Source of the DNA: a virus
IMG/VR virus record: IMGVR_UViG_3300046514_000169
Span: 1-41,914 of that record
Strand: one strand, 5' to 3'
DNA: 41,914 nt
Part shown: piece after piece, positions 1 to 41,914 of the stretch
Layout of the letters: every line of letters begins with the position of its first letter
Numbering within the stretch: position 1 is the first letter of the stretch
Notes under the pieces: model-generated
The model's database searches: none
The model's input: only the letters and a program-made list of their open reading frames with translations
What the model was told of the DNA's origin: nothing
Translations under genes and position numbers: made by a program

Positions 1-173
1 CCCCCGTCGAGCTCTAGCACGGTCAAACACATCAACCCTTGGTCATGCGTGTGGTGACACACCGGGCACGGCGTTTCAGTATTGCGTACCTCTTGTGGAT
101 TACGGCACGGGCTAATGCCACTCACCGATTCATCATGCGGCGTCGCGCATCGATCACACGTCACCATTCTCAT
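1..173 (-). CDS. partial small cysteine-rich protein (zinc-ribbon-like)
   Basis: The reading frame opens with ATG at 173 and runs off the left edge, so the C-terminus is missing. The visible 57 residues contain CDRC near the N-terminus, a further Cys near residue 23 and CPVCHHTH near residue 36, the pattern of a small zinc-binding fold. Its start overlaps the stop of the tiny upstream frame by ATGA, the coupling used throughout this operon. No specific function is recognised. It is the last visible gene of the left-going operon that begins with the DNA polymerase. Confidence 0.55.
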   Translation of the reverse strand, partial: MRMVTCDRCATPHDESVSGISPCRNPQEVRNTETPCPVCHHTHDQGLMCLTVLELDG

Positions 174-238
174 CGAAACCAACTTTTCGTGCACCTGACG
201 TAATCGCACCACACTTGCTTGAATTCAGCCCACGACAT
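170..238 (-). CDS. possible 22-residue peptide
   Basis: A 22-codon frame starts with ATG at 238 inside the 3' end of the upstream 92-residue gene. It ends in TGA overlapping the next ATG (ATGA at 170-173). The peptide is rich in Trp and aromatic residues. The only support is its place in the chain of overlapping genes. It has no strong Shine-Dalgarno and may simply be a coupling leader for the downstream zinc-ribbon gene. Confidence 0.35.
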   Translation of the reverse strand: MSWAEFKQVWCDYVRCTKSWFR

Positions 239-503
239 GTGACCCCGTTTCATCGAACGTATTGAGCCAACGTTGCCACGCCAACTGATCATGTTCGAAC
301 CGTGCAAATTGTACCTGTGGCACGCTATGACCCAACTTCACATGCTCGCGCACGTGCGTTGCCATTTCAGCCGCCGACGTGACGCCGAAGAGCTCGCCAC
401 TCTCGTGGTGCGCACTCTCACACATCAGCGCACCCGATGCCACGGCATACACCGTCACGTCGCCATCGCCCTTGTAGCCAATGATGATGCCGTTAGCCGT
501 CAT
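225..503 (-). CDS. hypothetical protein, 92 aa
   Basis: The 92-residue protein is soluble, with no membrane segment. Its N-terminal half alternates hydrophobic and polar residues (GIIIGYKGDGDVTVYAVAS) like a small beta-sheet, followed by an alpha-helical region (AAEMATHVREHVKL). I do not recognise a family. The ATG overlaps the stop of the upstream 53-residue gene by four bases, so it is probably translated from the same mRNA. Confidence 0.6.
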   Translation of the reverse strand: MTANGIIIGYKGDGDVTVYAVASGALMCESAHHESGELFGVTSAAEMATHVREHVKLGHSVPQVQFARFEHDQLAWQRWLNTFDETGSHVVG

Positions 504-661
504 CGTAGTTTCAACCCTTTCGCTGTAATGGTGTCGATGTCATCAAGCGCGTCATGTTGCGCATCGATAACTGTGGCTTGCTTGTCGCGCAACACACGCA
601 AGTCTTGTAACTCATCGCCCATCGCGTCGCCGTCATACCCACAATGCTCACAATTTGCCAT
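500..661 (-). CDS. small CxxC protein, 53 aa
   Basis: The N-terminus has CEHCGYDGDAMGDE, a half zinc-knuckle, followed by a probable heptad helix (ELQDLRVLRDKQATVIDAQHD), so it may dimerise. I chose ATG 661 over upstream in-frame starts because an AAAGG-type Shine-Dalgarno lies about 8 nt upstream and the resolvase stop is only one base away. The stop overlaps the next gene start (ATGA). Function is unknown; the context is the replication/recombination operon. Confidence 0.6.
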   Translation of the reverse strand: MANCEHCGYDGDAMGDELQDLRVLRDKQATVIDAQHDALDDIDTITAKGLKLR

Positions 662-662
662 G

Positions 663-1073
663 TCACACGCCTTTCGTTTGATTGATGTAGAACCACCCGT
701 GCAAGAACGCGTCAACTGCGTGCCCGCCCTTGCGTTGCACGACCGCGAGATTGTCAACACCACGCGCTTTCATTTGCGCACTCGCAACTTTCTTGATCGT
801 CGCTGATTGCATAACAAGCGGCATACTTTCTTGCTCGCATATGTATTTGATGACGCCAATGACTTCACACGTCGCCATTGACGAAAACGATTGCGCGCCC
901 GCTGTCCAAGGATAAAGTCGAAACTCCTCACATACGACAACGTCAAGCATCTCAAAAACCAAATGCTCAAATAACGTCGATGGCTTGCACTCTTCGGTAT
1001 GCGTGCAAACGCCATCGTCAAAAAATGCGACGCCGCAATGCACTTCGCCGGGGTCGATGGCGAGCACTCTCAT
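663..1073 (-). CDS. RuvC-like Holliday junction resolvase
   Basis: The 136-residue protein has the RuvC/RNase H-fold layout: first acidic residue in MRVLAIDPGEVHCG (D7), a second acidic pair in VVVCEEFRLYP (E49/E50), and a C-terminal helix GGHAVDAFLHGWF with H118 and D121. These would hold two metal ions for symmetric nicking of four-way junctions. Phage enzymes of this class resolve branched replication and recombination intermediates before packaging. The size suits a minimal phage RuvC. The start overlaps the SGNH hydrolase stop by ATGA. The family call is from motifs; junction specificity is inferred. Confidence 0.8.
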   Translation of the reverse strand: MRVLAIDPGEVHCGVAFFDDGVCTHTEECKPSTLFEHLVFEMLDVVVCEEFRLYPWTAGAQSFSSMATCEVIGVIKYICEQESMPLVMQSATIKKVASAQMKARGVDNLAVVQRKGGHAVDAFLHGWFYINQTKGV

Positions 1074-1942
1074 GGCGTCACCTTCGCTAGTGCGTAGCCC
1101 AATGTCAAATCGCCCGCATCATCAAGATGTACGCCATTCGTCGCGCGTGTCAACCCGCGCGTATCGACAACATACGTGTGAGAAAATGCTGTGGTCATTG
1201 CCACTTGAGCTGAGCGAATCACATCATTGCCCGTTGTCTCTTGGGCGCATGACAAATATGGATTATTGCAACCACCATTGGCTTGACGGTAGGCAATGTT
1301 CTTGGTCAAATCAATTTCACTGATGACCAACGGCGCCGTTGCGGCATTGAAACTCACGCGAAGATACGAAATGACCACCTTGAGCCGCGCGACGTACTGC
1401 GCCTTAGTCGTTGCTTTGTTCACATCGGCCACGCCCTGATTCCAGTAGAAACCGCGCACAACATCAGCGTGCCCGCGCGCCGTATCAAAAGCAATAACAA
1501 TTTTGATCTTGGCAACCAGTTCTTTCAGATAGGTGATCATTGACGCGGGCAACCAATTCGCTACTGAGGCATTGAGTGGCGCGCCCTTCACGAACGTTGC
1601 GCCCACGTGATACCTATTCCACAGCCCGCGAGCTAATCCCAATTCAGGGCCAAAGATTTGCGTGCCGTCACTTCGATACTGCGCCGCATCAAGACCAACC
1701 ACGTTGTGCACTGACGCTTTCATATCCCATGATGTCCACGCCAAATAGTCGTGCGCGTCAGCGCCATTTTGAATCGCTGTGCCGTAGTAATTCTTGAATG
1801 TGAATGGATTGATTGCGTACGATTCAGAATCCATCGCATTCGAATCACCCAACACGACATACAAATTTCGATGCACAGTCACGGTGTTGTGCGGCGTCAC
1901 AATCCACGCCGTCAACAACACAACAATGGCGAGCACTCTCAT
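1070..1942 (-). CDS. secreted SGNH/GDSL hydrolase (SASA-type esterase)
   Basis: The 290-residue protein starts with a probable signal peptide (MRVLAIVVLLTAWIVTP, a hydrophobic core with little charge). Block I is VVLGDSNAMDSES (catalytic S34), a block III-like stretch is FYWNQGVADV, and block V is NGVHLDDAG (H272). The expected Asp three residues before the His is Asn here, so the triad may be a dyad. SASA-type enzymes remove O-acetyl groups from sugars, so a role on the cell envelope or capsule is plausible. ATG 1942 is preferred over TTG 1948 because it overlaps the upstream stop. Placement in the replication operon rather than the tail module is unusual. Confidence 0.75.
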   Translation of the reverse strand: MRVLAIVVLLTAWIVTPHNTVTVHRNLYVVLGDSNAMDSESYAINPFTFKNYYGTAIQNGADAHDYLAWTSWDMKASVHNVVGLDAAQYRSDGTQIFGPELGLARGLWNRYHVGATFVKGAPLNASVANWLPASMITYLKELVAKIKIVIAFDTARGHADVVRGFYWNQGVADVNKATTKAQYVARLKVVISYLRVSFNAATAPLVISEIDLTKNIAYRQANGGCNNPYLSCAQETTGNDVIRSAQVAMTTAFSHTYVVDTRGLTRATNGVHLDDAGDLTLGYALAKVTP

Positions 1943-2094
1943 GACCAATACCGATCATGCAAACGGTCGTCATCGCCACTGCGATAACGCGGATTAGGTG
2001 AACCGCACCGCACGCACGTTGGCGATGATGAGCCAACGCGGCCCGGATACGCAAACCAACATCGCGGGTAACACTTTCGTTTTTGATTTTTCAT
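1939..2094 (-). CDS. small basic cysteine protein, 51 aa
   Basis: This 51-codon gene is tied at both ends by ATGA overlaps, with the DNA polymerase stop (2091-2094) and the hydrolase start (1939-1942), so it is very likely real. The N-terminus is basic (MKNQKRKCYPRC), and CVRCGSPNPRYRSG follows around residue 30, giving four cysteines in two pairs: a likely zinc-binding mini-protein. A nucleic-acid-binding role is possible but not shown. Confidence 0.6.
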   Translation of the reverse strand: MKNQKRKCYPRCWFAYPGRVGSSSPTCVRCGSPNPRYRSGDDDRLHDRYWS

Positions 2095-3896
2095 ACACTC
2101 ACACTTTCGTCAGCCAACGTGTGCCAGTGCTTCGCTTCAGCGAACATCGGCACCCCACACATCTTGGTTGCGAGCTCGCCCATTCGGCGCGTGATCAGCG
2201 CGCCATTGCCAACGATGTCGCCCGCATCAAGTTCAATCACAATTGAGTCGTGCACTTGCAAGAGCAAGTCATACCCACATTCATCAAGGTCAATCATGAT
2301 GTGCTTGATGACTTGCGCAATCGACCCTTGCACCACGGCGTTGAACGCCTTATGCATCTCTTCGAACGGGCGAAAATACCGCCTACGCCCATCAATCAAT
2401 TCGACATAACCACGTCGGCGCGCGAAGTCTTCGGTGCGATGATTGATGCGCGGGAATTCGGGAAACAACTTGCGCCATTCGGTCACAATTTCTTGCGCCT
2501 CACGCTCACTGAGTATCACGCCAGTCATCTTTTCCACGTCGCCGCGAAACGTATGCGCCCCGACGCCGTAAATCAATGCGAAGTTCGCACGCTTGCCAAT
2601 CTGTCGCCATTTGTGTGAATCGTCATCAAACAATTGCCGCGCGGTTTCACTATGCAAATCGCGGCCCTCTTCGAACATCTCAAGCCATGACGTGCAACCC
2701 GCAATCTTCGCGCCCACGCGCGCTTCGGCTTGTCCTAAATCGAATTCCCACAATTGTTGCCCTTCGCTTGCACGAAACAACGCGCGCGGCAACACCACGC
2801 CCTCAAGGCGCTCAAGCTTGTGGTCTTGGGGTATGGCTTGCAAATTGACACGATGCGAACTGAAGCGCATCGAAATCGTGCCCATTTGTTTGTAGTCCGT
2901 TCGGAGTCGCCCGTCAACACCCGTCGCCTTGGCGTAGCCGTCGTAATACACGCTCACGGTTCGCTTCAACTTTTGCAATGTCGCGTATTCATCAGCCCAC
3001 GGCGCGCCTTGCGCCTGAAAACTTCTGATGCAACATTCACTCAATGATGCTTTCTTGCCCGCCGTCATGCAATGCGGTATGCACCGACACGTGTTGATAA
3101 ACCACGCCCGTGTGGCGGCTTCGGTCAACTTGAAAGGCAATTCGTGTGACACCTTCGCTATTTGTGCTTTCGCCTTGGCGCCTTCCAATCGCGAACGTGT
3201 CGCGTCATAACCAATGCCGCGATATGCCATGCGGGTGAGCGCCTTGCACACTTTCAATTCGGTTTCGACTTGTTCGCTCAAATACTCACTTGAGCCTTCA
3301 AGCAAATCAAATTGCCGCTCGGCCAGTCGCAACGTCAATTCAGCATCTTGGCGTGCATACTCACTGACTTCAGCCCACGGCAAAAAGTCATAGCGCCCGC
3401 CGTTGGTTTCCAACTGCGCTTCGATAGCTCGCGCCGACGCACTTTCATTCGCACCCCATATGCGCGACGCCGTTGATTTCAACGCCGCTGATTCTGTCGG
3501 CTCAAGAACCCATTGCGTCAACATCGTGTCGTGCACTAATGCGTCAGTCAAGTCAATGCCAAACCCGTATTCACGATGACCCGCGTGAAACATTTGCAAA
3601 TCGAAATAGGCGTTATGCATGATCAACCGTTGTTGATTGAGCCATTGCATTAGCACGTTCCATTCAAATTGCGTTCTATTCGGGTCAGCGTCAATCAGCG
3701 CCAACAAGTCGTCTTGGCCCGTCTTCGCATTGCGCCCGTGATCGAACGCCCACGCGTCAGATTTCAAATTGTTGGTGTGAACGTCGCGCCATGCCGCCGA
3801 AACCACGCTGATGCGCGCCCCGTCATCGACATACAGCCCGCTGGTCTCACTGTCAACGGCCACGTTGCGTGACCCTCGTGGAAGTCGCAAACTCAT
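2091..3896 (-). CDS. family A DNA polymerase with 3'-5' exonuclease
   Basis: The 601-residue replicative polymerase is similar in size to T7-like phage enzymes. The exonuclease has D15/E17 (VAVDSET), HNAYFD near 94-99 and YARQD near 180-184. Polymerase motif A is FDLGQAEARV (D386), motif B is RQIGKRANFALIYG (R431, K435, F439, Y443) and motif C is QVHDS (D550). The usual Glu after the motif C Asp is Ser. A cysteine cluster (CRCIPHC then CC) lies around 270-289, ahead of the palm. ATG 3896 has a GGGTGGG stretch upstream; an in-frame TTG at 3932 is the alternative. No 5'-3' exonuclease domain is present. It sits next to the primase across an origin-like region. Confidence 0.95.
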   Translation of the reverse strand: MSLRLPRGSRNVAVDSETSGLYVDDGARISVVSAAWRDVHTNNLKSDAWAFDHGRNAKTGQDDLLALIDADPNRTQFEWNVLMQWLNQQRLIMHNAYFDLQMFHAGHREYGFGIDLTDALVHDTMLTQWVLEPTESAALKSTASRIWGANESASARAIEAQLETNGGRYDFLPWAEVSEYARQDAELTLRLAERQFDLLEGSSEYLSEQVETELKVCKALTRMAYRGIGYDATRSRLEGAKAKAQIAKVSHELPFKLTEAATRAWFINTCRCIPHCMTAGKKASLSECCIRSFQAQGAPWADEYATLQKLKRTVSVYYDGYAKATGVDGRLRTDYKQMGTISMRFSSHRVNLQAIPQDHKLERLEGVVLPRALFRASEGQQLWEFDLGQAEARVGAKIAGCTSWLEMFEEGRDLHSETARQLFDDDSHKWRQIGKRANFALIYGVGAHTFRGDVEKMTGVILSEREAQEIVTEWRKLFPEFPRINHRTEDFARRRGYVELIDGRRRYFRPFEEMHKAFNAVVQGSIAQVIKHIMIDLDECGYDLLLQVHDSIVIELDAGDIVGNGALITRRMGELATKMCGVPMFAEAKHWHTLADESVSV

Positions 3897-3940
3897 CTCG
3901 CCCACCCTATCTGACGCTTGCCACTGTGACAAACACCTAC

Positions 3941-3957
3941 ATGAGACTGAGTCTCAT
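3941..3957. promoter_or_regulatory. 17-bp dyad, possible operator upstream of polymerase
   Basis: ATGAGACTGAGTCTCAT has perfect 7-bp arms around a 3-nt centre and lies about 45 nt upstream of the polymerase start. A related dyad (29867-29883) lies about 56 nt upstream of the capsid gene, suggesting one regulator, possibly the XRE protein at 16.8 kb, reads both. Confidence 0.45.
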
Positions 3958-4112
3958 TTCGTCCATTTCGAGCTATGCACACACTTCGCCAGAATGACTC
4001 GCACGTGCCCGCGCGCATGTGCGCGCACGCGCGCACGCGTAGCATTATCCGCAAAAGGGTGTGCGTGTGTGTATCACTATGTAAATACTGACTAAAACTA
4101 TGATCACCCCTA

Positions 4113-4146
4113 TGCACACCCCAGTGATCTTCTGTGTGCATTTTTT
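4113..4146 (+). terminator. hairpin followed by T6 (plus orientation)
   Basis: Arms TGCACAC (4113-4119) and GTGTGCA (4134-4140) enclose a 14-nt loop and are followed by six T residues, the form of an intrinsic terminator for plus-strand transcription. No plus-strand gene ends here, so it may insulate the region or be part of the iteron set. Confidence 0.35.
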
Positions 4147-4161
4147 GAGGATTTGTCACGT

Positions 4162-4189
4162 TTGACATCTCGTTGTAACATAATATCTT
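4162..4189 (+). promoter_or_regulatory. candidate sigma70-type promoter, plus strand
   Basis: TTGACA (4162-4167) and TATCTT (4184-4189) are separated by 16 nt. No plus-strand gene follows. A transcript would begin near 4196, meet the hairpin at 4228-4246 and otherwise run antisense to the primase. A short RNA such as a replication primer is possible. Confidence 0.3.
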
Positions 4190-4227
4190 ACTATTTCTAT
4201 CGGGAATACTGGCAAAGCACATAGCAA

Positions 4228-4246
4228 TGCACACCCTTGGTGTGCA
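4228..4246. terminator. hairpin directly after primase stop
   Basis: Perfect 8-bp arms TGCACACC/GGTGTGCA with a 3-nt loop begin two bases after the primase stop codon. It lacks a T-run, as many actinobacterial terminators do. The same arms belong to the TGCACAC repeat set, so terminator and iteron roles cannot be separated here. Confidence 0.4.
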
Positions 4247-4248
4247 CA

Positions 4249-6840
4249 TCATTCGACACCCCGAAACTTCAATGGCGTGTCGCCCGTGGCCTCTTCGCCA
4301 CCCCACCCTGAAGCCGCTGCGACGCTCGCTGAAACGTCGCTAGGCAGACTGTGATAGCGGCTACGGGCATGACCACCACGGGCGGTCACAAACGGCTTAC
4401 CGACGCCCTTGGCGCCCGTGATTCGCCCTCGTTGGTCACGCAACGACTCAAGAGACCCCAACTGGCGCTCACGCTCACTGATTGACCGTCGAGCCGCCCA
4501 CGCGTCACTGAGCGCCTCTTCGCGATACCACAGCGTCATGTGGTCATCAATGAAGCACAGTTGCCCGCCGTACGCCGAACGCGGGTAACCCGCTTCACGC
4601 CACGCCCACGGCAACACCGCCTTGGTCAAGATGTTGGCACTGGGGTCATAGAGCTCGGCTTGGCGGCTCACCCACGCGTCAACACGATCACGCACGCCCA
4701 CAATGCCCATGTGCTCAAGAATGCGCGCACCGACGCGCAAGACCGCCATTGAATCGTTGAAACGCCCACCGCGTTCGTCAGGGCGCAACTCGGTTACGTC
4801 ATCAACCCAGTCGAGCACTTCCAACGCCATCGACACATACCAACCGGCCAATTGCGTCAAGTCGCGTCGCCATTGCAATTGCAATTCGGTTATGTCTTCC
4901 CATTGCGAACGCGTCGGGTCTTTCAATGAGCGCCGGTCGATGGGTGACGGCACGCGTAATTTGATGGCTCGGTCACTCAATGCCTTTTCAGTTGACAACG
5001 CGTGCAAGCCTTCGGCTGACATCGTGACCGGGGCCACCAATGCGACGGTCTCTTGGTTGTGTCGGTTTTCGGCTTTCTTGCTTCGGCTACCGCCCGACGT
5101 GGCTTGTCGTATCAAATCGAATGCACCAGCGGGGTCAGTCACATCATCAACCCACACCGGCCCATTGTGGTGCGCGCTCACACGGTCACGTAGCACGGCC
5201 ATCGTGTATTCACCGTGGCCTTCGCGATTGCCCGCCAGTTGCATCATCAACGCGAAAAATCCTGTGGTCTTTCCACTTTCTGACGGCGCCTCAAGCGCCA
5301 TGAAGGGAAACAACGCCGTGCGCGTCATCAATTGCGGCTTCACGAAACACGCCGCCCACCATGAGCCATAAACCGCGCACACGTCATCATCATGAAAGGT
5401 CATGACTTCATGCAACACAGCTTTGGCCGTGTCACGGTCAGCCACGAACCCGTAGCGATACGGCGCCCATTCATTGAGCGACGGCGCTGGCCGCAAGTCA
5501 CCGAACGGTTGCGGCTCACTGTCGCCGCCCCTGATAATTCCCTCGTGCGTTATAAAGCCGTGTACGTCATCATTCCAACCCAACGCCGACACGCTTTGAT
5601 ACACGGGCGCTGATTGCGCGGTTACGTACTTGAGCAATCGCGCGGCAACTGAAGCTCGCGCGTGCGTGTCACCGATGGGTGGCACAATCGCCGCTTGTCG
5701 AGCCGCGAGCCATACCGCAAGGTCACGCGCTGACCCCAGTATGCGCCCCTCAAGCTTGCATTCGACATCGCCTCCGATAGTGTGCAACACCACGAGATAA
5801 TCCGTTGTCTCAGTGCCCTTGATCACGCCCAGTGTCGTGACATCGAAGTTGCCCCACTCAGTCATCATCGACACCTTGGCGTCTTTATCGCCCACCAATA
5901 CCGTTGTCATCAACATGTGGCCCGTGCCGATCAGCCACCCGTTGTCGTCGGCGGGTTCGCCTGACGTAATCCCACGCTCTTGCAACGATTCGACCGTGGT
6001 GCGGCCCTTGTTCTTTTCAGAATTCCACACGCTCAACACGGTCTTGATGAATTCGCCGTCATCAAGCGGCGTGCTCAACGTTCGATTGACCATGCGCATG
6101 GTGTCCATATAGGCGTTTTCGAATGGAATAGATTTGGCGTAGTGCCCCGCCACCCGCGTCAGCCAATCGTTGCGCCCGCCCACATCGGGCTTGTTGTTGA
6201 GCAAGTGACTGAGCATGGTGCGGGTGACCCCGATGCCCTCACCATTACCGTTGTCATTCCCCGCACCGAAATTCGCCGCTATGCTCGATGGCTCGGCGTT
6301 ATCGTTCCCCGCCATTCGAGCTTTTGCCGCATTGCCGCCGTCGAGTAGCCAACGCGGCGCGGGCAAGATGGCGTCAATGTCGCGCACCCACGTATAAAAA
6401 CCGCCATCGGGGTGCGGGCTTGGCGGGGTCATGACGCCGCCGCCTTCAGCCTTCACGTCAAATGACATGGTGCCTTCATGCATCGCCCATGATTCGACCT
6501 TGTCACCGGGCGCTAACGCGAACCAGTAGTGAGCGCCTTTCGCGGTCTTCACGCACGTGGTGGCCGACATCTCGGCGTCGATCACTGACCGCCAAAATGT
6601 TTCGGCGTCTTTACTGTCACAGTCAAGAACAATCAGCGAGCTGATGGTCCCCGTGCATGTCCAAATGCCGACGTAACTACTGCCTGTGCCCCACCAACTG
6701 TCAACCATCGATGCTGATGGTTGTGATTGATATTCACGCCATGACGGCAAGCCCGGTGCTTTCTTGCCACGTCGCGTTGGCAACGGATTGAAGCCCAGTG
6801 CGGCTAGTCGCCGTGCCTCTTCGCGAACACTTGCCACCAC
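4249..6840 (-). CDS. AEP primase-polymerase / helicase
   Basis: The 863-residue protein combines an N-terminal bifunctional primase-polymerase domain with a C-terminal NTPase. The AEP catalytic pair is in SLIVLDCDS (D73, D75), the sugar-binding His in TAKGAHYWFA (H104), and the third motif near FDVKAEGGG (D128). A PriCT-like helical region follows around 205-285. The C-terminal domain has a Walker A motif APSESGKTT (518-526) and Walker B PVWVDDVTD (D565/D566), as in phage SF3/DUF927-type helicases. It would prime and unwind DNA at the fork with the neighbouring polymerase. The start is GTG 6840 or the adjacent GTG 6837; AGGTG precedes them. Confidence 0.88.
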   Translation of the reverse strand: MVASVREEARRLAALGFNPLPTRRGKKAPGLPSWREYQSQPSASMVDSWWGTGSSYVGIWTCTGTISSLIVLDCDSKDAETFWRSVIDAEMSATTCVKTAKGAHYWFALAPGDKVESWAMHEGTMSFDVKAEGGGVMTPPSPHPDGGFYTWVRDIDAILPAPRWLLDGGNAAKARMAGNDNAEPSSIAANFGAGNDNGNGEGIGVTRTMLSHLLNNKPDVGGRNDWLTRVAGHYAKSIPFENAYMDTMRMVNRTLSTPLDDGEFIKTVLSVWNSEKNKGRTTVESLQERGITSGEPADDNGWLIGTGHMLMTTVLVGDKDAKVSMMTEWGNFDVTTLGVIKGTETTDYLVVLHTIGGDVECKLEGRILGSARDLAVWLAARQAAIVPPIGDTHARASVAARLLKYVTAQSAPVYQSVSALGWNDDVHGFITHEGIIRGGDSEPQPFGDLRPAPSLNEWAPYRYGFVADRDTAKAVLHEVMTFHDDDVCAVYGSWWAACFVKPQLMTRTALFPFMALEAPSESGKTTGFFALMMQLAGNREGHGEYTMAVLRDRVSAHHNGPVWVDDVTDPAGAFDLIRQATSGGSRSKKAENRHNQETVALVAPVTMSAEGLHALSTEKALSDRAIKLRVPSPIDRRSLKDPTRSQWEDITELQLQWRRDLTQLAGWYVSMALEVLDWVDDVTELRPDERGGRFNDSMAVLRVGARILEHMGIVGVRDRVDAWVSRQAELYDPSANILTKAVLPWAWREAGYPRSAYGGQLCFIDDHMTLWYREEALSDAWAARRSISERERQLGSLESLRDQRGRITGAKGVGKPFVTARGGHARSRYHSLPSDVSASVAAASGWGGEEATGDTPLKFRGVE

Positions 6841-7020
6841 ACCTACTTTCGCCGCCGTTGATCATTCACAGACTGATGAAGGGCACCCACACGATTGAGA
6901 AGTCACTAGCAACCGTGTGGGTGCCCAATGTACCGCGCGCCCGTTGTCGCCTAATGGGTGAGGCTTCAGACCCGCCACGTGTCATGTCAGCACATGCGGG
7001 TCAACGGGGCACGCGGCGTT
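6841..7020. promoter_or_regulatory. structured leader upstream of primase (two hairpins)
   Basis: This 180-nt gap has no supported gene. It contains two inverted repeats: a perfect 13-bp stem (GGGCACCCACACG, 6881-6893, with 6914-6926; 20-nt loop) and a 7-bp stem (GACCCGC 6969-6975 with 6996-7002; 20-nt loop containing CATGT/ACATG). No T-run follows either. Readthrough from the ssDNA-binding gene into the primase would pass both, so attenuation, mRNA processing or a protein-binding site are options. Confidence 0.45.
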
Positions 7021-7449
7021 CTAGGCGCTTTCGTCGCCCGGTGCCACGCCATCAGCGTCGGCATACGGCAACACTTCGCGAATGGTGTTTGCCAACTGGC
7101 CCGCGCGTGCACCCTTTTGAATGGTGCGCGTGCCAATGCTCAAGATGGCATAACTGCCCACCAGTGTGTCAGTGTCGGTGTCAGCGCTCACGCCGAACGC
7201 ATCAAACATCGCCTTGAAAAACGGTCGTGACTTTTCGCCCAGACTCGTGTTATTCCAAAACTTGCGACTGGCGTAAGGGTGACCTTCAGGGATTGTAAAT
7301 TCCCACGCCCAATACGGCCCCTCGTCGCCGTCTTTGACTTCAACGCCCGTGAGCTGTGCCACATATAAAGCATCGGGCACGGGTGTAAAGCCTTGCGCCG
7401 CTTCGGTCTCATCGACCGCCGCTGCGGTTTCGCTCGGTAACTTTGGCAT
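7021..7449 (-). CDS. putative ssDNA-binding / DUF669-like recombination accessory protein
   Basis: The 142-residue protein has an acidic N-terminus, a central beta-rich region (YVAQLTGVEVKDGDEGPYW, then FTIPEGHPYASRKFWNNTSL) and an acidic C-terminal tail, as in OB-fold ssDNA-binding proteins. DUF669-type proteins commonly sit beside Sak4-like ATPases in phages, as here. The family call is by sequence character and context rather than a diagnostic motif. A GAAAGCGAG stretch precedes ATG 7449. A structured gap separates it from the primase. Confidence 0.55.
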   Translation of the reverse strand: MPKLPSETAAAVDETEAAQGFTPVPDALYVAQLTGVEVKDGDEGPYWAWEFTIPEGHPYASRKFWNNTSLGEKSRPFFKAMFDAFGVSADTDTDTLVGSYAILSIGTRTIQKGARAGQLANTIREVLPYADADGVAPGDESA

Positions 7450-7520
7450 TTCTTTGTCTCGCTTTCGTGTTCGCTTTGGTTGGTGTTGTTACTTCACTTT
7501 GATCACGCTTGCGCGTGGTC

Positions 7521-7961
7521 TCAGTTCTTGTCGCCTCGCGGCGGTTCGAATGCGTGCTTGTCGGGCGCATATTCGATTTCGTCGTTGTCGCCGCCCACAT
7601 AGCCCAATGAATCATGCACGGGCGCCGATACCCGATGCCCACAACGCGCACATGCCATCGCGTTCGCCTCAACGAATTCATGATCAATCGATGGCGACTC
7701 TTGCGAATGAAATTGACGCGTCACCCCACACTTCGGTAGTGCGCATGAGTCGGTACTAAGACCGGCGTGCACTCGCGTTTCCAATTTGGTTATGTGCGTT
7801 TCAACGCTGCCCAATTGCTTATTGAGCGCGTTGGCAATTGCTTGGCCCTGAAACGGCGTCGCATGGGCAATAACGGCGCCTTGCCCGGTCTCATCAATAC
7901 GCACGACAACGCTTTCATTCGGATTCGTTGCGTTGACGGCTACGTGAAAACGCGCGCTCAT
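7521..7961 (-). CDS. hypothetical protein with zinc-ribbon-like cysteines, 146 aa
   Basis: The N-terminal half is alpha/beta (SARFHVAVNATNPNESVVV) followed by a helical stretch around residues 38-66. The C-terminal half has CALPKC and CARCGHR about 30 residues apart, a likely zinc site, then an acidic tail. The ATG overlaps the Sak4 stop by four bases, so it is co-translated with the recombinase. A role in recombination is suggested only by position. Confidence 0.55.
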   Translation of the reverse strand: MSARFHVAVNATNPNESVVVRIDETGQGAVIAHATPFQGQAIANALNKQLGSVETHITKLETRVHAGLSTDSCALPKCGVTRQFHSQESPSIDHEFVEANAMACARCGHRVSAPVHDSLGYVGGDNDEIEYAPDKHAFEPPRGDKN

Positions 7962-8860
7962 GACGCCATCGCTTTCGCGCCCTTGAGCGGCGGGGGCGCG
8001 GTCGTTGTGGTCTTGGGCGGGGCCAATGCGGCGTCGAGCTCTTCAGCCTTGGTCGAATCGATGCCCATGCGCGCGAATTCGCGTTGCATGTCAGCGTCAT
8101 CATCAAGGGTCAGGTCACCATTGACGTAGGCAATGATGCGGTCAGCGCTCGGGTTGATGAGTCGCGGGGGCAACATGTGGAAACGGTCACCACCTTCATA
8201 CAAATCAACGGCGCGAAACGTGCCCCAATAGTTCGGCTCGGCTTGGCCGCTGACGCTTTCGCACGTGGTGTGACAGACAATGTCAACGTAGCCGAGCAAG
8301 TCACTCGACAACTTCGGCGTCATGTCCGGGCGGTAACTGATTAGCCCAGTGGCCTTGTCGGTATCGCGTTGCTCAAGGGCCACGAAAATGACGTGCGCCT
8401 TGGCGTCGCGAAAGCCGCGAAACAACTTGCGCATTTGCGTGGTGTTGTCGCCGTAGTCATCGACTTGCATTGAATACTTGTCGCGGTTCTTGCCCGCCGC
8501 GTTCGCACGATCACGATTCGCGTTGGCAATCTCTTCAAGCAATTTCTTGTGCAACTCAGTGGCCGAGTCAACCACCAACGCATCGGGTGGCGAAGTCAGG
8601 CATTCGAACATCAGCGCTTCAATGGCCGCGTCGGTAATTTCGTCGTGCACGTCGATCTTGTCAACGGGCACGCCGAAGTAGTTGATGAGTGGCGGCGCCT
8701 TCAATCCACTTTCACAATCGACATATACAACGCGCTCAACACTGTCGAGCTTCGCCACCTGTGCCGCCGCTGTGGTCTTGCCACTCTTCGGCTTGCCGTA
8801 CATCAGGATTTTGGCAAACGTCTTTCGGTCGGCCAAACTAGTTCGCGTTACTTCGGACAT
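7958..8860 (-). CDS. Sak4-like RecA-fold ATPase (AAA_24 family)
   Basis: The 300-residue single-strand annealing/recombination ATPase has Walker A YGKPKSGKTT (21-30), a conserved VVYVDCESGL strand and a Walker B-like strand DALVVDSATEL. A RecA-core glutamine/arginine region FVALEQRD follows. The C-terminus is a Pro/Thr-rich tail. Phage Sak4 proteins act with an ssDNA-binding partner, matching the genes just downstream. It overlaps the next gene by ATGA. Upstream lies a 54-nt leader with a GAAAGCGAG Shine-Dalgarno-like stretch. Confidence 0.85.
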   Translation of the reverse strand: MSEVTRTSLADRKTFAKILMYGKPKSGKTTAAAQVAKLDSVERVVYVDCESGLKAPPLINYFGVPVDKIDVHDEITDAAIEALMFECLTSPPDALVVDSATELHKKLLEEIANANRDRANAAGKNRDKYSMQVDDYGDNTTQMRKLFRGFRDAKAHVIFVALEQRDTDKATGLISYRPDMTPKLSSDLLGYVDIVCHTTCESVSGQAEPNYWGTFRAVDLYEGGDRFHMLPPRLINPSADRIIAYVNGDLTLDDDADMQREFARMGIDSTKAEELDAALAPPKTTTTAPPPLKGAKAMAS

Positions 8861-8914
8861 TTCAACTCGCTTTCGTTGGTGGTTGTGGTTGGGGTAATGA
8901 GACCTTCGACCGTA

Positions 8915-9073
8915 TCACGCGCTTGTCACACAGTCACAGTGCCGCACGATGCAGTTTGTTGACGTGCCAAAAGCTCGGCCATTCACCTGTACGTCATACG
9001 TTTTATGCTCGCGCGTCTTGTGTCCGCACTGCTCACAGCGGGGCGTTGGCGCGGTCTTGTTCTTGGCGGTCAT
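8915..9073 (-). CDS. small cysteine-rich protein, 52 aa
   Basis: The 52-codon gene starts at ATG 9073, overlapping the upstream stop by ATGA. It has a basic N-terminus (MTAKNKTAPTPR), then CEQCGHK around residue 13 and a C-terminal CIVRHCDC cluster, a compact zinc-binding arrangement. Function is not recognised. Confidence 0.6.
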   Translation of the reverse strand: MTAKNKTAPTPRCEQCGHKTREHKTYDVQVNGRAFGTSTNCIVRHCDCVTSA

Positions 9074-9357
9074 GAGTAGTACCCGCCCCACTCGCGCAAA
9101 ATAGGGCTAATGACCGTGCGCCACCTTTCGTCAAAGCGCATAGCTGCATCAGGCGAATCGTCATCAGCGCAAACAAAAATGTTCGGCCCTTCATGGCAAT
9201 ACAGCCATCGCACAACGTCACCGACAACGAAAACCCGAAGGCAAAAACCGCATTTCGGTTTTCTACCACGACTACCCCAATTTGCGTTCGCATCAGCATT
9301 AGTCCAAATAAATGGTTCACCTCGTGTAAAGCCGTCTGAGCCTTGTGCGATTGTCAT
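9070..9357 (-). CDS. hypothetical protein, 95 aa, cysteine/Trp-rich
   Basis: A basic stretch RGRKPKCGFCLRVF near residue 30 gives a CxxC, with further Cys at LYCHEG and FVCADDD, so a treble-clef-like zinc site is likely. The C-terminal third is a helix with several Trp and Arg residues. It overlaps the genes on both sides by ATGA. An overlapping frame at 9033-9320 was not accepted. Function unknown. Confidence 0.55.
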   Translation of the reverse strand: MTIAQGSDGFTRGEPFIWTNADANANWGSRGRKPKCGFCLRVFVVGDVVRWLYCHEGPNIFVCADDDSPDAAMRFDERWRTVISPILREWGGYYS

Positions 9358-9524
9358 GACTCTTCGCTTTCACTCTCGGCCAATGTGATTGCCGCACGGC
9401 CACGATCAGTGAGTTTGACCAATTCGGTGCCGAGCGTGCGCGTGCGTTTTACATAGCCCGCTTCAACCATTGAATTGAGCAATGCGACAAATTCAGTTGG
9501 CCCGATATTCGTTGCGTCGGTCAT
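9354..9524 (-). CDS. small winged-helix-like protein, 56 aa
   Basis: From ATG 9524, which overlaps the upstream stop by ATGA, the product has TEFVALLNSMVEAGYVKRTR followed by ELVKLTDRGRAAI. This resembles the recognition helix and wing of MarR-like winged helix proteins, but with only about half the usual length. It could be a minimal DNA-binding protein or an accessory subunit. The tail is Glu/Ser-rich. Confidence 0.5.
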   Translation of the reverse strand: MTDATNIGPTEFVALLNSMVEAGYVKRTRTLGTELVKLTDRGRAAITLAESESEES

Positions 9525-9772
9525 GATGACTTCAATTTGTTGCGCGTGTCGGTTGCGCCGCAATTGACGCATTCGCGTAGCTCATGCTCGGTCGGCTGTG
9601 GTTTCCAGTGTGACCAAATGTGGTCAGGCCACGCACATCGCGCACGGGTGGTACTCATGTTGCCCGTCTTGTGCCACGCCGCAAACGCGCGTATGTCGTG
9701 TTCTTGGCACTGGGCATACGTGTGTGGCCGGTGATCATATCCGCACACGCCAACGTCAACGGTTTCAGTCAT
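9521..9772 (-). CDS. His/Cys-rich hypothetical protein, 83 aa
   Basis: ATG 9772 is chosen because GGGAGA lies directly upstream; an in-frame ATG at 9787 would delete it. The protein has many His and Trp residues (HRPHTYAQCQEH, WPDHIWSHW) and a C-terminal CVNCGATDTR, suggesting metal binding. It overlaps the membrane-protein gene upstream and the winged-helix gene downstream. Function unknown. Confidence 0.55.
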   Translation of the reverse strand: MTETVDVGVCGYDHRPHTYAQCQEHDIRAFAAWHKTGNMSTTRARCAWPDHIWSHWKPQPTEHELRECVNCGATDTRNKLKSS

Positions 9773-9989
9773 CGTCAGTCTCCCCATCAGCTCGCAAGGT
9801 CTCGCTTTCCAATCGTGATATGAAAAGCCAAACTAAAAACACCATCAAGAAACATGGCGCGACGCCCGCACAAAACACCAATGGGCTTGAATCGGCCAAT
9901 GTCACGCACGCCCACGCAAAAAGCGCCAATGACGCTGACAAGAATATGCCCGCAATAATTCCATATCCCGCCGCTGTGTGGCGCGTCAT
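9765..9989 (-). CDS. small membrane protein, two TM segments, 74 aa
   Basis: Two hydrophobic segments (about residues 8-30 and 38-59) are joined by a short loop. The last 15 residues are charged (RLESETLRADGETDDD), so both termini probably face the cytoplasm. The layout is holin-like, but its position among early small genes makes a superinfection-exclusion or other membrane role equally likely. The start overlaps the upstream stop by ATGA. Confidence 0.55.
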   Translation of the reverse strand: MTRHTAAGYGIIAGIFLSASLALFAWACVTLADSSPLVFCAGVAPCFLMVFLVWLFISRLESETLRADGETDDD

Positions 9990-10243
9990 GATTCGTCACC
10001 ATCAGGTTCGTCGCCGCCAAGCTTGACCCATTCGCCGTCGATCAATTGAAAGCGTCCCATACAGCCACATGACTTGACGCCCGTGCCTTCGCAATTAGGA
10101 CATTCCCAATCTTCAATGCCCAACGGGTCACCATGACCTTCGCCGTTGCACACACCGCACTTCACGTCAACGCATCGCGCCGTATCATCGCCCGTCAACG
10201 TCAACGTGTTGTCGCATTCGGGGCATGGAATAGGCGCGGTCAT
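9986..10243 (-). CDS. DnaJ-type zinc-finger protein, 85 aa
   Basis: The protein is almost entirely a cysteine-rich domain: CPECDN, CVDVKCGVCNGEGHG, CPNCEGTG and CGCMGRF, resembling the CxxCxGxG repeats of the DnaJ central region but without a J domain. Phages often carry stand-alone domains of this type with unknown function. A larger relative with five such repeats lies at 12480-13055. ATGA overlaps occur on both sides. Confidence 0.6.
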   Translation of the reverse strand: MTAPIPCPECDNTLTLTGDDTARCVDVKCGVCNGEGHGDPLGIEDWECPNCEGTGVKSCGCMGRFQLIDGEWVKLGGDEPDGDES

Positions 10244-10599
10244 CGCACGCGCCTGTCAGACTCTTCACGCTTTTCATTGACTAAGCGCGCTTGTTGGGCG
10301 AGCCTGAGCATAACGGCGCCATGTGGGTTATTGGCTGACGCTGACGATTCGGGCAAATGCGCCCAATATGTCAATTGGTCTTCACTCATTAACACTTCAA
10401 CCTTGAAATGACGAATGGTGCGACACTCAACATTGTCGCGATAATCACTAGCTATGCCGCCTTGTCGCGTCATATAAATAAATTGTTTGGTCTCTATGGG
10501 GTGATCACTAACAAAGCACACTTCAGTCTCGCGATTTTTGAGTTTCAACCATGTATTGGTTGTGACCTTGGCCCACTCTTCGCTAGTCATCGGCATCAT
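10240..10599 (-). CDS. hypothetical protein, 119 aa
   Basis: The protein is soluble with mixed alpha/beta character. The N-terminal part WLKLKNRETEVCFVSDHP looks like a small beta-barrel, and the C-terminal part is helical and strongly charged (LRLAQQARLVNEKREESDRRVR). No family is recognised. It overlaps the upstream stop (ATGATG at 10597) and the downstream start by ATGA, so it is part of the coupled operon. Confidence 0.55.
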   Translation of the reverse strand: MMPMTSEEWAKVTTNTWLKLKNRETEVCFVSDHPIETKQFIYMTRQGGIASDYRDNVECRTIRHFKVEVLMSEDQLTYWAHLPESSASANNPHGAVMLRLAQQARLVNEKREESDRRVR

Positions 10600-10820
10600 G
10601 CGCCCACCTTCACAATTTCGACATCAGCGTTGTCAGCGAACACACCAAACGCCATTGGTAAAGGCGCTTCGCACTGACTGTCAACAACAATCAATGCCGT
10701 GGCGGTTTGCGTGCCGTTTGTGGTTTTGACAGTCACCGCATCGACCGCGAGCACTTCAAAGGCGTTGCCGTCGCCGTTGAAGAGCATGTCGCCCTTTTGT
10801 AGTTTGTCGTGTTGGCTCAT
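10596..10820 (-). CDS. hypothetical protein, 74 aa
   Basis: This small, probably all-beta protein (KGDMLFNGDGNAFEVLAVDA, VTVKTTNGTQTATALIVVD) resembles a phage-encoded SH3/Hint-like mini-barrel, but no family is recognised. ATG 10820 overlaps the nuclease stop (TAATG), pointing to coupled translation with the nuclease. Confidence 0.55.
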   Translation of the reverse strand: MSQHDKLQKGDMLFNGDGNAFEVLAVDAVTVKTTNGTQTATALIVVDSQCEAPLPMAFGVFADNADVEIVKVGA

Positions 10821-11752
10821 TAGTGGCGCTCAAAATTCTGTTCGAACCCGTGAAGTTTTAGCGAACGGCGCATGTCGTACCCCTTGCGCCCGCCAAGGCA
10901 ATCTTCGGTGAATGGGCATCGCCACCTACAGGTGTCGCTATTCGGGTTGCGCTCGGCGTCAGTACCCGGTGCGATTGAATCGTCAAGTGGCCCGCGAGAC
11001 CATGCCCGTTTCGCCGTGGCGTATGCCTCAAGGGCAATAATGGCGAGCTCTTCATCAGTGCGATACAACATGATGCGCTTGAATCTTTCATCAAGCGATT
11101 GCGGCTTTGACTTGTTGCGCTGTGTGCGCAAGCAATTGTAAATACACCCGACAACGGGCATACCCAATTGCTTGAGACCCCACGTGTAAAGCCCAAACTG
11201 GTCATCAAGCTCAAGCATCTTGTCACTGGGAATGTCTTTGTTGAATTTGTGGTCATCAATCCACAGTTGACCCGTGGGCTTGTAGCGCACGATCAAGTCA
11301 AGCTTGACCTTCAACTTGAAACGTGAGCGTGAGCCTTCGCGCGTTGACGCCGGTAGCCAAAATTCATTGGCGTATTCGACGGCGACAATTTCCCAATCGG
11401 GGTCATTGCCATAGCGCTCAACGTAGCCCGCGTAAATCCACGCAATCAAGTCTTGCTCTTCGGTTTGATCACTGCGCGCATCGCCAAGACTCAAGAGCGA
11501 ATTGATGCGCGCGTCAGTAGTCCACATGCCAAGCCCGTCATGATCAAAAATGACTTGCGGATATTCACCGCCAGTCTCTTGAATCACTTTGTAGTGTTGC
11601 TCAAGAACCTGATGACCCAGTGAGCCACGCGATAGCGCCGTGCCCTCTTCAGCGGGCTTTTGCCAACGTTCTTTGTAAGCCAGTTGATGCTTGAGCGGGC
11701 ATTGCCTGAAGGTGTCAATTTCTGACCACGAAACGGTAATGGTTGATGCCAT
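10820..11752 (-). CDS. RecB/Cas4-like PD-(D/E)XK nuclease with Fe-S cysteines
   Basis: The 310-residue nuclease has the signature of Cas4/AddB-type exonucleases: a single N-terminal cysteine (C18 in FRQCPLKHQ) and three C-terminal cysteines (C275, C279, C285 in CRWRCPFTEDC) that would bind a 4Fe-4S cluster. Around mid-protein are KLDLIVRY and LWIDDHKFNK (the D and D-x-K of PD-(D/E)XK) and the QxxxY-like DQFGLYTWGL. It would resect DNA for the Sak4 annealing system. AAGAGG precedes the ATG by about 6 nt. A strong promoter lies at 11804-11832. No cas1 or cas2 is nearby. Confidence 0.85.
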   Translation of the reverse strand: MASTITVSWSEIDTFRQCPLKHQLAYKERWQKPAEEGTALSRGSLGHQVLEQHYKVIQETGGEYPQVIFDHDGLGMWTTDARINSLLSLGDARSDQTEEQDLIAWIYAGYVERYGNDPDWEIVAVEYANEFWLPASTREGSRSRFKLKVKLDLIVRYKPTGQLWIDDHKFNKDIPSDKMLELDDQFGLYTWGLKQLGMPVVGCIYNCLRTQRNKSKPQSLDERFKRIMLYRTDEELAIIALEAYATAKRAWSRGPLDDSIAPGTDAERNPNSDTCRWRCPFTEDCLGGRKGYDMRRSLKLHGFEQNFERH

Positions 11753-11803
11753 GTGTGACCTCTTTTGCTTGGTGGAAGTGGCTAGTAATAACTAAGGCTC
11801 ACG

Positions 11804-11837
11804 ACCATACTTTGCGCTTGCCGCGCTGTCAAGTCTT
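11804..11837 (-). promoter_or_regulatory. sigma70-type promoter, copy 1 of a duplicated element
   Basis: On the minus strand TTGACA (11827-11832) and TATGGT (11804-11809) are 17 nt apart. The 34-bp block matches the block at 32797-32830 at 29 positions. The start site would lie near 11797, leaving a 45-nt leader for the nuclease. GTGAGCCTTAGTTA just after the -10 resembles half of the box in the promoter islands. Confidence 0.75.
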
Positions 11838-12026
11838 TGTGTAGGCGTCAACGATGTCGGCCATGCGCACCACTGTCATGCCGTCAGCGTTTTCGCGCAA
11901 AATATCCCACATCAAGTCAATGCGAGCTTGGTGGCGCCGCTTCGCGATATTCGCCCCCACGCGCATCGCCACCCCAAACGCAATCACGAACGCCAATGCG
12001 CTCACTACAACAATCAGCGCGGTCAT
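11829..12026 (-). CDS. small membrane protein, one TM, 65 aa
   Basis: One N-terminal hydrophobic segment (about residues 2-23) is followed by a basic patch (KRRHQAR) and a helical cytoplasmic tail ending NADGMTVVRMADIVDAYTKT. The positive-inside rule puts the tail in the cytoplasm. Its stop codon lies within the -35 hexamer of the nuclease promoter. The start overlaps no stop but is overlapped by the preceding gene's TGA. Function unknown. Confidence 0.55.
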   Translation of the reverse strand: MTALIVVVSALAFVIAFGVAMRVGANIAKRRHQARIDLMWDILRENADGMTVVRMADIVDAYTKT

Positions 12027-12163
12027 CGCCGTCGAAATTTCCCAAACACGGGCAACGGTGCGCCCGGTGAATGCGGCAAGCCCGCTTCAGTAATCAAATG
12101 ATCGTCAGGCGGGTCAGGCGGGTCAGGGTATGACCGCACGGGCGGGTCAAGTTCGTCGGTCAT
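12023..12163 (-). CDS. proline/aspartate-rich peptide, 46 aa
   Basis: Starting at ATG 12163, which overlaps the upstream stop by ATGA, the product is low-complexity: DPPVRSYPDPPDPPDDHL, then a Pro/Gly stretch and a basic end (GKFRRR). It is probably unstructured. It ends with TGA overlapping the next ATG. Longer in-frame starts were rejected because they break the overlap pattern. Confidence 0.5.
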   Translation of the reverse strand: MTDELDPPVRSYPDPPDPPDDHLITEAGLPHSPGAPLPVFGKFRRR

Positions 12164-12483
12164 GGTGTCACACGAAAAGTACCAAGACCATGCGCACGTT
12201 CCCACAGGTAATTGCGTTTGACTGAGTCGTATGTTTCTTGCGTGATCGACCACGGCTCACGTGAGTTGAAATCGGGCCACCCATATATCGCGTCAGTGCC
12301 GTCATCATGGTGAAATATGCCACATGTGACAAACCCGGTGCCGTCAGATAATTCAGTACCGCCGCGTCGCACAGCCTGATTGTTGAAACGGCACAACGAA
12401 TAACGCATTACGCAACACAATGGAAAGCCCGACATGTGCCCATATTTGAAGTCGAGCCATCGCATTTTGATTGCAAGTATCAC
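12160..12483 (-). CDS. hypothetical protein, 107 aa
   Basis: GTG 12483 is chosen because it overlaps the upstream stop as GTGA; ATG 12465 is the alternative. The product contains a cysteine-rich N-terminal part (FPLCCVMRYSLCRFN), a loop FVTCGIFHHDDG and aromatic residues (YGWPDFNSREPW). I do not recognise a family. Confidence 0.5.
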   Translation of the reverse strand: MILAIKMRWLDFKYGHMSGFPLCCVMRYSLCRFNNQAVRRGGTELSDGTGFVTCGIFHHDDGTDAIYGWPDFNSREPWSITQETYDSVKRNYLWERAHGLGTFRVTP

Positions 12484-13055
12484 GGTGTCAACCTTGACAA
12501 CAACGTGCGCAATGCCGAGCTGGCGGCATACCCCGTGCCTTCGCATTCTTGACACCCGACGATTTCGTGAACGCCCATATATTCAACGCCTGACGCCTCA
12601 CCACCCGTGCCTTGGCACACCTCACACAACGCCAATGGGTTGGCAATGAGCGCTTCGATGGCGTCGATGTCGATGCCGCACGACGGGCATATAACAGTTC
12701 GCGAAAAGGGCGCCGTCAAAGTTGTGTATGTCGTCGTGATAAAACCACGCCCGCCGCAATCAGCACAGGTGCCACGTATTATTTCATTCAATTGGTCAAC
12801 AATTGATGCGACATGCGGCAATACGCGTTCTTTGAAATGCGCGCGCTCGCGGCGCTCAGTCTCACTTATAGCGTTTGCCGCTTTACCCGTGCCCGCGCAA
12901 TCGGGGCACGTCACGCGCAATTCATCGTCGCCCGCCATGACATCAGGGGTGGCGCCCCGGCCATTGCACGAGGGGCATGGGGCAAATGGACAATCGCCAG
13001 CATGGGCCAAATCGCCATTGACATCGTCAAGGCCACAACCAAGACATTTACTCAC
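12480..13055 (-). CDS. multi-repeat DnaJ-type zinc-finger protein, 191 aa
   Basis: The protein carries five CxxCxGxG units (CPSCNGRG, CPDCAGTG, CADCGGRG, CEVCQGTG, CQECEGTG) plus CLGCG and CPSCG, with a helical spacer in the middle (ETERRERAHFKERVLPHV). DnaJ has four such repeats; no J domain or substrate-binding barrel is present. GTG 13055 has AGGTGGG upstream and overlaps the HTH gene's stop. It may be a zinc-dependent adaptor or RNA/DNA-binding scaffold; the function is unknown. Confidence 0.6.
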   Translation of the reverse strand: MSKCLGCGLDDVNGDLAHAGDCPFAPCPSCNGRGATPDVMAGDDELRVTCPDCAGTGKAANAISETERRERAHFKERVLPHVASIVDQLNEIIRGTCADCGGRGFITTTYTTLTAPFSRTVICPSCGIDIDAIEALIANPLALCEVCQGTGGEASGVEYMGVHEIVGCQECEGTGYAASSALRTLLSRLTP

Positions 13056-13293
13056 CGCCGTACACCCACCTGTCACCGCCCTTGACGGCATCGACGGCAT
13101 TGCACCAATTGAGCGCCGTTTGCTTATCAACGGGCACGCCCGTCAGGCTCAATTCAATGGCGATATTGCGAAAGCTGACGCCCTCACGCCGACGTTTGCG
13201 AAGCAATGTGCGAAGCGCATTGCCGCCACCCATCTCGGCATTCTTGAGCGTGAAGAGCGGGCTAATGGTCACACTGGTTGTTGATGTCGCCAT
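13048..13293 (-). CDS. small helix-turn-helix protein, 81 aa
   Basis: The ATG at 13293 has AGAAAGGG just upstream. The N-terminus is Thr/Ser-rich, followed by a basic helix (ALRTLLRKRRREG) and VSFRNIAIELSLTGVPVDKQ then TALNWCNAV, a helix-turn-helix like those of recombinase or resolvase C-terminal domains, without a catalytic domain. It probably binds DNA. The neighbouring zinc-finger gene overlaps its stop. Confidence 0.55.
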   Translation of the reverse strand: MATSTTSVTISPLFTLKNAEMGGGNALRTLLRKRRREGVSFRNIAIELSLTGVPVDKQTALNWCNAVDAVKGGDRWVYGGE

Positions 13294-13325
13294 GTCGGCC
13301 CTTTCTAAGTCTGTCGGTGAGCCTA

Positions 13326-13619
13326 TCACGCGTCACCGTCTTGTTGACTTTTTGGAGCACGCCGAACGCGCATGGGGTCAATTGAACGCACGCCGCTACG
13401 GGTGGCGTTTCGCTTATTGCATGGATACACGGTGACACATTGAGCGTCGCCATTATCATCAAGCCGCACGCTCATGAATCGCCACACGCCAAACAACTTG
13501 AGCGACTTGGGCGTGCCGCGCGGGTTCGCAATCTTGACAACGTCGCCCCGTGCGAGCTTGCCCCATGATTCAATCTCAAGGCTGTGCGGCTTGATCAATC
13601 CCATTCGGCGCGTGGTCAT
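13326..13619 (-). CDS. hypothetical protein, 97 aa
   Basis: The central part is beta-rich with a KOW/SH3-like look (LARGDVVKIANPRGTPKS, then LFGVWRFMSVRLDD). The C-terminus is strongly basic (RSIDPMRVRRAPKSQQ), compatible with nucleic-acid binding. The start overlaps the upstream 54-codon gene by ATGA. No family recognised. Confidence 0.5.
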   Translation of the reverse strand: MTTRRMGLIKPHSLEIESWGKLARGDVVKIANPRGTPKSLKLFGVWRFMSVRLDDNGDAQCVTVYPCNKRNATRSGVRSIDPMRVRRAPKSQQDGDA

Positions 13620-13780
13620 GACAATGCCTCACTTCGATGCTTCGGGCAGTAGGTAGCGTCGCCGTCGGCATAATCCCACACCCACCCGCGCGGCAACTTT
13701 GAACCGCGACGGCTGACGGCAGTGGCATGACAATTCGGTATGTCACATATGTATTTGGCGGCAAGAATTATTTGTGTCAT
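13616..13780 (-). CDS. small zinc-binding-like protein, 54 aa
   Basis: The 54-codon gene has cysteines at residues 12 and 17 (ICDIPNCHATA), a basic stretch (SRRGSKLPRGWVW) and YCPKH near residue 45, similar to small treble-clef proteins of phages. It begins two bases after the upstream stop and ends in ATGA with the next gene. Confidence 0.6.
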   Translation of the reverse strand: MTQIILAAKYICDIPNCHATAVSRRGSKLPRGWVWDYADGDATYCPKHRSEALS

Positions 13781-13782
13781 GA

Positions 13783-14043
13783 CTACACCAAACCTTTTTC
13801 ATCAGCCCAACGCGCGAGCTGGCAAAGGGCGTCAGTCTGTCGCGGCGCACTCACTACGCCTACCCAATGCCACGTACCGTCAATCAAGGTGTCATATTGG
13901 CCCACCCAATAACCGTGCTCGCGAACTAGCGCGTACGCGCCGCCTTGCCAGCGAACGGCACCGCCCGTTTTGCCGTCAGCTTCAAGCGTGACGACAAGGC
14001 GATTGTCAATAGTTAGAACGTCAATTGTCCCGCGTGCACTCAT
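13783..14043 (-). CDS. hypothetical protein, 86 aa
   Basis: The true start is probably ATG 14043, overlapping the upstream stop by ATGA. The protein is beta-rich with several Trp residues (VRWQGGAYALVREHGYWVG, then DGTWHWVGVV) and a C-terminal helix (ALCQLARWADEKGLV). No family recognised. Confidence 0.55.
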   Translation of the reverse strand: MSARGTIDVLTIDNRLVVTLEADGKTGGAVRWQGGAYALVREHGYWVGQYDTLIDGTWHWVGVVSAPRQTDALCQLARWADEKGLV

Positions 14044-14384
14044 CGCACACCGCCGAACTGCGCAACGTTCGCGTGAAGCGCGCATAGGCGCACGGTGCCG
14101 CGCCCGTTATCAATGGTGGTGTTGACGGGCTCGGTGCACTTGTCGCACGTCGGCGTCGCCCACTTGTTGACCATGTCTTGTGCCGCTGCCTTGGCGTCGC
14201 GCTGATTGGGGTAGCAACCCACGCCTTCATAGCTCGGCTCACTACCGCCCATGCCCTCAGTGAACATATACAGTTCAAAGCGCGCCTTGTTGTCTTTGCA
14301 TGTATCGATGCGCCATTTGCCATCAGCACTGTCATAGTGCCCCGCGCTCACGCGTTCCCACTCAATAGTGTCGGTTGACTTCAT
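14040..14384 (-). CDS. hypothetical protein with C-terminal cysteine pairs, 114 aa
   Basis: The N-terminal half is beta-rich (WERVSAGHYDSADGKWRI), followed by a helix with QRDAKAAAQDMVNKW, then CDKCTEP and RLCALH, a likely zinc site. The first 13 bases of its coding sequence (ATGAAGTCAACCG) match two leaderless cassette genes, and the 5' region belongs to a 40-bp repeat shared with the 33993 gene. It is the first gene downstream of cassette A's minus-strand unit. Confidence 0.6.
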   Translation of the reverse strand: MKSTDTIEWERVSAGHYDSADGKWRIDTCKDNKARFELYMFTEGMGGSEPSYEGVGCYPNQRDAKAAAQDMVNKWATPTCDKCTEPVNTTIDNGRGTVRLCALHANVAQFGGVR

Positions 14385-14415
14385 GATGATTCACTCGCTT
14401 TCTTGGTTGGTTGTT
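14376..14415. repeat. 40-bp cassette boundary repeat, copy A
   Basis: This block spans the start codon and leader of the 114-residue gene and matches 33985-34024 with two or three differences. In both places it separates a variable small gene (58 aa here, 70 aa there) from the next minus-strand gene. Confidence 0.75.
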
Positions 14416-14422
14416 TTTATCT

Positions 14423-14599
14423 TTAGTATCCCCACACCTTCAGGCAACGGTGACAAGTAACGCCGCGCCTCGGGTCATTGATGATCGGGTTGGGTGTCGA
14501 TGACCCGCAAGCGCTTACGCCGTTGATCATGTGGTGTGTGAGCTGGCTTTTGCCGCCCCTGATGGTGCCGTTGTTGTTGGTGTCTTGGGTTGTGGTCAT
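14423..14599 (-). CDS. cassette A minus-strand small protein, 58 aa
   Basis: This 58-codon gene starts at ATG 14599, exactly 7 nt from the TATACT of the left-going island promoter, so its mRNA should be leaderless. The N-terminus is Thr/Asn-rich (MTTTQDTNNNGTIRGGKSQ), and the C-terminus carries Cys and CHRC spaced about 20 residues apart, a possible zinc site. Function unknown. Confidence 0.65.
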   Translation of the reverse strand: MTTTQDTNNNGTIRGGKSQLTHHMINGVSACGSSTPNPIINDPRRGVTCHRCLKVWGY

Positions 14600-14765
14600 G
14601 CAGATAAGTATAGCGGGTAGCCTTACCTAACACACGTCAAAATGGCTATTTTTCAAGAATTTTTCAAATTTCTTGAAAACCCTTGCAATTACTGGGGATT
14701 GGGAGATTGAAAAAATATGTAGAAATGGCGTGTGATAGGTAAGGCTACTCGCTATACTTATTCCC
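14600..14765. promoter_or_regulatory. bidirectional leaderless promoter island A
   Basis: The left-going -10 is TATACT at 14607-14612 (minus) and the right-going -10 is TATACT at 14753-14758; each lies 7 nt from its ATG. Box elements lie at 14612-14630 (minus strand TTAGGTAAGGCTACCCGCT) and 14735-14753. The core between them (about 14637-14725) is nearly identical to island C. It contains 10-bp inverted arms TTTTCAAGAA/TTCTTGAAAA and the tract TACTGGGGATTGGG. The box matches the DtxR/IdeR consensus at 15 of 19 positions. Confidence 0.85.
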
Positions 14766-15239
14766 ATGAAGTCAACCGAACAGGAGACAACCGCAATGAC
14801 TGAGACAGTGAATCCAAAATGGCAAATGATCTTTGACCGCGACGCCAAACGAACAATCAAGACTAGGGGCGAAATTTTCCAGTCTGAAATTGACGATGAG
14901 CGCATGACCGCGCGGCCCGAGCTCTTCGACATTTTCTTAGTTGCCGTCAATGCGCAATGGCAAGAAGAGTCACCATCAGCCGCGAAGCGCGGGCGTAATC
15001 CCAAGTTTCCATATGTGCCCGTTATCAATTACATCGTGCGCGCCACTGGCGACAAGCGAACACAAAATCCCGCCAAGGGTCTCGCCTTCGCCACCCGCGA
15101 AGAGGCTGTGGCAAAGGCGCAAAGTTACATCATCGGCACGCGCGAGCAAACCGCTTTCAAGATGACACTTCACCGCTACCGCGCATTGCGCGAACAGTAT
15201 GGTTTTGCCAGCGAGCTGAAAGATGTGGTGGCGGTATGA
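14766..15239 (+). CDS. cassette A plus-strand protein, 157 aa
   Basis: This is one of the few plus-strand genes. ATG 14766 is 7 nt from TATACT, so the transcript should be leaderless; a second ATG 10 codons later is the alternative. The protein is basic and helical, with WQMIFDRDAKRTIKTRG near the N-terminus and many Arg/Lys, suggesting nucleic-acid or protein binding. No family is recognised. It is coupled by ATGA to the following membrane peptide. Being opposite to the main operons and under a shared promoter, it behaves like a moron gene. Confidence 0.65.
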   Translation: MKSTEQETTAMTETVNPKWQMIFDRDAKRTIKTRGEIFQSEIDDERMTARPELFDIFLVAVNAQWQEESPSAAKRGRNPKFPYVPVINYIVRATGDKRTQNPAKGLAFATREEAVAKAQSYIIGTREQTAFKMTLHRYRALREQYGFASELKDVVAV

Positions 15240-15406
15240 ATCTCATTTGGGTTTTCATTTCAACGGTTGTGTTGTGCGTCAGCGCTATCGCACTCTTCTG
15301 TCTTGCCGTTGCCATTATCGCAACAATCATGAGCTGGTGGGCACGCCACCAAGCATGGCGCGACATCGACACGACTGACCGCTACGGCGACATCAACCGT
15401 CGATAA
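15236..15406 (+). CDS. cassette A single-pass membrane peptide, 56 aa
   Basis: The 56-codon gene overlaps the previous stop by ATGA. Residues 4-33 form one long hydrophobic segment, followed by a Trp/His/Arg belt (SWWARHQAWRD) and a charged tail, so the C-terminus should be cytoplasmic. Its 3' end overlaps the converging helicase gene by 14 bp. A role in the host membrane, such as superinfection exclusion, is possible but unproven. Confidence 0.6.
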   Translation: MNLIWVFISTVVLCVSAIALFCLAVAIIATIMSWWARHQAWRDIDTTDRYGDINRR

Positions 15407-16853
15407 CCGAGCGAAATTCGCGAGCCGTTAGCGCGTTGACTTGTTGGGCACTCTTGCCCGCCACCCGTGCGCGCATACCCGTGTCAACGGTGCCACGTGT
15501 CCATAGGTGGAAGATTGACACTGGCGCGGTCTTACCATGAATCATGGCGCGCTTGATAACTTGGTCATTTTTCCACGGCACCCAAGAATGCTCAACAAAG
15601 ACTTCAGTGCGGGCGGCACTCAAGTCTTTACCAAGGGCCAACGTGTCAATCGTGCCAACTAACACATCAACGTCGCCGCGCTGAAACGCCGCCTTGGCGT
15701 CATCGCGGGCGTCGATAGTGACGCCGCCGTGGTGCTCAACAACCCGCACACCCAGTTTGACGGCCAGTGCGGCCACTGCCGTCACCGTTGACCGAAAGTG
15801 ACAAAACACCAACGTGGGCGAACGTGGCGACTCAAGCAAGAGATTCGACAACACGGCGAACTTGCCCGAGCCTGATGCACTGCCATCAGTGAGGCTTTCA
15901 AGCCCTGTGGCGCACTTCGCAAGCTTTACGTGCAAGCCGCCGTCACTCCACGCACTCACTTCATCGCCGGTCGTGTCAATCCACGTTATATAATCGCGTT
16001 TCAGCTCGCGATACGCCTTCGCCTGTGACGGCGTCATATCGACTTCAATGACAGTCTCAGTGAATGGCACGCCAAGGTCAACGTCACGCTGAAGCATGTG
16101 GCCGTTGAAACCGTCAAGCCCGTTGCCTTGCCAGAAGTCGGGCCATGTCAAGCCGTGGTGTAAGCCATCGTTGCCGTTCGTGAACACAATTTGTTGACCG
16201 CCCCACGGCGGTTGCCATAGTTGAAACCATGTCTCAAGCCATCGTTGCTTATTGGTGAATCTCTTGTCACTGGGGAAAAGCAATCGAAGAGGCATCAACA
16301 ATTCGTGCGCCCAATTCGGTATCGGTGTGCCCGTCGCCAAATACAATCGCTCGCTCTTGAGCGTCTTGATAGCGCCCGTCCAATTCGCTTTCGGGTTGAC
16401 CACCATGTGCGCTTCATCAATAATGACCGTGCCCCACGCGCGTCGATAATCGGGCTTGAGTATGGGCACGGTCTTTCGCATGTGACCGTGCGCATTCGGC
16501 GCGCGCTGTGCAATCGACGCGAAGCCGGTAAAGGTCATATCAAGGTCAGGGCGCCACAATGCATGTTGGGTTCGCCACCCTTCGCGCAAGTCACTGGGGG
16601 CGATTACCAACGTCGGCCCGTCAGCGGCAAGCAAGAGCTGTGCGGTCTTGCCCGAGCGCGGCGAATCGGCAAGCAATCCCCGTTTGACGCGCTCAAGCCA
16701 CTCAATGCCGTCAACTTGGTGCGGCCTCAAGGGCGGCGCACTGGGCGGGCTACACGTCACGATGGTGGTGCCACACCCCACGTGTGACCATGACGTTAGC
16801 CCTACCCAATGCTTCAGCCGCGTGGTGTCGAAAAGATATTTTCGCGCAACCAC
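15393..16853 (-). CDS. SNF2-type (SF2) helicase
   Basis: The 486-residue protein has the two RecA-like domains of SNF2 ATPases. A Q-motif-like LRPHQ is at 42-46, motif I DSPRSGKT ends at residue 70, motif II IIDEAH is at 146-149 and motif III is LATGTPIPN. In domain 2 there is LVFCHFRS, HHGG, DVLVGTIDTLALGKDLS and a diverged motif VI (DQVIKRAMIHGKT). Phage SNF2 proteins are common and may move DNA or remodel protein-DNA complexes. The listed GTG start overlaps the HTH gene by 40 bp; a later start near 16781 is possible. It converges on cassette A. Confidence 0.85.
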   Translation of the reverse strand: MVARKYLFDTTRLKHWVGLTSWSHVGCGTTIVTCSPPSAPPLRPHQVDGIEWLERVKRGLLADSPRSGKTAQLLLAADGPTLVIAPSDLREGWRTQHALWRPDLDMTFTGFASIAQRAPNAHGHMRKTVPILKPDYRRAWGTVIIDEAHMVVNPKANWTGAIKTLKSERLYLATGTPIPNWAHELLMPLRLLFPSDKRFTNKQRWLETWFQLWQPPWGGQQIVFTNGNDGLHHGLTWPDFWQGNGLDGFNGHMLQRDVDLGVPFTETVIEVDMTPSQAKAYRELKRDYITWIDTTGDEVSAWSDGGLHVKLAKCATGLESLTDGSASGSGKFAVLSNLLLESPRSPTLVFCHFRSTVTAVAALAVKLGVRVVEHHGGVTIDARDDAKAAFQRGDVDVLVGTIDTLALGKDLSAARTEVFVEHSWVPWKNDQVIKRAMIHGKTAPVSIFHLWTRGTVDTGMRARVAGKSAQQVNALTAREFRSVIDG

Positions 16854-17074
16854 GCGCCGATGACTCGACGGCGCCCTTCCAACGACTGAGCCTTGCCCAT
16901 CTTCACATCAAGGTCACGGCGCTGTGCGTCGGTCAATTCATTCGAAAACGCATTGATGATGCGAAACAACATGGCCGTTGACGGTACGCGCTCACCCGAG
17001 CGATAGCGCGATGCCGTTGTGTGATCACAACCAACACGCCGTGCAAATTCGACGTTGGTGATTCGCTTTGCCAC
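16814..17074 (-). CDS. XRE-family HTH regulator
   Basis: The 86-residue protein has a Cro/CI-type helix-turn-helix: ITNVEFARRVGCDHTTASRYRSGERVPS, with the recognition helix around HTTASRYR, and then a dimer-like helical part. It is the only clear repressor-type regulator in the window. The start is GTG 17074. It could bind the 17-bp dyads upstream of the polymerase and capsid genes; this is inferred only from the lack of another candidate. No lysogeny genes accompany it. Confidence 0.75.
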   Translation of the reverse strand: MAKRITNVEFARRVGCDHTTASRYRSGERVPSTAMLFRIINAFSNELTDAQRRDLDVKMGKAQSLEGRRRVIGAWLRENIFSTPRG

Positions 17075-17106
17075 GGTGACACCCTATCAGGTGAATGCCC
17101 GAAACG

Positions 17107-17445
17107 CTATGACTTCAGAATGTTCGCCCGCTTGGCAAAGCCGAGCAACCAACTGAGTTGCTTAGGGAATTTGGCTTCAAAAATTCGTGCGGCGCCCGCA
17201 TAAATCAAAGCCACCAACACCGTGACATAGCCCGTCACGCTGGCACTGTCAGTGTGAATGTTGAGTTTGCCAAGCCATGTTGTCAACCACGCATAATGAT
17301 TGATCAAGCTGACCAACCACCCGACGATGACGGGCACAATCCAACGCGTCACGTCTTTCGCCCATTCGGCAATGCTGATGACGGGTGTTGGGTCGGGTGC
17401 GGGCGCAATATCGCCCGAAAGCGGCGGCGTTGTCTGGTCACTCAT
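17107..17445 (-). CDS. holin-like membrane protein, 112 aa
   Basis: The N-terminus is Pro-rich and soluble, followed by two predicted membrane segments (about 34-54 and 70-87) and a basic, helical C-terminus (KFPKQLSWLLGFAKRANILK). It lies directly after the tail genes, where many siphophages place a holin. GAGGGAGA precedes the ATG. No endolysin is adjacent, so the lysis role is inferred from topology and position. Confidence 0.55.
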   Translation of the reverse strand: MSDQTTPPLSGDIAPAPDPTPVISIAEWAKDVTRWIVPVIVGWLVSLINHYAWLTTWLGKLNIHTDSASVTGYVTVLVALIYAGAARIFEAKFPKQLSWLLGFAKRANILKS

Positions 17446-17500
17446 GTTGTATCTCCCTCGTTATTATGGTCGATCAATACTGCCACACGGGCAACGTTGT

Positions 17501-18331
17501 TTATACCGCTTGCAAGTTCACGATGGTTGTAGGGCTGGTATAGGCAGGTGAACCGGGAAACGGGAACGTTGACGGCAAACCTGTCGGTTGCCCCGTCAAA
17601 TGAATGCCCGTCGCCGTTTGTGTTGGTGAGCCACTTGATGCGGGGATATTGCCGCCTAATATTGATGACCCCGGCCCATCGTCACAGTTCACGGCGGGCG
17701 TGCCGCCCGAACTATGAAACATTGCTGATAGCCAATATAGTCCCGGCGTCAACGTAACCGATAATGCTACTGATAGCGGCCCTGACACTAAAGTTGTGTT
17801 TGTCACTTGCGCTAATCGCGCATTTGGAATTAGTGAACCGTCATCGTCATAAACTCCAAGATCAACTTTTGACCCGCCTCCTCCCGCGCCGCCGACATTT
17901 ATTCCAATGTGGTCAAATGATGTTGTTTCACCGACAAAAAATGGGTAGGCGTCAAAGGTGCCGTTTGGCACAGCCGTAGCTATTGGATAAAAATATGTCA
18001 CGGGATACCACAACCCACTAAGAAATTGCCAACCCGGCCCTGATCCAAACAACAATCCGCTACCGCCGTCATAATCATTGACGGCACCGAGCACAATGAG
18101 TCGCGTATCAACATGTAAGACTTCAACGACATCGTCAACAAGCACCGAATATGATGACAACATTTCAGCGCTCAACACGGTGCTATCGCCGTCGAGCGTC
18201 AACGAACAAATGCCATTCGAGCCGACGTTGGTAATGACGCCGCGCGACAATGATAAGTGTTGGTCTTTTGAACCAACTGAGGGCGGCGCTTGTCGAATCA
18301 ATCGCGCTAAGTCGTGTGTGGGGTCACTCAT
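17501..18331 (-). CDS. minor tail / putative receptor-binding protein, 276 aa
   Basis: The ATG at 18331 overlaps the upstream stop by ATGA. The N-terminal quarter (LARLIRQAPPSVG onward, then GVITNVGSNGICSLTLDGD and LVDDVVEVLHV) resembles the OB-like base of actinophage minor tail proteins. The rest is Gly/Ser/Thr-rich beta sequence including NVGGAGGGGSKVDLGVYDDD, like a jelly-roll receptor-binding head. It is last in the tail operon, where adhesins are often found. The receptor is unknown. Confidence 0.55.
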   Translation of the reverse strand: MSDPTHDLARLIRQAPPSVGSKDQHLSLSRGVITNVGSNGICSLTLDGDSTVLSAEMLSSYSVLVDDVVEVLHVDTRLIVLGAVNDYDGGSGLLFGSGPGWQFLSGLWYPVTYFYPIATAVPNGTFDAYPFFVGETTSFDHIGINVGGAGGGGSKVDLGVYDDDGSLIPNARLAQVTNTTLVSGPLSVALSVTLTPGLYWLSAMFHSSGGTPAVNCDDGPGSSILGGNIPASSGSPTQTATGIHLTGQPTGLPSTFPFPGSPAYTSPTTIVNLQAV

Positions 18332-19494
18332 GAGATTCTTGCCCGTGGGCGCATCGTGAGAATCATTGGGCTTGTCACTTCCAGTGGAATATTCAAGGTT
18401 GAAATGGTGTATTCGCCGCCGATGCCGATAGCGCTGCGCACGATATTGACACAATCGCCAATGTCGAGTGCGGCATATGGCAACGTGGTGACTGACACAC
18501 TTTCGAACGCGCGACGCACCAATTGATATTGATAATTTGCCACAGCTTGCGCCTTGGCAACGGCGTCACCATGTGACTGACCGGGCACCGGGAATTCGTG
18601 CGTTTCATACACATAGGGCGACTGGCCCCAATCACCAAACCAATATGTCGGGCTTGACGGGTCATTGTCATAGGCGATGGCTTGCGCGGGCACTGTGCCC
18701 TTGCCCTTGCCTTTAGCGAGCACGATGCACGCATTACGTTCTTTTGTTTCATCAAGTGAACTTGAAGCCGTCAACATGACGCAACCCGCGCCTTCAACAA
18801 ACTGCGCCACCACTGGCGCGTTGGTGGGGTCAATCGACGGCACCATGACAACTTCGCCGCTAAGACCAAAGAAAAGTGAATACCCAAACGCCGTCGCCAA
18901 TTTCGTAAAGTCTTTCCACGGGTTATTATTGGCGGCGATGTTTTTGCCCCATGTAACAATGCCTGTCACGTCAGTTGTTGGCGTCATGTTGTAATTGAGA
19001 CCACCAACGCGATTATTGATGGCGGCTTGCAACGCCGTCGCCAAATCTGTGCCCGCTGATATTTGATAAACCTTTTGCCAAAAGATTCGGTCAACCCATG
19101 AGCTGCGGTCTTGCCCATTGAGCGTTATGTTTATCTCGCCGTTTTTGTCTTCAACCTTTGGTGTCGTCATGCGAAACACGCCCAGTGGGCACATTTCTTG
19201 CGTACCGTCATCGAACTGAATGCCGCGATAAATCCGAAGTTCGTTGCCACTCGCCGGGTGTAGTAAATCGCCCTTAGCGACGGGCACGAAATCGTCAAGC
19301 GAGCGCCCTTCACTCACGCAATTGATCGTGCATGTGCGCCGAATCGCACGGGTCTCATCAGCATCAACCTTGCCCGTTACAACGTTTGGCAAGGTGGCGA
19401 GCACTTGACCCGTCGGCGTGCAAATGTCAACACGTGAAATGGCGTGGTGGCTTTTTGTGACGGCCAGTTTGTAGGCGGCGCTAATTTTCCACAT
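18328..19494 (-). CDS. minor tail protein (baseplate hub-like, DUF5047-like)
   Basis: The start is ATG 19494, overlapping the upstream stop as TGATG. The 388-residue protein has the layout of siphophage distal minor tail proteins: ISRVDICTPTGQVLATLPNVV at the N-terminus, GVFRMTTPKVED, then DIGDCVNIVRSAIG near the C-terminus. It is probably a structural ring between the tail tube and the receptor-binding part. The DUF5047 assignment is from memory of family features. Confidence 0.65.
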   Translation of the reverse strand: MWKISAAYKLAVTKSHHAISRVDICTPTGQVLATLPNVVTGKVDADETRAIRRTCTINCVSEGRSLDDFVPVAKGDLLHPASGNELRIYRGIQFDDGTQEMCPLGVFRMTTPKVEDKNGEINITLNGQDRSSWVDRIFWQKVYQISAGTDLATALQAAINNRVGGLNYNMTPTTDVTGIVTWGKNIAANNNPWKDFTKLATAFGYSLFFGLSGEVVMVPSIDPTNAPVVAQFVEGAGCVMLTASSSLDETKERNACIVLAKGKGKGTVPAQAIAYDNDPSSPTYWFGDWGQSPYVYETHEFPVPGQSHGDAVAKAQAVANYQYQLVRRAFESVSVTTLPYAALDIGDCVNIVRSAIGIGGEYTISTLNIPLEVTSPMILTMRPRARIS

Positions 19495-22034
19495 CAAATA
19501 ATCGGCTTCGCAATCGGCCAAAACTTGATATCACATTGGCGCACGGGTTCGCCTGAATACAAATCGCCCCGCAAGAGCACGGCTGGCCGCGCTGTATCAA
19601 AGGCGACGAAATAAATTTCGCCGTCAAGATCACTACGAATAGCCATATCAGTTTGCAAGTTGCGCAAGGCGTCAAATGCATTCCATTCATCATTGCCAAA
19701 GAACACCAATGACAACATGAAATTTTCATCTTTCATATCGCCGTGCACAATGACATAATCCGGGCGCCCCATCGGTTGAAACTGTGCTTGCAATTCGGTC
19801 TTATCGAATTGCATTGACGCATCGCCACCCGTGGTGACCGTGGCTGAAACTTTGCTTGCGCGATGCAAACCCAACGCGGCGGCGGGATTATTGATAGGCC
19901 ATATCCACCATTGCGTCGGTATCAAGACAACATCAGCCGACGCGGCGCTAATGGGCGAACTGACAGTATCGCCGCCAATCACACACAGCACTTGTGCGCT
20001 ATAGGTGTAGTGCTGATAATTGACGGCGCCGAAATCGTTGAGTGCGAGCACTTGGCCCGCATCGGGAAATGGCAACATGTCGCTCGGCCCCGCACCCGCC
20101 ACATACACGCCATCGCTACGTAAGACCGTCACCCATGTCGTACCCACGAGACCGCCGCGAAACCAATCAGTGCCCGTACCCGGCCCCAACAAGATTTCAT
20201 CAACTTCAAGAGTCTCACTGGCACCCAATGATGCCGCGTCGAGCTCAAGGCTCGCAAAGGCGGCATCAGCCGGTGCGGTCACTTGAAGGCTCGCCTGTAT
20301 GTAGCCGCTAGTCGGACTGGTGACGGGTGCACTGGTGTCGCTGGCACGAATGGCCGATGCGGCACCACTCGCTTGCCACCACAAGACCTTGATGGTGCAA
20401 GAACGGCTCACACTGGTGGCGTGAAAGCTCGCTAACGCCCGCACAGCCGTTGACGGGGCCACTGGAAAGCCACCCGTGCCTGTGGCCGTGTGGGCGCTTA
20501 CAGAGCCGCCCGCCGTGGCGTGAAGCAACATGGCGTCAAGAGAGTCGAGCGCGCCCGAGCTGGTGGCACTGAGCGTGGTGTTGGCACCCGCTATCCACCC
20601 GGTAGTTGACAAGCCACCCGCTTCAGCTTCGGCGTAGGTCAACCAGTTGTCGCGCCCTTGCACCGTCAGTGCAATGCACGGCAAACCCGATAGCGGCGTG
20701 TCCACAGGCACCGCCGTCACAACCGGCTTTGCTGGCCCCTCAATTTCATAATCGAACGCGGCATAGTCGTAGGTGACTTGATTACCCGGCGATTGAATGA
20801 TGGTGATATAGCTGCGATAACTCACGCCCGGTACTAATGGATTGGAAATTGTGTATGTCGTCGCCGCTGACGACACGCCGCCCGAGTCGTCAACGTGCGG
20901 GCCAAAGCCCGGTGTGAAACCGCCCGCACCATATTGTGAGGCGTTATAGGTGATCACGCGAAACGCACTTTGCGTGGCGCCCGCCGCTAATACTTCTGAC
21001 CACGTTACTATCGGCGTCGCAATTGCGATGACGCCTGACGGTGTCAGCGGCGTTATTGTCGGCGCACCATTCGCCGTGAATGTGGCGTCACTAGCGAACG
21101 CCCCAAGACCGCCATTATCTGATGTGGCAACTGACCAGTTGTAAACATTGCCATTGGTGAGCGATGCACTATTGGGAATAGTGACATTGGTTGCCGTCGT
21201 GGTGTTGGTGACGGGTGAGCCTTGCCAACCCGGCGTCGCGGCATTCCAGTATTGATAACTGCCACCTGACGGTTTGAGCCGAAGTTGGTAACCCTCTTGT
21301 TGCGTGTCACTACCGCCCGTGTTGTAATCCCAATCGAACGTGACGCCGCTGGTGGTGTCCACGTAATCACTTGGGCTAGGCGAATTCAAATCAGGCGTCA
21401 ACGGCGCACCCGTCGCCATAAACATTGCGGCCACTTGCGCTTCATGAATTGTGGTGCCCGACACGTGCCACGAAAATTCGCTCAATGTCACGCCGCCGCC
21501 CGCGACAGTGGTGTTATACCAAGCCTTTTGGTAATGGTCACCCGCGCCGAAGCTTGCCCAATTGGCCGTGGGCACACTGGCGTCTTGATACACCAAAGTG
21601 TCTTGATCAAGTGACATATTCCACACATATAATTCACCCGCATTGGTGGCGGCAATTTGTGGCGACTTGTTGTGGGAAAATGCCGACGTGCTTGCGCTCG
21701 CTTGCGCACTGTCGAGTGCCCACGCACACCCTGACGGCCCTGAAAACTCACCCGCCGCTTGGCGCACTTGTGAATACGTGCCCGTGATTGTTGCCGTGAT
21801 CGTGCCCGCTGTGGTATTGACGGCAGTGCCGTACCAAATTTCACTCACGCCCGATGCTGATGCGGGATTGCTTCGCGCCGCACGTGTCCATGTGATACCG
21901 AGACCCGACACCACCATTGTTGCCGTCGAGTTGGTCAGCGATACGCACACCACAACCAAGTCGCCCACGGCACTTGGCGTGAACGCCAACGTGGCCGACG
22001 TGCCGTGTTGCGTTTGAACATTGTTGACGGTCAT
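19494..22034 (-). CDS. large minor tail protein with fibronectin III-like domains, 846 aa
   Basis: The protein is Thr/Ser/Gly-rich and beta-rich. Around residues 210-330 there is an Fn3-like unit (PDLNSPSPSDYVDTTSG, then TFDWDYNT and GNVYNWSVATSDNGG), and a second similar unit follows (PTITPLTPSGVIAIATP). The C-terminal about 130 residues (LGLHRASKVSATVTTGGDA) resemble the distal tail domain of actinophages. It probably forms the tail tip and may bind host glycans. The start overlaps the tape-measure stop by ATGA. Confidence 0.7.
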   Translation of the reverse strand: MTVNNVQTQHGTSATLAFTPSAVGDLVVVCVSLTNSTATMVVSGLGITWTRAARSNPASASGVSEIWYGTAVNTTAGTITATITGTYSQVRQAAGEFSGPSGCAWALDSAQASASTSAFSHNKSPQIAATNAGELYVWNMSLDQDTLVYQDASVPTANWASFGAGDHYQKAWYNTTVAGGGVTLSEFSWHVSGTTIHEAQVAAMFMATGAPLTPDLNSPSPSDYVDTTSGVTFDWDYNTGGSDTQQEGYQLRLKPSGGSYQYWNAATPGWQGSPVTNTTTATNVTIPNSASLTNGNVYNWSVATSDNGGLGAFASDATFTANGAPTITPLTPSGVIAIATPIVTWSEVLAAGATQSAFRVITYNASQYGAGGFTPGFGPHVDDSGGVSSAATTYTISNPLVPGVSYRSYITIIQSPGNQVTYDYAAFDYEIEGPAKPVVTAVPVDTPLSGLPCIALTVQGRDNWLTYAEAEAGGLSTTGWIAGANTTLSATSSGALDSLDAMLLHATAGGSVSAHTATGTGGFPVAPSTAVRALASFHATSVSRSCTIKVLWWQASGAASAIRASDTSAPVTSPTSGYIQASLQVTAPADAAFASLELDAASLGASETLEVDEILLGPGTGTDWFRGGLVGTTWVTVLRSDGVYVAGAGPSDMLPFPDAGQVLALNDFGAVNYQHYTYSAQVLCVIGGDTVSSPISAASADVVLIPTQWWIWPINNPAAALGLHRASKVSATVTTGGDASMQFDKTELQAQFQPMGRPDYVIVHGDMKDENFMLSLVFFGNDEWNAFDALRNLQTDMAIRSDLDGEIYFVAFDTARPAVLLRGDLYSGEPVRQCDIKFWPIAKPII

Positions 22035-23815
22035 GACGCCGCCTTGACCGCTTCAGAAAGTTTGACGGTATGCGCGTCAAGGTGTGGCTTGACGGCGGCG
22101 GCAATTTGATCGTGATTCGACAGTGGTTGCGTCACATGCACATGCACGGTCGAATTGACGACGGGCGGCAAACCACGATGTTGACGTTGTGCGGCGCCCG
22201 CTGCGCCCGCTGCGCCCGCTGCGGCGTTAGCTGCCGAATTGGGGCCATATGACCCGCCACCCCCGATGGGCTTGAGCGCGTTGATATGCATACCGGGTAT
22301 CCAACCAATCGTGTCGTCATACGCGCGAATGATCAAATTAGCGACGGTGACGAATGCGTTGTATAACGGTGTCCACATGTCTTTGGCAATGCGCTTGATG
22401 GTGTTGACCACGCCAGTAAAGAAATTACCAATGCCGTTCCAAATGCCAACAATAAAGTTCCACGCGCCAAGCACCGTGTCTTTGATGGCGCCAAAGACCG
22501 CGCCAAAAACATCTCGGGCAATCGTCAATTGCGCCACGATTGTTTCTTTGAAAAATACATACATCGGGTGAAAAATATCTTTCCAAAGAAAATTCCATAC
22601 AGCTAACACCGTCTTTTGAATGCCTTTGAAAATGCCGCTGAATGACCCGCCCAGTGAACCAAGCCACCCGATGACGCTAGTGAGCGCACTAATGAGCGCG
22701 TCGAGCGCGCCGCTCACAAGGGTGGCGATAACGCTGACCACGCCACTGATGATGGGCGTAAGCAAACTCAACGCGGGCAACAAGAGCTTGAGCAAGAGAT
22801 TGATGATGACCACCAACAATGGCACCAAGGGCAAGAACGCTAACGCCAATTTCGTGATCGACGGCAACAACGCATTCATCAATTTCATGATCGACGGCAT
22901 AAGTGCCTTGAGCAATCCTTCAGCCAATTTCAAGATCGGTTCAATGAGCGCGGCGCCTACCTTGATCAACACGGCAAAAATAGGCATGAGCACCTTGAGG
23001 GTGTCGCCAACTTCGGTGCCAATCCATGTCATCAAGCTCGCGATGATGGGCACGATTTGTTGCAACGCGGGCGTGATTGCGGCAAAGATAGTGGTGAGTT
23101 GTGTGCCGATAACGCCCACCAGTGTCGTGACAATCGGCAAGATGGCTTGCAAGGGCGGCAAAAGAACTTGACCGATTTTGCCCAATGTGTTTTCCATTGT
23201 TGCTTGCAATGCGGCGAACCCGCCACCCGCTGTGGCCGCTACCTTTTCGGCTGTGCCGCCATATGACTTTGACAATGCCGCCAAAATCTCTTCGCTGTGG
23301 CCTTTCATTTTCTTGGCTTGATCGGCGCTGACAATGCCGAGCTTGACTAACGCGCCCGCATTACCCTCTTGCGCTTTGACGACTAATTGCGTAGCCGTCG
23401 CCAACGGTATTTGACGCGCCGCCGCAAGGTCAGCGGCAATGCCCAAATCGCTCATTGCTTTAGCGGGCTTTTTAGTGGCGGTCTCAAGTTTCGCCATTGC
23501 CATGTTCGTGTCACCGGCTGTAAAACCGTAACGTTCCATGAAACCGCGCGCGTGTTCTAGCAAACCCGAATTTGCGCTAATTGACTGACCAGTATTGGCG
23601 AAAGCCACAGAAAGAACGGCTTGTGATTTTGCTTCGCCCGCCGCGACTTCAACCGATTTCTTGCCCAATTCAAAAAGCGCGAGACCGGCGCCCGTGGCGG
23701 CACCCGCGATACCGAGCATGGCGCCGCTGATGCCGCCTTTGGCCTCTTGCTTGAAGCCCTCAGTTTTCGGGCGAATGCGTATAAAGGCGTCGCCAATGAT
23801 TGAGTGTTCAGCCAT
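22031..23815 (-). CDS. tape measure protein, 594 aa
   Basis: The start is ATG 23815, just inside the end of the frameshifted chaperone. The N-terminal region (IGDAFIRIRPKTEGFKQEAK) and a Gly/Ala-rich hydrophobic stretch are typical. The middle has long hydrophobic segments (about 240-400) and the C-terminus has repeated aromatic helices (AVWNFLWKDIFHP, GAWNFIVGIWNGIGNF). About 590 residues at 0.15 nm each predicts a tail near 90 nm, an inference from the ruler rule. No peptidase domain was seen. Confidence 0.85.
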   Translation of the reverse strand: MAEHSIIGDAFIRIRPKTEGFKQEAKGGISGAMLGIAGAATGAGLALFELGKKSVEVAAGEAKSQAVLSVAFANTGQSISANSGLLEHARGFMERYGFTAGDTNMAMAKLETATKKPAKAMSDLGIAADLAAARQIPLATATQLVVKAQEGNAGALVKLGIVSADQAKKMKGHSEEILAALSKSYGGTAEKVAATAGGGFAALQATMENTLGKIGQVLLPPLQAILPIVTTLVGVIGTQLTTIFAAITPALQQIVPIIASLMTWIGTEVGDTLKVLMPIFAVLIKVGAALIEPILKLAEGLLKALMPSIMKLMNALLPSITKLALAFLPLVPLLVVIINLLLKLLLPALSLLTPIISGVVSVIATLVSGALDALISALTSVIGWLGSLGGSFSGIFKGIQKTVLAVWNFLWKDIFHPMYVFFKETIVAQLTIARDVFGAVFGAIKDTVLGAWNFIVGIWNGIGNFFTGVVNTIKRIAKDMWTPLYNAFVTVANLIIRAYDDTIGWIPGMHINALKPIGGGGSYGPNSAANAAAGAAGAAGAAQRQHRGLPPVVNSTVHVHVTQPLSNHDQIAAAVKPHLDAHTVKLSEAVKAAS

Positions 23816-24457
23816 CGCCACCCCCAACCGCAACCGATGACCCGTACTTGGCAAGCACGCTCAATCGGCTCATGGTGGTTTCTTTCTCGGGCTTTGCCGG
23901 TTCGGCTAATTTCAAGCGTATGCCATTGAGTTCGTCAACCGGCGTGTCTTTGGTGAGCACATGCCAAATGACGTTGAGCAATTCACGCCCCGTTAGCTCG
24001 CCGCCATTGCCGCTTTGTCGTTTGTCGGCTCTTGCTCGCCGCCAGTACCATTCGCAACTATCCCAATTGACGATTCCCCAACTGGCGAGTCGGTAGGCGG
24101 CTTCGAAGGGTTTGCGGTCATCTCTTCAATGACATCTTGAATGATGGGCATGACATCGTCAATCTGCCACCCTTGCGTTTTGCCATCAGCGATGAAGCGT
24201 GCGGCGCTATCAGGTTCAAAGACAGACTGAATGAAATCGAACATGGCCCGAAGACCCTTGGCAACCTCTTCGCGATATGCGGGGTCATTCATGTCGCCGT
24301 CAGCGGCTATACCGCCCGCACTTGACGTGAAATCAAGCAATGCGAATTCAGGCATGTCAGCGCGACACACGTAAACAACACCGTTGATGTTGACTTTGAA
24401 CGGCTCAACATTCGGGTTGTTTTCGCGACGCGCAATTGTGTATGTGCGCGTGGTCAT
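23808..24457 (-). CDS. tail assembly chaperone, -1 frameshift product (gpGT-like), 216 aa
   Basis: Residues 1-117 are shared with the shorter chaperone. At AAACCCT the ribosome is predicted to slip back one base and continue as TTC GAA, giving FEAAYRLASWGIVNW and then ELTGRELLNVIWHVL until TGA at 23808. The -1 frame is open for 99 codons past the slip and reads like a gpT-type domain, which recruits tape measure and tail tube subunits. It overlaps the tape-measure start by 8 bases. Confidence 0.75.
23993..24457 (-). CDS. tail assembly chaperone (gpG-like), 154 aa
   Basis: This is the unshifted product, between the tail tube and tape measure genes, where every siphophage carries this chaperone. 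It is acidic and helical (YREEVAKGLRAMFDFIQSVF, then DDVMPIIQDVIEEM) and ends in a low-complexity tail (EQEPTNDKAAMAAS) encoded beyond the slip site. It should bind the tape measure during tail assembly and is absent from the virion in relatives. Confidence 0.8.
   Translation of the reverse strand: MTTRTYTIARRENNPNVEPFKVNINGVVYVCRADMPEFALLDFTSSAGGIAADGDMNDPAYREEVAKGLRAMFDFIQSVFEPDSAARFIADGKTQGWQIDDVMPIIQDVIEEMTANPSKPPTDSPVGESSIGIVANGTGGEQEPTNDKAAMAAS
24107..24113 (-). promoter_or_regulatory. programmed -1 frameshift slippery heptamer
   Basis: On the minus strand the sequence is A AAC CCT in the zero frame, a perfect X XXY YYZ heptamer (X=A, Y=C, Z=T). It lies where the -1 frame opens into the chaperone extension, and the frame register to the TGA at 23808 is exact. 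Confidence 0.75.
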
Positions 24458-24459
24458 CG

Positions 24460-25038
24460 TTACCCAATCGAATTATCGAAGTAGTGGGTGTAAAGGTCAG
24501 TCGGCCCCGATGTCGGCACTTCCAACGCAAACGTCGCGGGGATTGTGTTGAGGTTCGGCGCCTTTTTGTGCGTTTGCTTGACGGCGGCGGTTTGAATGCA
24601 TCGACGCATGATGATTCGCTCAAGCCCGTCGATTCTATCCCACCCAAGCATGATGCGCTTTTCGCTGCCAAGAATCGGCGGCACCAACGATGTAATGCCA
24701 CCTGACGATGACAAGGTTGCGCCATTGAGCGCAAGGGCCAAATGGGTAGCCGTGATTTCGGCCATGTCGAATGTGCATTCGACCATGACGCCTGACGCCA
24801 CGTATTTGATCACATACAGGTTTTCGGCCACTTCGATTGGATCGAGCTTCGGCGTGAAGGTGAATTCATTGCCGTCAGTGGTGTAACCAAGTTGTGTCCA
24901 CTGTGACGGCCACGCAACTGTCGTCGCGGGCGATGTGATCGGTGTGAGTACGCCCGCTGCGGGTTCTGGTGAACCAATCGCCGCGTACCAAAGATTGCCA
25001 GCGCCAATCGCAAGATTGGCCGCATTCGGTTCGCTCAT
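24460..25038 (-). CDS. major tail (tube) protein, 192 aa
   Basis: The protein is beta-rich with the opening AANLAIGAGNLWYAAIGS, the central WTQLGYTTDGNEFTFTP and a C-terminal ATFALEVPTSG, as in lambda gpV-like tube proteins of actinophages. It lies immediately upstream of the tail chaperone genes. AGGGAG precedes the ATG. It would polymerise around the tape measure into the tail tube. Confidence 0.8.
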   Translation of the reverse strand: MSEPNAANLAIGAGNLWYAAIGSPEPAAGVLTPITSPATTVAWPSQWTQLGYTTDGNEFTFTPKLDPIEVAENLYVIKYVASGVMVECTFDMAEITATHLALALNGATLSSSGGITSLVPPILGSEKRIMLGWDRIDGLERIIMRRCIQTAAVKQTHKKAPNLNTIPATFALEVPTSGPTDLYTHYFDNSIG

Positions 25039-25054
25039 TTTTTGACTCCCTTGG

Positions 25055-25477
25055 TCATACTGCCTGTGTTTGAATCGTGCATGAAACTGTGTAACGCGAG
25101 CGCCCGCTATTTGGGTCAGGCACCCAACTGTCGCTAATTGCGCTCACACCTAGCAAGCGCACGCCAGTCATCAAAACCGTACCGCACGGGGTATTGCGCA
25201 AAGTTGATGCCAGCTCTTGCGTCACGGCAAAACATTCAGCCTTCATGCCCTTATTGCCCCACACGTCAAATTGAATCAAGGCACGGTCACTGGGGTAGTC
25301 GGCGTCTTCGGGGCCACCCCCGATTCTAAAAAGCACGATGACGGGGTATTTGCTCGGCCCACCTTGAGGCATACCAAGAAAAATACGCGTGCCGCACGGC
25401 GATGACGTGAGCGCTGACACCGTTTTTAGATATGCCTTCAACGCACCTTCAACGTCAACCACCCCAAGGTCAGGCAT
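25055..25477 (-). CDS. tail terminator / DUF3168-like tail completion protein, 140 aa
   Basis: The features are typical of tail terminators: an N-terminal helix (VDVEGALKAYLKTV), RIFLGMPQGGPSKYPVIVLFRIGG, then RALIQFDVWGNKGMK and a helix AVTQELASTLR. It forms the ring that caps the tail before joining the head. The start overlaps the upstream stop as TGATG. The assignment relies on pattern and gene order. Confidence 0.7.
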   Translation of the reverse strand: MPDLGVVDVEGALKAYLKTVSALTSSPCGTRIFLGMPQGGPSKYPVIVLFRIGGGPEDADYPSDRALIQFDVWGNKGMKAECFAVTQELASTLRNTPCGTVLMTGVRLLGVSAISDSWVPDPNSGRSRYTVSCTIQTQAV

Positions 25478-25824
25478 CAGTAGCCGCCTATGTCGTCGCC
25501 AAGGTCTTCATGACCAATGACCATGTCAACCGCTGGCCGTAAGAACGGCTGTGCGGCCATGCGCTCAGTGCCCATTTCTTGATAAATCGCGTATTCAACA
25601 TCGCTGCCGACATAGCCGACGATTTCGCCACCCTCGTCAACAATGGTGCCCTTGATTGATGCGCGAAGTCGGCCTGTGTCAACGGCACACATTCGCTTCG
25701 CCGTTGTTTCGCATTTGATGGCCGTGCGGGCCATCGTTTTTGCGGCCACGCCATTCGGCCCGCGCAAGAGCTCTTCAACGGCGTCAACGTCAAAGATGAC
25801 ATCAACTGATTCAATGTCACTCAC
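25477..25824 (-). CDS. HK97 gp10-like head-tail joining protein, 115 aa
   Basis: Start GTG 25824 overlaps the upstream stop by GTGA; a longer in-frame start was rejected for that reason. It has the family pattern: a helix ending in cysteines (MARTAIKCETTAKRMCAVDTGRL, here the VDTGRLRASI motif), YVGSDVEYAIYQEMGTERMAAQPFLRPAV. The TGRLRxSI and YAxxxExGT-like motifs are diagnostic of gp10-type minor head/neck proteins. Confidence 0.8.
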   Translation of the reverse strand: MSDIESVDVIFDVDAVEELLRGPNGVAAKTMARTAIKCETTAKRMCAVDTGRLRASIKGTIVDEGGEIVGYVGSDVEYAIYQEMGTERMAAQPFLRPAVDMVIGHEDLGDDIGGY

Positions 25825-26195
25825 AATGCGCCTATCTCTTGGAAACATTCGCCTTCAATGAAGGTAACGCCCAGTGCGTCGCGGCCACGCGCCCATTTGA
25901 CTGTGTAAATGTTGCCGTCACTGTCGGTCAACACGTCATCGCCAACAATGATGTCAGCGGCCAGCGGGTCAGCGCGAAATTTGTATTTCACAACTTCGCG
26001 CTCACCACCCGGCCCATATGCCCGGTCACCTGTGCCGCCACTGATGACGCCGCGCACGCCATTGGCAATGGTGGCGACATGCGTGCTTGCGGGCACGTAG
26101 TCAGTTTCAGAGTCAAGGTCAACTTCACTATTCGGGTCAGTGTCGCTCAATATCCGCGTGACCGTTAGCAACGTTGTCGCCAACGGCAAGCTCAC
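25821..26195 (-). CDS. head closure / stopper protein, 124 aa
   Basis: The protein is mostly beta: YVPASTHVATIANGVRGVIS, a Gly-rich loop (GGTGDRAYGPGGERE), VVKYKFRADPLAADIIVGDD and DSDGNIYTVKWARGRDALG. This is the usual composition of neck stopper proteins (SPP1 gp16-like) and the gene order (adaptor, stopper, gp10-like, terminator) fits. It overlaps both neighbours by ATGA/GTGA. Confidence 0.65.
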   Translation of the reverse strand: MSLPLATTLLTVTRILSDTDPNSEVDLDSETDYVPASTHVATIANGVRGVISGGTGDRAYGPGGEREVVKYKFRADPLAADIIVGDDVLTDSDGNIYTVKWARGRDALGVTFIEGECFQEIGAL

Positions 26196-26854
26196 GTTTC
26201 GCCCCGATACCGATAGCCGCGCAAATCGTCAATGTCACTGTCATCGAAGAGACCGCCAAACTTTCCCGTTGTCGAAAAGCCCACGTCGCCCACGTGTACG
26301 CCGGTCACGCCCGGTTGTATGCCGAGCGGCCCGAATACGCCCGCGCCGGTCTTGCGTTGATACAAACGAATGGCAACCTTCAAGATGATCGTGCGAAGAG
26401 TGGCGGGCAAGTTTTCGTGCGTGAACCCGCCTTCATAGGTGACCGTCGCAAATTGCTCATTCCATTGATACAACGCAAAACCCAACATGACATTGTCAGC
26501 GGGCACGTATCTGATTTCGACCGCGTCAATGATGATCGGCCCCGGTACGGGCGCGATGACTGACCACACGGGCGTCGCACTGGGGCGAACGGCGCCCGCT
26601 GCGCCAAAGATGGCGTCATTGAAGCCGTCATAAATGATGCGCAAGCGTTCTTTGTAAACCGCGCGGCGAAGAGGGCGGCGCAAGTGCTCTTCAACCTTTG
26701 TCGTCGCTAGGTCAAGAGCGTCTTGGTCAAGGTCGAATGTGTCGCCAAATTCGTTGGCAAGGTCAGTGACGGTCACCACGTCATCGCGGCTACCCGGCTC
26801 AATGAGTTGTTGCGCGCCTTCAGTTGGTGTCGTGATCGGCCACAGAATTGTCAT
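26192..26854 (-). CDS. head-tail adaptor (connector), 220 aa
   Basis: The helical N-terminus (LANEFGDTFDLDQDALDLATTKVEEHLRRPL) is like the HK97 gp6/SPP1 gp15 adaptor fold. It is followed by a central beta part (VEIRYVPADN) and a helical segment (LPATLRTIILKVAIRLYQRK). It should bind the portal ring and start the connector. The start overlaps the upstream gene by ATGA. Confidence 0.7.
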   Translation of the reverse strand: MTILWPITTPTEGAQQLIEPGSRDDVVTVTDLANEFGDTFDLDQDALDLATTKVEEHLRRPLRRAVYKERLRIIYDGFNDAIFGAAGAVRPSATPVWSVIAPVPGPIIIDAVEIRYVPADNVMLGFALYQWNEQFATVTYEGGFTHENLPATLRTIILKVAIRLYQRKTGAGVFGPLGIQPGVTGVHVGDVGFSTTGKFGGLFDDSDIDDLRGYRYRGET

Positions 26855-27261
26855 TTAGCACCCCGCCGATTAGTTGAGCGACGGCGCACCGCTGCGGCGA
26901 CAACGGGTGCGTCAACCCTTGGCTCAATGGTAGGTGGCGCGTCATCGTCAGTGGTTGAGCCTTCATCTTCGCCACCCTCGTCAATTGGGGCGGCGACAAT
27001 GGCGATTGGCTCGGGGGTAGGTTCGTCAGCGACAAGACCCAAGGCGACGGCTTCAGCCCACGGTATTTGTGCCCCGATGCCATGCACAACCCGGTTGTGT
27101 CGAATGACGCGATTGGGCGTAACGAATATGCGGCCCTTGATCGTTTGCGGCGCACCCGAACTATTGGCGAAGTCGAGCGCTCGCGTGTCGGTCATGACAC
27201 TGGCGCACTCAGTTAGCGGTAGCCCGCAAATCTCGCATAGCGCGCCAACGCTCAAGGTCAT
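26851..27261 (-). CDS. hypothetical head-region protein, 136 aa
   Basis: The N-terminus has CEICGLPLTEC, a compact zinc motif, then a beta-rich core (IKGRIFVTPNRVIRHNRVVHG). The C-terminal half is acidic and Pro-rich, ending in a basic patch (RRRSTNRRGAK). It sits between the major capsid and adaptor genes, a place for head decoration or connector-associated proteins. No family recognised. Confidence 0.55.
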   Translation of the reverse strand: MTLSVGALCEICGLPLTECASVMTDTRALDFANSSGAPQTIKGRIFVTPNRVIRHNRVVHGIGAQIPWAEAVALGLVADEPTPEPIAIVAAPIDEGGEDEGSTTDDDAPPTIEPRVDAPVVAAAVRRRSTNRRGAK

Positions 27262-27270
27262 ATTGCCAAT

Positions 27271-27558
27271 CTACTTGTCTCCCATCAAGTCAGCGAGCAT
27301 CGCGGCACGCTCTTCATCGGTCAAGGTTGACCCCGCAAACGGGTTACTAGCGTCAAAGCCGCGTGACTTTTGGCTACGGGTCTTGCCGCTACGGTGAGCG
27401 GCGCACAGCGTGTCGCCATCGCGGCGCAATCTGTCACATTGTTGGTCATTGATAATGCCTTTTTCGTGGCCCCAGTGTTGGCAACGAAATTCATCAAGCG
27501 GCAAAAGGCCAAAACGGTCATAACGGGGGTCTTGCTTGCGGTCTTCGCGTGTGGTCAT
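27271..27558 (-). CDS. cassette B minus-strand protein, 95 aa
   Basis: ATG 27558 is 7 nt from the left-going TATACT, so the mRNA should be leaderless; a longer in-frame start (27594) would include the promoter and was rejected. The protein is charged (MTTREDRKQDPRYDRFG) with RCQHWGH and LCAAHRSG, a possible Cys/His metal site, and a C-terminal acidic helix (DEERAAMLADLMGDK). The order of Cys and His recalls HNH-like zinc knuckles, but no catalytic motif is seen. Confidence 0.65.
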   Translation of the reverse strand: MTTREDRKQDPRYDRFGLLPLDEFRCQHWGHEKGIINDQQCDRLRRDGDTLCAAHRSGKTRSQKSRGFDASNPFAGSTLTDEERAAMLADLMGDK

Positions 27559-27722
27559 GGGAATAAGTATAACGGGTAGCCTTACCAATTGCAAACCAAT
27601 TCAGCATTTTTTCAAATTTCTTGAAAACCCTTGCAATTACTGGGGATTGGGGGATTGAAAAATTTAGTCGAAATTCGACTTTTGACGTGTGTTAGGTAAG
27701 GCTACCCGCTATACTTATTGGC
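27559..27722. promoter_or_regulatory. bidirectional leaderless promoter island B
   Basis: TATACT elements are at 27566-27571 (minus) and 27710-27715 (plus), each 7 nt from ATG. The box on the plus strand, 27692-27710, is exactly TTAGGTAAGGCTACCCGCT; the minus copy spans 27571-27589. The core (27606-27665) matches islands A and C but lacks the left arm of their 10-bp inverted repeat. A separate 7-bp dyad AGTCGAA/TTCGACT (27666-27680) is unique to this island. Confidence 0.85.
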
Positions 27723-28139
27723 ATGACCACAACCAAGCGATTTCAATGCAAGGCGTGTAAGCGCCGCTTCGCCACTCGCGATGGCGCGCAAGCTCACATC
27801 ATGTCAAAGCACGTGCACAACGGCCAAACCTTTCGCTGGTTGTCACGCAATGATGACGGCGCCATTGTCGCCCACGTCGATAGCAATGCTGACGGTCAAT
27901 ACGAAAATGACCCCGATGAGCGCGCCGCGCAAAAGTGGTATGTGTTTTGCGATGAGCACAATATGTGCATTGGCGTACCGCGCGCCAACCAAGCTGAATA
28001 TATGGCCGATCATCGCGAAAGTTTTTGTGAAGTTTGCACAGGTGCGTCACCGTATTGCGTGACGTGCGCCATTGCCCTCGCGCCGTGGAATGTTGAAGAG
28101 CACCTTGCACACGGCACCGTGTTGAATGCGGGCGCCTGA
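27723..28139 (+). CDS. cassette B C2H2 zinc-finger protein, 138 aa
   Basis: The N-terminus has a classical C2H2 finger, C9-x2-C12-x12-H25-x4-H30, in FQCKACKRRFATRDGAQAH. This is the eukaryote-like spacing, not the shorter Ros/MucR form. Later cysteine groups (VFCDEHNMC, FCEVCTG, YCVTC) suggest a second zinc site. ATG 27723 is leaderless, 7 nt from TATACT, and the codons start ATGACCACAACC as in other cassette genes. It could bind DNA or protein. It is followed by the next gene with a TGATG overlap. Confidence 0.7.
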   Translation: MTTTKRFQCKACKRRFATRDGAQAHIMSKHVHNGQTFRWLSRNDDGAIVAHVDSNADGQYENDPDERAAQKWYVFCDEHNMCIGVPRANQAEYMADHRESFCEVCTGASPYCVTCAIALAPWNVEEHLAHGTVLNAGA

Positions 28140-28471
28140 TGACCAATCGCAAATACTTTGAAGTCACGATTGAAGCGTGGTGCGAAACCAATGACGGCAT
28201 GAATGTCGCATGGGTGAGTGCTCAAGGCATTGACCAAAACGGCCAACCCGCCAAAGTGAAAATGAGTAGAAAACTCGCCGCGCTTGACTTGCACATTGGC
28301 GACACCGTATGCGGCATGGCGCGCGTCACTGACGCCGTCAAAGCTGACAAGGGTTTGCTTGTCGATTGCGTCAACGTCAATATGACCGCTGGCATTGAGC
28401 GCGGCCAATCATTCTTTGACAATGTGCACGGCAAATGGCTCGCTACAAATATGTGTTGGGTGCGGCCATAG
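28139..28471 (+). CDS. cassette B plus-strand protein, 110 aa
   Basis: The second gene of the cassette overlaps the first as TGATG. It is beta-rich: YFEVTIEAWCETNDGMNVAW, ALDLHIGDTVCGMARVTDAV, and a C-terminal FDNVHGKWLATNMCW. No family is recognised. Its end abuts the strong terminator, so the plus-strand transcript should stop here before meeting the capsid gene. Confidence 0.65.
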   Translation: MTNRKYFEVTIEAWCETNDGMNVAWVSAQGIDQNGQPAKVKMSRKLAALDLHIGDTVCGMARVTDAVKADKGLLVDCVNVNMTAGIERGQSFFDNVHGKWLATNMCWVRP

Positions 28472-28512
28472 CAAAAGACCCGCCCAACCAAACGGCTAGG
28501 CGGGTCTTTTGC
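28471..28512. terminator. strong bidirectional terminator
   Basis: Perfect 14-bp arms (GCAAAAGACCCGCC, 28471-28484; complement 28499-28512) enclose a 14-nt loop, and each arm ends in a run of four T on its own strand. It separates the right-going cassette B from the left-going capsid gene, so it can stop both convergent transcripts. Confidence 0.85.
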
Positions 28513-28524
28513 TTGCGCGTCAGA

Positions 28525-29811
28525 TTACAGCGTGCAATACACGAACCAATCCGGGCGATAAACCGCGAGCGCCACGCGCTCTTCGGCCAGAATCGCCACC
28601 TTGTTGTTCGTGAAGTAGTCACTGTGTTGGTCACCAACACGAATGACCGTCTTGTTGCGGTCAAACAACTGCGCACCGTTGGCCCATGAGCCAACAACTG
28701 CCTTGCCCTTGGTCACCGAACGCGAGCGCACGGCGCGAAGACCCCACAGCGTCAGCGGCGCTTCGCCATACGGCGATGCGTAAGTGCTGCCAATGGCCTG
28801 ACCGTCAAGCCATGAGCTGTGACGTGTCGTGACCATTTGCCAGAAGTCGAGCGGGTTGAGTGCAACGCCATCGGCGTCACCGTCAACATCTTCAACAAGG
28901 CCAATGGCCGCGCCAATGGTGGCGGGCACGTCAGCCATTGACGAACCAACCGCCGCCTGTGTTTGAATGCCAACCGCGTTGGTAATGCCGAGCAAGTCAG
29001 CATTGACACCAGTGCCGTTGAGCGTTTGCACCTCTTCGCGCACCGCCAGCATGTAGCCAAGGCGCCCGTCGATGTATGACGCAAGCGTGGTGGCGTCTTC
29101 AAGCACTTCAGTGGTCACGGGCACCCATGCGGCAATTTTGCGCACGGGGGCAATGACCTGTGTGAAGAGCATGGAGACTTCAGGCTTGGCCGTACCTTCG
29201 GCAACCGCTGTCGCGCCCTCTTCATAGGCGCGCGGGTTGTTTTCTTGAATGTACGGGATTGCCAAAAGCTCGGTGCTGCCCGATGCAATCATGTCACGCA
29301 CAAACAAGCGGCGACGGTCGATTGCGAAGTCAGGCAAGAACGGCGTGCCACGCGGCGCCCACAAACCGGCGCTTGCATTGGCGTCGGCGTAGGTGCCTTC
29401 GGTCATCAAAGTTCGCACTTCGATGTCACCCGACACACCCGAACCACCACGGCTTTCTTGCCAGCTCTTGAATTGCTCAGACTCAACGACCTGACGGCCA
29501 ATTGAGCGAGATTCGACACGCGTGACATCGGTGCCATTGGCCTCACTGCCCGCACCCTTACGGCCCTCAAGCGCTGCCTTGCGGTCAGCGGCTTCGGTCA
29601 ATTCGGCAATACGGTGTTCGGCGTCGAGACCGACGACAAGTGAACCGACATCGCGAATCTCGCGTGCCCAGTTTTCACTTCGCTGGTCTTCAGGCTTCAA
29701 ACGCATTTCGCGCAATTGGGCACCAAGACCCATGAGCGATTCGCGCAATTCAGTTGACGATTGGCCTTCGGCCTCGTCAATCTTGTCTTTCGTATCTGTG
29801 GCGTCAGCCAT
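28525..29811 (-). CDS. major capsid protein (HK97 fold), 428 aa
   Basis: An N-terminal region (about 1-110) rich in Glu/Lys and helical (STELRESLMGLGAQLREM) acts as the built-in scaffold (delta domain). The rest has typical HK97 motifs: VRDMIASGSTELLAIPYIQE, VRKIAAWVPVTTEVLED, LNGTGVNADLLGI, GEAPLTLWGLRAVRS and a C-terminal AILAEERVALAVYRPDWFVY. The protease upstream should remove the delta domain. GAGGGACA immediately precedes the ATG. The gene has its own upstream region with an operator-like dyad. Confidence 0.92.
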   Translation of the reverse strand: MADATDTKDKIDEAEGQSSTELRESLMGLGAQLREMRLKPEDQRSENWAREIRDVGSLVVGLDAEHRIAELTEAADRKAALEGRKGAGSEANGTDVTRVESRSIGRQVVESEQFKSWQESRGGSGVSGDIEVRTLMTEGTYADANASAGLWAPRGTPFLPDFAIDRRRLFVRDMIASGSTELLAIPYIQENNPRAYEEGATAVAEGTAKPEVSMLFTQVIAPVRKIAAWVPVTTEVLEDATTLASYIDGRLGYMLAVREEVQTLNGTGVNADLLGITNAVGIQTQAAVGSSMADVPATIGAAIGLVEDVDGDADGVALNPLDFWQMVTTRHSSWLDGQAIGSTYASPYGEAPLTLWGLRAVRSRSVTKGKAVVGSWANGAQLFDRNKTVIRVGDQHSDYFTNNKVAILAEERVALAVYRPDWFVYCTL

Positions 29812-29923
29812 TGTCCCTCGTTTGTTCGCGGGTGGTCAGCTGTGCCCCGTTCGTGCCCCGTTGCAAATGAGATTAGGTCTCGTTATCAACGCATTTGTGC
29901 ATCGTTGTCAGCGTGGCAAACTA
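29812..29923 (-). promoter_or_regulatory. upstream region of the capsid gene
   Basis: The 112-nt gap holds a dyad related to the one upstream of the polymerase (29867-29883), a tandem 11-bp repeat (GTGCCCCGTTC/G, 29842-29863) and a strong Shine-Dalgarno next to the ATG. No clear -35/-10 pair was found. Confidence 0.45.
29867..29883. promoter_or_regulatory. 17-bp dyad, possible operator upstream of capsid gene
   Basis: Read on the minus strand, ACGAGACCTAATCTCAT shares AYGAGAC-N3-RTCTCAT with the dyad at 3941-3957 (13 of 17 bases). The distance to the start codon (about 56 nt) is similar to that at the polymerase. Confidence 0.4.
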
Positions 29924-30565
29924 TCAACGAAAATGCACATAACCGGGCCACCCCGGCGCAACATCGTCAATGTCGCGTATGCCCGAATCACCTAGCCATC
30001 GCTCGGCATCAAACCGGCTACTGTGCCCCACGCGTCGAGCATCGGCCATTGCGTCGGCCCGTATCCACCACCAATTGCCGCCAAAGAAAGGCGTGGTCAC
30101 AATGTCGGGCCATGCTTCAGGTGTGAGCCAATGGCACCCTATGGCTTGGCGCCCCAGTTCTAGTGTTCTGACCGCATAGCGCCAGTCATCAATCAAGCCT
30201 TTGGTCATTGATTCACGCCACGCGTCATTGAAAGGTGACGGTGCACTAACACCTTTGGTGTGTGCATACAAAATTGCGCGGTCAGCTTTCGCGATGCCTT
30301 CGCCAAAACACTCAATGTCATACATGGCATCGAGGGTCACTTGTTCAAAGCCCTCACTAGATATGGCGACAACGGCGGTCGGCATGACGGCTTTGCACAA
30401 TTTAGTTATTCGTAAGCGCGCCTGATCAGTGCCCACAATACCAATGCGTAAACCGCCGTCAAGAGCGTCGGCCAGTCCCGAGCTCTTGAGCCGCGCTAGG
30501 TGCATTGCCGTCATATGTTCGGCGGCACCTGTGGCGTAAATATGGAAGTAGTGCCGAAGTTTCAC
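29924..30565 (-). CDS. glycosyltransferase-like protein, 213 aa
   Basis: The protein shows the signature of small GT-A-like glycosyltransferases often found in phages and capsule loci: LYAHTKGVSAPSPFNDAW, WRYAVRTLELG, CHWLTPEAW and FFGGNWWWIRADAM, with a C-terminal RFDAERWLGDSG. It probably moves a sugar onto a protein or glycan. The start overlaps the methyltransferase stop by ATGA, so the three-gene glycan set is co-translated. The acceptor may be the capsid, as reported for mycobacteriophages, or host surface sugars. Confidence 0.7.
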   Translation of the reverse strand: MKLRHYFHIYATGAAEHMTAMHLARLKSSGLADALDGGLRIGIVGTDQARLRITKLCKAVMPTAVVAISSEGFEQVTLDAMYDIECFGEGIAKADRAILYAHTKGVSAPSPFNDAWRESMTKGLIDDWRYAVRTLELGRQAIGCHWLTPEAWPDIVTTPFFGGNWWWIRADAMADARRVGHSSRFDAERWLGDSGIRDIDDVAPGWPGYVHFR

Positions 30566-31200
30566 GCTCGCGCCTTGCGCATGAAAACGATTTGCGGGTA
30601 CGCGTGAAATTCGGCCAACGCGTCATGGCCGTGTTGCTCAACTAACAATGAATTCAAGTATTGGTGCAAAGTAACGATGGCGTGCGAACCGTTGGCATTG
30701 TCAGCATCGCCACCCCATTCGGGGCGCCATTGCACGGCAAGGTCTTCAATGATCAACCACCCGTCAGGTAAAACGCGATGCCACAGGTTTCTGATCACCC
30801 AGTCAACATCAAACGCCATGTGCGAGCCGTCGTCAATGATCACGTCGAAAGATTCGTCACCAAAGTCGTATGTTTTTACGTCGCTGATGATCGTGCGCAC
30901 GTTGCCTTCATTGACCGCGCCACAATTGGGGTCGATGTCGATGCCAGTAATTTGCGCACCTGACCATTTGAACCACTCGCCCCACATGCGAAGCGACGCA
31001 CCGTGATAAACACCGATTTCAAATAGCGATTTGATGTTGAGGTCAGGGCCACCATATTCAGGGTCAGAATCGCCTAGGTGCGCTTCATAATGTTCGCAAT
31101 AACCATGCGCCAAACTTGATTTGTCGGTGTCATATTTGACGGCGAGCCTGTCGAGACCCGCAAAATGCCGCAATCGGTCATCATCATCGTGCATGGTCAT
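30562..31200 (-). CDS. class I SAM-dependent methyltransferase, 212 aa
   Basis: The family pattern YDTDKSSLAHGYCEHYEAHL then SLFEIGVYHGASLRMW (motif I), ITGIDIDP (motif II) and FDVIIDDGSH, matches macrocin/MycE-type O-methyltransferases and related phage enzymes that methylate sugars. ATG 31200 overlaps the upstream gene's stop by ATGA. Located between two glycosyltransferases, it probably methylates the sugar they attach. Confidence 0.8.
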   Translation of the reverse strand: MTMHDDDDRLRHFAGLDRLAVKYDTDKSSLAHGYCEHYEAHLGDSDPEYGGPDLNIKSLFEIGVYHGASLRMWGEWFKWSGAQITGIDIDPNCGAVNEGNVRTIISDVKTYDFGDESFDVIIDDGSHMAFDVDWVIRNLWHRVLPDGWLIIEDLAVQWRPEWGGDADNANGSHAIVTLHQYLNSLLVEQHGHDALAEFHAYPQIVFMRKARA

Positions 31201-32303
31201 GTCATTGCCTTTCGCCTGAAGTCGAGCGCGGTTCGCCATGCTGATAGCCATTGGTGGGCGTGCGAATCATAAGTGAAGTTGGCGCGCACAATGTCTTTGG
31301 CCGTGCTCGCAAGCTCGGCACGCATGTCAACGTCAACAATGAGTCGCCGTAATGCACGTGACCATTCGTGCGGCAACTTCGCCAGTTGACCAATGCCCTT
31401 GCCCGCCAAGAATTTGTATTCGCCCGTGGGCGACGCAATGAAGGGCACGCCCAGTGACGCGTATTCAAGACCCTTCAAATAACTCTTGGCTTCATTGAAG
31501 TCAGTGAGACCAAGCGGCGCAATGCCGATGTCGAGACCCGCCACCACTGTCGGGTAGTTATCGAACCAAATGGGCGGTTGATAAATGGTTGTGCCGCGTT
31601 CGAAACCAAGTATGTCACTGGCCTTTTTGTCGCCAATGGCAAAGAACTGGGCACAAGTGCCGAGCACAGCGCGCTTGACGCCATCGCCCGTGGTTTCTAA
31701 GTCGCCGGGGTGTACGGCCAACGCTCCTGACCACCCGACGATCACGCGCCCGTCAAACATCTCCCATTGTGACGTAGCGGCCCGCTCAATTGATAGATAG
31801 CTAGTCGGCACGTAGTTTCGAAGCAACCGCACACGGCCATTTCTGGCGGGCACCACTTCCATCAGGCGTGGCGTCGAGACCGTAACCAAGTCGGCCATGT
31901 CACAGGCACGCGCGAGATGGTCAGCATTCGAATAGGGAATATCGCTGGCCTTATGATTGGCACGATTGCGTTTGTCGATGCGCCAGAAATCGTCGTCAAG
32001 CTCAACAACCACGGCCACGCCTTGCGCCTGTATGTGCGGTATCGCGTCAACCATCGACTTGTCGAGCGGGCGTTGCAACACGACTACGTCATGATTCACG
32101 GGGTCAACGTGGGCAATGATTGATTCTTTGACCGAACCGCGCCACCCGTGATTGACTTCGGCAAAGATTGTTTGCGCGCGCTTGTCGCGGGTGATCACGA
32201 CTTCATCATTGTCGGCCAATGCATCAGCGGGAAACAAGAGCCGATAGTTGCCACACCCGCCCGTGTCGGCGTGAGCAATGAGCACGCGCAATGGGTCAGC
32301 CAT
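31197..32303 (-). CDS. GT4-family glycosyltransferase, 368 aa
   Basis: The protein has a GT-B arrangement: an N-terminal Rossmann domain (RVLIAHADTGGCGNYRLLFPA, then VVVLQRPLDKSMVDAI), a linker and a C-terminal nucleotide-sugar domain with VIVGWSGALAVHPGDL, DIGIAPLGLTDFNEAKSYLK and GLEYASLGVPFIAS (the E-x7-E-like pattern). It likely transfers the first sugar of a glycan from an NDP-sugar. The ATG lies inside the previous small gene's end. Confidence 0.8.
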   Translation of the reverse strand: MADPLRVLIAHADTGGCGNYRLLFPADALADNDEVVITRDKRAQTIFAEVNHGWRGSVKESIIAHVDPVNHDVVVLQRPLDKSMVDAIPHIQAQGVAVVVELDDDFWRIDKRNRANHKASDIPYSNADHLARACDMADLVTVSTPRLMEVVPARNGRVRLLRNYVPTSYLSIERAATSQWEMFDGRVIVGWSGALAVHPGDLETTGDGVKRAVLGTCAQFFAIGDKKASDILGFERGTTIYQPPIWFDNYPTVVAGLDIGIAPLGLTDFNEAKSYLKGLEYASLGVPFIASPTGEYKFLAGKGIGQLAKLPHEWSRALRRLIVDVDMRAELASTAKDIVRANFTYDSHAHQWLSAWRTALDFRRKAMT

Positions 32304-32472
32304 TACGCCCTTTCATAAGTCTCAGTTGACGCGTAGCGGCTTCGATGACGTTGAGCAATTGATCTTCATTGAGTGGGCATGCCCGCAATGTGCCGCCCGG
32401 TGTAGCCACGGTCAAACACGGCCCGTGTTTTTCAACATTGACAATGTTGTTGTAACGCAAGTCACATTTCAT
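32296..32472 (-). CDS. small protein, 58 aa
   Basis: The 58-codon gene begins in an ATGA overlap with the upstream gene and ends just inside the glycosyltransferase start. Its sequence (MKCDLRYNNIVNVEKHG) has Cys at 3, 19 and 32 and an amphipathic C-terminal helix (EDQLLNVIEAATRQLRLMK). Function unknown; the tight overlaps support it as a gene. Confidence 0.6.
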   Translation of the reverse strand: MKCDLRYNNIVNVEKHGPCLTVATPGGTLRACPLNEDQLLNVIEAATRQLRLMKGRNG

Positions 32473-32789
32473 TGCAACGGCTCGCGGTCAGGTTCGGGAA
32501 TATTCCACGCGCGCCGCATAAGTGCCATTTCACTTTGCGTATTCATCGCCAAATTGCCGTCAATCACCAGTCGCAAGATAACGGGCACGGGGGCGACACC
32601 CTCTTGCTCGCGCACAAGAGGCAACCGCTCAACGGTCATTTGCGCGGCGTCAAAGGGCAAGTCATAGGTGGCGCATTCTTGAGCCATGCGATGTTCACAG
32701 AAAGCTTCGAACTTGGCTGTGGCGACGGGGTCAGCGAACACAGCGCGTTCGGTCTCAACACGCACGGTTACCACGACGGGGTCAGTCAC
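32469..32789 (-). CDS. hypothetical protein, 106 aa, leaderless GTG start
   Basis: GTG 32789 lies exactly 7 nt downstream of TATGGT, the same distance as in the promoter islands, so I prefer it to upstream in-frame starts that fall inside the -10 and -35. The protein is alpha/beta: VTVRVETERAVF, FEAFCEHRMAQEC and VPVILRLVIDGNLAMNTQS. It resembles small phage accessory proteins of unknown function. It overlaps the peptidase-like gene by 8 bp. Confidence 0.55.
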   Translation of the reverse strand: MTDPVVVTVRVETERAVFADPVATAKFEAFCEHRMAQECATYDLPFDAAQMTVERLPLVREQEGVAPVPVILRLVIDGNLAMNTQSEMALMRRAWNIPEPDREPLQ

Positions 32790-33276
32790 GCGAGCCACCA
32801 TACTTTGACCTTGTCGCGGCGTCAAGTCTTATGGCGAATTGCGCGGGCGTCAAATCAGGTGCCGTCCAGTAACCATAGACACAACGCGTGCCGTCGCGCG
32901 ATGAGTCATGGGTATCATGAATGACGCCGTCAATGACGGCAACGAGGTGGCGCGAGCATCGGGCGATAAGTCGCCCGTTCGGCAATTCATCGCCACGCAA
33001 GTGAACGCGGCAACCCGAGCCGATTGACATTGTCGGTGTCCACACGAAACCGAGTTGATCAATGATTGGCGCGAACACGCGCCTAGGTGCACCCCGGCTA
33101 GCGGTGCGGTCACCAAAGTCAACGTCATGGCGAAGGCCATGTGTGACCGCGTCATATATCGTGCGGTAATCAACGCCTGTCGCAATCGCAATAGCTCGCG
33201 TGACACAATCACCAGCGGCGCCTGTGAAATTCGCCAACATACGCCCGCCGTCGTCAATGACCAATGCGACGGTCAC
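32782..33276 (-). CDS. papain/C39-like peptidase-fold protein, 164 aa
   Basis: The protein has GDCVTRAIAIATGVDYRTIYDAV, the cysteine-containing helix of a widespread phage family, and HLVAVIDGVIHDTHDS near residue 110, which supplies His and Asp in the order expected for papain-like enzymes (Cys, His, Asp). Its start GTG 33276 overlaps the upstream stop by GTGA. The last codons contain the duplicated promoter. Activity as a protease or deconjugase is inferred; the relatives I recall are uncharacterised. Confidence 0.6.
   Translation of the reverse strand: MTVALVIDDGGRMLANFTGAAGDCVTRAIAIATGVDYRTIYDAVTHGLRHDVDFGDRTASRGAPRRVFAPIIDQLGFVWTPTMSIGSGCRVHLRGDELPNGRLIARCSRHLVAVIDGVIHDTHDSSRDGTRCVYGYWTAPDLTPAQFAIRLDAATRSKYGGSRD
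32797..32830 (-). promoter_or_regulatory. sigma70-type promoter, copy 2, within the peptidase-like gene
   Basis: TTGACG (32820-32825) and TATGGT (32797-32802) are 17 nt apart, 29 of 34 bases identical to the copy at 11804-11837. It sits in the end of the upstream coding sequence and directs an apparently leaderless GTG gene 7 nt downstream. Confidence 0.7.
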
Positions 33277-33452
33277 GGCGCTGCGCTCACTCTGTCAAGG
33301 CTCACCCAATAATGCACGCCCGTACCATAGGCACGGCGCACTTTTATCTTGCCACCGTTCTTGCGGCCAACAACAATGGCGTCATATGGCTCGCTAATTA
33401 GATAGAAAGGGTCAGCGGCCACGCGTACTTTGTCGCCAATGGTGAACGTCAC
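33273..33452 (-). CDS. small beta-barrel-like protein, 59 aa
   Basis: The 59-codon gene begins at GTG 33452 overlapping the upstream stop by GTGA and ends in GTGA with the next gene. The sequence (VTFTIGDKVRVAADPFYLIS, then IVVGRKNGGKIKVRRAYG) is like a KOW/SH3-type barrel with basic loops, which could bind nucleic acid. No family is certain. Confidence 0.6.
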   Translation of the reverse strand: MTFTIGDKVRVAADPFYLISEPYDAIVVGRKNGGKIKVRRAYGTGVHYWVSLDRVSAAP

Positions 33453-33604
33453 GGCGTCACGCGCCTATTCGACCATGCGAATTTTTCGCGGTTCATTGCC
33501 GCCCAGTAACGCGGGCACGTTGACGGTGCAAAGGCGTGTTCGGCTTTGCACTCATTACACCAAGGCGTGCCGGTGCCTTGGCCGTAGTCGGTATCCGTTG
33601 TCAT
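33449..33604 (-). CDS. small CxxC protein, 51 aa
   Basis: The 51-codon gene starts at ATG 33604, sharing a base with the upstream TAA, and ends overlapping the next GTG. It has WCNECKAEHAFAPSTCPRYW, a typical short zinc ribbon, and a basic C-terminus (AWSNRRVTP). Unknown function. Confidence 0.6.
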   Translation of the reverse strand: MTTDTDYGQGTGTPWCNECKAEHAFAPSTCPRYWAAMNREKFAWSNRRVTP

Positions 33605-33993
33605 TAGCGCTCACCAACTATTGATGCCGATGATTCATTGCCGTACCATGCCGAATTGCGGCGCTCGGCTTGTTCGGTGCGACGTGCGCCCGCAAGGTGG
33701 CGCCCACACAATACTTCGCCACACTTTGATGTGCGGCGACAACGTACCTTCACGGTGCGATATGCACCGTGATCGCCAACAGGCGTCATACCTTCGCAAC
33801 GGCGAAACTGAAATCTAAGTGTGGCGCACTCAACGGCACTAAACAGGCGCGGCTCATCTTCAAGAGTGCGCACGTCCGCAATATCCACGTCATTGTCATC
33901 AACTCGAAGGTCGATGATCTTGGCGCTCACGATTTTACCGGCCAGTCTGACGCGCACAATGTCGCCCAGTTCAAACGATTCAAATGACTTCAT
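33604..33993 (-). CDS. hypothetical protein, 129 aa
   Basis: The N-terminal half is an SH3/KOW-like beta domain (FELGDIVRVRLAGKIVSAKI). The middle carries RRCEGMTPVGDHG, and the C-terminal third has CRRTSKCGEVLCGRH, a cysteine-rich basic zinc-like region. The start codon and leader belong to the 40-bp repeat shared with the 14384 gene. It may bind nucleic acid. Confidence 0.6.
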   Translation of the reverse strand: MKSFESFELGDIVRVRLAGKIVSAKIIDLRVDDNDVDIADVRTLEDEPRLFSAVECATLRFQFRRCEGMTPVGDHGAYRTVKVRCRRTSKCGEVLCGRHLAGARRTEQAERRNSAWYGNESSASIVGER

Positions 33994-34024
33994 GATGATT
34001 CACCCGCTTTCTTGGTTAGTTGTT
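33985..34024. repeat. 40-bp cassette boundary repeat, copy C
   Basis: This matches 14376-14415 with two or three differences. It overlaps the start of the 129-residue gene and the end of the 70-residue cassette C gene. Confidence 0.75.
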
Positions 34025-34212
34025 GTTGTGTGCTTCGGGAGTCGCCCGCATGTTTTCGTGTCAATGTTTGCACCGTACATGCCATTCAAAAATTTCTTGG
34101 CGCCACACACGGGGCAATAGCCAAAGCCTGTGACTCGCTCATGCTCATTGACTATCGACTTGACCAATGCGCCCGTACCGGCGCACAAGCTCTTAGTTGC
34201 GGTTGACTTCAT
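34000..34212 (-). CDS. cassette C minus-strand protein, 70 aa
   Basis: ATG 34212 is 7 nt from the left-going TATACT. A longer in-frame start (34437) would place the protein across the promoter island and was rejected. The protein starts MKSTATKSLCAG and contains YCPVCGAKK around residue 33 and CGRLPKH at 55-61, a zinc-ribbon-like pattern. The first bases ATGAAGTCAACCG match the cassette A plus-strand gene. Confidence 0.65.
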   Translation of the reverse strand: MKSTATKSLCAGTGALVKSIVNEHERVTGFGYCPVCGAKKFLNGMYGANIDTKTCGRLPKHTTTTNQESG

Positions 34213-34387
34213 GTAGGTAAGTATAGGGGTGAGCCTTACTTCATGTACGTCAAAATGGCTATTTTTCAAGAATTTTTCAAATTTCTTGAAAACCCTTGCA
34301 ATTACTGGGGATTGGGAGATTGAAAAAATATGTAGAAAAAGGGCGTTTGGCGTGCATGGGATAAGGCTACCCGTTATACTTATTGGC
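34213..34387. promoter_or_regulatory. bidirectional leaderless promoter island C
   Basis: TATACT lies at 34220-34225 (minus) and 34375-34380 (plus), each 7 nt from its ATG. The boxes are at 34225-34243 (minus strand TGAAGTAAGGCTCACCCCT) and 34357-34375. The core from about 34250 to 34340 is nearly identical to island A, including the TTTTCAAGAA/TTCTTGAAAA inverted repeat. Confidence 0.85.
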
Positions 34388-35152
34388 ATGACCACAACCA
34401 CCACACCAAGCAATGCCCATGAAGTTGCCGTTGACACAAAGATTGCCGCCGCTTATTGCATCAAGCACGAAGCTGTCGCAACCGCCGCCAACGCCGCCAA
34501 GATGGTGCAAAGCCTTATCCCGACAAACTTGCTCGCCAAGGTTCGTTTCGAATCCGAGCGCCGCCCCGGTCACATGGCTGACGGCACATACATGAGCGCT
34601 GACGATGTTGTTGCCGCTCTTGCTTCGGGCAAGTTTGAAGTTTCGCTCGCCAAGCGTCACAACGCTGATGACCGCATTGCGCGTTACACCAGTGCCGTTG
34701 CCGCCCGTCAAATTGCCAGCGACAACTACGCCGCCGAAGCCAAGAACTATGGTGGCTGGTCACGGTTCTTTCTTGTTGTCTCATCGGTTGGTGGACACGT
34801 TCACAGTTCAATGGATTGCTCAACATGCAACAACGGCAAAGACTTCACCGACTTCAACTGGTTGCCCGAGCTCAGTGGCTTGACTGAGGCTGACGCCGTT
34901 GCGTCACAAGGCGCGATTCTGTGCACCGTGTGTTACCCGAGTGCGCCGATTCACTTCACCAACGCTGCCGAGCTCGCCGCGCAAGCCAAGGCTGACGCCA
35001 GTTGCAAGGGCTCACTGACCTACAACTACAACCGCGAGACCGCCCGCACCGGCTATGCCTACGGCAACGCCGCCACATGCAACGACTGTGGCGCACGCGT
35101 CACCTTGACCAAGAGCGACAAAATGCGCCGTCACAACAAGGTGGCGTCATGA
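34388..35152 (+). CDS. cassette C plus-strand cysteine protein, 254 aa
   Basis: The start is ATG 34388, 7 nt from TATACT and with the shared ATGACCACAACC. A longer in-frame start from 34229 runs through the promoter and was rejected. The N-terminal half is Ala-rich and helical; the second half has paired cysteines: C144/C147 (SSMDCSTC), C179/C182 (LCTVCYPSAP), and C231/C234 (CNDCG). The middle WLPELSGLTEADAVAS block recalls an actinophage family of unknown function. It is coupled by ATGA to the next gene. Confidence 0.7.
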   Translation: MTTTTTPSNAHEVAVDTKIAAAYCIKHEAVATAANAAKMVQSLIPTNLLAKVRFESERRPGHMADGTYMSADDVVAALASGKFEVSLAKRHNADDRIARYTSAVAARQIASDNYAAEAKNYGGWSRFFLVVSSVGGHVHSSMDCSTCNNGKDFTDFNWLPELSGLTEADAVASQGAILCTVCYPSAPIHFTNAAELAAQAKADASCKGSLTYNYNRETARTGYAYGNAATCNDCGARVTLTKSDKMRRHNKVAS

Positions 35153-35379
35153 AGACCTACGCCAAAATCACCGCTGATGGGCGCACGCGAATTGTGCGCA
35201 TTGACCGCGAAACTGATGCGCTCATTATCGGCATGGTTGTTGACACTGAAGGTCAGCCCGTCGAGCGCGAAACTGAAACCGCGATGGTGCGCGAAACATG
35301 GATGATCGACAAGCGAGACATGACCAAGCGCGTGCCAATGGTCATGAATCTCACCTATGGCACTTTGGAAAACGCCTAG
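35149..35379 (+). CDS. cassette C plus-strand protein, 76 aa
   Basis: The start overlaps the upstream TGA (ATGA). The protein is beta-rich with alternating charged residues (YAKITADGRTRIVRIDRETD, then REDTWMIDKRDM-like segment REtWMIDKRDMTKR). It shares a CTAG quartet with the converging protease gene: TAG on each strand uses the same four bases. No function recognised. Confidence 0.6.
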   Translation: MKTYAKITADGRTRIVRIDRETDALIIGMVVDTEGQPVERETETAMVRETWMIDKRDMTKRVPMVMNLTYGTLENA

Positions 35380-36749
35380 CCGTCAATCAGCATCAAGATG
35401 TCGTCGGCGTCAGCGAGCGCCAATGTGCGTTCGTGGTCAACAACGGCGGCATTCCATTCGGCGGTTTCGCGAGCCTCACGCTCTTCATCAGTTTCGGTGT
35501 CGTCACCCGAGCGACTTGACCCCTTCATGAAGTGCTTAGCGGCTGTGATCGGCAACACTTTCTTGTCGCCCTTACACATCGGGCACGCACGCGCACCCTT
35601 CAAGATGGTGCCGCGCCCTTGACACGTCGGGCACGTCACAGCCTTGGGCGACTTGCTACGCCCGCTTGACTCCATCATGGCGCCTTGGGTGGCGTCATCA
35701 GCGCCAGTATCGGTGTCGTCATCGTCAGGGTCATCGACGCCCAACGCCTCAAGCAATTCGTCACACATCGCTTCAGCGAGCGACACCAGTGCCATCGTTT
35801 GCTTGTTGTCGGGCGCGGTTGGGTTTTCAACTTCAGCCCTGATGGCATCAACGGCGGCGTCAACATTGCTCGCAATCTCGGCAATGCCCGCCCACGTTTG
35901 GTCACCCGTATCGCCTTCAGGGTGCGCGAGCGCATCGCGAACTTCAGTGAGCGCGTCGGCAAGGTCAAGGTCACCTTCGGCCATGCGAATGATGACGTGA
36001 CTGACAAGGTCGGCTTGCGTCGAGCGAGCGCCCGACAAGGCCAAGATTTTCGTGCCCGGATTACTCGCCTCAACGACAATGCTATTTTCGGGCAATGCGT
36101 ACTTGGTGATCAATACGTACTCACTGCCATCAGAATTTTCAATGTATTCATCAGCCTGTCGAATGAAGCCCACGCTGAATGAATCAAGCGAGCCGCTTTG
36201 TAATTGCGCGAATGCCTGACGTGCTGTGGGCACGGCGTCAAAATCGTCAAACTCAAAAAGAACGTCAAGCCCAGTGGCGTCTTCACGCCAGTCGAGCCGA
36301 TGCCCAAGAACTGAATGAATGCCGCCACTCATGCCGTGCCCGAAGAGCAACGTGGGGCGATTCGGGTTGGCGTCAAGATATTCTTTTGCGCCACCCGGTG
36401 CAAAGCGTGTGCCGTAGGTGTCGGTCATGGTGTAGTCGTTGACGCGCACCCATGCTTGAGCAAGGCCACTTTCAGTGTCATCAGCGGCACGGGTCTCAAG
36501 TACCTTGACTTGCACTGTGCGATGCTCGGTCGTTGAACCGGCCCCGCGAACACCCTTGGTGGGCAGTGGGTCAATGGCACGCGCGTCAGCCTCTTCAACG
36601 GTGATAGTGCGCCGGGTCGGTTCGTAGCCGCCGCCATCGCGCTTGTCGTACACGCGAACGCTCAAGGCGCCATTGGCGTCAACGTCAGTGACGCGGCCCT
36701 TGATTTCGCGCCCCGAGCGTGTGAGCGAAACGAATTGGTCAATTTTCAT
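35376..36749 (-). CDS. HK97-type prohead protease with C-terminal zinc ribbon, 457 aa
   Basis: The first about 75 residues form an extra beta domain (FVSLTRSGREIKGRVTDVDA). The protease core (about 78-240) has catalytic-looking H138 (LLFGHGM) and S192 (LDSFSVGF), the order and spacing of U35 prohead proteases. The C-terminal part has an acidic stretch (DDPDDDDTDTGADD) and CPTCQGRG (C373/C376) plus CPMCKGD (C389/C392), a DnaJ-like zinc knuckle, then a charged tail. It should mature the capsid; the zinc ribbon may guide assembly. The start overlaps the portal stop by ATGA. Confidence 0.85.
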   Translation of the reverse strand: MKIDQFVSLTRSGREIKGRVTDVDANGALSVRVYDKRDGGGYEPTRRTITVEEADARAIDPLPTKGVRGAGSTTEHRTVQVKVLETRAADDTESGLAQAWVRVNDYTMTDTYGTRFAPGGAKEYLDANPNRPTLLFGHGMSGGIHSVLGHRLDWREDATGLDVLFEFDDFDAVPTARQAFAQLQSGSLDSFSVGFIRQADEYIENSDGSEYVLITKYALPENSIVVEASNPGTKILALSGARSTQADLVSHVIIRMAEGDLDLADALTEVRDALAHPEGDTGDQTWAGIAEIASNVDAAVDAIRAEVENPTAPDNKQTMALVSLAEAMCDELLEALGVDDPDDDDTDTGADDATQGAMMESSGRSKSPKAVTCPTCQGRGTILKGARACPMCKGDKKVLPITAAKHFMKGSSRSGDDTETDEEREARETAEWNAAVVDHERTLALADADDILMLIDG

Positions 36750-39118
36750 GCTGGCACCCCTTCAAGTTCGCCCCAGTACGCCTCTTCACGCATCGCTTCA
36801 AGGTTACGGGCTTCGAACGGTTCAATTGTGTGGCTTGCGTCGCGACTACCGCCGCCATATTCATCGGGCGTGAGCAAGCCCACGGTGCACCGACAGTTGA
36901 TGACATTTTCTGGTGAACCCGACGGGTCACCGGGATACGCCAACGGTTCGCCGTCAACATCGAAGCTATCACTGGTCGAGATTTGTTGGCCGTCAGCATC
37001 AAGGTGAGCCGCCCGCGTGCGGTCATCATCAGTGGCAATCCACTCTTGACCGGCGCACACATCATCAGGCATCGCCATACCCATCGTGACCGTCGAGCCG
37101 TTGTAGGCGCTGATCACTTCAGTGCGGGCAATCGTTGTCGCTCGGTTGGTCGTGGCTTCATCAAACACGCCCTTGATGCTCTTGGCAATGTCGGGAATGC
37201 TCGCGCCATTGGCCGCGCCGTCAACCATGACGCTCTTGATTGATTCGTAAGTAGTCTCGTTGACTTGACCCGCCAGTTGATTCGCGCGCTTGTCGATGAA
37301 TTCGCGGGCCAATGGGTCTTTGACGCTGAAGCTGACGCCAAACTTGGCTTCAACGGCTTCGCCCGCTCGCGCGAACACGGTGCCATAATGCGGCCCCATG
37401 ACCTTCGCAATCTCCTGTGACCAATACTCCTGATCGAACAAACGTGACGCGGCATCGTCACCCTTGGCGCGTGCGCCCCTTCGGTCACGCAACTTCGCGA
37501 GCACACTACGTTCTTGCTTTTCGAAGATGGTTTGCATGGCCTCTTCAAAGATGGGTTCGAACGCTCGCACACTGGCGTCAACCTTGCGCCATTCAGTTAG
37601 GCGGGTCTCGCGCGTGCGTTCGCGGGTCTCGGTAGCGGCTTCACGGCCAGCACCCGGTTGACGCCCCGGCCCCGGCGGCGTTATATCGGGCGTACCCGTT
37701 GGTGCGGGTGCGGGCTTCATTCCCGTGTCAGGCGCTTTACCCGGTGACCCGTCATCGACGCCCGTAGGCGGCTCAGTTGACGCCACAGCGCCCGTAGGCG
37801 CGGGCGTGGCCGTTTCACCGGGCATGTCAGGCGGGCGCGTTGTGGGCAGTTCTAGCGCGTCGCGAAGTTCGGTGCTGGCAATGGGCTTACCGGCGCCCAC
37901 CAACATTGGCAACGTCGCCCCGAGCGTCAAAAGTTTGTTGTCACTCTGAAGCGCCTTGACGCGGCTGAAGTCAAACCAACCGAGCTCATTGCCCAGTCGC
38001 GGCGCCAGTTGCATGTTGGCTTCATCAGCCAATTCAAAGCACAACGGTTGCAACGTGTTTTCCCACCAGTTGCGATGTTCAACATTGGCCGCGTCATAGG
38101 TGCGTTTTGAAGAGTCGCCCAAGATTGACAACGGCGTGCCGAGCGCCACGCAAATGTCATTGATCTTCTGTTCGTAACGTTGCATGAATTGGCCGTCACG
38201 CTGTGACATGCCAAGCACCTTGATGTCAATGCTGCCCATAACACCGTGCTCAGTGTCGCCCAATGCTTCAAGAAACATTGTCTTGCCCGCATTGTCGGGG
38301 CCACGAAAGTCGCCGCGAAACGCGCGCTTGAATGCTTCGCCCTCTTGTTTTGTCGCGAACGCTTCATGCACCACGATGGCGGCGGGGCGTGCGTCATTGC
38401 GTAAAAAGGCGAAGTCATATCGGTCTTGCATGACGGCCACGCTGACGCCAAGGCGCGCGGCTTGCAACGGCGATTCGGGTTGGCGGTAGTCATCAGCCAT
38501 TGGGCGCCACCCGTAAAAGACTTGGTCAGGTGTCAACGGGCGGCGTTCGTTGCCCGTCGTGCCCGGTTTGCCGTAGCTGTAGCCCGTGAAATAATCGTTG
38601 CCGCTTTTCGTCGGTAACGCCTCAAGAGCGCAACTGACTAACGGCCACAGGTTGACGATTTGACCTTTGCCTTTTGGTGATTCACATTCAATTTCCCACG
38701 CCCATTTGCCCGTGATCAGATATTGCGTAACTGTCCACGCCCACAAACGGCGTGCGCTCACGTGTGGCGCTGGCCCACCGGGTGGGGGTGAGAGTAACCG
38801 CGCCAGTGGCGCCGTCGTCACAAACTTGTCAGGCTTTTCGGGGTCTTTACCCGCGCGAAATGGAAGACCACTGATTGCCATTGCGCATTGAAACACGGCA
38901 CGATACACAATCACGTTGGCGTAATAAGCGAGCCGCACGGCGTCTTCAGCATTCCAAACGGGCACCATTGGCTTGCCCAAATTGGTGTAGGTCGATGTTT
39001 GAAGAGTCGCGCCCGACGGGTCACGAATCTCAACGTTGCGCCCGCGAGATGGTGAAACTATGTCGAGCGAACGCGACTCGCCAATGATCACATCGCGTAT
39101 GCGGTCGGTGACGCTCAT
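36746..39118 (-). CDS. portal protein fused to MuF-like minor head domain, 790 aa
   Basis: Residues about 1-430 match the HK97-family portal (LITGKWAWEIECES, GDFRGPDNAGKTMFLEALGD, SKRTYDAANVEHRNWWENTL). A Pro/Thr/Gly-rich linker follows (about 430-500). The C-terminal part is a MuF (gp7) domain: RATTIARTEVISAYNGST, EWIATDDDRTRAAHLDADGQ, LAYPGDPSGSPENVINCRC (NCRC 741-744). The portal forms the packaging ring; MuF proteins can be ejected or carry toxin domains, but none is seen here. Separate genes are the more common arrangement, although fusions are known. Confidence 0.85.
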   Translation of the reverse strand: MSVTDRIRDVIIGESRSLDIVSPSRGRNVEIRDPSGATLQTSTYTNLGKPMVPVWNAEDAVRLAYYANVIVYRAVFQCAMAISGLPFRAGKDPEKPDKFVTTAPLARLLSPPPGGPAPHVSARRLWAWTVTQYLITGKWAWEIECESPKGKGQIVNLWPLVSCALEALPTKSGNDYFTGYSYGKPGTTGNERRPLTPDQVFYGWRPMADDYRQPESPLQAARLGVSVAVMQDRYDFAFLRNDARPAAIVVHEAFATKQEGEAFKRAFRGDFRGPDNAGKTMFLEALGDTEHGVMGSIDIKVLGMSQRDGQFMQRYEQKINDICVALGTPLSILGDSSKRTYDAANVEHRNWWENTLQPLCFELADEANMQLAPRLGNELGWFDFSRVKALQSDNKLLTLGATLPMLVGAGKPIASTELRDALELPTTRPPDMPGETATPAPTGAVASTEPPTGVDDGSPGKAPDTGMKPAPAPTGTPDITPPGPGRQPGAGREAATETRERTRETRLTEWRKVDASVRAFEPIFEEAMQTIFEKQERSVLAKLRDRRGARAKGDDAASRLFDQEYWSQEIAKVMGPHYGTVFARAGEAVEAKFGVSFSVKDPLAREFIDKRANQLAGQVNETTYESIKSVMVDGAANGASIPDIAKSIKGVFDEATTNRATTIARTEVISAYNGSTVTMGMAMPDDVCAGQEWIATDDDRTRAAHLDADGQQISTSDSFDVDGEPLAYPGDPSGSPENVINCRCTVGLLTPDEYGGGSRDASHTIEPFEARNLEAMREEAYWGELEGVPA

Positions 39119-40497
39119 GATGCCGTGTAACCCAACTTTCGACCCGAGCGCTTTAGCAATAGCTCACTCACAGCGTACACAAGAGCGTCAAGCCGATTCG
39201 GTGACCTTGCGCCGGGGGCGCCCTCAATCCATGTGGTCATTTCATCTTCCAATTTTGGAAAAACGCCCACGTGGTGAACCATGCTTTGAACATAAAGACC
39301 TTGCACCGGCTGTGCGCGAACGGTCTTGCCGCGACTGGCATTTAGCCGCACGATCTTGGGCACTGACCGGCCCGTTGCGCGGCAATGTGCGGTCAAAGCG
39401 CTCACAACCATGTCGTGCCCGTGGTTGACTTCGGCCCCAATCCAGTCGGCTTCAAACATGTCATACAGGTCAATGGCCCGCGCCGCCCACTGTTCAATTG
39501 AAAGCCGCTCTGACCAATCAGCCATGACATAGGCGTGGCCGTCGCTACCCCGGCCCGCGAGCATAATGCCGCATTCGTCACTGGCACGTTGGGCATGGCC
39601 CGTTGCCGAACGTGGCCCCTTGTTGCTCGCTGACGGGTCAACCGTCACGCCCAGTTCAACAAGGTCAGCCACGTCAACCAATTCGTCGCCGTCGTATTCT
39701 TGGTAGCTCGGCACGCTCGCGACGCGGGTGGCGTCAATCTCGGCTTGTTTCCACAAGGCGCCATCAACGTCTTCAAGAATTTCAGCCAACGCCTCTTGTC
39801 GATATAGGCGCGTACCCTCAAGCGGTTTGATGACGCGCTCAAGAAACTTCGAACTGAGGTTCGCTTCATTGTCAGCCGTGACGCCCTTGGTCACCACGCT
39901 CGCTTGACGCAAAATTTCTTTGACGAATGGCGTGGCCTGTGGTGTGCCCGTCAACAATGCTTTCACGTTGCCTTTACGCATCGCCCAAATAACCGTTTGC
40001 CACACTTGTTGCCCATAGCGCCATGACGCGAATTCATCGCCCCATAGTGCGCGCAAGTTTGGGCCACGCACGCCGTCAGGTTTTTCAGCGGTGAACAAGT
40101 CAGCACGTGCGCCACCCTTGATGGTGAAATGCCCGAGCGACTTATTCCACGTGTGGCGAATCTTGCGCGCGTCAGCCCAATACAACAAGCCGCTTTCACC
40201 TTCAACCATGATGTCGCGGCCCTCGTCAAACGTCGGGCCAATCATCGCGTACCAATAATTAGGCGCCGCTTGCATTTCATCAAGTAGAAAGTTGCCGCCC
40301 GTCGCGGTCTTGCCAAAGCCGCGCCCCGCGAGTAACACCCACAAGAACCAGTCGAGCGGGTCAATGGGTGGCGTTTGGTTGTCGCGGCGAATGTCGCGCC
40401 AGTTGAGCAAGCCACGTGAGATGTCGTCAAGGCTCAACGTGGGGTCGAGCATTTCAGCGGCTACCGCTGCGGCGTCACTCAGTTGAAGTATCGGCAT
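39115..40497 (-). CDS. terminase large subunit, 460 aa
   Basis: The ATPase domain has Walker A LLAGRGFGKT (about 55-64), Walker B ALWGDEF (D154/E155) and the coupling motif LLTGTPQA. The nuclease domain shows acidic residues in LGVTVDPSAS and in the C-terminal NRLDALVYAVSELL. It packages DNA into the prohead through the portal. No small terminase subunit is visible; it may lie beyond the right edge. The start overlaps the upstream membrane-protein gene by 23 bp. Confidence 0.93.
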   Translation of the reverse strand: MPILQLSDAAAVAAEMLDPTLSLDDISRGLLNWRDIRRDNQTPPIDPLDWFLWVLLAGRGFGKTATGGNFLLDEMQAAPNYWYAMIGPTFDEGRDIMVEGESGLLYWADARKIRHTWNKSLGHFTIKGGARADLFTAEKPDGVRGPNLRALWGDEFASWRYGQQVWQTVIWAMRKGNVKALLTGTPQATPFVKEILRQASVVTKGVTADNEANLSSKFLERVIKPLEGTRLYRQEALAEILEDVDGALWKQAEIDATRVASVPSYQEYDGDELVDVADLVELGVTVDPSASNKGPRSATGHAQRASDECGIMLAGRGSDGHAYVMADWSERLSIEQWAARAIDLYDMFEADWIGAEVNHGHDMVVSALTAHCRATGRSVPKIVRLNASRGKTVRAQPVQGLYVQSMVHHVGVFPKLEDEMTTWIEGAPGARSPNRLDALVYAVSELLLKRSGRKLGYTAS

Positions 40498-40888
40498 TCA
40501 TCTTCGGTTCTAATGGCGGTATGTCGGGGTGATGCTTGATGATGTGTTGCACGTGGCGCAACAATTCATCGCGGTGCGCCGTGGCTTCATCATGGTGTGC
40601 CGCGCGTTCGGCACTGGCCTTAGCGAATTCACGTTTGAAAAAATCGCGAGCTGGTGGGTAGGCCAACACAACCGTCACGATGATGATGGCGTATTGAATA
40701 ACCGTCGCAACCAAATTGGGCGACAATGTCGAATTGTCAATAGGCCAGAAGTCTTCAATGATTCGGTGTCGCCACCAATCGTCAAAGATGTAACCGAAGA
40801 TTGCCGCCAACCACCCGAGCAAAAAGACAATGGCGAGCACCGTTCGCCACCTGTGTGTCTTTACGGGTTCGGTTGTCTCAATGGTCAT
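40475..40888 (-). CDS. two-TM membrane protein, holin-like, 137 aa
   Basis: Two hydrophobic helices lie at about 16-34 and 59-77, with a charged C-terminal helix (REFAKASAERAAHHDEATAH) and a Pro-rich tail. The arrangement matches class II holins, and a second holin-like protein is at 17107-17445. Its location just before the terminase is unusual for a holin, so a regulator of lysis or another membrane role is possible. Start and stop overlap the neighbouring genes. Confidence 0.5.
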   Translation of the reverse strand: MTIETTEPVKTHRWRTVLAIVFLLGWLAAIFGYIFDDWWRHRIIEDFWPIDNSTLSPNLVATVIQYAIIIVTVVLAYPPARDFFKREFAKASAERAAHHDEATAHRDELLRHVQHIIKHHPDIPPLEPKMNADTSTE

Positions 40889-41280
40889 AGCCCGCTATCT
40901 CTAATGATGACGCGAATGACCTTGCCCGCGACTTTGGTTTTGGTGGTGTCGTGATTGACCGCGTCATCAGAATGACATAGCCATTGGCCTTCCCAGTATT
41001 CATCGTCATCGGTCACGTCATCGAATTCGGCTTTGTAGTCACCCGTCGCAAGGCGCACGATGGTGAAACTGGGGTCAGGCGGTGACGCGCCCCATGTGTA
41101 GGTAAAGGTGTCAGCGTCAGCGCCGTTCTTTGCCAATTTGAATTGGGTAACGTCAGGGTCAATCGGCGTGCCGCCCGCTTCGATGGCGGTAAAGGGCGTG
41201 TCATCGGACAAGCCTGATGTGCCGTCGCCCGTTCGAAAACGAATCTTGTTGCCGCCGTCGAAATCGTATAACGGACTCAT
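40885..41280 (-). CDS. hypothetical beta-rich protein, 131 aa
   Basis: The protein is Asp/Thr/Gly-rich with a beta-sandwich look (NKIRFRTGDGTSGLSDDTP, then FTIVRLATGDYKAEFDDVTD, EYWEGQWLCHSDDAV). It resembles Ig-like or fibre-associated domains of phages, but no family is certain. The start overlaps the repeat gene by ATGA; the next gene overlaps it the same way. Position before the terminase and next to a repeat protein suggests a virion surface component. Confidence 0.5.
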   Translation of the reverse strand: MSPLYDFDGGNKIRFRTGDGTSGLSDDTPFTAIEAGGTPIDPDVTQFKLAKNGADADTFTYTWGASPPDPSFTIVRLATGDYKAEFDDVTDDDEYWEGQWLCHSDDAVNHDTTKTKVAGKVIRVIIRDSGL

Positions 41281-41525
41281 GTTGTGTCACCCTTCGCTGT
41301 GCCAACCATTACAGCATCAGCGGCGTAGCCATTGAGTGAGGCTGTAGCGGCGTCGCCATTCATGTGAGCGTGTGACGCGCGCCCGTGCATTCGAGCAATC
41401 GCCGCATACCCATTCAAGCGAGCCACGACGGCGTACCCGCCCACCTTGCCCAACCCGATGCTCGCGCCCGTGTCTTCAAATGACCACATCGCGGCAAACG
41501 GTTGTTGGGCAAAGGCGAGCAACAT
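41277..41525 (-). CDS. short repeat protein with nonapeptide units, 82 aa
   Basis: After a short N-terminus (about 1-28) the protein is built of about six 9-residue repeats on the theme LNGYAAxAR: GGYAVVARL, NGYAAIARM, HGRASHAHM, NGDAATASL, NGYAADAVM, VGTAKGD. The small residues at fixed positions suggest a triple-stranded or beta-helical stalk, such as a head or tail fibre tip. The ATG shares a base with the upstream TAA. Confidence 0.6.
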   Translation of the reverse strand: MLLAFAQQPFAAMWSFEDTGASIGLGKVGGYAVVARLNGYAAIARMHGRASHAHMNGDAATASLNGYAADAVMVGTAKGDTT

Positions 41526-41914
41526 TAGCGGCGCTTCGCGGGTGTGCGTTTGGCGGGCACTTTCTTGGCGGGCACTTTCTTGGCGCGTGGCCGACGCGGC
41601 ACGGGTGAAATGCCCGTTGACTTTTTGGCGTCTTTGATGTTCGTGACCTTAGCGTTAGCGCGTCGGCCCTCGCGGTTTGAAGTCAACCGCGTCTTTTCGG
41701 CAAGCAAGTCTTTGATTGATTGCTCTTGCGTTTCAATCAACTTGTCAACTTCCACGCACGACTGTTCGATGGCGTCAAGCTCATCTTTCGACGCCTTGCG
41801 CTTTTTCGCCAATGTGTAATTCGTTTCGCGTTCGAAACCAACAATTTCATTGGTCTTGATGTCGTTGCGGTACGCCTCAACACGTGCGTCGAGTGCTTTG
41901 ATTTGATCTTCCAA
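41525..41914 (-). CDS. partial coiled-coil protein with basic AKKVP repeats
   Basis: The gene is cut by the right edge; the true start is outside (the first in-window codon is TTG). The visible 129 residues have a long coiled coil (EDQIKALDARVEAYRNDI, then ELDAIEQSCVEVDKLIE and SIKDLLAEKTRL) and end in a very basic tail (AKKVPAKKVPAKRTPAKRR), like histone H1 or a DNA-condensing tail. It may be a scaffold, small terminase or DNA-binding protein. Function uncertain. Confidence 0.5.
   Translation of the reverse strand: MEDQIKALDARVEAYRNDIKTNEIVGFERETNYTLAKKRKASKDELDAIEQSCVEVDKLIETQEQSIKDLLAEKTRLTSNREGRRANAKVTNIKDAKKSTGISPVPRRPRAKKVPAKKVPAKRTPAKRR
41551..41580. repeat. 15-bp tandem repeat in basic tail
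   Basis: TGGCGGGCACTTTCT is repeated twice in tandem, followed by a diverged third unit. It encodes the VPAKK repeats at the C-terminus of the partial coiled-coil protein and may vary in copy number by slippage. Confidence 0.7.

Follow-up and report, generated by a model that had tools for sequence, protein, structure and literature searches.

The DNA analysed here (the window; 41,914 nt, IMGVR_UViG_3300046514_000169) comes from an uncultured virus and contains three intergenic islands, A, B, and C, each of which extends exactly from one start codon to the divergent start codon opposite (Table 1). The window has six plus-strand genes, all located behind the islands as three two-gene operons with a stop/start overlap within each pair. 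Opposite each operon, across the island, lies a short minus-strand gene. The preliminary description had placed the only plus-strand genes of the window, along with flanking minus-strand genes, next to the islands, and all six were found in this position. Their number exceeds one per island, as a second, overlapping gene is present in each operon.

No relatives of the first plus-strand gene of island A (157 aa) or island B (138 aa) were found in phage records. CxxC pairs occur in four of the six first genes at the islands compared with 9 of 60 other proteins, a difference that is suggestive only. Behind the plus-strand operons, a convincing terminator was found only at island B, where a long palindrome probably ends both the operon and the capsid transcript.

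Table 1. Coordinates of the islands, their cores and arms, and the genes and features discussed in the text
Feature	Position	Strand	Description
Island A	14600..14765		Predicted divergent promoter module; flanked by the ATGs of 14423-14599 (-) and 14766-15239 (+)
Core of island A	14658..14712		Near-invariant; repeated TTTTTCAA / TTGAAAA half-sites
Island A minus arm	14600..14627	-	
Island A plus arm	14738..14765	+	GGTAAGGCTACTCGCTATACTTAT; TATACT to ATG, 7 nt
Island A first minus gene	14423..14599	-	58 aa; CxxC
Island A first plus gene	14766..15239	+	157 aa
Island A second plus gene	15236..15406	+	56 aa; hydrophobic segment; ATGA overlap
HTH_3 (Xre-type) protein	16814..17074	-	86 aa; candidate regulator in the window
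Island B	27559..27722		Predicted module as in A; differing short palindromic insert in right half
Core of island B	27606..27660		From alignment
Island B minus arm	27559..27586	-	Sole arm with a weak TTGCAA at 17 nt
Island B plus arm	27695..27722	+	
Island B first minus gene	27271..27558	-	95 aa
Island B first plus gene	27723..28139	+	138 aa; weak C2H2 zinc-finger match; CxxC pairs
Island B second plus gene	28139..28471	+	110 aa
Long palindrome	28470..28513		Between B plus operon and capsid gene; probable bidirectional terminator
Island C	34213..34387		Predicted module as in A; left arm is the most diverged
Core of island C	34271..34325		From alignment
Island C minus arm	34213..34240	-	Degenerate; TAAGGCT-N6-TATACTTA and 7-nt gap kept
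Island C plus arm	34360..34387	+	
Island C first minus gene	34000..34212	-	70 aa; CxxC
Island C first plus gene	34388..35152	+	254 aa; phrog_2433 family
Island C second plus gene	35149..35379	+	76 aa; ATGA overlap

A second contig, G002 (L013, L014), matched both ends of the window at 99.99-100% identity and contains 9055 further bases. Because G002 links the two ends, we place the genome at about 51 kb, either circular or permuted, and the window is most of one phage genome. No island was found in the extra 9 kb, where the long non-overlapping ORFs are all on the minus strand. This part encodes a large tail-type protein, cell-wall enzymes, and a WhiB-like protein. The WhiB-like protein, together with tblastn matches to phages of actinobacteria, indicates an actinobacterial host, and the source is probably an uncultured tailed phage of actinobacteria. 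A prophage host search of genome contigs with the portal and capsid proteins gave no match.

Homology and composition of the islands

Alignment and a self-search of the window revealed that the three islands are homologous. In the self-search, A and C matched over 138 nt at 91% identity; they show no difference over approximately 90 nt of core but diverge in the arms. A 55-nt inverted repeat of 96% identity links the left arm of A with the right arm of B. Each island is laid out as an AT-rich, near-invariant core (TTTTTCAAATTTCTTGAAAACCCTTGCAATTACTGGGGATTGGGRGATTGAAAAA, hardly variable across the three islands in the alignment) between two inverted, outward-facing arms. The homology reaches codon 4 or 5 of the flanking genes on both sides and then ends. 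The common core and the paired outward promoters of the preliminary description were thus recovered, the homology by alignment and self-search and the promoters as predictions.

The islands have a GC content of 38-39%, compared with 55.4% ± 4.7% for 165-nt stretches of the window, and rank among its few most AT-rich spots. Given this composition in a 55% GC genome, the half-sites repeated in the core, and the HTH_3 protein encoded in the window, the islands could be silencing or lysogeny operators, at which an Lsr2-like host xenogeneic silencer or a phage repressor would nucleate on the core and boxes and keep the cargo off, with a secondary promoter role. We regard this reading as a serious but minority possibility, as no integrase was recognised among the proteins scanned, which makes lysogeny doubtful, and AT-rich divergent promoters are explicable without any silencer. 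It is compatible with the divergent-promoter explanation rather than exclusive of it.

The conserved AT-rich core, which holds the longest identity where the arms do not, might alternatively mark a structural or replication element (an origin, packaging site, or recombination site) that lies in divergent intergenic regions by chance. This is very improbable, because there are three copies, each between divergent start codons, and because an arm motif with an invariant gap to the ATG would be out of place in an origin. A search of Rfam gave no match.

Arm architecture and predicted promoters

The six arms have the consensus TTGrcgTg.....ggTAAGGCTaccCgyTATACTTAt...ATGA...CAacC. At three or fewer mismatches, the arm motif GGTAAGGCTANNCGNTATACTTAT has five matches in the window, and 100 shuffles gave none; the minus arm of island C, with four mismatches, is the sixth arm. 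All six arms contain TAAGGCT, N6, and TATACTTA, followed by 7 nt from TATACT to the ATG, although this agreement is partly due to descent and does not amount to six independent observations, since the islands are homologous copies. The three bases directly 5' of the ATG vary among the arms, whereas the 7-nt gap is constant. When 67 gene starts were scanned for TANNNT at 6-8 nt upstream of the start codon, both the TATACT -10 and the 7-nt gap were unique to the six island genes.

A sigma-70 scan of the arms found a -35 missing at 16-18 nt in five of six. The TTGrcg element sits 22 nt upstream of the -10, which is too far for normal sigma-70 contact. With no normally spaced -35 and TTGrcg too distant, the TAAGGCT box in the spacer is likely where a regulator binds or the polymerase makes an unusual contact, and the activity of the arms that lack a -35 must depend on something else. 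Some other minus-strand starts carry TTGACA-17-TATGGT (e.g., near 11830), and the island promoter class is therefore distinct from these. The sequence TTGAC[A/G]-17-TATGGT occurs in two similar minus-strand stretches (11800-11837 and 32797-32830), which are candidate ordinary promoters of the phage.

As the -10 lies 7 nt from the ATG, the RNA +1 is expected at the A of the ATG or one base before it, and the mRNAs are predicted to be leaderless. The genes at the islands begin ATG-ACC-ACA-ACC or ATG-AAG-TCA-ACC, and homology running into codons 2-5 is what would be expected if the mRNA begins there. Leaderless translation is enhanced by CA repeats just 3' of the start codon (PMC9031893). Elsewhere in the window, the minus-strand starts at 7449, 7961, 8860, 9357, 14384, and 33993 carry GAAAGCGA or GAAAGCGGG approximately 10-20 nt before the ATG in place of the usual Shine-Dalgarno sequence. 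An SD-like tetramer was present at only 17 of 67 window starts.

The arm sequence GGTAAGGCTACCC was also considered as a DtxR/IdeR-type box, which would put the islands under a host iron regulator. The IdeR consensus is the 19-bp palindrome TWAGGTWAGSCTWACCTWA, with which the left half of GGTAAGGCTACCC agrees; the best arms match at 15 of 19 positions. The right half is poorly matched, however, and several arms reach only 13. Mononucleotide shuffles yield 0.4 matches of the 15/19 quality, and many regulators were open to comparison. As an unrelated site in the window, a chance match, also scores 15, we did not adopt GGTAAGGCTACCC as an iron box and consider iron control most unlikely.

Our preferred explanation, which we hold at a probability of roughly 0.7 on the basis of sequence comparison, is that the islands are divergent leaderless-promoter modules, copied within the phage lineage, that place one small accessory-gene regulon under a common regulator. 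Each module would consist of the shared AT-rich core flanked by two outward promoters. The strong -10 (TATACT), 7 nt from the ATG, would direct transcription to start at or within one base of the start codon, giving leaderless mRNAs whose first codons would be supplied by the module itself. TAAGGCT would replace the normally spaced -35 as the putative site of the common regulator, either a repressor or an activator, and the core, which contains the TTTTTCAA half-sites, may provide another protein-binding site. Within a leftward genome, the regulon would comprise the three rightward two-gene operons and the facing minus-strand gene of each island. The homology, arm architecture, spacing, gene arrangement, and absence from the relatives searched are established directly; from sequence, we infer promoter activity, the leaderless start, the common regulator, and the mode of origin. 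The shared arm architecture agrees with the earlier characterization of the islands as a repeated divergent promoter-like module that serves plus-strand and flanking minus-strand genes and has the look of common regulation.

If the islands work in this way, the phage adds opposite-strand genes to a fixed genome plan under joint control. This control would operate without the phage's ribosome-binding-site signals, with the start codon and first codons travelling with the promoter unit. We suggest more tentatively, and think it rather unlikely, that the TAAGGCT-N6-TATACTTA arm represents a new class of promoter, recognised either by RNA polymerase in a phage-modified form or through a spacer-binding activator, and that the island is a plug-in bidirectional cassette. 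In that case, a neighbouring gene pair would acquire promoter, start codon, and first codons together, and accessory genes would enter the regulon on arrival.

Distribution and origin of the islands

The preliminary description had called the islands a mobile-looking module and proposed a search for the core in related phages. We could not substantiate mobility between phages. In IMG/VR, the core and arm motif are confined to near-identical contigs of the same phage and were found nowhere else, and a looser core pattern gave no match. A blastn search of INPHARED with island A returned nothing but short AT-rich chance matches. The absence of the core outside this genome limits its spread, but it does not refute a role within this phage. 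A looser arm pattern had 18 other matches in IMG/VR, about the number expected from the pattern length; these were chance-like, lacked the extended motif, and were rejected.

The nearest distinct relative, G001 (portal 59% and capsid 65% identical), has no islands. In the slot of island B, it carries a single unrelated plus-strand gene (8181-8828), preceded by an ordinary promoter (TTGACA-17-TAAACT) and a leader and accompanied by a terminator-like palindrome. The B slot therefore holds a plus-strand accessory gene in both lineages, whether or not an island is present. G001 also lacks the genes that surround island C (the C cassette).

A unit of approximately 190 nt with imperfect inverted arms, an AT-rich core, three dispersed copies, and homology that breaks off at codons 4-5 resembles a MITE-like small non-autonomous element. 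Under this reading, the arms would be terminal repeats, and the outward promoters and start codons would be a by-product of insertion. We consider it improbable. The proteins scanned included no recognisable transposase, and inspection of the island edges revealed no target-site duplication. Copies at unlinked sites in other genomes were not found, the element being limited to this phage, and all copies lie exactly between two start codons, unlike those of a random inserter. The islands are no known mobile element.

The mosaic of arms and cores, in which A and C are identical in the core and the left arm of A is near-identical to the right arm of B, is consistent with copying and recombination inside the phage genome. 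A Sak4-like annealing protein and an exonuclease are among the proteins encoded there. The pattern suggests that the islands were generated in this phage lineage by duplication and recombination.

Comparison with known phage promoter families

The ESAS of cluster K phages are dispersed elements that combine inverted repeats with SigA-like promoters (PMC3203893, PMC11373665). The islands resemble them as dispersed intergenic repeats, with inverted repeats, ahead of scattered accessory genes. However, almost all ESAS point in one direction, with a -35 and -10 spaced 17-18 bp apart, and many precede a 13-bp SAS that has the character of a ribosome site, whereas the islands are bidirectional and leaderless-like, lack a -35 in five of six arms, and share no sequence with ESAS. 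In the islands, we did not find a SigA-like -35/-10 pair at 17-18 bp with a 15-17-bp inverted repeat, nor the 13-bp SAS GGGATAGGAGCCC 3-9 bp upstream of the start; the arms have TATACTTATNNN before the ATG. The preliminary description had likened the islands to SAS in concept while noting a different sequence. The difference in sequence was confirmed, and the analogy holds through ESAS and cluster O; it fails for SAS itself, which occupies a ribosome-site position. Because the predicted transcripts are leaderless, the nearest known systems are ESAS and the cluster O promoters rather than SAS.

Two results add weight to the functional comparison. The first concerns the first plus-strand gene of island C (phrog_2433), whose homologues follow an ESAS/SAS in every one of the seven cluster K phages checked (L057, L058, L060-L063, L068), which represent fewer than seven independent events because these phages are mutually related. 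No ESAS/SAS was found at the homologues in Gordonia, Streptomyces, and some other phages examined. The phrog_2433 family may be a core member of the cluster K ESAS/SAS regulon.

Cluster O phages such as Corndog have the divergent leaderless promoters PL1/PR2 and a leaderless PL2 (PMC4351075). As at PL1/PR2, each island has two outward promoter-like sequences in one AT-rich intergenic region, and the predicted +1 coincides with the first base of the start codon, with the -10 ending 7 nt before the ATG in six of six arms. The two systems also share a leftward gene within a structural operon. In contrast to the single, SigA-like divergent site per cluster O genome, the islands are present in three homologous copies, which have a core in common and carry a spacer box unlike that of cluster O, and a SigA-like -35 hexamer at 16-18 nt is missing from five of six arms.

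The second result in favour of the functional comparison comes from a distant actinophage-type relative, G004 (IMGVR_UViG_3300005438_000007, L025; capsid 44% identical), which has a dispersed family of its own, with seven matches to an inverted-repeat operator, TTGTCGCTAGGGGTTGACA, over the -35 (TTGACA), all in one direction. The layout is TTGTCGCTAGGGGTTGACA-17-(-10)-about 7-ATG (e.g., L025:3073-3158, 3850-3920, and 11324-11366), and most of these promoters run leaderless-like into ATG-ACC-ACC-ACC or ATG-AAC-ACC-ACC-ACC. Like the islands, they are repeated and dispersed, with a -10 approximately 7 nt before the ATG and ACC or AAC codons resembling those of the islands. Unlike the islands, they are unidirectional, with an operator over a normal -35, and have no sequence in common with them. 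Cluster A stoperators are also short sites dispersed over the phage genome and are read by one regulator (PMC9283540), but they are asymmetric repressor sites oriented with transcription, whereas the islands are predicted promoters between divergent ATGs.

The island element was not seen in other phages of IMG/VR or INPHARED, and related phages use different dispersed promoters similarly. If the islands do work as proposed, they would, alongside the G004 family and cluster K ESAS, suggest repeated invention of dispersed accessory-gene promoter families among actinophage lineages. The class is already known; the sequence, the bidirectional triplicate form, and the missing -35 are new. Another related contig, L017, contains G+C-rich intergenic repeats (GGAGGGCGCGGAGACCGCG...) at 11608-11659, 14347-14397, and 18140-18213.

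Follow-up and report, generated by a model that had tools for sequence, protein, structure and literature searches.

Three copies of one bidirectional cassette, each about 165-175 bp long, provide an uncultured tailed phage with six gene starts at which the hexamer TATACT stands exactly 7 nt before an ATG and is followed, behind that ATG, by codons rich in A and C. The spacing, the repeat structure, the sequence conservation and the reappearance of A/C-rich start blocks in other phages are direct observations, and leaderless transcription is the natural, well-supported reading of the six sites. The account that we favour, with moderate confidence, is that the three cassettes drive divergent operons, that polymerase starts at the A of ATG, and that the A/C-rich first codons favour ribosome binding.

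Phage genome and cassette architecture

The window, meaning the whole stretch of DNA analysed, corresponds to a single IMG/VR virus record, 41,914 bases long and with a GC content of 55%. Family matches, nearly all to genes on the minus strand, cover a helicase, primase/polymerase, DNA polymerase, exonuclease, Sak4-like protein, tape measure, major capsid, portal and terminase, the Sak4-like protein and the exonuclease (phrog_1218) being recombination proteins. Among 50,697 named phages, the first 25 kb have no near DNA relative, and matches to 27.4-34.8 kb are short only (67-71 bases). The actinobacterial setting assumed in the original prediction is supported by the primase/polymerase, for which 147 of 148 matching phage records are actinophages by name; helicase matches are mostly actinophages and portal matches are mixed, and the host is probably an actinobacterium. 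Two further contigs of 14.3 kb (G002) and 23.8 kb (G001, L087/L080) belong to the same phage. G001 matches both window ends at 99.99-100% and links them through about 9 kb of further sequence, which makes a total phage length of around 51 kb probable; the added segment holds a 1467-aa ORF, and no cassette motif was found in it. A candidate regulator of the long operons is encoded at 12480-13130 (-); this protein has a zinc domain of the DnaJ type (CXXCXGXG, Pfam) and, in PHROGs, a match to Q-like antitermination (5e-07).

TATACT occurs six times on the two strands of the window and is followed every time by an ATG 7 nt downstream, within the distance of about 6-8 nt between -10 box and ATG that marks leaderless starts, whereas 200 dinucleotide shuffles gave on average 2.15 occurrences of the hexamer and 0.02 of TATACT-N7-ATG (maximum 1). 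The predicted spacing and the leaderless geometry are therefore borne out, but the six starts, all of them present, are not six independent cases, being the two ends of three copies of one cassette (intergenic regions of 166, 164 and 175 bp; Table 1). Each site reads TATACTTA-N4-C-ATGA, and inspection by eye revealed no Shine-Dalgarno (SD) sequence ahead of these ATGs, whereas GAAAGCGAG-like sites do occur at other starts of the phage.

The cassettes form repeat families that are 91% alike over 138 nt (D1), 85% over 136 nt (D3) and 96% over 55 nt (I2), and they share a 34-nt core that is identical and in the same orientation in all three. Outward from this core follow, in order, TTGAAAAA tracts, a weakly kept TTGRCG, a variable stretch, GTAAGGCT, TATACTTA, four variable nucleotides, a C, the ATG and codons 2-4, with GTAAGGCT beginning 14 nt upstream of TATACT at five of the six sites and replaced by ATAAGGCT at the sixth. 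Identity over the six sites amounts to 100% in TATACTTA, 96% in GTAAGGCT, 56% from -35 to -28, 40% from -5 to -2, 75% in codons 2-4, 24% in codons 5-7 and 31% in codons 8-10; the conservation of the first codons is thus as predicted, but it also extends to GTAAGGCT and to the core between the promoters. A TTGACA-like -35 hexamer 16-18 nt before the -10 box, as in sigma-70/sigma-A promoters, was found by consensus scan at one site only, 27558(-), and TTGRCG-like hexamers sit 22 nt upstream of TATACT. The left 138 nt of C1 and C3 are 91% alike, yet the start blocks on that side differ, and the C1 left arm (14588-14642) is 96% complementary over 55 nt to the C2 right arm (27680-27734), ending at the 12-mer; for these reasons, arms have probably been exchanged between cassettes. 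The pattern GTAAGGCTACCC has 20 matches in the window at up to 3 mismatches against 12.7 expected, and matches with up to 2 mismatches lie only at the six cassette sites; the idea of GTAAGGCT as an operator spread genome-wide was rejected.

In every rightward unit the leaderless ORF is followed by an overlapping second ORF (15236, 28139, 35149). The largest leaderless gene, at 34388-35152 (+), has a mycobacteriophage homologue that sits behind SAS, a conserved RBS-like 13-mer upstream of ATG in cluster K; the gene family is shared, the start signal is not. On the leftward side, the second genes at 14384(-) and 33993(-) stand without a TATACT promoter behind GAAAGCG(A/G)G, and both start with ATGAAGTCA. 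A 43-nt repeat, 93% alike between 14376-14418 and 33985-34027 (-), spans their ribosome-binding region and start, with a weaker third copy at 8848-8890. The notion that all plus-strand ORFs are cassette-driven found no clean support in greedy ORF tiling and is not claimed.

Table 1. Cassettes, their elements and the genes at their ends in the window.
Feature	Position	Strand	Remarks
Predicted leaderless ORF, 58 aa, MTTTQDTN...	14423-14599	-	without family match
Predicted leaderless ORF, 157 aa, MKSTEQ...	14766-15239	+	without PHROG match
Predicted leaderless ORF, 95 aa, MTTRED...	27271-27558	-	upstream of tail genes
Predicted leaderless ORF, 138 aa, MTTTKRFQC...	27723-28139	+	C2H2-like match, sub-threshold
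Predicted leaderless ORF, 70 aa, MKSTATK..., cysteine-containing	34000-34212	-	family matches sub-threshold only
Predicted leaderless ORF, 254 aa, MTTTTTPS...	34388-35152	+	phrog_2433 (1.2e-48); homologous to mycobacteriophage genes
Leadered second-gene start carrying ATGAAGTCAACC (gene at 14384)	14376-14418	-	43-nt repeat D5
Putative -10 box TATACT	14753-14758	+	7 nt before ATG 14766
Putative -10 box TATACT	14607-14612	-	7 nt before ATG 14599
Putative -10 box TATACT	27710-27715	+	7 nt before ATG 27723
Putative -10 box TATACT	27566-27571	-	7 nt before ATG 27558
Putative -10 box TATACT	34375-34380	+	7 nt before ATG 34388
Putative -10 box TATACT	34220-34225	-	7 nt before ATG 34212
Cassette C1 (predicted bidirectional promoter)	14600-14765		ATGs 14599(-)/14766(+); repeats D1, D2, D4, I4; alignment
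Cassette C2 (predicted bidirectional promoter)	27559-27722		ATGs 27558(-)/27723(+); repeats D2, D3, D4, I2, I6; alignment
Cassette C3 (predicted bidirectional promoter)	34213-34387		ATGs 34212(-)/34388(+); repeats D1, D2, D3, D4; alignment
Invariant core TTCTTGAAAACCCTTGCAATTACTGGGGATTGGG, copy 1	14670-14703	+	exact match at three places
Invariant core, copy 2	27618-27651	+	exact match
Invariant core, copy 3	34283-34316	+	exact match
GTAAGGCT box, proposed regulator site at -27 to -20	14739-14746	+	
GTAAGGCT box	14619-14626	-	
GTAAGGCT box	27696-27703	+	
GTAAGGCT box	27578-27585	-	
ATAAGGCT box	34361-34368	+	
GTAAGGCT box	34232-34239	-	

Composition of the first codons

Two 12-mers had been predicted to open the six coding sequences, and this holds insofar as the first 12 nt are ATGACCACAACC at three starts (14599, 27723, 34388), ATGACCACACGC at one (27558) and ATGAAGTCAACC at two (14766, 34212); ATGAAGTCAACC, however, contains G and T and also opens the leadered gene at 14384(-). 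The A/C fraction of codons 2-4 is 0.91 at the six sites (0.78-1.0) against 0.59 at 29 other ATG starts, and the first 45 nt have a mean MFE of -6.1 kcal/mol against -8.5 at the same controls, although at two of the six 5' ends (-8.4, -12.1) folding is as strong as in the controls. For both measures 30 control starts had been listed, of which one without ATG was skipped.

At 23 chosen starts from five genomes, the threonine codons within codons 2-4 comprise 41 ACC, 6 ACA, 3 ACT and no ACG (n = 50); ACG accounts for 36-50% of threonine codons in long ORFs of those genomes. With identical blocks collapsed per family, 26 threonine codons are left, again without ACG. The A/C fraction of codons 2-4 is 0.86 at the 23 starts versus 0.57 at 45 SD-led starts of the same genomes. 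The corresponding p values (A/C, 7e-7; ACG, 0.009) count every copy as an independent case and so are too small, and the counts likewise overstate independence, as starts in the window and in the other phages are duplicated within each genome. Six weaker -10/start pairs were left out of the 23 (G004 19926; G010 16470, 47212; G011 28220; G012 25417, 22236); their A/C fraction is 0.59, and that of all 29 starts 0.80. The pattern suggests that selection acts at the level of the RNA and not of the peptide.

Comparable starts in other phages

A distant relative, G004, found via a capsid protein 44% identical and not by motif, has five leaderless-type starts behind an unrelated repeated promoter (TTGACA-17-TATAAT/TATACT/TAAACT), all with N7 before the ATG. 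Its start blocks, which stand before different proteins, are ATGACCACCACC (three) or ATGAACACCACC (two), that is, ATG-A(C/A)C-ACC-ACC. A sixth promoter copy stands before a start that has an SD-like leader and no start block, and the promoter has no match in named phages. The nearer relative G003 (capsid 65%) carries TTGACA-17-TAAACT and AAGGAG, a leadered arrangement, at the apparently equivalent place; a long ORF of G003 (1698 aa, L089:3100-6500) holds numerous repeats, most of them at intervals that are multiples of about 60 nt.

Across IMG/VR, TATAAT-N{2,16}-ATGACCACCACC gave 57 matches, seven of them in contigs with a GC fraction of at least 0.5 (gap of 7 in five, 6 in one and 3 in one). 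Motif matches led to two more groups with repeated or multiple leaderless-looking starts, G010/G011 and G012, which are partly ascertained, having been found by motif. A 626-aa protein of G010 has no match in named phages, the portal-like protein of G012 resembles those of Gordonia, Tsukamurella and Rhodococcus phages, and portal matches of G004 are mixed; since the protein matches are absent, varied or mixed, the hosts of these three are uncertain. At 12009 (-), G010 also has a leaderless-looking start with M-K-S, TACAAT-N7-ATGAAGTCGGTT.

Named actinophages provide a narrower picture: TANANT-N7-ATGAMCACM was found in none of 15, and a scan of 18 yielded only six candidate leaderless starts, with a mean A/C fraction of 0.63 for those at spacing 6 and of 0.74 for those at spacing 7, under settings that excluded ORFs below 60 codons as well as starts lying over 40 codons inside an open frame, and that would remove three of the six window sites. 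Gordonia phage GMA6 belonged to the 15-phage motif scan and not to the 18-phage scan, and Gray was present as a 300-base stub only.

The window cassette itself has no match in other IMG/VR phages beyond the same phage. AAGGCT-N6-TATACT-N7-ATG returned 73 stretches, of which by sequence context only L077 is real, and L077/L081 is the phage of the window; GTAAGGCTACCCGNTATANT likewise matched only in L077. With TATANT-N7-ATGACCACAAC, 17 stretches including L077 were obtained, and among the 16 inspected L091 (GC 0.49, long ORF) looks leaderless. The ATGAAGTC variant gave 52 stretches, 51 of which were inspected (L077 left out), with one contig of note at GC 0.66, the unrelated L282, where TTGACA-16-TATACT-N7-ATGAAGTCCACCACA at 5424-5460 resembles the second start block of the window; this match is anecdotal, lying at about chance level by rough estimate. 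TATACT-N7-ATGACCACAACC as a common host signal was rejected: a search of 84,980 species genomes gave 2 matches, one in Meiothermus and one in a Flavobacteriales MAG.

The further prediction, that the first codons are part of the translation signal, consequently meets with a divided outcome. Inside the window the evidence is confounded by cassette copying and by the 12-mer at a leadered start, and the conservation of the block could be inherited from the duplicated cassette. Outside it, the G004 start block, the avoidance of ACG and the effect of CA repeats in E. coli speak for the prediction, while the absence of the motif from the 15 named actinophages, the different codons in cluster O and the leadered start of G003 limit its generality.

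Mechanism, alternatives and known systems

From the sequence we infer a start point, a host sigma factor, a regulator and a translational effect, which would act together as follows. Host RNA polymerase with the primary sigma factor would recognise TATACT and initiate at the A of ATG, yielding six leaderless mRNAs. A regulator bound at GTAAGGCT, and perhaps also at the invariant core, would probably set the timing for all six at once; it is suggested because the six sites share no normal -35 and GTAAGGCT is fixed in the spacer. The first codons, rich in A and C and poor in G, would probably leave the 5' end open and help ribosomes to bind at the terminal AUG.

The first codons might instead be the mere edge of a duplicated cassette, pasted before unrelated genes with 12 nt attached and under no selection. 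Cassettes 85-91% alike over about 136-138 nt, with exchanged arms whose complementarity ends at the 12-mer, are consistent with such an origin, which we nonetheless judge rather unlikely: the same arms have diverged elsewhere (from -35 to -28 and from -5 to -2) while codons 2-4 keep their 75%, the likeness of all six ends stops at about the same codon, G004 has a similar block behind an unrelated promoter, and copying alone does not predict ACG avoidance across unrelated phages. That last point, together with recurrence in other phages with other promoters, also makes it improbable that the blocks are boundary homology for module shuffling by a phage recombinase rather than a translation signal; the recombination proteins, the apparent exchange of arms and the presence of ATGAAGTCAACC at leadered start 14384, within the 43-nt repeat common to 33993, would suit that role, but the blocks measure only 12 nt and are A/C-biased.

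Two alternatives concern the promoters. If TATACT were not the -10 box, transcription would start further upstream and the mRNAs would be leadered, as the lack of a normal common -35 and the TTGRCG-like hexamers might suggest; with TATACTTA invariant and SD-like sequences seen by eye at other phage starts but not at these six, this is very improbable. Iron control by a host DtxR/IdeR-type repressor at TTAGGTAAGGCTACCC is scarcely to be expected. Two of the six sites match the DtxR consensus at 14 of 19 positions, of which shuffles give 0.15 per window, but a third such match lies outside the cassettes (16791), the remaining four sites comprise two with 12 matching positions and two outside the 20 matches listed, and the dyad typical of DtxR/IdeR sites is not kept at all sites, only the asymmetric GTAAGGCT being conserved.

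Beyond the favoured account of leaderless divergent operons with a ribosome-favouring start block, we tentatively advance a broader proposal, the balance being somewhat against it: several unrelated phage groups of high-GC hosts may independently have fixed an A/C-only start box (ATG-ACC-ACM-ACC) directly behind repeated leaderless promoters; this box, lying within the coding sequence, would act at RNA level as a portable signal for ribosome recruitment, replace the Shine-Dalgarno sequence and let one cassette express any gene behind it. Natural promoters that occur in several copies per genome, standing before unrelated genes yet sharing their first codons, offer material for testing how ribosomes choose leaderless mRNAs in actinobacteria and whether anything beyond the 5'-terminal AUG plays a role; in addition, the cassette might be used as a small part for leaderless expression in two directions. 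Both leaderless actinobacterial genes and divergent leaderless actinophage promoters are already known, and no description of repeated leaderless phage promoters with conserved first codons was found in the literature searched, most subscription journals and bioRxiv lying outside its scope. Downstream CA repeats were reportedly the subject of E. coli work by Martin-Farmer and Janssen in 1999.

As for known systems, a TANNNT about 12 bp upstream of the start codon is reported to mark leaderless genes in Actinobacteria, where they exceed 20% of genes (PMC3160421), and in C. glutamicum 33% of mRNAs are given as leaderless, with 3-11 nt between -10 box and transcription start (PMC3890552). The window sites share with these genes and with those of a mycobacterial survey (PMC4633059) a TANNNT about 7 nt before the ATG and no SD, but the part of that survey drawn on here reports no new motif specific to leaderless genes, whereas the window has conserved codons 2-4. 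In cluster O mycobacteriophages, the sigma-A-like promoters PL1/PR2 and PL2 likewise diverge within an intergenic region rich in A and T, and both are predicted to be leaderless; they differ in having a TTGACA -35, and the portion of the account used here describes no repeated cassette (PMC4351075). Firecracker gene 12, at the published leaderless PR2 position, has a CAGAAT box 7 nt before the ATG, the same spacing as in the window, but starts ATGCCGCAGACA, with codons CCG CAG ACA unlike the window block. The SAS/ESAS of cluster K, as far as described in the part of PMC11373665 drawn on, resemble the cassettes in that many gene starts carry a short conserved sequence and that repeated elements with promoters lie upstream. 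SAS, however, is ribosome-binding-site-like and lies upstream of the ATG, so that the starts are leadered and the conservation is not in the codons; in Wintermute, ggataggagccc precedes the ATG of the gene homologous to that at 34388, and SAS is absent before the six window ATGs. The closest parallel to the start block itself comes from E. coli, where, according to the section of a review drawn on here (PMC9031893), CA repeats placed directly behind the start codon raise leaderless translation strongly, and to which the window would add natural A/C-rich blocks in phage genes.
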